32,538 bases of DNA from an uncultured Spirochaeta sp. (lineage in GTDB: Bacteria > Spirochaetota > Spirochaetia > DTKZ01): assembly GCA_937140905.1 (NCBI GenBank), contig CAKZQO010000212.1:1-32538 (forward strand). Reading direction: 5' to 3'. The notes under the pieces were generated by a model. That model searched no databases. It was given only the letters and a program-made list of their open reading frames with translations, and had not been told where the DNA came from. The position numbers were made by a program, and so were the translations under genes. Below, in pieces: positions 1-32,538 of this stretch (the first letter of the stretch is position 1; every line of letters starts with the position of its first letter).

Positions 1-198
1 GATGATCGCTACCATGCAGAGGTGGCGGGCCTACTTCGAGAGCAGATCGAACAGGAGGTAGGGGAGAGTTACTACACCAAGCGGAGGTTCTTCACCCATG
101 GGCTGTACCTGGCAGAGGGATGGAGAACCTGGACCCGGATGTGGGGCACTCCCTACGGGGATGGACAGGTGTACTTCCCTCAGTTCATCTTGGATTGA
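1..198 (+). CDS. C-terminal fragment of an unidentified protein (5'-truncated by window edge)
   Basis: Frame +1 is open from base 1 to TGA at 196-198 (DDRYHAEVAGLLREQIEQEVGESYYTKRRFFTHGLYLAEGWRTWTRMWGTPYGDGQVYFPQFILD*). It converges with and slightly overlaps the SufU ORF. Confidence 0.55.
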   Translation, partial: DDRYHAEVAGLLREQIEQEVGESYYTKRRFFTHGLYLAEGWRTWTRMWGTPYGDGQVYFPQFILD

Positions 199-664
199 GA
201 TCCTTCCCCACAAGCTTCGGAGTACTAATTGTACTTTTAAGTTCTTTTTCAATCCCATGCCAGGCAAGGGTGGCACATTTCACCCGCAGGGGAAACTGCC
301 GAACGCCGGCAAGGGCTCGTAGATCGCCTAGATCTATTCCTTCCCCTGGATCCATACTATCCCTCGGATCCCTCCGAAGGTAAGATAAGGAGCGTTTACA
401 GATCTCAAGCGCCTCCAACCGGGTTCTTCCCGAGAGGAGTTCTGTCATGATGGAGGCAGAGGCGATGCTAATGGCGCACCCATGGCCGTCGAACACTACC
501 CGCCTGATTCGATCTGAACCCTCCCATTCGATTTGTAGCCGGAGGCTATCCCCACAGGAAGGGTTCTCATGGATAATGAAATTGCCAGAAAGGGGTTCCC
601 TATTCCTCGGGTGCTTGTAATGTTGCAGGATCAGTTCCTGATAAAGAATGTCCAGTTCGTTCAT
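185..664 (-). CDS. sufU: SufU-like Fe-S cluster assembly scaffold protein
   Basis: MNELDILYQELILQHYKHPRN..., ENPSCGDSLRLQIEW, FDGHGCAISIASASIMTEL are typical of SufU/IscU. It is adjacent to SufS. Confidence 0.88.
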   Translation of the reverse strand: MNELDILYQELILQHYKHPRNREPLSGNFIIHENPSCGDSLRLQIEWEGSDRIRRVVFDGHGCAISIASASIMTELLSGRTRLEALEICKRSLSYLRRDPRDSMDPGEGIDLGDLRALAGVRQFPLRVKCATLAWHGIEKELKSTISTPKLVGKDLNPR

Positions 665-1869
665 TGAAAGTACCTTCGTGCATCTTCTAACGCATCTACC
701 AATCGATCAAGGTCTTCTTTACTATTGCAGATCCCTAGGCTAGCCCGAACTGCGCTAGTGGCCCCCAATCGGTGAAGCAAGGGTTGGGCGCAGTGGTGGC
801 CTGAGCGAACTGCGATGGAGCGGGAATCGAGGAATTGGGCTAGATCATGGGAATGCACTCCCTCTAAATTAAAGGTAAATACGGGAGCCCTTATAGCGGC
901 TTCCCCATAGAGGGTGAGGTGTTCAATGTCAGAAAGTACTTCGGCACCGTACCTAGCCAATTTTTGTTCTTCCTCCCATATCTTCTCTCGGTCTAGGGAA
1001 TCGAGAAAATCGATAGCCGCAGCCAATCCTACAGCCCCTTCCACATTGGGAGTACCGGCTTCAAAGCGGTAGGGAGGCTCGTTGAAGGTAATGTCCGTCT
1101 CAGAGACTGTTGCGATCATTTCACCTCCCCCCTGGTAGGGAACGAGGCTGTCCAGAATCTGTTCCCGAACCCATAGTACACCTATTCCCATAGGACCGTA
1201 CATCTTATGACTCGAAAAGGCCGCCATGTCGCACCCCAGCTCGGATACATCGAAGGGCATGTGTCCCACGCTCTGGGCAGCGTCCAGTACCAGAAAAGCC
1301 CCTCGTTCGTGCACGAAGGAAGCAACAGAGGGGATCGGATTCACCGTTCCTAGCACATTGGAGACATGGGGAAGGGTTACCACCCGTACTTGCTCGGACC
1401 AGAGGGTTTCGAGATCCTGTATGTCCAGCTCTCCCGTTTGTGTGATGGGCCAGAATCGTAGGTGTAGTCCTTGTTCTCGAGCGGCGAGCCAGAAGGGAAC
1501 AATGTTAGAGTGATGGTCCATCTGGGTTACGATGATCACGTCTCCCGGATGGAGGAAAGTTCGAGTAAGGGAATGTGCGATTAGATTCAAGGCTTCCGTG
1601 GTGCCTCGGGTAAAGACGATTTCTTTCGACGAAGAGGCTCCGATGAACCGGGCCACCCGATTCCGGGCTCCCTCATACGCATAGGTAGAGGCTTCGGCTA
1701 ATCGGTACACGGCTCGATGAACGTTAGCATTTCGAGTCTGGTAATACTCAGAGATGGCCCGAATTACTGGCTCGGGTTTCTGGGTTGTGGAGGCGTTGTC
1801 CAGGTACACGAGGTTCGGGTTCGCCTCCAGTAGGGGAAACCTACCAGTTTTCAATGTAAACATACACAT
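661..1869 (-). CDS. sufS: SufS-type cysteine desulfurase (PLP-dependent)
   Basis: YLDNASTTQKP, MDHHSNIVPF, SSHKMYGPMGIGVLW (PLP Lys) and RSGHHCAQP (catalytic Cys loop). Confidence 0.95.
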   Translation of the reverse strand: MCMFTLKTGRFPLLEANPNLVYLDNASTTQKPEPVIRAISEYYQTRNANVHRAVYRLAEASTYAYEGARNRVARFIGASSSKEIVFTRGTTEALNLIAHSLTRTFLHPGDVIIVTQMDHHSNIVPFWLAAREQGLHLRFWPITQTGELDIQDLETLWSEQVRVVTLPHVSNVLGTVNPIPSVASFVHERGAFLVLDAAQSVGHMPFDVSELGCDMAAFSSHKMYGPMGIGVLWVREQILDSLVPYQGGGEMIATVSETDITFNEPPYRFEAGTPNVEGAVGLAAAIDFLDSLDREKIWEEEQKLARYGAEVLSDIEHLTLYGEAAIRAPVFTFNLEGVHSHDLAQFLDSRSIAVRSGHHCAQPLLHRLGATSAVRASLGICNSKEDLDRLVDALEDARRYFQ

Positions 1870-2152
1870 CGTCTCCTTCGATCCTTACAGGAATCGTCTC
1901 CACGGGAAGCACGGCGGGAAGGCCAGAAACCGCCCCAGTACGAATATCGAAGCTAGAGCCATGCTTGGGGCAGTAGACCTTTTCGTCCCAAACTTCCCCT
2001 TCGGACAACCGGGCGTACTCATGGGAGCAGGTGTCCCGTAAGGCAAAGATTCCATCAGATAGCCGGAAAAGCACGATCTCCTGTGACCCATATTCCACTC
2101 GAAGGGCTCTCTTTACCTCTACTAGCCGGGCAACCGGCACCCACTCTTTCAT
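1841..2152 (-). CDS. Rieske-type [2Fe-2S] ferredoxin embedded in the SUF operon
   Basis: Rieske ligand pattern CSH-X16-CPKH (DTCSHEYARLSEGEVWDEKVYCPKHGSSFD). Overlaps the start of sufS and the end of sufD. Confidence 0.88.
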   Translation of the reverse strand: MKEWVPVARLVEVKRALRVEYGSQEIVLFRLSDGIFALRDTCSHEYARLSEGEVWDEKVYCPKHGSSFDIRTGAVSGLPAVLPVETIPVRIEGDDVYVYIENW

Positions 2153-3363
2153 ACTAGGGATTCTGCGATTCGGTTGAGTACGTCTTCTTGGTAGACGCGG
2201 GGAATACTCGAAATCACCTCTTCGAAGAATCCCTCGATTAGAATCCGACGAGCTTCCTGGAAAGGGATACCTCGACTACGAAGGTAGAAGAGCTGCATTT
2301 CATTCAGCTTACCGGTAGTGGACCCATGGGTGCACCGCACATCGTCATTCCCAATGACTAGACGGGGGATGGAATCGGCTCGGGCTCCGGAACCAAGGAG
2401 TAAGTTCCGATTGGCCAGGTAGGCATCCGTTTTAGTGGCCCCTTCGCCAACCACGATCAAGCCCTGAAAGACCGATTTTCCCCCAGAAGCGACGACTCCT
2501 TTGTAAAGGGAATTGCTCTGCGCATGTTTCGATTGATGGGACTGGATAAGTTCCATATCGATGTGAGTGCTTTGCGTAGCCACATAGGCACCCTTCAGAT
2601 CCCCTTTTGCGCCTTCTTCCTCTAATTCCACTTTCCAGTTTGATTTGGATACCTGCCCTCCCACATGGACTTCCACAGATCCTAGGGAAGCATCCCGCTT
2701 TAGGTACCCTTCGAAAGAAAGGAAGAACCCCCCTTCTGAAGGAAGCAACCGGTCCACCACCAGGGTTCCCTGACCGTTTTCCTCGGCCTGGTAGGTAATT
2801 CCTCCATTGAAGAAGATACCGGGAGCTTTTCGCGCATCGAACCGTACCACTACCTGGGCTTCCGAATCCTTTCCTAAGAGAATCAGGAGGTGGGGTAGGG
2901 ATATAGTTTCCTCTTCTTCCAGTTGTATAAGGAGGGGTGCGGATATCCGCTGGTGATCGGGCACCTTAAGGATTAACCCATGGGTCGGATAGGCTAGGTT
3001 CCATCCCTGCATTCGATCTGGTAACCGCTGGATACGTTTTTCTATCACCCGGGTGGCAGCTTTAGGGAAGTCGGAAAACCAGTCGTACAGTTCGATTGTT
3101 TGGGTCTCCTCTGATCGATAGCATACCCAGGAATTCGAAGCACGATGGACCTCTAACGCCCATCCTTCTCGAGGTTTCCCACTTTCCAGGACAGGCGATG
3201 TCTTGAGAAATTCCTCCCGGTTAAAATGAGGAGTTGAAAACTGCCGGAACCTCTGTTCTGGCTGGAACTTTTCCAGAGGTGTTCGTCGCCACGATTCCCA
3301 GGATCTTTCCGGCCAGGGAAGCTTATCGAAGACTTCCCGCGCTTCTATCCGTACTCTCTCCAT
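2149..3363 (-). CDS. sufD: Fe-S cluster assembly protein SufD
   Basis: SufBD-family C-terminal core ([45 protein letters not shown]). Located between sufB and the Rieske/sufS genes. Confidence 0.92.
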   Translation of the reverse strand: MERVRIEAREVFDKLPWPERSWESWRRTPLEKFQPEQRFRQFSTPHFNREEFLKTSPVLESGKPREGWALEVHRASNSWVCYRSEETQTIELYDWFSDFPKAATRVIEKRIQRLPDRMQGWNLAYPTHGLILKVPDHQRISAPLLIQLEEEETISLPHLLILLGKDSEAQVVVRFDARKAPGIFFNGGITYQAEENGQGTLVVDRLLPSEGGFFLSFEGYLKRDASLGSVEVHVGGQVSKSNWKVELEEEGAKGDLKGAYVATQSTHIDMELIQSHQSKHAQSNSLYKGVVASGGKSVFQGLIVVGEGATKTDAYLANRNLLLGSGARADSIPRLVIGNDDVRCTHGSTTGKLNEMQLFYLRSRGIPFQEARRILIEGFFEEVISSIPRVYQEDVLNRIAESLV

Positions 3364-3380
3364 TTCCCTCTTCCTTTCCT

Positions 3381-4781
3381 CTAACCTACAGAGCCTTCCA
3401 TTTCTAGTTCGATCAATCGATTTAGTTCCACCGCGTATTCGAGGGGCAACTGTTTCACCAGAGGATCGAGGAAACCATTGACGATCATGAGGGAGGCTTC
3501 CGATTCCGATAGGCCTCTACTCCGAAGGTAGAACAGTTGCTCTTCGCTGATCCGGCTCACCCGGGCCTCATGTTCCATCGATACATCTTCGGATTCGATT
3601 TCTATGTAGGGATACGTGTTGGTTTTCGATTGGGGATCGAGAAGAAGGGCGTCACAAACCACGTGGGATTTGATTCCTGTGAGATTAGGGTACACCTTGA
3701 TCAATCCCCGGTAACTGGCAATTCCTCCATCCTTACTGATGGACTTGGAAGTGATGATCGAACTGGTGTCTGAAGCGGTATGGACGATCTTTCCCCCCGT
3801 ATCCTGCTCCTGCCCCTTGCCCGCAAAGGCAATGGAAAGCACTTCTCCATGCGCTTTGGGCCCCATGAGATATACGGCTGGGTACTTCATCGTTCGCTTA
3901 CTACCGATATTCCCATCCACCCATTCCACTGCCGCTTCCTCGTAGGCTACGGCGCGCTTGGTAACCAGGTTATACACGTTGTTGGACCAATTCTGGATGG
4001 TCGTGTACCGAACCCGGGCTCCTTTCAGGGCAAGGATTTCCACCACCGCACTATGGAGGCTGTTCCGACTGTAGATGGGGGCCGTGCACCCTTCGATGTA
4101 ATGAACGAAACTTCCCTCATCCGCAATGATCAATGTCCGTTCAAACTGTCCGAAGCTTTCCAGGTTGATCCTGAAATAGGCCTGTAGGGGAATTTCTACC
4201 CGTACCCCCGGAGGAACATAGATGAAACTTCCCCCTGACCAGACCGCTGTATTGAGAGACGCGAACTTGTTGTCGTTGAAAGGGATCACGGTTCCAAAGT
4301 ACTTACGGACCAATTCTGGATAATCCCGCACGGCGTCTTCTGGAGCGCAAAAGATCACTCCTTTTTGTTCCAAGTCAGCCCGAATGTTGTGATACACGAT
4401 TTCCGAATCGTACTGGGCTCCCACGCCCGCTAGGAACTTCCGTTCCGCTTCGGGAATCCCTATCCGATCATAGGTCGCCCGGATTTCTTCGGGAAGCTCT
4501 TCCCACCGTTCTTTGCGGTCCTCGGTAGGTTTGGCGTAGTAGTATATTTCATCGAAGTGGATGTCGGACAGGTCGGCTCCCCAGTTGGGCATGGGTTTCC
4601 GCCGAAAGGCTTCCAAGCCCCTCAACCGGTACTGGAGCATCCATTCCGGTTCGTTCTTCATTTGGCTGATGGTTCGAACGATCTCTTCGTCCAGACCTTT
4701 TCGGGTTTTGAACACGGAGCGATCCGGAAAGGCAAACCCATACTTGTATTCCCCAATATCCACTGTGACAGTTTCACTCAT
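3381..4781 (-). CDS. sufB: Fe-S cluster assembly protein SufB
   Basis: Conserved SufB segments ([83 protein letters not shown]). Confidence 0.96.
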
Positions 4782-5527
4782 ACCCGCACCTCTTCCCGTA
4801 TCCAGTCGTACCCACGAGCCTCCAATTCTCTCACTAGTTCGGCTCCTCCCGACAGGACGATCCGGCCATCCATCATGATATGAACCTTGTCCGGCTGGAT
4901 GTAATCCAAGATCCGCTGGTAGTGGGTGATAATTAGGGATGAAAAACGATCTCCCCGTAAACGGTTCACTCCCTGTGCCACGACTCGGAGAGCATCAATA
5001 TCAAGGCCAGAGTCTGTTTCGTCCAGGATGGCTAGTTTGGGACGAAACAAGAGCATCTGTAGGATTTCCATCCGTTTCTTTTCCCCGCCCGAAAACCCCT
5101 CGTTGAGGTACCGGTTTATGAAGGATCGATCCATTCCCATCGTGTCCATCAGGGCGCGAAGTTCTTCGATGAACTTATTTACGTTGAGGGAACCCTCTGC
5201 ACCCCGAAGATTTTCTACCGATCGTTTTAGGAATTTCCCTACCGTAACTCCGGGTACCTCTACGGGGTACTGAAAGGCAAGGAACATTCCCAGAGCAGCT
5301 CTTTTCTCGGGATCTTCTTCCAGAATATCCTTTCCTTCGAAAAGGACTCTTCCGGCCGTTACCGTGTAGGAAGGATGACCCATCAGGACATTGGCCAAGG
5401 TGCTCTTTCCCGACCCGTTGGGTCCCATGAGAGCGTGGATTTCTCCCGACTGGATACTGAGATTCACTCCCTTTAAGATGTCTTTCGTTTCGATCCGAGC
5501 ATGCAGGTTTTCTATCTGTAATAACAT
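4778..5527 (-). CDS. sufC: Fe-S cluster assembly ATPase SufC
   Basis: ABC ATPase with Walker [10 protein letters not shown], signature [13 protein letters not shown] and Walker [17 protein letters not shown]. Confidence 0.96.
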
Positions 5528-5537
5528 ATTCTCTCTC

Positions 5538-5867
5538 CTATATAGGGTAACCTAACTCCAATCGGGCAGCCTCGCTCATGAAGCTGTACCTCCATGGTGG
5601 ATCCCACACTAGATGGGGACTTACCTCTGTCACTCCGGGTAAAGTTTGAACTATTTCAATAATGTTATCGTAGATATCCTGTGCAGCCGGGCAGCCTGGG
5701 TACGTCACAGTGAAGTCCACATCCACCCTTCCTCCGGGTTGCACTGCTACATGATAAACCAAACCTAGATCCACTATGTTGATGGCTAGTTCAGGGTCCT
5801 CTACCCGCTTTAAAATTTCGTACACCTGGGAAACAAGGGGCGGTTGGTTAGAAACTTCCATTCCCAT
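5538..5867 (-). CDS. SufT-like / MIP18 (DUF59) family metal-sulfur cluster assembly factor
   Basis: VYEILKRVEDPELAINIVDLGLVYHVAV...VTYPGCPAAQDIYDNIIEIVQTLPGVTEVSPHLVWDPPW is the DUF59 core. The track start at 5915 is a TTG overlapping a -35-like element, so ATG at 5867 is preferred. Confidence 0.85.
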   Translation of the reverse strand: MGMEVSNQPPLVSQVYEILKRVEDPELAINIVDLGLVYHVAVQPGGRVDVDFTVTYPGCPAAQDIYDNIIEIVQTLPGVTEVSPHLVWDPPWRYSFMSEAARLELGYPI

Positions 5868-5888
5868 TCTCCTATTCGATAGGAAAAA

Positions 5889-5915
5889 GTTATATAATAT
5901 TACAAAAATAGTCAA
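5889..5915 (-). promoter_or_regulatory. Putative sigma70-like promoter of the leftward SUF operon
   Basis: On the minus strand, TTGACT (5915-5910), 15-bp AT-rich spacer, TATAAC (5894-5889), upstream of the first SUF gene. The spacer is short, so this is tentative. Confidence 0.4.
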
Positions 5916-5956
5916 GTTAAGTTTCCTTTGCGGGAATGTTTCGCTATGTTTACGGT

Positions 5957-6520
5957 ATGAGGATTCTGATGATCACAGCCCATCCGAATTCCCATGGGTT
6001 CAATCATTCCCTTTCCAACCGATTGCAGAACCGTTTGATAGAAGAAGGGGTGGAAGTAGATCGGACGGATCTGTATCAGGAAGGGTTCGATCCGGTCCTT
6101 TCGGTAGAGGAGATGTTCCGAAAAGCTTCTTTCGATGAAAGGGTTCTTCGGCAGGTTGAGAAACTGAAAACTAGTTCAGGTCTATTACTGGTGCACCCGG
6201 ACTGGTGGGGGTTACCTCCGGCCATCCTGAAAGGATGGGTAGATCGGGTGCTTCTTCCCGGTGTGGGGTATACCTACGAGGAAGGACCAGTACCTTTGCC
6301 CCTTTTCGGGCACCTAAAGGGAGCCGTGCTGGTGACTCGAGACAATCGAGGTTCAGGCCTTTCGGAGATGTTCTGGTTACAGGAAGTGTTTCCTACCTGC
6401 GGCATAGCTCCTGCCTGCTTTCGAGTGTTGGATGGGCTAAAAACTATGGAATCCTATGAGGTGGAAAAAAGAGTGGCCGTTTTGATTGAAGAATTGTATA
6501 CTTTTCTAGTAAGAAAATAG
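5957..6520 (+). CDS. NAD(P)H:quinone oxidoreductase / flavodoxin-fold protein (MdaB/KefF-like)
   Basis: MRILMITAHPNSHGFNHSLSNRL...DLYQEGFDPVLS...VHPDWWGLPPAILKGWVDRVLLPGVGYTYEEG. Start chosen at ATG 5957 rather than track start 5936. Confidence 0.85.
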   Translation: MRILMITAHPNSHGFNHSLSNRLQNRLIEEGVEVDRTDLYQEGFDPVLSVEEMFRKASFDERVLRQVEKLKTSSGLLLVHPDWWGLPPAILKGWVDRVLLPGVGYTYEEGPVPLPLFGHLKGAVLVTRDNRGSGLSEMFWLQEVFPTCGIAPACFRVLDGLKTMESYEVEKRVAVLIEELYTFLVRK

Positions 6521-6601
6521 AGGGAGGTGGGTTTTATCGTCGGTGTGGCCTAGGTCAGAATGAGTAAGCGCTGGAAGAACGATAAACCGCTTTCGGACAA
6601 G

Positions 6602-7870
6602 TTACATCTGGAAACCCACATTCACGAAGCCGTACACTTGCCGGGTAGAAACGCTATACGTAACGTCGAACCCGAAGGCGGGTATGGCAACCTTGGAAAG
6701 GTAGATTCGAAACCCTGCCCCCGGGCCATGAGCTAGGTAGTATGGATTCTCTGGAGTAGGGGATTCGTCTCGGAACACCCCACTCTCATAGTATAGAACG
6801 AAGGTGGGGGCCCCCCACCGGAAATGGATAGGGATTCCTTCAAAAATTAGTTGACCCATGAGGATGGTGTTGGAGAATACATCATCCCCAATAGTCTTGA
6901 GGAATCGTCCAGACACTCGGTTCTCCAGGATAGGCGGAACTCCAAGACCCTTGAATCCCTGAACTCGCAACCCCATCCGATGCTCGCCCCAAATGGGAAG
7001 GTATCCCTGGGCCTGGAGGGTAAAGCTGTCGTAAAAGTCTGTTCCTTGAAGGTCGAAGGCTCGTTCATATCGAAGAGAGGATAAAATCCCATAGACCAAC
7101 ACGGGACCAAAGAAAAGATCCTGGTACCGAAAAGTGAAGGCAGGTCCAGCGAACCGAACGTTATCCGGGGGATTCAAACGGGAATCATAGTCATCCTCTA
7201 GTTGATGTTCCCGAAATTGAACTCCCACTCCGATCCCAAAGCCTTTTCCCAAAGGAAACGTGAGATCTCCCCCGGCGTCCAGTTTGGTTTTCTCGAAGCG
7301 TCGCAGGAGGGAACCTTCGACGGTTCTGGAAGCGACAATCTCCGTACCTATGCCAAACCGCAGTATGAGAGACTGGGATGTGCCGAGGAAACGAGGATCG
7401 ATGTAACCGAACATTCCCTGTAACCCATTGTTTCCCCAGAAAGCACCTCCGTAGAACTTCTTGTTCCAACCGAACAGGTTGGACTCGAAGAGTAGGAGCC
7501 CTCCATACAGGTTCCCCCCACTGGTTGCTCCCCCAAGGGGAATAGGGATAAGAGTCCATTTCTCCTCTAGCTGTACCCGCAAGCGTATTTGGCCTGACCC
7601 ATCCGGCTGGGGAAGGAAGGTGATCCGGTGAAAGAGACCAAGACTCCGGAGGGATTGAAGCATGGCTTCTTCGGTTGCGGGCGTGTAGGGTTTCCCCACA
7701 AAGGGATCCAAGAAGGGCGTTACTACCTCAGGATGAGTTCTTTTTAGACCTTCCAGCGTATAGGAGGAGATACGTGCGGAATCGCTACCAGCTGCCGAAT
7801 CTGAATAGATTCGGAAGGATAACAAAACATTTAACGCGATGAAACTAATGAGTATGGTTCGAAATCGCAT
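6602..7870 (-). CDS. Omp85/BamA-like outer-membrane surface antigen (POTRA + beta-barrel)
   Basis: Signal-peptide-like start MRFRTILISFIALNVLLSFRIYS, a POTRA-like segment (LRSLGLFHRITFLPQ...IRLRVQLEEKWTLIPIP) and a glycine/aromatic-rich barrel to the C-terminus. Confidence 0.7.
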   Translation of the reverse strand: MRFRTILISFIALNVLLSFRIYSDSAAGSDSARISSYTLEGLKRTHPEVVTPFLDPFVGKPYTPATEEAMLQSLRSLGLFHRITFLPQPDGSGQIRLRVQLEEKWTLIPIPLGGATSGGNLYGGLLLFESNLFGWNKKFYGGAFWGNNGLQGMFGYIDPRFLGTSQSLILRFGIGTEIVASRTVEGSLLRRFEKTKLDAGGDLTFPLGKGFGIGVGVQFREHQLEDDYDSRLNPPDNVRFAGPAFTFRYQDLFFGPVLVYGILSSLRYERAFDLQGTDFYDSFTLQAQGYLPIWGEHRMGLRVQGFKGLGVPPILENRVSGRFLKTIGDDVFSNTILMGQLIFEGIPIHFRWGAPTFVLYYESGVFRDESPTPENPYYLAHGPGAGFRIYLSKVAIPAFGFDVTYSVSTRQVYGFVNVGFQM

Positions 7871-7955
7871 GGTAGTAATAAATATACCTAGGTTTTTCCT
7901 ATTCTTGCAGGAGAATCTAAGTTTCTGATACACTTCGGGGTGAAAGGGGTACAAC

Positions 7956-9167
7956 TTGGCAGAAAAAATCCAGATGACTGATAAGGGACTTCAAGTCCCG
8001 GATAATCCGATCATCCCCTTCATCGAGGGAGATGGAACAGGCCCGGATATTTGGGCGGCAGCGGTTCGAGTGTTCGATGCTGCGGTGGAGAAAGCGTATG
8101 GCGGAAAGCGGCAGATTGCTTGGAAAGAGGTACTGGCGGGAGAAAAGGCGTTCAACCTCCTGGGCACCTGGTTACCCGAAGAAACAGAGCAGGTGTTCAA
8201 GGACTATCTGGTTGGGATAAAAGGTCCCCTCACAACCCCTGTTGGGGAGGGTTTTCGGAGTCTCAACGTAACCTTACGCCAACGGTTGGACCTGTACGTT
8301 TGCCTTCGTCCCGTGAAGTACTATCCAGGGATTCCTTCCCCCGTAAAGCAACCAGAACTAGTGGACATGGTGGTGTTTCGGGAGAATACGGAGGATGTGT
8401 ACGCGGGGTTAGAAGCTCCCGCAGGTTCTCCTAAGGCATCCAAACTGATAGAGTTCTGCAGAACTGAGCTGGGCTGGGAGATCCGGCCGGATAGCGGGAT
8501 TGGTATCAAACCCATTAGCCGATTCGGCACCGAACGTCTCGTGCGTTCTGCCATCCGGTATGCCCTACAGCAAGGCCGAAGGAGCGTTACCCTGGTCCAC
8601 AAGGGGAACATCATGAAGTATACGGAAGGGGCCTTTCGTAATTGGGGGTATGAGTTGGCCAAACGGGAGTTCGGGGATCGGGTTCTTACGCACGAAGAAT
8701 TGGGAAGTCAGCCCGTACCCAAAGGGAAGATCCTTATCAAGGACGTCATTGCCGATGCCTTCCTCCAACAGATCCTTACCCGGCCAGCCGAGTACGATGT
8801 GATCGCCACGATGAACTTGAACGGCGATTATATCTCCGATGCCCTGGCCGCTCAGGTAGGAGGAATCGGAATCGCGCCGGGAGCGAATATCAACTACGAT
8901 TCGGGACATGCCATCTTCGAAGCTACTCATGGGACCGCTCCCAAGTACGCGGGTAAGGATGTAGTGAATCCTAGTTCGGTCATTCTTTCGGGAGTCATGA
9001 TGTTTCAATACCTCGGTTGGCAGGAGGCGGCAGATTTGATCGAAAAAGGATTGCAGGAGGTCATTCGTCGAAAGATCGTTACCTACGACTTTGCCCGACT
9101 GATGGAAGGCGCCATCCAGGTGTCTACCAGCGCCTTTGGAACAGCTATCATCGAGCATATGGAATAG
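7956..9167 (+). CDS. icd: NADP-dependent isocitrate dehydrogenase
   Basis: [52 protein letters not shown]. Predicted TTG start. Confidence 0.95.
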
Positions 9168-9172
9168 CGGGG

Positions 9173-9724
9173 ATGGTTGGTAAACGGATACCCAGGAAAA
9201 ATCTGGTATTGGGAGCTCTTTTCGTCGTGTTGGGCGGGACTCTCTTACTCTGGACTTCAGGGAAGCTTTCCGGGGTTCTTTCCTTCTGGCCGGTTCTCCT
9301 GGTGATACTGGGACTGTATCTCCTATACCGGGTCTATATTTTAGGGGGTTCCGAGAGCCTAGTATTCTATGGCATTTTCTCCGCCCAGGCAGGGGCTTTT
9401 CTCCTCCTCCTCAACGCGGAAATCATGGGGAACCTATATTTCCGGAACCTTTGGCCATTCTTCATGCTCTTTGCGGGCGTGGCTCTCCTTCTCTATGGGC
9501 TAAAGAGGAAGGGAGCCTACCGTGTGCGATACCTGATTCCCTCTGTTTCCATCATCTCGCTCTCCGGGATATTCCTGTTGTTCAGCCTAGGTTTCATTCG
9601 GGTCAGTCTTAAAACAATCCTTGTCCAGTTCTGGCCCCTCATTCTTGTGCTCTGTGGAGTGTTTCTCATCCTGTTCGATTTCTTTCGTAACAAGATCCAT
9701 TCGAGAAAAGCGGAGGATCATTAA
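9173..9724 (+). CDS. Multi-pass membrane protein, LiaF-TM/DUF5668-like
   Basis: MVGKRIPRKNLVLGALFVVLGGTLLLWTSGKLSGVLSFWPVLLVILGLYLLYR..., several hydrophobic helices with repeated FWPxxLV motifs. Start moved to ATG 9173 so it follows icd. Confidence 0.65.
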   Translation: MVGKRIPRKNLVLGALFVVLGGTLLLWTSGKLSGVLSFWPVLLVILGLYLLYRVYILGGSESLVFYGIFSAQAGAFLLLLNAEIMGNLYFRNLWPFFMLFAGVALLLYGLKRKGAYRVRYLIPSVSIISLSGIFLLFSLGFIRVSLKTILVQFWPLILVLCGVFLILFDFFRNKIHSRKAEDH

Positions 9725-10110
9725 CTTAAGGACTCTTCCTCGCAGCGGGAACAGAGGTTGGAATCCAACATAACAATCTGATTCAAGGAAAGAGGAGATC
9801 CGCACTTTCTGCATCTTCTGTGAAAAGGAAAGGTCTTTTCCCGGTACAGATACAGGACTCCCAAGATTACTCCCAAGAAAGGTAGAATGAATAAGTCGGG
9901 AAGGGTGATGCGAAAGAGGCGGGGGGAATACTTTATTGCCCCCGCCCCAAGGTAAAGGATCAATGTGCCAATCCCGAGGTAGAGGGTAGCGGTGCGTTTT
10001 TGTACTCCTTTGTTTCCGGATCGTTTCTGCGCAATGTTGAGAAGTAAGATGCCCATGAAAAGGAAATAGGCAAGTTTAGCGATACTTTCGGAGATGGGGT
10101 ACACGTACAC
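9721..10110 (-). CDS. Small membrane protein with C-terminal zinc ribbon
   Basis: Three hydrophobic segments followed by CRKCGSPLSLNQIVMLDSNLCSRCEEESLS (CX2C...CX2C). Confidence 0.6.
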   Translation of the reverse strand: MYVYPISESIAKLAYFLFMGILLLNIAQKRSGNKGVQKRTATLYLGIGTLILYLGAGAIKYSPRLFRITLPDLFILPFLGVILGVLYLYREKTFPFHRRCRKCGSPLSLNQIVMLDSNLCSRCEEESLS

Positions 10111-10179
10111 TCCTTTTACCTCGGGTTAATCATATCGGTCATTAACAGTACATCACCGTACCTTCTGTGCCGGGGTTTG

Positions 10180-11991
10180 TTATCCATAGAGGGGGCCATA
10201 GGTGGCGCAAGCTCGATAGTCCGAACCTTCAGGATCCATCCCAAACGCGTTCCACGCGCTAGGTCGATAGATCGCCTCCTCTGGAACATTATGGAGACAA
10301 ACGGGGATCCGAAGCATGGACGCGAGGGTAATTAGATCAGCGCCGATGTGACCGTAACTGATGGCCCCATGGTTAGCACCCCAGTTAGCCATCACCGTAT
10401 ACACATCCTTGAACTTCCCCTTTCCTGTGAGTCTAGGGGCAAACCAGGTAGTGGGCCAGGTGGGATCTGTCCGTTTGTCCAGGATATCATGCACGGGATC
10501 TTCCAAGTCCACTGTCCAGCCTTCTGCGATCTGCAACACCGGTCCCAACCCCTTCACGAGGTTAATTCGGGACATGGTTACGGGCATTCCGCCCTCGGTC
10601 TTGAAATCCGTGGAGAAACCACCACCCCGGAAGTAGTCCAGGTTCGCAGGGGGGAAGAGGGTAGCATCGAGACAGGCAGCCACCTCCTCAGGGGTGATTT
10701 CCCAATAGGGCTTTAAAGCGGGTTTACCGTCCTTCCGTTGTTTTCCGGTTCCATCCAAGCAGGTAGAACCCGAGTTGATCAAATGGATCAAGCCCTGTTC
10801 GGCGATGCCGGTTAGGGTCTTGCCCGTGACCCGTTTCACCGCCTCTGGACTCCAAAAAGTACGTACATCGGAAAAGATCTGAGCGGTACCGGTAAGGAGA
10901 TGTCCAAAGAGCATGGCCACACCATTTAGACTGTCGTTTTCCGTAGCAAAGATAAAGGGCTGTCGTATCCCATTCCAATCGAACGAGGAGTTCAACATCG
11001 TTTCCGTAAAGTCGCCGTTGGGGAAATGATCGGTCCATTGTCGTTGCCCCTGGAACCCGGCAGCCAGGGCATTGTGGCCCAAGGCTTCCTCCCCCCAACC
11101 AAGTTCCCGTAACCGGGGATTCCCGATCATGAGGTCTCGCGCAATGAGGGTCATTTTCACCACGAACTCCCAATCCTTATCCAGCTGGGATCGGGAATGA
11201 CGCTTTTCGGGTTTGTTCAGATCTGGCCCTTCTTTGCAGTTCTTCCTTGTCCACTCGAGAGCTCTCTGGTATTCCTCTGGATCGTAGATTCCCCGCTCGA
11301 TTCTACGGATGAACTCACTCATGTCCACGTACTCGTTCCGCATTCCCAGGTAGCTCTGGAAAAAATCTTCCTGCACGATGGAACCCGCGATTCCCATGGA
11401 AACCGAGCCCATGCTGAGGTAAGATTTTCCCCGCATGTAGGCAACCGCTAACCCCGCGCGGGCGAAGCGAAGGAGTTTTTCTTCCACGTCCGGAGGAATT
11501 GAAGTATCCCCCGCATCCTGCACATTTCTTCCGTAGATACCGAAAGCGGGAAGCCCCTTCTGGTTGTGAGCCGCCAGTACCGCTGCCAGGTACACGGCTC
11601 CCGGACGTTCTGTTCCATTGAAGCCCCATACCGCTTTGGGAATGAGAGGATCCATATCCATCGTTTCCGAACCATAACACCAACAGGGTGTGACGGTGAG
11701 GGATACTCCTACGCCTTCGCGGGCGAACTTGTCTGCACAGGCGGCAGCTTCCGCTACTCCCCCGATTGTGGTATCGGCAATCACGCACTCCACGGGCAAG
11801 CCATTGGGATGCCGGAGCCTGCTACTAAGAAGCTTGGCCGCCGCTCGGGCCATCTCCATCGTTTGGTTCTCGAGCGATTCCCGTATACCCCCCAATCGTC
11901 CATCGATGGCAGGACGAATTCCAATCTTGGGAAGGGTCCCCTTTAGTCGTTCTTTCGGAGGGGATATTTTTAGGTTCTTTACCTCTGCCAT
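10180..11991 (-). CDS. fucI: L-fucose isomerase
   Basis: [80 protein letters not shown]. Start taken at MAEVKNLK. Confidence 0.94.
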
Positions 11992-12079
11992 GCGCACCTC
12001 CCTATCCTTAGTGGACGAGGCAAGTATACCACCTCAAAGACTGAAAAGGAAAGATGGGACTGAAAATTCTCTCTCGCGC

Positions 12080-12108
12080 TTGACATGATCGTTCAATATT
12101 TTTATATT
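12080..12108 (+). promoter_or_regulatory. Sigma70-like promoter of the TetR gene
   Basis: TTGACA (12080-12085), 17-bp spacer, TATATT (12103-12108). Confidence 0.7.
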
Positions 12109-12109
12109 A

Positions 12110-12127
12110 TGAATGAACATTCATTCA
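12110..12127. promoter_or_regulatory. Palindromic operator, copy 1 (TGAATGAA-CA-TTCATTCA)
   Basis: Perfect 8-bp inverted arms around CA, immediately 3' of the -10 and upstream of the TetR CDS. Copy 2 is its exact reverse complement. Confidence 0.8.
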
Positions 12128-12140
12128 AATAGGTATTCGA

Positions 12141-12707
12141 ATGCAGACGGACAAAAAGGAACGGATCTTCAAAGCCACGTTGGATTTGATTGCCAAAAAA
12201 GGCTTCCACGGTGCATCGATGCTTTCCATCGCGTTGAAGGCAAGGGTAGCTGCGGGAACCATCTATAACTACTTTCGCAGTAAGGAAGATTTGATCGACG
12301 CGTTGTATCTCTATCAACTCGAGCAGTTGGATCAAGCGATTCTAAAAGGATTCAGGGAAGACGCTCAACCAGAGGAAAATTTGAAGAACTTTTGGATCCA
12401 ATGGCTTTTCTATTACATCGCCCATCCGAAAGAGTTCCTGTTTCTCGAACAGTATGGATCATCACCCTTCATTACGAAGTTTATTTTATCCAGGAAGGAT
12501 CCAAGGATGGTTCCGGCTGTGGAATACTTGGCCAAGTTAAAACAATCTGGATATTTCAAGGATCTTCCGGATCCTATTCTGGTAGGCATATTTTACGGTC
12601 CCATTGTTGCAATCGCAAAATCCTTCATTGCCGAGAAGAAGCGACCCACGATGGAGGAAGCGGAACGAGCTTTCGAAGCCTGTCTACAGGGAATCAGAAA
12701 AAGCTGA
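12141..12707 (+). CDS. TetR/AcrR family transcriptional regulator
   Basis: N-terminal HTH: KERIFKATLDLIAKKGFHGASMLSIALKARVAAGTIYNYFRSKEDLIDALY. Confidence 0.93.
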   Translation: MQTDKKERIFKATLDLIAKKGFHGASMLSIALKARVAAGTIYNYFRSKEDLIDALYLYQLEQLDQAILKGFREDAQPEENLKNFWIQWLFYYIAHPKEFLFLEQYGSSPFITKFILSRKDPRMVPAVEYLAKLKQSGYFKDLPDPILVGIFYGPIVAIAKSFIAEKKRPTMEEAERAFEACLQGIRKS

Positions 12708-12768
12708 GTAAGGTGGTGGAAGGTACGTATGGGCAGGACCGAAGAAAGAATATCAGAGGGCTATAAAA

Positions 12769-12786
12769 TGAATGAATGTTCATTCA
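12769..12786. promoter_or_regulatory. Palindromic operator, copy 2 (TGAATGAA-TG-TTCATTCA)
   Basis: Exact reverse complement of copy 1. It sits downstream of tetR and upstream of the small lipoprotein/MMPL genes, overlapping a TATAAA-like -10 (12763-12768). Confidence 0.8.
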
Positions 12787-12854
12787 TATTTGAATGCTGG
12801 ATTTGTAAAGAACGCAGACGCGTTTCAATATTTTCATCTTGGAGGAAAACTACT

Positions 12855-12998
12855 ATGAAAGCTACCGTACAAAAGATCCTGCTGGCTCTGGTGCTGTCTA
12901 CACTTTTAGCAGGATGTTCCAGCCTTAAACCTTTTACCGCGGAGGATTTCCGGCAGATGGGATACAATATCCCTACCGAGCAATCCACCAATAAGTAA
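12855..12998 (+). CDS. Very small lipoprotein (47 aa)
   Basis: GGAGGAAAA ribosome binding site, then ATG at 12855: MKATVQKILLALVLSTLLAGCSSLKPFTAEDFRQMGYNIPTEQSTNK, with lipobox LLAGC. The track start at 12729 spans the operator and is rejected. Confidence 0.75.
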   Translation: MKATVQKILLALVLSTLLAGCSSLKPFTAEDFRQMGYNIPTEQSTNK

Positions 12999-13151
12999 CT
13001 TCTATACCCTTCCCTTGAGGATTCGGGACTCTTCCTATCGATGATTGCGTTCGATGCTATCAGGTTAAGAATGGGAAGAGTTTCCGTATCCTCCAACGAG
13101 CAACTCAACTCAAGTAAATTCACTTTTTTCCCAGATAGATAAGGAGTCTTT

Positions 13152-15488
13152 ATGAACCGCAATTGGGTGTTCTCTCTAGGCATTGTAGTGCTGATCCTAG
13201 GGATAACTATATTTTTTGGAACTCAGATTCCCCGCATAACAATAAATAACAACGTAGACATTTTTATTCCTCCTACGGATCCATCCAAGATTGCGTACGA
13301 TCGGATGAAGGAAGTATACGGCAGTCAGAAAATCCTCGATGTGGCTTTAGAAGCAGAGGAAGGGACGATTCTTACCGAACCGATCCTCAGACTGATCCAA
13401 GAATTGACCGATGAGATCGAAAAGATCCCGGGGGTGGAGGAGGTAAAATCCTTAACCAATGCGGATTATATAGAGGGAACGGAAGAAGGGATGAAGGTTG
13501 CCCCTCTACTAGCGAACTTCGAAGGAACCGAAGAGGAAATCACCCTACTGAAGGAAAAGTTGGTTTCCTGGAAGGACCTGTATAACCGGCAGCTCATTTC
13601 CGAGGATCTACGTTCCACCCAAATACTGGTAACCTTGGATAAGGATTCCTCTACCGAGCAACAGGAAGCTATCTATCGAACAATCCATACACTGGTACAG
13701 GAACGATCAAAAGGCTTGGTTAGAAGTTACATTGCGGGGGATCCCGTAGTGGTAGTGTTGATCGAAGAGTACATGAAAAGCGACCTTATGCGGTTAGTGC
13801 CCTTTGTAATCCTGGTAGTTGTTCTGGTACTTTTTTTCTCCTTCCGAACATGGGAGGGAGTGTTACTTCCCCTGATAGCCGTTCTCATCAGCACGATCTG
13901 GACAGTTGGGTTGATGGCAGTGTTACATATGTATTTTTCCCTCCTTTCTACTTGTCTCCCTATCCTGATGATCGCTGTAGGAAGCGCCTATGGAATCCAT
14001 GTGGTGAGTCACTATGATGAAACGATCGTTTCCGGGAGCTTGTTCGGTGGGCTTCTTCGGCAGATTGGAATCCCTCTGTTCCTTGCCGCCCTTACCACAT
14101 TGATTGGGTTCTTGTCCCTAGCCTGGACTCCCATCATTCCGCTTCGGCACTTTGCTTTCTTTTCTGCTTTCGGAGTAACGGCGTCCTTTATCGTTTCCAT
14201 TACTTTCATTCCCGCGATCCTATTCCTCAAGAGAAAAGGGAAAGTAGGCAGCCGGATCTATCAGAAGGAAGAACTCCCCCAGAGGGAAGGCTTGCTTGTT
14301 CGACTCCACAAGAGCTTTGCGCACCATAGGGGGTGTATCCTTTTGGGGATTCTCCTTGTGGTGATCGGTTCTCTTGCCGGCCTTTCCCTCCTCGAGGTAG
14401 ACAATTCCATGATAGAAAACTTCCAGAAGGATTCCGAGATTCGAAAGTCTGATGCCTTCATCCGGGGAACTTTTGGAGGCACAAAGATCTTCAGTGTGAT
14501 TGTTGAGGGGGATGCGCCAGGGGCCCTGACAGATCCGGAAGTGTTAAAGGCGATGGATGAGCTTTCCCTGTACCTGTACCGAGAGTTCCCTGAAGTAGGG
14601 AAGGTGGTATCCTTCACAGACTTCATCAAACGGATGAACCTGGTGATGCATTCGGATGCGAAGGAAGGTAACTTCTACGAGATCCCCTTTGAACCGCTAA
14701 AATACGGCCTGGATACCAAGGATCAATTGAAAGAATTGATCACCCAGTACCTCCTTCTCTATAGCGGTAATCTAAGTGATTTTTCCGATAACGCCCTGGA
14801 ACCAAAGGAAGCCCGGATGATCGTACAGCTTCGCTCCACCAACATGGAACCGGTGGATCGGATTTCTAATTCCATCCGAACGTATGCCCAGAATCGATTC
14901 CCCAAAGGGTACAAGGTCTCCATCGCGGGATACTCGGATCTGGAAAATGCCCTGACCCATCTGGTTACAGGTTCCCAAATCAAGAGTCTTGGCTCCAGCC
15001 TCGGAATCGTATTTGGCATCATTGCCTTTACCTATCGATCCCTGGTTGCAGGACTGTTTGGGATCATCCCTTTGGCTTTTGCCATCCTGATAAACTTTGG
15101 CATCATGGGATTCTTCGGAATCCGCCTCGACATGGTTACCGCCATGGTGGCAAGTCTTGCGGTGGGAATAGGGGTAGATTACACGATTCACTTCTTGGCC
15201 GCCTATAAACGGGAACGGGCTCTGGAAGAAGATGTGGAAATCGTCACCCGAAAGGTTTACGCTACTTCGGGGAAAGCTATCCTGGTCAATGCTCTTTCGG
15301 TAGGAGCGGGATTCCTAGTGCTGGTATTCTCCAACTTCACCAGTTTGCGGTACATCGGAAGTCTGGTAGCATTGACGATGCTAACCTCATCCTTTGCGGC
15401 TCTTGCTCTCCTGCCGATCCTGTTGAACACGATAAAACCTAAGTTTATGGAGCTTTCCCAAAAGCCGCCTGCTGGAAATAGGGGATAG
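13152..15488 (+). CDS. MMPL/RND-superfamily exporter (hydrophobe/amphiphile type)
   Basis: Two RND halves, each with a large periplasmic loop and TM block; GVDYTIHFLAAYKRE in the second half, SAYGIHVVSHY in the first. Confidence 0.88.
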   Translation: MNRNWVFSLGIVVLILGITIFFGTQIPRITINNNVDIFIPPTDPSKIAYDRMKEVYGSQKILDVALEAEEGTILTEPILRLIQELTDEIEKIPGVEEVKSLTNADYIEGTEEGMKVAPLLANFEGTEEEITLLKEKLVSWKDLYNRQLISEDLRSTQILVTLDKDSSTEQQEAIYRTIHTLVQERSKGLVRSYIAGDPVVVVLIEEYMKSDLMRLVPFVILVVVLVLFFSFRTWEGVLLPLIAVLISTIWTVGLMAVLHMYFSLLSTCLPILMIAVGSAYGIHVVSHYDETIVSGSLFGGLLRQIGIPLFLAALTTLIGFLSLAWTPIIPLRHFAFFSAFGVTASFIVSITFIPAILFLKRKGKVGSRIYQKEELPQREGLLVRLHKSFAHHRGCILLGILLVVIGSLAGLSLLEVDNSMIENFQKDSEIRKSDAFIRGTFGGTKIFSVIVEGDAPGALTDPEVLKAMDELSLYLYREFPEVGKVVSFTDFIKRMNLVMHSDAKEGNFYEIPFEPLKYGLDTKDQLKELITQYLLLYSGNLSDFSDNALEPKEARMIVQLRSTNMEPVDRISNSIRTYAQNRFPKGYKVSIAGYSDLENALTHLVTGSQIKSLGSSLGIVFGIIAFTYRSLVAGLFGIIPLAFAILINFGIMGFFGIRLDMVTAMVASLAVGIGVDYTIHFLAAYKRERALEEDVEIVTRKVYATSGKAILVNALSVGAGFLVLVFSNFTSLRYIGSLVALTMLTSSFAALALLPILLNTIKPKFMELSQKPPAGNRG

Positions 15489-15520
15489 GCAGAACATAGG
15501 CCGGATATTAGGTAGGTTCC

Positions 15521-17455
15521 TCACCTAGTTAGGGTTTTCCGGCCTCGGAGAGCCTGCAAGAGAAGACCAAAACCGATAAGGAGGACTCCTGCCACGTCAG
15601 TGAGGAAAGCCGGATCGATGAGGAGGAGACCTCCGACTAGATAGAGGATCCGCTCCCAGGATTTAGCGCTCCCCAGTAAGTACCCCTCCATGGCAGCCCC
15701 GATCCCCAGCATCCCAATGAGGGAGGTAAAAAGGATCTGGACTACCTTGAGAGGGGTAGCCCCGATCAGAACCATCACAGGATTCAGGGCGAAGATGTAG
15801 GGGATGATAAACGCGGCGATGGCGATGCGACTGGCCGTGACTCCCGTACGGAAGGGGTTACTACGGGCAATGGCGGATCCCGCGTAGGCCGCTAGGGCCA
15901 CGGGAGGGGTAATGTCTGCGATAATCCCAAAGTAAAAGGCAAAGAGGTGGGCCGCCAGCATGGGAACTCCTAGTTGCACCACCGCGGGAGCTGTGATGGT
16001 AGAGGTAATGAGGTAGTTAGCGGTGGTAGGTACCCCCATGCCAAGCACGAGGGAAGCCAGCATGGTAAAGATCAGGGTGGGTATCTTCAGACCTCCCGCG
16101 AGGGAGATTAAGCCTGAGGCCATTTTCAAGCCAAGGCCTGTCAATGTGACGATGCCGATGATAATCCCCGCGGTGGCGCAGGCGATGGCTACGCCCAGGA
16201 TCGATCGGCCCGCGGTTTCTAGGGCATCTAGAAAATCCTTCGGGCTCATTCGAGTACTTTTTCGGAGCATCCCCGCTAGTACAGAAGTGACGATCCCGTA
16301 GAGGGCCGCTTTCATCGGAGTGGCTCCCTGAATAAGGAAGTAGAGGATCGCCAGGAGGGGAAGGATCAAATGCCCCTGTTCTCTCATGACCTTACTGATC
16401 CGGGGAAGTTGGTCCCGCGGGATCCCTAAAAGTCCCAGTTTCTTTGCTTCCAGGTGCACCATGATGAAGATCCCGGAAAAGTACAGAATTGCCGGAATGA
16501 CAGCGGCTTTGGCTACTTCCAAGTAGGGAATCCCAAGGGTTTCCGCCATGAGGAAGGCGGCAGCCCCCATGATGGGAGGCATCAGTTGCCCGCCTGTAGA
16601 GGCGGCCGCTTCTACGGCTCCGGCAAATTCTGGCTTGTATCCCAACTTCTTCATCAGGGGAATGGTGAAGCTTCCCGTGCCCACGGTGTTGGAAACGGAA
16701 CTCCCCGAAATGGTCCCCATCATGGCTGAAGAGATCACCGCTACTTTGGCGGGGCCACCCGCAGAAAAACCCGCGATTGCGTTGGCCACATCGATGAAGA
16801 ACTTGCCGATCCCCGTCTTATCGAGGAAGGCGCCGAAGAGGATGAATAGAAAGATGAAGGTGGAACTCACGCCCAGAGGAAGGCCCAGGATGCCTTCCGT
16901 CGTGTAATATAGATGCCCCACGATTCTTCGGAAGGAGTATCCCCGGTGGTTTAGAAACCCCGGCATATAGGGACCTAGAAAGGCGTAGGCGATAAACGCA
17001 GAGGCAATGATGAGGATGGGGAGACCTACCACCCTGCGACAGGCTTCCAGAACCGCAAGGATCCCGAGGGTTCCCACGATGATATCAATAGAGGTAAACG
17101 CACCTGCCCTTTCCATTAAACCCGTGTAATTGTAGGCGATGTAGCCCGCAGAAGAGGCTGCTATGAGGGCGAGAAGACCATCGTACCAGGGAATACGGCT
17201 AGACTTCCGTCCTTTCCGAATGGGGTAGAGTAAGTAGGCGAGGAATAGAACGAACAGGAGGTGCACGGCTCGCTGCATCTGAGCGGGGAGGAGGCCAAAG
17301 GAAGCGGTGTAGAGCTGAAAGAGGGAAAACCCAATAGCGATGAAAGCTACCAATCGATGATGGCTACCAGATAGTTTTCGAAAAGCAGACTCTTTATCTA
17401 CCTTGGATAGAAGCTCCTCTACATCGAGTTGCGCCTGTGTCTTTACGTCGGACAT
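15521..17455 (-). CDS. TRAP transporter fused permease, TAXI-associated
   Basis: SAMMGTISGSSVSNTVGTGSFTIPLMKKLGYKPEFAGAVEAAASTGGQLMPPIMGAAAFLMAE is diagnostic of TRAP large/fused subunits. Adjacent to DUF1850-like and TAXI SBP genes. Confidence 0.93.
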   Translation of the reverse strand: MSDVKTQAQLDVEELLSKVDKESAFRKLSGSHHRLVAFIAIGFSLFQLYTASFGLLPAQMQRAVHLLFVLFLAYLLYPIRKGRKSSRIPWYDGLLALIAASSAGYIAYNYTGLMERAGAFTSIDIIVGTLGILAVLEACRRVVGLPILIIASAFIAYAFLGPYMPGFLNHRGYSFRRIVGHLYYTTEGILGLPLGVSSTFIFLFILFGAFLDKTGIGKFFIDVANAIAGFSAGGPAKVAVISSAMMGTISGSSVSNTVGTGSFTIPLMKKLGYKPEFAGAVEAAASTGGQLMPPIMGAAAFLMAETLGIPYLEVAKAAVIPAILYFSGIFIMVHLEAKKLGLLGIPRDQLPRISKVMREQGHLILPLLAILYFLIQGATPMKAALYGIVTSVLAGMLRKSTRMSPKDFLDALETAGRSILGVAIACATAGIIIGIVTLTGLGLKMASGLISLAGGLKIPTLIFTMLASLVLGMGVPTTANYLITSTITAPAVVQLGVPMLAAHLFAFYFGIIADITPPVALAAYAGSAIARSNPFRTGVTASRIAIAAFIIPYIFALNPVMVLIGATPLKVVQILFTSLIGMLGIGAAMEGYLLGSAKSWERILYLVGGLLLIDPAFLTDVAGVLLIGFGLLLQALRGRKTLTR

Positions 17456-17478
17456 ACGGACTCCTTATCGTGGGTTAG

Positions 17479-17976
17479 TTACCGAAGGAAGAATCGCGCG
17501 GCAAAGGACTGGTGAGTGAAACGAACCTTGACCAAGGTGCCGGGGGGAGCCAATTGGTTCAATGGAACCGCATCCTTCCCAAATCGGAATGTGATGTTTG
17601 CCTCCCTCGGAACGAACACTCCCAGCTCGGGTATTTCCCGTTCGATCCCTCCATACTCTAGAAACCCCCTTCCTACCCGTAGGTGTCCTCCCGATTCCTC
17701 TGGTAGGGCAGCTACTCCGGCACCAAAAGAATGAAAACGACTGGCGATGAGGAGGATCTTCCCATCTTTTACCGTGAACAGGTCAGTGATGGGGCTCTTA
17801 TTCACCGAATGAAGGTAGGATAGCTCGAAGGTGCTCCCCTGTTTCCAGGGAGAAACATAGAGGACCTTTCCTTCCTTCGATTCGATCGTAATAGTAGGAA
17901 GAAAGGGTAGAAAAAAAGTTAAGAATACGAGAGTTAAAATGACTCCGGGGAACCAGAGGTTCCCCGGAACATGCAT
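17479..17976 (-). CDS. DUF1850-like protein associated with TAXI-TRAP transporters
   Basis: SFELSYLHSVNKSPITDLFTVKDGKILLIASRFHSFGAGV, between TAXI SBP and fused permease. The start codon is uncertain. Confidence 0.8.
   Translation of the reverse strand: MHVPGNLWFPGVILTLVFLTFFLPFLPTITIESKEGKVLYVSPWKQGSTFELSYLHSVNKSPITDLFTVKDGKILLIASRFHSFGAGVAALPEESGGHLRVGRGFLEYGGIEREIPELGVFVPREANITFRFGKDAVPLNQLAPPGTLVKVRFTHQSFAARFFLR
17944..17968. repeat. Perfect 11-bp inverted repeat, 3-nt loop (TCCGGGGAACC-AGA-GGTTCCCCGGA)
   Basis: Directly visible in sequence, between the TAXI SBP stop and the body of the DUF1850 gene. Confidence 0.85.
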
Positions 17977-17993
17977 GGAAAGAGTTCGGCTTT

Positions 17994-18956
17994 CTATTTC
18001 AGTACACCTTTCTCTTTATAGTATTTCTCGGCGCCCGGATGGAAGGGTACCGACACACCTTTTACCGCTTCCTGGAGAGAGAGCTCCTTCCCCTTGGCAT
18101 GGGCTTGCGCAAGGGCCGGCTGCTGTTCGAATAGGACCTTTGTCAGGTTGTACACCGTATCATCTTTCAGTTTCTTGCTCACAATGAGGGTGGCTTTTAC
18201 CGCCAAGGTTTCCGCGTCCTGCTGCATCCCGCTGTAGGTTTCTTTCTTGATGGTGAAGGGAGTGTAGAACTTGTATTTATCCATCAGTTTCTGCTTGGCC
18301 ACTGGATCAATGGAGAGGAGTTTTACTCTACCTAGGGTGGCGATTTCCTGGATGGCGGGGTTCGGGATTCCCGCGGTAACAAAGAACCCATCGATCTGTT
18401 TATCCTTCAACGCGGAAGCGGATTCCCGGAAAGAGAGCCGTTTGGCCTGAAGATCATTGAAGGTGAGACCATAAGCTTCCAGCACTTGTTTTGCATTGGC
18501 TTCCACTCCGCTACCCGCGTCTCCTACGGAAATGCTCTTGCCCTTCATATCCGCGACAGAGTTGATTCCACTATCGGGACTTACCACGATCTGCACGATC
18601 TCGGGGTAGAGGGTTGCGATGGTCGCGAAGGTTTCGATCTTCTCTCCATTAAAGAGTTCGATTCCCTTGGAGGCGTAATCCATCACGTCGTTCTGCACGA
18701 TGGCTAGTTCTGCCTCCCCCTTACCGACCAGACGGATGTTTTCTTTCGAGGCTCCAGTAGCCTGCGCTGTAACGTTCATCCCTTTGATGTGGGTGTTCCA
18801 GATCTGCGCCATGGCTCCACCAAAGGGATAGTACGTGCCCGCGGTACCGCCGGTGGCAATGATCAGGTTCACCTTTTCCGCTTCCTTTTGTCCCCCCGCG
18901 TACACAAGGGTTAAACTCAACAAGATAGCAATGAACAGGACAATGAATTTTTTCAT
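17994..18956 (-). CDS. TAXI-family TRAP transporter solute-binding protein
   Basis: Signal peptide MKKFIVLFIAILLSLTLVYAGGQKEAEK, then LIIATGGTAGTYYPFGGAMAQIW, VSVGDAGSGVEANAKQVLEAYG-type TAXI signatures. Confidence 0.92.
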   Translation of the reverse strand: MKKFIVLFIAILLSLTLVYAGGQKEAEKVNLIIATGGTAGTYYPFGGAMAQIWNTHIKGMNVTAQATGASKENIRLVGKGEAELAIVQNDVMDYASKGIELFNGEKIETFATIATLYPEIVQIVVSPDSGINSVADMKGKSISVGDAGSGVEANAKQVLEAYGLTFNDLQAKRLSFRESASALKDKQIDGFFVTAGIPNPAIQEIATLGRVKLLSIDPVAKQKLMDKYKFYTPFTIKKETYSGMQQDAETLAVKATLIVSKKLKDDTVYNLTKVLFEQQPALAQAHAKGKELSLQEAVKGVSVPFHPGAEKYYKEKGVLK

Positions 18957-19026
18957 GAGGTTCCTCCTAGCTAAGTTCTTACCATGAAAACGCATAATCT
19001 GCAAGATTAAAGGGAGGAACTTCACT

Positions 19027-20274
19027 CTAAGGTTCAGCGCGTTTGGGATAGAACAGGACTGATCGAACCCGTTTCCTACGAATGGATTCCACCAGGAACT
19101 CTCCCCAGGGAGTAGAGATCCGTTCTCCCTCTTGGGGGATATTCCCCGCTAGTTCCGTGACGAGGCCTGCCACTGTCTGGGTTTCCCGGCTTGAGGGAAA
19201 CTCCAGGTTGAACGTGTCGTTCAGGGTGTAGAGGAGGGTATTTCCCAAAATCCGGTAACTTCCATCCGAAAGTTTTTGGATAGGGTCCTCTTTCCGCACC
19301 TCATCCTCATCGTACATTTCCCCCACGATCTCTTCCAGTACATCCTCGTAGCTCACCACTCCCGCTAGCCCCCCATACTCGTCCAAAACGATGGCCAGAT
19401 TGGTGTCCTTTTCCCGAAGGAGGCTTAACAGTTTGTAAAGGTTCGTATGGACAGATACGAACACGGTGGGTCGCATGAGAAAGGAGAGGGGGACGTCTTT
19501 CTTTCCTTCCAGGTACTGGGCAACCCCTTCCTTCGTGAGGAGGATCCCCACGATATGTTCAGGTTCATTACGGTAGAGGGGGATCCTAGAGTAGCCTTCC
19601 TTCAAGATTCTTGGCAGGGCTTCCGAGAGGGTCATCTCCGCAGGGAGGCTGAATACTTCCGTCCTATGGGTCATGATGGCCCGTACGGGAATTTCTGAGA
19701 ATCGGAGGATACTTTTCATCATCCGGGTCTTTTCCGTGTCCAGAATACCGGTGTCCTTCGCCAGATCTACCACGTGGAATAGCCCCTCGAGGGTCAATGC
19801 CTGCCCTTTCGCCGGGCCCGTTAACCTGGCTATGAGGAAACTCGCTGCTCCGATGAAGTAGATCAAGGGTTTCAGGAAGAAGGACAATCCGTGGATTACC
19901 CGCACGGTTCCCACGCAGATTCCTTCGTTGTGGGCGATTGCCAGACGCTTGGGAGCTACTTCCCCAAAGATCAGTACCACCAGGGTCACGATCCCCGTGG
20001 AGATCCCCAGTAACCTGTCTCCAAACGTGTTCAAGGTATACTCGGTGACGAGGGCAGAGGTGGCGATGTTCACCAGGTTGTTCCCGATCAGGATCGTAGT
20101 GAGGTAGGTGTCTGGATGGGCTTTCAGACGCTCGAGTAAGAGACCAATCTTGGGATGTTCCCGCTTTAGTCGTTGGATCTGGAGCAAGGAGAGAGACGTG
20201 AAGGCGGTTTCCGAAGCGGAGAAAAAGCCGCTCAAAAAGAGCAACAAGAGGATGAGCATCCACTCACTACCCAT
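19027..20274 (-). CDS. CNNM/CorC (HlyC) family membrane protein with CBS domains
   Basis: LSGFFSASETAFTSLS, CBS-pair region (IMTHRTEVFSLPAEMTLSEALPRILKEGYSRIPLYR, TNLAIVLDEYGGLAGVVSYEDVLEEIVGEMYDEDE) and a C-terminal transporter-associated domain. Confidence 0.92.
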   Translation of the reverse strand: MGSEWMLILLLLFLSGFFSASETAFTSLSLLQIQRLKREHPKIGLLLERLKAHPDTYLTTILIGNNLVNIATSALVTEYTLNTFGDRLLGISTGIVTLVVLIFGEVAPKRLAIAHNEGICVGTVRVIHGLSFFLKPLIYFIGAASFLIARLTGPAKGQALTLEGLFHVVDLAKDTGILDTEKTRMMKSILRFSEIPVRAIMTHRTEVFSLPAEMTLSEALPRILKEGYSRIPLYRNEPEHIVGILLTKEGVAQYLEGKKDVPLSFLMRPTVFVSVHTNLYKLLSLLREKDTNLAIVLDEYGGLAGVVSYEDVLEEIVGEMYDEDEVRKEDPIQKLSDGSYRILGNTLLYTLNDTFNLEFPSSRETQTVAGLVTELAGNIPQEGERISTPWGEFLVESIRRKRVRSVLFYPKRAEP

Positions 20275-20317
20275 TTCTCTACCCTCCCTTCCGACAGTTG
20301 GGAACACATCCCTTGGG

Positions 20318-21163
20318 TCAATCCAGGGGTTGGGGTACCCATCCTTTCGCTGTTAGAACCCATACTTTCCGGTACCCCACATCCTTTAGGATGTAAGAAG
20401 CTTCTTCCATGTACGCGTCCAGTAGGTCTGGGGTATGGGCATCGGTATTGATCATGACGGCCACATCCTCTTTTCGGAACTCATACAGGATCCAGGGACT
20501 AGGGTATACCTCCTTGGTCTTGCCCCGGGCGATCCCTCCGGTGTTGACTTCTATAATGGGTTCATGCTTCCGGATATAGGGAAGCACCTCCCGAACCGCC
20601 TTCTGGTACCAGGGTTCGGATTCTTTGAAGTATAGAGAGTCCGGATTGTTCTTCTTAATCAGGTCGAAGTGCCCCAGAATGGTAGGTTGAAGAGTCTGTA
20701 AAAGCTCTGCCATGTACTGGTAATATCGGGTTACGAACTCTTGAATGTTCCCTCCAAAGTCTTCCTCCAGAATGGCCCGGAAGATTTCGGGGGTACTATC
20801 GATTTCCCGGTAGAAGGAACGTTTCGGGCTCCACATGCAGTGGAAGGATCCCAGAAAATAGTCCAACTCTGGTATGGTGGCGAGGGCTTTCTGGGGTTCC
20901 GGATGTTCGTGAACGTGATCGATCTCTAAACCCAGGTAGATTTCGATCTTCCCGGTATACTGGGTCTTCAGATCCTGAATAGTCTTCAGGTATTTGGGAA
21001 GATCCTCCTGTTTCATGTTGGTGGGATTCTCGAACGGTATGGGCGCATGGGAGGAGAATCCGAGGGCTGTAAACCCCTTCCGCAAGGCAGCGATCACGTA
21101 ATCTTCGGCCTCGCCCTTGCCGTCGCAGATGGAGTAGTGGGTATGGTAGTTGGTTTTTAGCAT
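20318..21163 (-). CDS. PHP-domain histidinol-phosphatase (HisK/HisJ type)
   Basis: NYHTHYSICDGKGEAEDYVIAALRKGFTALGFSSHAP, GLEIDHV, LGSFHCMW, NTDAHTPDLL. Confidence 0.88.
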   Translation of the reverse strand: MLKTNYHTHYSICDGKGEAEDYVIAALRKGFTALGFSSHAPIPFENPTNMKQEDLPKYLKTIQDLKTQYTGKIEIYLGLEIDHVHEHPEPQKALATIPELDYFLGSFHCMWSPKRSFYREIDSTPEIFRAILEEDFGGNIQEFVTRYYQYMAELLQTLQPTILGHFDLIKKNNPDSLYFKESEPWYQKAVREVLPYIRKHEPIIEVNTGGIARGKTKEVYPSPWILYEFRKEDVAVMINTDAHTPDLLDAYMEEASYILKDVGYRKVWVLTAKGWVPQPLD

Positions 21164-21228
21164 CTGACTTTTCCTTCCATGAGAAATATAGTATGTTTTG
21201 CTTAGAAGATAAACAGAGGAGAGATACC

Positions 21229-22431
21229 ATGCCCGAGCGGATCGTGTATATGGATTATAACGCTACTACCCCCTTGCATCCCGAAGTGAAGAAAGCGCTG
21301 GTGGAAGGGTTCGATATTTTTGGCAATGCCTCCAGCATGCATACCCTAGGAAGGCAGGCCCACGAAGAGATCGAGAAAGCGCGCAAGATCGTGGCAGATT
21401 TCCTGGGGGCATACCCAGAGGAAATCGTTTTCACGGGAGGAGGATCGGAGTCGAACAATACGGTGTTGCAGATGATCGACTGCGGTTCAGGTACCTGCAG
21501 GTGCATGTCCAAGGGAAGGCTAGGACTGGTAACCACTCAGATCGAACATCCTAGTGTGCTGAACGTGGCTCAGTACATGGAGAACAAGGGCATTTCCGTC
21601 GAGTACCTTCCCGTGGACCCTACGGGCAAAGTGGACCTGGAAGCCTATAGACGAGCGCTTGCAAAGAACCCCGCTCTTGTCTCCATCATGATGGCCAATA
21701 ACGAGATCGGTACGATCCAGGATATCCGAACCCTCGCGCGAATGGCAAAGGAGCAGGGGTCCCTGTTCCATACCGACGCGGTACAGGCGGTAGGGAAGCT
21801 TCCTATATCCGTGCATGAACTAGGGATCGATTACTTAAGTTTCTCCGCCCATAAGCTGTACGGTCCCAAGGGAGTAGGGATCCTCTACGTCCGAAAAGGA
21901 GCTCCCTACTGTACCTTCATCCACGGCGGTCACCAGGAAGAAGGCCGCCGGGCAGGAACCTACAACACGTTGGGTATCATCGGGCTTGGGAAGGCGATCG
22001 AGCTAGCTTCCAAGGAAATGGCAGAAGAAGTAGCCCGCGTGCGTGGCCTACGGAACAAGCTAAAGGAAGGGATTCAAGAGAGGATTCCCGACATTCACGT
22101 CAACGGGCATCCCACTGATGTTTTACCTGGGACTTTGAACGTTTCTTTCTACGGCGTGGAGGGGGAGTCGATCCTGCTCTATCTAGATATGGAAGGAATC
22201 GAGGTGTCTACAGGTTCGGCCTGCGCGTCAGGTTCCCTCGAGCCCAGCCATGTGCTCCTCGCCACGGGCGTCGGGCCAGAATTAGCCCATGGTTCCATCC
22301 GGTTCAGTTTGGGACGGGAAAACACGATGGAAGACGTGAACTACGTGCTGGAGAAACTCCCCCCTATCATCCAACGGTTACGGTCCATGTCTTCGGCTTA
22401 CTCTGTATCTTCCATGGGAAGGAGCGCGTAG
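21229..22431 (+). CDS. nifS: NifS/IscS-type cysteine desulfurase
   Basis: MPERIVYMDYNATTPLHPEV, FSAHKLYGPKGVGILYVRKG (PLP Lys), STGSACASGSLEPSHVL (catalytic Cys). Confidence 0.92.
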   Translation: MPERIVYMDYNATTPLHPEVKKALVEGFDIFGNASSMHTLGRQAHEEIEKARKIVADFLGAYPEEIVFTGGGSESNNTVLQMIDCGSGTCRCMSKGRLGLVTTQIEHPSVLNVAQYMENKGISVEYLPVDPTGKVDLEAYRRALAKNPALVSIMMANNEIGTIQDIRTLARMAKEQGSLFHTDAVQAVGKLPISVHELGIDYLSFSAHKLYGPKGVGILYVRKGAPYCTFIHGGHQEEGRRAGTYNTLGIIGLGKAIELASKEMAEEVARVRGLRNKLKEGIQERIPDIHVNGHPTDVLPGTLNVSFYGVEGESILLYLDMEGIEVSTGSACASGSLEPSHVLLATGVGPELAHGSIRFSLGRENTMEDVNYVLEKLPPIIQRLRSMSSAYSVSSMGRSA

Positions 22432-22432
22432 G

Positions 22433-23020
22433 ATGGACTGGCTTTATTCAGAAATCGTGAAGGACCATTTCATGAATCCTCGGAACATCTTGGAGGATGA
22501 AACGTCCTTCCAAGCGGACGGGGTGGGAACGGTGGGAAACATCAAGTGTGGGGATCAGATGCTGGTGGCGATCAAAGTGAAGGATGGTGTCATCACCGAT
22601 TGCAAGTGGAAGACCTACGGGTGCGCTTCCGCGATCGCCTCTACCTCCATGCTTTCCGAGGTGGTAAAAGGGATGAAGTTGGAAGAGGCCTACCATATCA
22701 CTCCCGAAGAGATCAACCGTCGGTTGGGAGGTTTGCCGGAACACAAGATCCACTGTTCCGTTCTGGGCGACAAAGCCCTACGAGCGGCCATTGATGACTA
22801 CTACCGGAAGACGGGACAGGAAGACAAGATCCAGAAAGAGAAGGCCGTCATCGTGTGCCAGTGCATGAACGTCACGGATAAGGACATCGAGAAGGCGGTG
22901 AAGGAGGGAGCTCGCACCTACTTGGATCTTCAGAACAAGACCAAGATTGGCACCGTGTGCGGGCAGTGCAAGGAACAGACCCTGAAGCTTTTGGAAGAGT
23001 ACGTGCATTTGTACGGATGA
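22433..23020 (+). CDS. nifU: NifU-like scaffold: IscU-like domain plus BFD-like [2Fe-2S] domain
   Basis: GNIKCGDQMLVAIKV, YGCASAIASTSMLSE, HCSVLGDKAL, then VCQCMNVTDKDIEKAV...GTVCGQCKEQ. No C-terminal Nfu domain. Confidence 0.9.
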   Translation: MDWLYSEIVKDHFMNPRNILEDETSFQADGVGTVGNIKCGDQMLVAIKVKDGVITDCKWKTYGCASAIASTSMLSEVVKGMKLEEAYHITPEEINRRLGGLPEHKIHCSVLGDKALRAAIDDYYRKTGQEDKIQKEKAVIVCQCMNVTDKDIEKAVKEGARTYLDLQNKTKIGTVCGQCKEQTLKLLEEYVHLYG

Positions 23021-23229
23021 AACGGCTGCTTTAAAACACCAACAAAGCTCGCCAAAGGATCCTTAGGTGCGCAGACGAGTTTCCTTTTTTCCGTAATAAT
23101 CTGCTTTGATTAGTATTTCGATGAGGCTCTGCATTCCCTTGAAAATTTTAAATCCCCGAATTAAGCTAATATTTCAGAAGATTTTTAGAATCTTTCATAC
23201 TTTATTTTAGTCTTAGGAGGAAAATAGGT

Positions 23230-24018
23230 ATGAAAAGCGTATCTAAAAAGGTTTCGATTCTGTTTCTCCTCTGCATGGCATTTCTGCTTGGTGCTTGTGA
23301 TCAAGTGAATGAGCTCTTGAAGGCAAAAGCGGAAACGGAGCAGGATGGAGGATCTAGTACACAGGTTGTCACCGAACCAATCGTTATACAGGGTTCGCAG
23401 GTCACGCTTTCCGGAGCCGTATATACCTATTCTTTTCAGTCGAAAAGTTTTTCACGGTATCCCCTGTCAGCCATTTACGCGTATTGGGACGAAGAAGGAG
23501 AAGAGGAAAACGTTGAACATCTTTGGGTCACAGGTAGCATCAATCATTTAACTAACACTTTTACGATCACTCTTACTAGTCCACCAACCGAAGCGTTGTC
23601 GACCCTAAGCTTTCCAGAGGGGGCTGCGGTCACCCTAACAAACCCTACAGTAAAAGTTCTTACCGATATCATCCTGAGTACAAGTAGTACGGGGCATGAT
23701 TTTCCTAACGAAGTTCTTCTTGTAATCCCAAGCAATGTCGAGAGTGACAAAAAGTATACTGTTACTTATTATTCTTTATTGTATTCGAACGGAGACTGTA
23801 CGATTAATGGAACTTTTACAATGATCGACGAAGAAGGGACTGAACTAGAAGAAATAACAACAACATTCGAAAACTGTTCTATTAAGGGTGGTTGGAATAT
23901 AATAAAGGTTATTCAAACAATAGATCATACACTGACAGAGTCTATGAAGAAAAGCGAGATCGTCTCAACGGTTACAACGATACCCTCTGATGCGGTCTGG
24001 TGTATTGGAAGCTTCTAG
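23230..24018 (+). CDS. Putative lipoprotein of unknown function
   Basis: AGGAGGAAA ribosome binding site; signal peptide and lipobox (LFLLCMAFLLGACDQV). AT-rich relative to flanks. Confidence 0.7.
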   Translation: MKSVSKKVSILFLLCMAFLLGACDQVNELLKAKAETEQDGGSSTQVVTEPIVIQGSQVTLSGAVYTYSFQSKSFSRYPLSAIYAYWDEEGEEENVEHLWVTGSINHLTNTFTITLTSPPTEALSTLSFPEGAAVTLTNPTVKVLTDIILSTSSTGHDFPNEVLLVIPSNVESDKKYTVTYYSLLYSNGDCTINGTFTMIDEEGTELEEITTTFENCSIKGGWNIIKVIQTIDHTLTESMKKSEIVSTVTTIPSDAVWCIGSF

Positions 24019-24092
24019 AAAGGGAATGCTCTAAAATAAAACATAGAATTAAAACTCTTTGAATGACCTATTATGTAATGTAAGGGGTTTGA

Positions 24093-24121
24093 TTGACGAA
24101 CTTCGCTCTTTGTGATATTTT
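24093..24121 (+). promoter_or_regulatory. Putative tRNA-Pro promoter
   Basis: TTGACG (24093-24098), 17-bp spacer, TATTTT (24116-24121), about 20 bp upstream of the tRNA 5' end. Confidence 0.55.
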
Positions 24122-24141
24122 CAAAAGCACCTTCTATAGTT

Positions 24142-24215
24142 CGGGCTGTAGCGCAGTTGGTTAGCGTACCAGACTGGGGGTCTGGGGGTCGGCGGTTCAA
24201 GTCCGCCCAGCCCGA
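24142..24215 (+). tRNA. tRNA-Pro (anticodon GGG)
   Basis: Acceptor CGGGCTG/CAGCCCG, D-arm GCGC/GCGT, anticodon stem CCAGA/TCTGG with loop CTGGGGG, T-arm GGCGG-TTCAAGT-CCGCC, discriminator A. Confidence 0.95.
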
Positions 24216-24221
24216 AAAGGG

Positions 24222-24246
24222 TAACTCTTTTTATTAAAAAGAGTTA
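24222..24246. terminator. Perfect inverted repeat after the tRNA (TAACTCTTTTT-ATT-AAAAAGAGTTA), possible bidirectional terminator
   Basis: 11-bp perfect arms with a 3-nt loop, just 3' of the tRNA. Confidence 0.55.
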
Positions 24247-24285
24247 TGTGATACCTCGTCTGCACGATTTTCGTTCACTCCTGCC

Positions 24286-24307
24286 GTGTAGCACAGCGTG
24301 TAGCATA
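24286..24307. repeat. Short direct repeat GTGTAGCACA-gc-GTGTAGCATA between tRNA and integrase gene
   Basis: Two 10-bp copies (9/10 identical) with a 12-bp period; possible integrase/Xis arm sites. Confidence 0.45.
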
Positions 24308-24345
24308 GATTTTCCCGCCCTGGTGCCTTCCCGCGGGAGGTCTCC

Positions 24346-25458
24346 TTGTTAAAAAAACCCTATTCCTTATGGAAGCGTAGGCTCCGATCCGGTCGGTCCG
24401 TGTACTACATTCGGTTCCGCTTGGAGGATGGAAGTTGGAGCGTGGCCAAGAGCACCGGGCAAACCACGAAAACCGCCGCCGAAGCTTGGGCCATCGAGTA
24501 CCTGAAATCCGGAAAGATCGTGCTGAAAGAACGGGTCACGTTTGAAAGTTTCGCCCGGGACTTTTTCGCTCCCGAGGGACCCTTCCTGCGTAGCCGTCTC
24601 CTCCGGGGGCGAGGGGTAGGGAAGAACCACCTGGAGAACTTACAAGCTTACATTCGAAACTACCTCCTACCCTATTTCGGAAGCCAGTCCCTCCGCCGGA
24701 TCACCTCCCTACAGGTGGAAGAGTTCACCCAGGAGCTTTTGGGCATGAACCTTTCCACCAGCACGGTGAACCACATCCTCACCACCCTCAAGATCATCCT
24801 CCGGGAAGCCTTCCGGAAGCAGTACATCCAGCAGCTGCCGGTGATCGACAGGGTGGCCCAGAGGCACCGGATCCGGGGCGTGCTGAGTGTGGAGGAGGCA
24901 CGGGCCTTTTTTAACGAGCCCTGGGAAGACCCCCGGCTGGAAGCCATCCATCTCCTCGCGGCAACCACGGGGATGCGGTTGGGGGAGATCCGGGGGTTGC
25001 AACGAAAATCGGTCCATCCCGGGTACCTGGAAGTGCGGACCTCTTGGGAAAAGGGGCAGGGGTTAAAGGGAACGAAAACGGGACGGCCCCGGATCGTTCC
25101 CCTCCCCGAACGTACGGAACAGGCCCTACGGAGGGTGATGGAGATCAGTCCCTACCAGGACCCGGAGGACTTGGTGTTCTTTGGTCGGTTCCGGCATAGC
25201 CCTCTGGACCATAAGATGATCGAGAAAAGCCTATGGGAACGACTTTCGGCAATCGGGATTAGCGCTGAGGAGCGCATCCAGAGAGGACTCTGCTTTCACT
25301 CCTGGAGACATTTCTTTAACTCCCTCTTAATCAATCACCGGATCCCCATTCCCAAGGTGCAACGGATCGTGGGACACACGACGGATCGGATGACGGAAGT
25401 CTACTATCACCCGGACGAGTACCGGGATGTATTGAATGTAGCAAGGAGGATACTATGA
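24346..25458 (+). CDS. Tyrosine recombinase / phage-type integrase
   Basis: Catalytic motifs TGMRLGEIRGL, HSWRHFFNSLL, VGHTTDRMTEVYYH. N-terminal SAM-like core-binding region. TTG start per track. Confidence 0.95.
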   Translation: MLKKPYSLWKRRLRSGRSVYYIRFRLEDGSWSVAKSTGQTTKTAAEAWAIEYLKSGKIVLKERVTFESFARDFFAPEGPFLRSRLLRGRGVGKNHLENLQAYIRNYLLPYFGSQSLRRITSLQVEEFTQELLGMNLSTSTVNHILTTLKIILREAFRKQYIQQLPVIDRVAQRHRIRGVLSVEEARAFFNEPWEDPRLEAIHLLAATTGMRLGEIRGLQRKSVHPGYLEVRTSWEKGQGLKGTKTGRPRIVPLPERTEQALRRVMEISPYQDPEDLVFFGRFRHSPLDHKMIEKSLWERLSAIGISAEERIQRGLCFHSWRHFFNSLLINHRIPIPKVQRIVGHTTDRMTEVYYHPDEYRDVLNVARRIL

Positions 25459-26411
25459 AAAAACCAAAAGAGCAGGGGAACGAACAAAAGAAGAAGGAAG
25501 AAATCCTAAGGGTTGATGGATCGCAAGATTGGATGATGCCCCGCTACGGAGGACAGTCACCCGAGTATTATATAAAACGCCTTGAAGAACTTGAAAAGTG
25601 GGACGATCCCGCGGAAGCGCTACAGGAAGCGCTACAGATCCAGCATAATATTGAGACAGATATGCAGGAGAAAGAAACAACAATCGAGAAGCTTTTACGA
25701 GAGTACGTGGCCCGGGAGGGTAAAGATTATGAACAATATATGGAGGAGATTGTCTATTTCCTCTCTTATGAATCTATGAAAGAGGATTTTCTCCTCTTAA
25801 AGGAAATTTGCGAGTCTCTATACGGTGAAAACCCGCTCTCTGAAAAGCAGTCACTTTATAAAGAGTACGACTCAGATGAATACAGGCTAATCTGGTATAT
25901 CGAGTTGATACGGAAAAAAGGCAAGATACCAGAAAAATACCAGGAACAGTGGGAGAAGTTTGACAAGAAACGGGAGGCCTGTATTCGAGAGGTGCTGGAG
26001 AATAAAAGACTTACTCTATTCTACTATGCAGCAGGGCAATTAAGAAAATTATCTGATACCGAGAGGAATAGGTTAAGTAATTTACATCACAAACATCATG
26101 CTTTAGAGATAATCTACCCTCATGCTTCACGTATTATCTATAATATTGAGGAACAGGCTCGGATTCTATCTAGATCCCTATTAACTTGTTCACCTATTAA
26201 CTGGACGGGTACTGAGGCTACTTGCAAGAAGGTCCTAAGTTACCTGATGGACAATAAGTACATCGAGAGAGCTCCTTTGAATATATTCCTTTCGAAGCAC
26301 TTTACCGTGAAAGGAAAACAGCTTAATCCCGAACAGTGGCGTAAGGTGGACGGAAACGTGGGTAAGGCACAGAAACTACAGGATAATTTACATGATTTTT
26401 TGAATAAATAA
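25455..26411 (+). CDS. Integrase-coupled protein of unknown function; C-terminus possibly RteC-like
   Basis: ATGA overlap with the integrase stop. Charged, helical N-terminus. C-terminal INWTGTEATCKKVLSYLMDNKYIER...LSKHF resembles the RteC-type pattern by eye. Confidence 0.6.
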   Translation: MKKPKEQGNEQKKKEEILRVDGSQDWMMPRYGGQSPEYYIKRLEELEKWDDPAEALQEALQIQHNIETDMQEKETTIEKLLREYVAREGKDYEQYMEEIVYFLSYESMKEDFLLLKEICESLYGENPLSEKQSLYKEYDSDEYRLIWYIELIRKKGKIPEKYQEQWEKFDKKREACIREVLENKRLTLFYYAAGQLRKLSDTERNRLSNLHHKHHALEIIYPHASRIIYNIEEQARILSRSLLTCSPINWTGTEATCKKVLSYLMDNKYIERAPLNIFLSKHFTVKGKQLNPEQWRKVDGNVGKAQKLQDNLHDFLNK

Positions 26412-26424
26412 CCGGATCCGCTTT

Positions 26425-26458
26425 AAATCTCCTGATTTTTACCCAAATCTCCTAATTT
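26425..26458. repeat. Two direct repeats AAATCTCCT(G/A)ATTT with exact 20-bp period
   Basis: 26425-26438 and 26445-26458, upstream of the excisionase-like ORF. Confidence 0.7.
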
Positions 26459-26527
26459 ACCTCCGAATCCCTTCTCGAATGGTTCGTGTATATTTCTTGA
26501 CAGAACTAGATACCTGAGGAGGGTACC

Positions 26528-26707
26528 ATGCCTAAATACCTGACGGTGGACGAAGCGGCAGAGCTACTTCGACTGAAAAAACAGACTCTCTACAAGTGGA
26601 TCTGCCAACGGAAAATCGGTTCCATTTCGCTGGGAGGTAGAACGTTATTCCAGCAGGAGGAGTTGGAGAAATGGGTGGAACAGCGGAAACGGAAGCCTAT
26701 TATCTGA
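26528..26707 (+). CDS. AlpA/excisionase-like (MerR-type HTH_17) DNA-binding protein, 59 aa
   Basis: GAGGAGG ribosome binding site; MPKYLTVDEAAELLRLKKQTLYKWICQRKIGSISLGGRTLFQQEELEKWVEQRKRKPII*. Absent from the ORF track, probably because of length. Confidence 0.85.
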   Translation: MPKYLTVDEAAELLRLKKQTLYKWICQRKIGSISLGGRTLFQQEELEKWVEQRKRKPII

Positions 26708-27378
26708 AAAATCTTTCTCCCATTCCCGAAGGGGAGGAGGAAGGCTTGGCATTCACACGAGAATATCTTGTTCCTGTTATAGGTGAGAGAGAGTACTCCT
26801 TTCGGGAATCGCTTCTCCATCTCCCCGATATAGAGCCTCCCCCTAAGCGTCGGGGAAGACCCTCAACCTATCGGTTTGAAACCGGAATACGCTTCTGCTG
26901 CGAGTGGTTCGGCACGTGTTCCTACCAGGAAGCCTGTAGAAGGGTGCGGGTTACGGGATCCACAGTCTGGAGATGGAGGAAGAAGTATCCGGGCTTTCGC
27001 CTACGGGTATGGTTCACGAAAGAGGTCATCCGGGTACGAAGGCGATTGAACCCTTTCTATGCGCCCTGTACGGGGCGAGCTTTTTCGCAATCCAGAAAAC
27101 GTACCTTTCTTGCACCGTACGATACCCCCCTCCGGGGACGCCCTTCTCGATATCCGGAAGTCGGTGGGAAGGAAGTCGGGATCACTTGGTCAGACACCGC
27201 GAGAAAGCTTGGCGTCTGTCGAAGAACCATCGGGTACTGGTCGAGGAGGCACCCCGAGTTTCACTACAAACTTGTCCTCGCGATGGTACAGAATAGGCTC
27301 CCCCGAATCCAAGAAAAGGTAACGCGCCTGATGGATCGATACTACCTTGCAATAAAGAATCATTTGAAGGAGGAGTAG
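26671..27378 (+). CDS. DNA-binding protein with two similar GRPS-HTH units
   Basis: GRPSTY...YQEACRRVRVTGSTVWRWRKKYPGF and GRPSRY...WSDTARKLGVCRRTIGYWSRRHPEF. Overlaps the previous ORF by 37 nt. Confidence 0.65.
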   Translation: MGGTAETEAYYLKNLSPIPEGEEEGLAFTREYLVPVIGEREYSFRESLLHLPDIEPPPKRRGRPSTYRFETGIRFCCEWFGTCSYQEACRRVRVTGSTVWRWRKKYPGFRLRVWFTKEVIRVRRRLNPFYAPCTGRAFSQSRKRTFLAPYDTPLRGRPSRYPEVGGKEVGITWSDTARKLGVCRRTIGYWSRRHPEFHYKLVLAMVQNRLPRIQEKVTRLMDRYYLAIKNHLKEE

Positions 27379-27379
27379 G

Positions 27380-29590
27380 ATGGGGACTAACAACCCGTTG
27401 GAACAGGAAGCCCTTCAATACGTCAAAGACGTTCTTCGGTTACCCGTTGGGCAGGAGAATGTGACCATTCGAAGCCCCCTGCGTTCGGATGACCATAACC
27501 CATCGTTTTCCATTAACACCGAAAATGGGCTCTGGATGGATCATGGAACAGGGGAAAAGGGTAACGCTCGGATTTTGGCAGAGCGGCTAGGCTGGAAAGG
27601 AGAGAGGATGAAGAAGATGGAACTAAAGGAATTGGGAGAAAGGATCTATCCGTATACAGACGCAGAGGGAACCGTGGTGTTTGAGGTGCATCGCGTGGAT
27701 ACGGTGGGTTCGGGGAAAAGGATCTGGGTTAGCGGACCCGAGGGGGTAAAGGACTTTAAACTTCCCGAACCGCGCCCCCTATATAACCTGCCCAAGCTTG
27801 TCCAGTCCTCTGGGCCCGTTCTTGTGGTGGAGGGTGAAAAGTGCGCGGAGGTAGACGTCCCTGGCTACGTGGTAACTACCTGGTCCGGTGGCGCTCGGGC
27901 AGTAAACCAGTCTGACTGGTCAATTCTACGGGACCGGGAAGTGGTGGTATGGCCGGACGCGGATGAACCGGGATTGGAAGCGGCGAGAAGGATTCGTTCC
28001 CTTCTGCCCCAGGCGAAGATCCTCCGCGTGGAGGGAAAACCGCTAGGGTGGGACCTCTATGACTGCGTTACGGAAGGAGGGGATCCTCTCCAGTTCATGC
28101 AATCCTGCGGGTTAGTATCGGAGGATTCGGGCCTGATTCCCCCGAGTCGCGTGGGACAAATAGAGGAGAACAAGAAGGAAGATAGGGGAAAGGGGAGGCG
28201 GATTGAGTTTGCAGATCCTTCTCCCTTAGAGGAGGCGATCGATGGAGAAACAGTTCTAGATGATATCGTACGGTTAGCGCGTAAGTACCTCGTACTTCCC
28301 GATGGAGGGGCTGAACTCATCGCGCTGTGGAGCCTATACACCTGGTGTCACGATAGCTTCTACGTGTCCCCCTACCTGGCGTTCGCGGCTCCGCAGAAAG
28401 GAAGCGGAAAAACTACCGCTCTTTCCTTTGTATCCCGTTTGGTACATAAGGCGGTGGCCGCTTCCAGCATTACTCCCGCCGCTCTTTATCGACTGATCGA
28501 AGAGGCGCGACCAACCCTCCTGATTGATGAGGCGGAAACCTTTATTCGAAAAGAGAATCCGGAACTTAAAGGGATCCTGAATAGTGGCTTTTGTAAATCT
28601 TCGGCGTATGTGATTCGCGCGATTGACAAAGACGGAACCTGGGAACCTCGATCTTTCAGCACCTGGTGCCCGAAGTGTTTTGCCTTTAACGGGCGTCTAC
28701 CAGATACCCTGATGGACCGGAGCCTGGTAATTTTCATGCAAAGGAAATTACGGCATGAAAAAGTGGAGAGACTGTTGGAAGGAAGGGCAGAAGAGGAGTT
28801 CCAAGATGTAAAGGTTCAACTATCTAGTTGGGCGCATCAACATGGAGAGGAACTATCTACCATGGATCCGGATATACCCGACGAATTAAACAATCGGGAA
28901 GCGGACAAGTGGGCGCCTCTCCTAGCTATCGCGGAGGCTGTGGGAGGGCACTGGCCTGATACAGCCCGAAGGTTACCCTTTAAGATAGGCAGAGAAGAGG
29001 ATGACGATCTTAAGATCCTCCTTCTCCGGGACATTCAAAGGATTTTTCAGAATTACGGTTACAGCCGCCTTCATTCTAAAGACCTTGCATCTCGACTCCG
29101 GGAACTACCCGATTCTCCCTGGGAAGAGATGGGGTCCCGAGGATTGACCCCTGTGAGTCTAGCGGGGATGCTCAAGCCCTTCCGGATCAAAGCCTGCCAG
29201 TTAAAAATAGAGGGGAAAAACCAGAACGGCTACACTTGGGAGATGTTTAAACCTGTTCTTGAACGTTACCTACCGAGAGAACTCTACTCCTCTACCTCAC
29301 AGAATAACCATCTTCTGGTGAAAGAGATAGAAGGTAGAATGAGTTCCGAGGGTAGAGTTACCGAGCTTCCCGAGTGGCAAACCATGGATCCGTTGAGGAG
29401 TGATCGAATTGAACTCTACCCAAACTCTACCTTCGAAGATACGGGTAATTATTGTTTCAATAAAGAATTATCCAGCCATGGTAGAGAAGTAGAGGGTGAA
29501 CTTGGAAAAGACAGTGCCGATGCTTCATGGGTAGTCAGCACGGCAGGAGGGAAGGGTACAGAAAAGGAGGAACCCGGAATCATTATATGA
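27380..29590 (+). CDS. Replicative primase/ATPase of the mobile element (TOPRIM + DUF3631-like)
   Basis: N-terminal primase-like domain (RSPLRSDDHNPSFSINTENGLWMDHGTGEKGNA); TOPRIM-like GPVLVVEGEKCAEVD...VVVWPDADEPGLEAA; Walker A APQKGSGKTTAL; LLIDEAETF. Confidence 0.85.
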   Translation: MGTNNPLEQEALQYVKDVLRLPVGQENVTIRSPLRSDDHNPSFSINTENGLWMDHGTGEKGNARILAERLGWKGERMKKMELKELGERIYPYTDAEGTVVFEVHRVDTVGSGKRIWVSGPEGVKDFKLPEPRPLYNLPKLVQSSGPVLVVEGEKCAEVDVPGYVVTTWSGGARAVNQSDWSILRDREVVVWPDADEPGLEAARRIRSLLPQAKILRVEGKPLGWDLYDCVTEGGDPLQFMQSCGLVSEDSGLIPPSRVGQIEENKKEDRGKGRRIEFADPSPLEEAIDGETVLDDIVRLARKYLVLPDGGAELIALWSLYTWCHDSFYVSPYLAFAAPQKGSGKTTALSFVSRLVHKAVAASSITPAALYRLIEEARPTLLIDEAETFIRKENPELKGILNSGFCKSSAYVIRAIDKDGTWEPRSFSTWCPKCFAFNGRLPDTLMDRSLVIFMQRKLRHEKVERLLEGRAEEEFQDVKVQLSSWAHQHGEELSTMDPDIPDELNNREADKWAPLLAIAEAVGGHWPDTARRLPFKIGREEDDDLKILLLRDIQRIFQNYGYSRLHSKDLASRLRELPDSPWEEMGSRGLTPVSLAGMLKPFRIKACQLKIEGKNQNGYTWEMFKPVLERYLPRELYSSTSQNNHLLVKEIEGRMSSEGRVTELPEWQTMDPLRSDRIELYPNSTFEDTGNYCFNKELSSHGREVEGELGKDSADASWVVSTAGGKGTEKEEPGIII
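29281..29495. repeat. Cluster of ACTCTACC/GGTAGAGT repeats (iteron-like)
   Basis: Perfect copies at 29351-29358 (inverted), 29413-29420 and 29424-29431; one-mismatch copies at 29281-29288, 29289-29296, 29333-29340 (inverted) and 29480-29487 (inverted); a two-mismatch copy at 29488-29495. Confidence 0.65.
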
Positions 29591-29859
29591 CGTTGATAGA
29601 GTTCTTGATCCAGATCGAGAAATTAGGACTAAAGCTGAAACGACTTTCTGATTCCCAGTTGAAGATCGTGGGGATGGGGATTCCGCAAAGCGTTGTACGT
29701 GTCATCCAGGAGCAAAAACCCCTGATTTTGGAATACCTTTCCCTTTGTGAACAGGGAAGGGCCTTGTACCAGGAGGAAAAGGATAAGGAGTTTCGTGAGA
29801 TCCTCACACGAATAGAACTGTTAGAATCAGCTGATATTGGCTGCCTGGAAAGCAATTAA
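29587..29859 (+). CDS. Small protein with TubC_N-docking-like N-terminus
   Basis: ATGA overlap with the primase stop; MTLIEFLIQIEKLGLKLKRLSDSQLKIVGMGIPQSVVRVIQEQKPLILEYLSL fits the TubC_N-like pattern of small ORFs next to element primases. Confidence 0.6.
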   Translation: MTLIEFLIQIEKLGLKLKRLSDSQLKIVGMGIPQSVVRVIQEQKPLILEYLSLCEQGRALYQEEKDKEFREILTRIELLESADIGCLESN

Positions 29860-30057
29860 GGAATGATTAAACCGCAAAACTCAAACTCTGGTAAAATGGA
29901 CCGATATTATCTACATAGATACTTTTCTTCTAACTCTTAATCTGATTAGCCTACCCTTGTTCCTATAATCTATCTAGCAGAAATGAACGCTGATGATTCT
30001 TCTCTAGCTCTTTTTTTTTCATAAATGATCAATTATCCTGATAGAAAGGTATTAAAC

Positions 30058-32538
30058 ATGCTTGCACAAACAATCCAACGTCAAATACCCATAGGTAGCG
30101 CAGTAATCTTTACTCTCAAAGACAGTCGCGAGGTTAGTGGAGTCCTAATAGAAATAGGACGCGACCATGTAACTATAGATAGTGTGGGAGAATCGGTCAC
30201 TATTTTGACCGAAATGATAGGAGCATGGCGTATTTTAAAAGGTGGTGAATCATTGCAACAGGAAACTAATGTGCTAAAACCGATACCTACTCCTGTATCA
30301 CCCTCAGAACCCTCTGATCAAGAAACCATAAAGAAGCTGTTAGAGATCGAGGCACGATTTCAAGCCCAGCAACAGGTTTCTTTTTTACAAGTAAAGGTGC
30401 CAGACTTTTGTTTCCCGGTTGATGAAATCAAGGGCAAGCTAGGTACTAACGCCCAGACAGCCTGGCATCGCATCAAGGAAAAATATCAGTATGCGGCGAA
30501 AGTCAATGAACTTAGTGTAAAGTTTGGCAGGATACAACCGTTGGTACAAGAACTTGCTTATCTTGCAGAGCACTTTCCGCACTCCGCTTCAATAAAGCGA
30601 CATTTAGCCTATCTTTATCATTTATTAGGAAACCATAAAGAGTCATTAAATTTATACAAGGTTGCTGCCATTAGCTCCAATGATGCTTGGGACTGGTATA
30701 ACCTGGCAACAAAGGCGTTGGCAAGTGAGCAAGATGCTTTAGCTTGTTATGCTCTTGGGCGGTTTTTCCAGATAATTCCTAACACAGAAGCATTGAGCGC
30801 CTGGTATGTCTACATTGGCTTGGTCAGAAAATTCTCCGATTACCAAACTATTAAGGATATTGCCCAGAAACGATCTGCCAGCGCTTCAGAGAAAGAAATC
30901 GAGATTTTACTGGAAACAAGTATTTACCTGTTTCTTGTCAAAGGAGGCAGAACTTTTGCTGCAGGTGTTGCCCAACGTTGGATAAAAGGAGAAGCGCTTC
31001 AAAGCTTGGTATCGAATGCGTTTGCACGTCTTGAAGGACAGCCAGATGAGACATATCAAAAGTCGGTTTCAGAGTTCGTTGATAAAATAGCGCCCAAACA
31101 GATAAAAACGACCTTGGACACTCCACAAGGATTTATTTACTCTTACAGGTCAGATCGTAGTTTCGGCTTTCTCAGAGACAATGCCGGCGAAACTTACTTC
31201 TTCCATATTACAGCGGTATCCGATGATGACTTGCTTGAACAACTTCGCGATTTCTCGCCTGGCAAACGGATACCTGTGACCTTTGAGCCAAGCCAGGGGC
31301 CCAAGGGCCCTGTTGCGATTAGGGTTACACTTCATCGAACACTTGACGAGATGTTTACAAGAGCTACTGAGTATGCTAGCGAAGGTGATTACCCTAAAGC
31401 AATCGCCCTTGTAAAAAAGGTTTTGGAGCTCAATCCCAATTATCCCTCAGCACAAGAGGCTTATGACAAGTGGCGCGAATATGCTAGAGTGAGCGGTGTA
31501 CCTAGAGGGTCAAATCCCTATGCGCGGGCTAAACGTGTGCAGTTAGTCGAGAAAGACCTTGAACGAGCTATTCAGTTGCTTCGCGATGCTATCAGGCAAG
31601 GGGATAACGTTGAAAGTGCTGTCAAAGACCTGGCCGCGTTGCTGGTTCAACTAGGGCGGTCGGATGAAGCCATTCAGGTTTTGGAAAAAAACCGCGGGCG
31701 AATTTCTAATCAGCAATCTGTAGATAATATGTTGATAGGTTTCTATCAGAACGCTGGTCAGCATGATAAGGCTATCTCATTGCTGGAAAAGAAATTCAAA
31801 CAGGCGACCACTGAGAGCAGGAAAGCACAAATCTTATGGATGATTGCGATTGGATACCTTAGAAAAGAAGATTATGCTCTGGCTGAACAGACTTTTCGAA
31901 AGGTACTACAAGCCCAGCCCGACAATAGAACGGCACAAAGAAATATTGCGCTTTGTCTATTCAAACAAGGGCGTTATGAGGAAGCCCAGAAAATACTGAA
32001 CCACATTGTAATGAGTGCACCTGATGCACAGGCTGCAGAACTGCTCGATGTTATACAAAAGGCGCAGGTTACAGGCCAGCTTGCTTCCCTTGATGCAATA
32101 GTAAGAGAAACGATAATTACAGAGTTCGTTGCCGAACGTAGTAAATTTACAGATTTTATGCTTGCAAGATGTGATTACAAGGGGGTTTCACCCGATCGAC
32201 TTAGGGTTAATGAGGAGGGACAGCAGGTTTACATAGGTACTAGAAGAGACGCACGACATGATATAGAGCGTCTTGAAGATATAGCAAGGCAACTAGGTAC
32301 TAGAAGACCATCGGAGCGATCTGACTATTATTTGACAGCAGCAAGCATTTCTGAGAGCGACGATCCTAATCAATTTTATCAATACCTTTGCCGAAGCTTC
32401 GCATCCAAAGGGGACTCTTTTGTGATTGAACATAAACCGCTTGATGCTGCTAGAGACCTTTACTGTGAAGCGTTGGCTGTTTATGATGGTTACAGAAATC
32501 CTGGGAAGAGTGATGATAGATATGATGAGCAAGATGCA
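30058..32538 (+). CDS. Large protein (827 codons visible, 3'-truncated): LSm/Sm-like domain, TPR-like repeats, cold-shock domain, further TPRs
   Basis: AAAGG ribosome binding site, then ATG at 30058, open to the window end. LSm-like IPIGSAVIFTLKDSREVSGVLIEIGRDHVTIDSVGESVTILTEMIGAWRIL; CSD-like GFIYSYRSDRSFGFLRDNAGETYFFHITAV; TPRs such as YALAEQTFRKVLQAQPDNRTAQRNIALCLFKQGRYEEAQKILNHIV. Confidence 0.8.
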   Translation, partial: MLAQTIQRQIPIGSAVIFTLKDSREVSGVLIEIGRDHVTIDSVGESVTILTEMIGAWRILKGGESLQQETNVLKPIPTPVSPSEPSDQETIKKLLEIEARFQAQQQVSFLQVKVPDFCFPVDEIKGKLGTNAQTAWHRIKEKYQYAAKVNELSVKFGRIQPLVQELAYLAEHFPHSASIKRHLAYLYHLLGNHKESLNLYKVAAISSNDAWDWYNLATKALASEQDALACYALGRFFQIIPNTEALSAWYVYIGLVRKFSDYQTIKDIAQKRSASASEKEIEILLETSIYLFLVKGGRTFAAGVAQRWIKGEALQSLVSNAFARLEGQPDETYQKSVSEFVDKIAPKQIKTTLDTPQGFIYSYRSDRSFGFLRDNAGETYFFHITAVSDDDLLEQLRDFSPGKRIPVTFEPSQGPKGPVAIRVTLHRTLDEMFTRATEYASEGDYPKAIALVKKVLELNPNYPSAQEAYDKWREYARVSGVPRGSNPYARAKRVQLVEKDLERAIQLLRDAIRQGDNVESAVKDLAALLVQLGRSDEAIQVLEKNRGRISNQQSVDNMLIGFYQNAGQHDKAISLLEKKFKQATTESRKAQILWMIAIGYLRKEDYALAEQTFRKVLQAQPDNRTAQRNIALCLFKQGRYEEAQKILNHIVMSAPDAQAAELLDVIQKAQVTGQLASLDAIVRETIITEFVAERSKFTDFMLARCDYKGVSPDRLRVNEEGQQVYIGTRRDARHDIERLEDIARQLGTRRPSERSDYYLTAASISESDDPNQFYQYLCRSFASKGDSFVIEHKPLDAARDLYCEALAVYDGYRNPGKSDDRYDEQDA
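32234..32307 (+). repeat. 14-bp exact direct repeat TAGGTACTAGAAGA, 60 bp apart, in frame
   Basis: Copies at 32234-32247 and 32294-32307, both encoding part of GTRR. Confidence 0.8.

Follow-up and report, generated by a model that had tools for sequence, protein, structure and literature searches.

The window analysed here comprises 32,538 nt of DNA from an uncultured Spirochaeta sp. and is the entire contig C212 of a genome assembled in 324 contigs. A tRNA-Pro gene is followed by genes for a tyrosine integrase, a helix-turn-helix (HTH) protein and a DUF3631 primase/helicase-like protein, and then by a large gene, hereafter gene A, which runs off the contig end (Table 1). Frame +1 was free of stop codons from ATG 30025 (838 codons) or ATG 30058 (827 codons) to the last base. 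Two relatives, L070 and L028, were ~50% identical to the window protein across all 838 aa without a stop, so the ORF is not a chance frame. An earlier sequence-only reading, which had described an 827-codon ORF running off the window, was thus correct. ATG 30058 is a better start than ATG 30025 because every close relative begins there (e.g., MLSKLIQRQVPIGS in L070) and an AGAAAGG stretch lies directly 5' of it.

Table 1. Features of the tRNA-Pro region and of gene A (window coordinates unless another contig is named)
Feature	Location	Strand	Basis or remark
tRNA-Pro	24141-24216		
3' 50 nt of tRNA-Pro	24166..24215	+	Repeated exactly on C21 (10259-10308), next to a second integrase; probable att core
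Tyrosine integrase	24346..25458	+	Phage_integrase, 1.2e-21
ORF with duplicated homeodomain-like HTH and basic linker	26671-27378		Between integrase and primase genes
DUF3631 primase/helicase-like gene	27380..29590	+	Pfam
Gene A, N-terminal part	30058..32538	+	827 codons of a ~1593-aa protein; remainder on contig C135
Sm/LSm-like small beta-barrel (moderate support)	30058..30237	+	AlphaFold; sub-threshold Hfq/LSm/SM-ATX profile matches
TPR-like helical solenoid 5' of cold-shock domain	30316..31089	+	AlphaFold, Foldseek
Cold-shock domain (GFIYSYRSDRSFGFLRD...TYFFHI)	31126..31332	+	Pfam, AlphaFold, Foldseek
TPR repeats 3' of cold-shock domain	31351..32094	+	Pfam
Start of conserved helical region leading to probable beta-sandwich and C-terminal ATPase	32095..32538	+	Relatives (L137)
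Gene A, C-terminal part	Locus L083 (C135), 6321-8591	-	Match to L070; contig ends inside gene

We searched the genome itself with L070 and found residues 842-1592 on contig C135 with 65% identity. The C135 end and the window end had 7 nt in common. The frame ran on as DEQDA/VNA across the two contigs, as in DEQDAVNA of L070, and the joined length (838 + 757 - 2 = 1593 aa) equalled that of L070; both halves matched this one intact protein, at 52% and 65%. Judging from these matches, the C-terminus missing from the window is on C135 of the same genome. Extension to the ORF end, which the earlier reading had proposed as a check, thus gave a full protein of ~1593 aa. The two contig halves were analysed separately, with intact relatives as full-length references.

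The structure of residues 1-447 of gene A was modelled with AlphaFold from seven aligned sequences (pLDDT 80.7). Residues 7-70 formed one helix and five strands, with a pLDDT of ~85. A 13-member N-terminal profile repeatedly matched Hfq/LSm chains, with E values of 0.03-1 only, and single family members matched Pfam Hfq (0.0012) and SM-ATX (0.0009), both below cut-off. An Sm-like barrel at the N-terminus of gene A therefore has moderate support: the LSm domain suggested from sequence alone agrees with the model, while its sequence matches stay below significance. The cold-shock domain (CSD) and TPRs named in the same reading are real. The isolated CSD segment matched Pfam CSD with 2.7e-7 (30.8 bits, cut-off 27), and the five-stranded barrel modelled at residues 368-436 matched the cold-shock proteins 2k5n and 1hzb in Foldseek. 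TPR_19 was matched in gene A with 9e-25, TPR-like helices were modelled at residues 98-355, and the middle part matched TPR proteins in Foldseek. In the N-half model, the Sm-like part thus has the helix and five-stranded barrel of Sm/LSm folds, and the CSD has a five-stranded OB fold with RNP motifs.

The full order in gene A is Sm-like domain, helices, CSD, TPR, further helices, a probable beta-sandwich and a STAND/AAA-type ATPase, and the intact relatives of ~1593 aa show the same order. Pfam matches of the C-half were AAA_16 (2e-7, just under the cut-off), nSTAND1 and ATPase_2, all below their cut-offs. The Walker motifs were intact in our gene A (GQKRAGKSS and LLIDEF), and a Walker A of the form GQKR[AS]GK[ST]S with a hydrophobic-DEF Walker B was kept in gene A of all 11 loci compared. 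The AlphaFold model of the C-half was poor (pLDDT 57.5), and we set aside its structure search, in which the best matches were beta-sandwich domains and Orc1/Cdc6 with weak E values. An effector domain had been suspected at the unseen C-terminus of gene A. The protein ends in the ATPase, and the likely effector is encoded by the next gene.

This gene, gene B, starts 7 nt past gene A on C135. Its product combines an ATPase, with the motifs GDCRIGKS and IIIILDEF, and a C-terminal Swt1-like HEPN domain, which matched HEPN_Swt1 (PF18731) with 37.8 bits against a cut-off of 27.5. The ATPase matches among AAA_16, ATPase_2 and nSTAND1, all below cut-off, came from both genes. RNPLAH at residues 466-471 fits the Rx4-6H motif, and RNPxxH was found in gene B of 9 of the 11 loci. 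In PADLOC, the HEPN part alone matched PDC-M34B (6.7e-12). Sequence searches of the PDB with gene B and with the gene A C-half gave no match. The HEPN domain is predicted to cut RNA and is the likely effector of the pair. In the Chloroflexota relative L110, and in this relative only, a C-terminal Ser/Thr kinase replaces HEPN in gene B (4996-7404; Pfam 2.2e-37), and gene B of L109 (10688-12604) has another C-terminal segment with RNDRTH in the HEPN position. The Walker motifs of gene B were intact in nine loci and altered only in L109 and L110.

Relatives were collected by scanning GTDB genomes with a DNA pattern for YxxDRxFGFxxD, which gave 71 matches, mostly by chance. Among them were the full-length proteins L070 (Ardenticatena MAG, 1593 aa) and L028 (Anaerolineae MAG, 1597 aa), the Bacteroidota proteins L024, L044 and L051, and the archaeal L055. 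Three viral-contig matches were rejected as chance. Peptide-pattern scans of the genome and viral collections, with the window protein or a two-sequence alignment, gave no match, the phage collection yielded no gene A copy, and further viral searches were negative as well. Every one of the 11 bacterial loci examined, which represent at least three phyla, had gene A next to gene B, with gaps of -68 to +15 nt. Their identity matrices were correlated with r = 0.84, a value reached in 0 of 5000 permutations that leave shared descent in. At L111, an IS256-like transposase, identified by eye from its sequence, interrupts gene A, and gene B is intact and keeps RNPLAH.

The distribution of the pair is very patchy. 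A C-half profile found six full-length members in 399 Chloroflexota genomes, one in 398 Bacteroidota genomes, and the window genome alone among 391 genomes of its own phylum; an N-half search of 395 own-phylum genomes likewise returned the window genome alone. The C-half in our genome was closest to that of Chloroflexota L107 (74%), and its identities place it within the Chloroflexota sequences, a pattern that speaks for horizontal transfer; the hosts are taken to belong to different phyla because the genome sets drawn for them were disjoint.

An archaeal-phylum search with the N-half revealed stand-alone LSm-TPR-CSD-TPR proteins of ~860-1080 aa (L138-L142; also L003). They are homologous to the N-half and keep its domain order. 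The C-terminal ATPase is absent from them and gene B was not found nearby, and the sensor half may therefore act on RNA in some other role. The neighbours of L142, one of these proteins, are two ATPase-like genes on the opposite strand and large unknown ORFs. Methanomethylovorans hollandica carries the N-half on a plasmid, in a region rich in defence genes, as two separate genes with a UvrD-PD-(D/E)XK gene after them.

Related ATPase domains also occurred in other proteins. On the Acinetobacter ursingii plasmid NZ_MH220285.1 (L087, 6253-10221), a 1323-aa protein annotated as N-6 DNA methylase has a C-terminal ATPase domain that shares 25% identity with its gene A counterpart, and another ATP-binding protein is encoded after it. 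We rejected it as a gene A homologue, only the ATPase domain being in common; a sensor swap, with a DNA methylase replacing the RNA-binding half, is possible. In Chloroflexota, L112 (4465-9318), L114 (5249-10267) and L115 (7658-12613) encode proteins of 1600-1670 aa whose ATPase domain is related, with beta-propeller repeats ahead of this domain in L112. They may be other sensor types joined to the same kind of ATPase switch.

The window places gene A behind an integrase at tRNA-Pro. In two genomes of the same genus (G001 and G002), synteny extends to tRNA-Pro and is followed by ordinary genes without an integrase. The exact repeat of the tRNA 3' end on C21 (L086) stands without a complete tRNA and is followed by a second, different integrase at 10407-11057. 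Left of this repeat, at 7905-10099, are PLD-type and nuclease-like genes. Possibly, two elements are integrated in tandem at tRNA-Pro. The C21 repeat could not be linked to the right end of the island, since the contig ends do not overlap and the second integrase follows the repeat. A right attachment site ahead of position 30058, which would have placed gene A outside the element, was not found between the integrase and gene A, where there were 11-12-nt matches only. The HTH ORF is possibly a regulator of the element. A tRNA-Phe called by ARAGORN at 6196-6268, inside ORF 5936-6520, is probably false, as Rfam did not confirm it. Genes A and B had a GC content of 40-44% (GC3 34-38%), compared with 51% (GC3 54-72%) for the integrase and primase genes and the chromosome; the pair therefore looks like a separate (later) acquisition. 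The integrase, the two genomes that lack it, the 50-nt repeat and the foreign base composition all support the proposal of mobile-element cargo.

The neighbourhoods of the pair, whose survey had also been suggested, contained defence genes and integration sites at several loci. At our own locus on C135, gene B is followed by an IS21 istB remnant (4186-4527). Beyond this remnant, on the strand opposite to the pair, are a PLD-SNF2 helicase gene (1161-3899; PADLOC PLD_Helicase, 3.8e-235) and a RecG/Fic-like gene. Locus L104 (Flavobacteriales) has the order type I R-M, CBASS cyclase and 2TM effector, RecD-like gene, A and B, and an AriA/mad3-like ATPase gene adjoins gene A at L109. The L024 pair lies in a Bacteroidota mobilizable element with an excisionase-type HTH and a Mob-type relaxase, as read from the neighbours. 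The L107 pair is directly downstream of a tmRNA gene (3760-4127); tmRNA is a common integration site. At several Chloroflexota loci, the flanking genes were ordinary and not defence genes. Gene A matched none of the system models of PADLOC 2023.

We compared the pair with published systems. The nearest kind (PMC8195603; eLife 2021, Fig. 6C) is a predicted counter-invader operon of two genes with two nSTAND2 NTPases and a variable GT4/HEPN effector, whose effector-bearing partner has eroded NTP-binding motifs. Both are mobile and consist of two adjacent genes with a STAND-type NTPase in each and a swappable effector, commonly HEPN, on one protein; in the A-B loci, the effector was HEPN in 9 of 11, the kinase in L110 and the other C-terminus in L109. 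However, PF20702 (nSTAND2) was not matched by our gene A or B at E ≤ 0.05 and was matched only by L111 gene B (0.0023). The effector-side ATPase of the A-B pair keeps its Walker motifs in 9 of 11 loci, a kinase appears as an alternative effector, and the LSm-TPR-CSD-TPR half has no mention in the searched text of PMC8195603. The A-B pair thus departs from that kind in its ATPase family (by Pfam), its effector-side Walker motifs and its RNA-binding half. A table in PMC3710099 lists Swt1-like HEPN with STAND-ATPase, TPR and S1 (Npun_F6454, MED222_16016 and Desac_1927), and the A-B pair likewise combines a Swt1-family HEPN, a STAND ATPase, TPR and an OB-fold RNA-binding domain. These entries may refer to A-B relatives; they occupy one line of the table, which specifies neither a sequence nor an Sm-like domain nor an operon, and the comparison is by description. 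CoCoNuT type IV restriction systems (PMC11090510) also have CSD-type OB folds, an NTPase and an HEPN RNase in a predicted RNA-targeting defence. However, their McrB-type GTPase and coiled coils were not found in the A-B pair, and identity with CoCoNuT was dropped because the GTPase is absent. The A-B pair thus looks like an undescribed variant of a still only predicted mobile two-gene immune kind.

Sequence features make it fairly probable, in our view, that the two genes form a mobile two-gene conflict system, triggered by RNA and gated by ATPases, with gene A as its sensor and switch and gene B as its effector. The LSm/CSD/TPR half of gene A would bind an RNA, or an RNA-protein state, born of infection, and binding would allow A and B to assemble in an ATP-dependent manner. 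HEPN RNases usually work as dimers. Once B clusters, its HEPN domains would meet and form an RNase active on RNA of the host and/or the invader, and cleavage would halt growth or phage production, ending in dormancy or death; in L110, the kinase would act in place of HEPN. The outcome of such a defence system would probably be abortive. The L111 locus, with gene A interrupted and gene B intact, speaks weakly for a gene A that activates gene B, as opposed to one that restrains it. The wider claim that the pair is an undescribed RNA-sensing innate immune system, with Sm-like and CSD folds on a TPR scaffold, paired STAND-type ATPases, a swappable effector and a stand-alone archaeal sensor, stands at about even chances. 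The defence neighbours, the ATPase plus HEPN and the effector swap strengthen the suggestion of an RNA-sensing defence candidate made from the window alone.

Alternatively, gene B could be an HEPN RNase toxin curbed by gene A, the pair serving to stabilise the island with no role against phage. HEPN toxins are common in toxin-antitoxin pairs (PMC3710099), and here the genes are tightly coupled and located in an island. However, an activating role of A explains the L111 locus more easily, an ATPase of 1593 aa would be unusual as an antitoxin, and a kinase replacing HEPN suits a defence effector better; such an addiction module is therefore unlikely. It is distinctly unlikely that the pair is a housekeeping regulator of RNA after transcription, or an RNA quality-control complex, that lies in a mobile region by chance. 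The stand-alone archaeal half (~1000 aa, in methanogen-type archaea, with ATPase and HEPN not nearby) and the ordinary neighbours at some Chloroflexota loci would fit such a role, whereas the extremely patchy distribution over three bacterial phyla, the replaced effector domains, the foreign composition and the defence genes and integration sites repeatedly close by argue against it.

A further reading, which we regard as very improbable, is a divergent TOTE system (TPR, OB, TBP, Effector) with its TBP-like part hidden in the helical or beta region. According to PMC12458937, which cites Aravind et al. 2022, a TPR-CSD fusion protein is a named component of the predicted TOTE/TALON defence, and TALON occurs mostly in Chloroflexota. 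The A-B pair is similar in its TPR and OB-fold (CSD) protein, its associated HEPN_Swt1 effector and its mostly Chloroflexota distribution, and the M. hollandica relative precedes a nuclease-helicase gene in a defence region. However, the constant partner is an ATPase-HEPN protein, a TBP or RNase H family was not found in gene A or B, and TBP, the YprA helicase and the NERD nuclease were not recognised alongside. Finally, a wrong join of unrelated contigs or a chance reading of motifs, for which the 7-nt overlap and the fragmented assembly might speak, is hardly credible given the continuous frame, the joined length and the match of both halves to L070.

If the preferred reading of a sensor and its effector is true, the pair would be a concrete two-gene system that can be cloned, its RNA-binding sensor acting as the switch for two ATPases and an RNase, and would offer a bacterial parallel to RNA-sensing innate immunity. 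A cultured isolate, Parabacteroides sp. PM6-13, has an A-B copy, and the question of the trigger is therefore directly testable. The pair would also link the predicted two-STAND operons to TOTE systems and their TPR-OB proteins and would illustrate effector replacement within one gene family.
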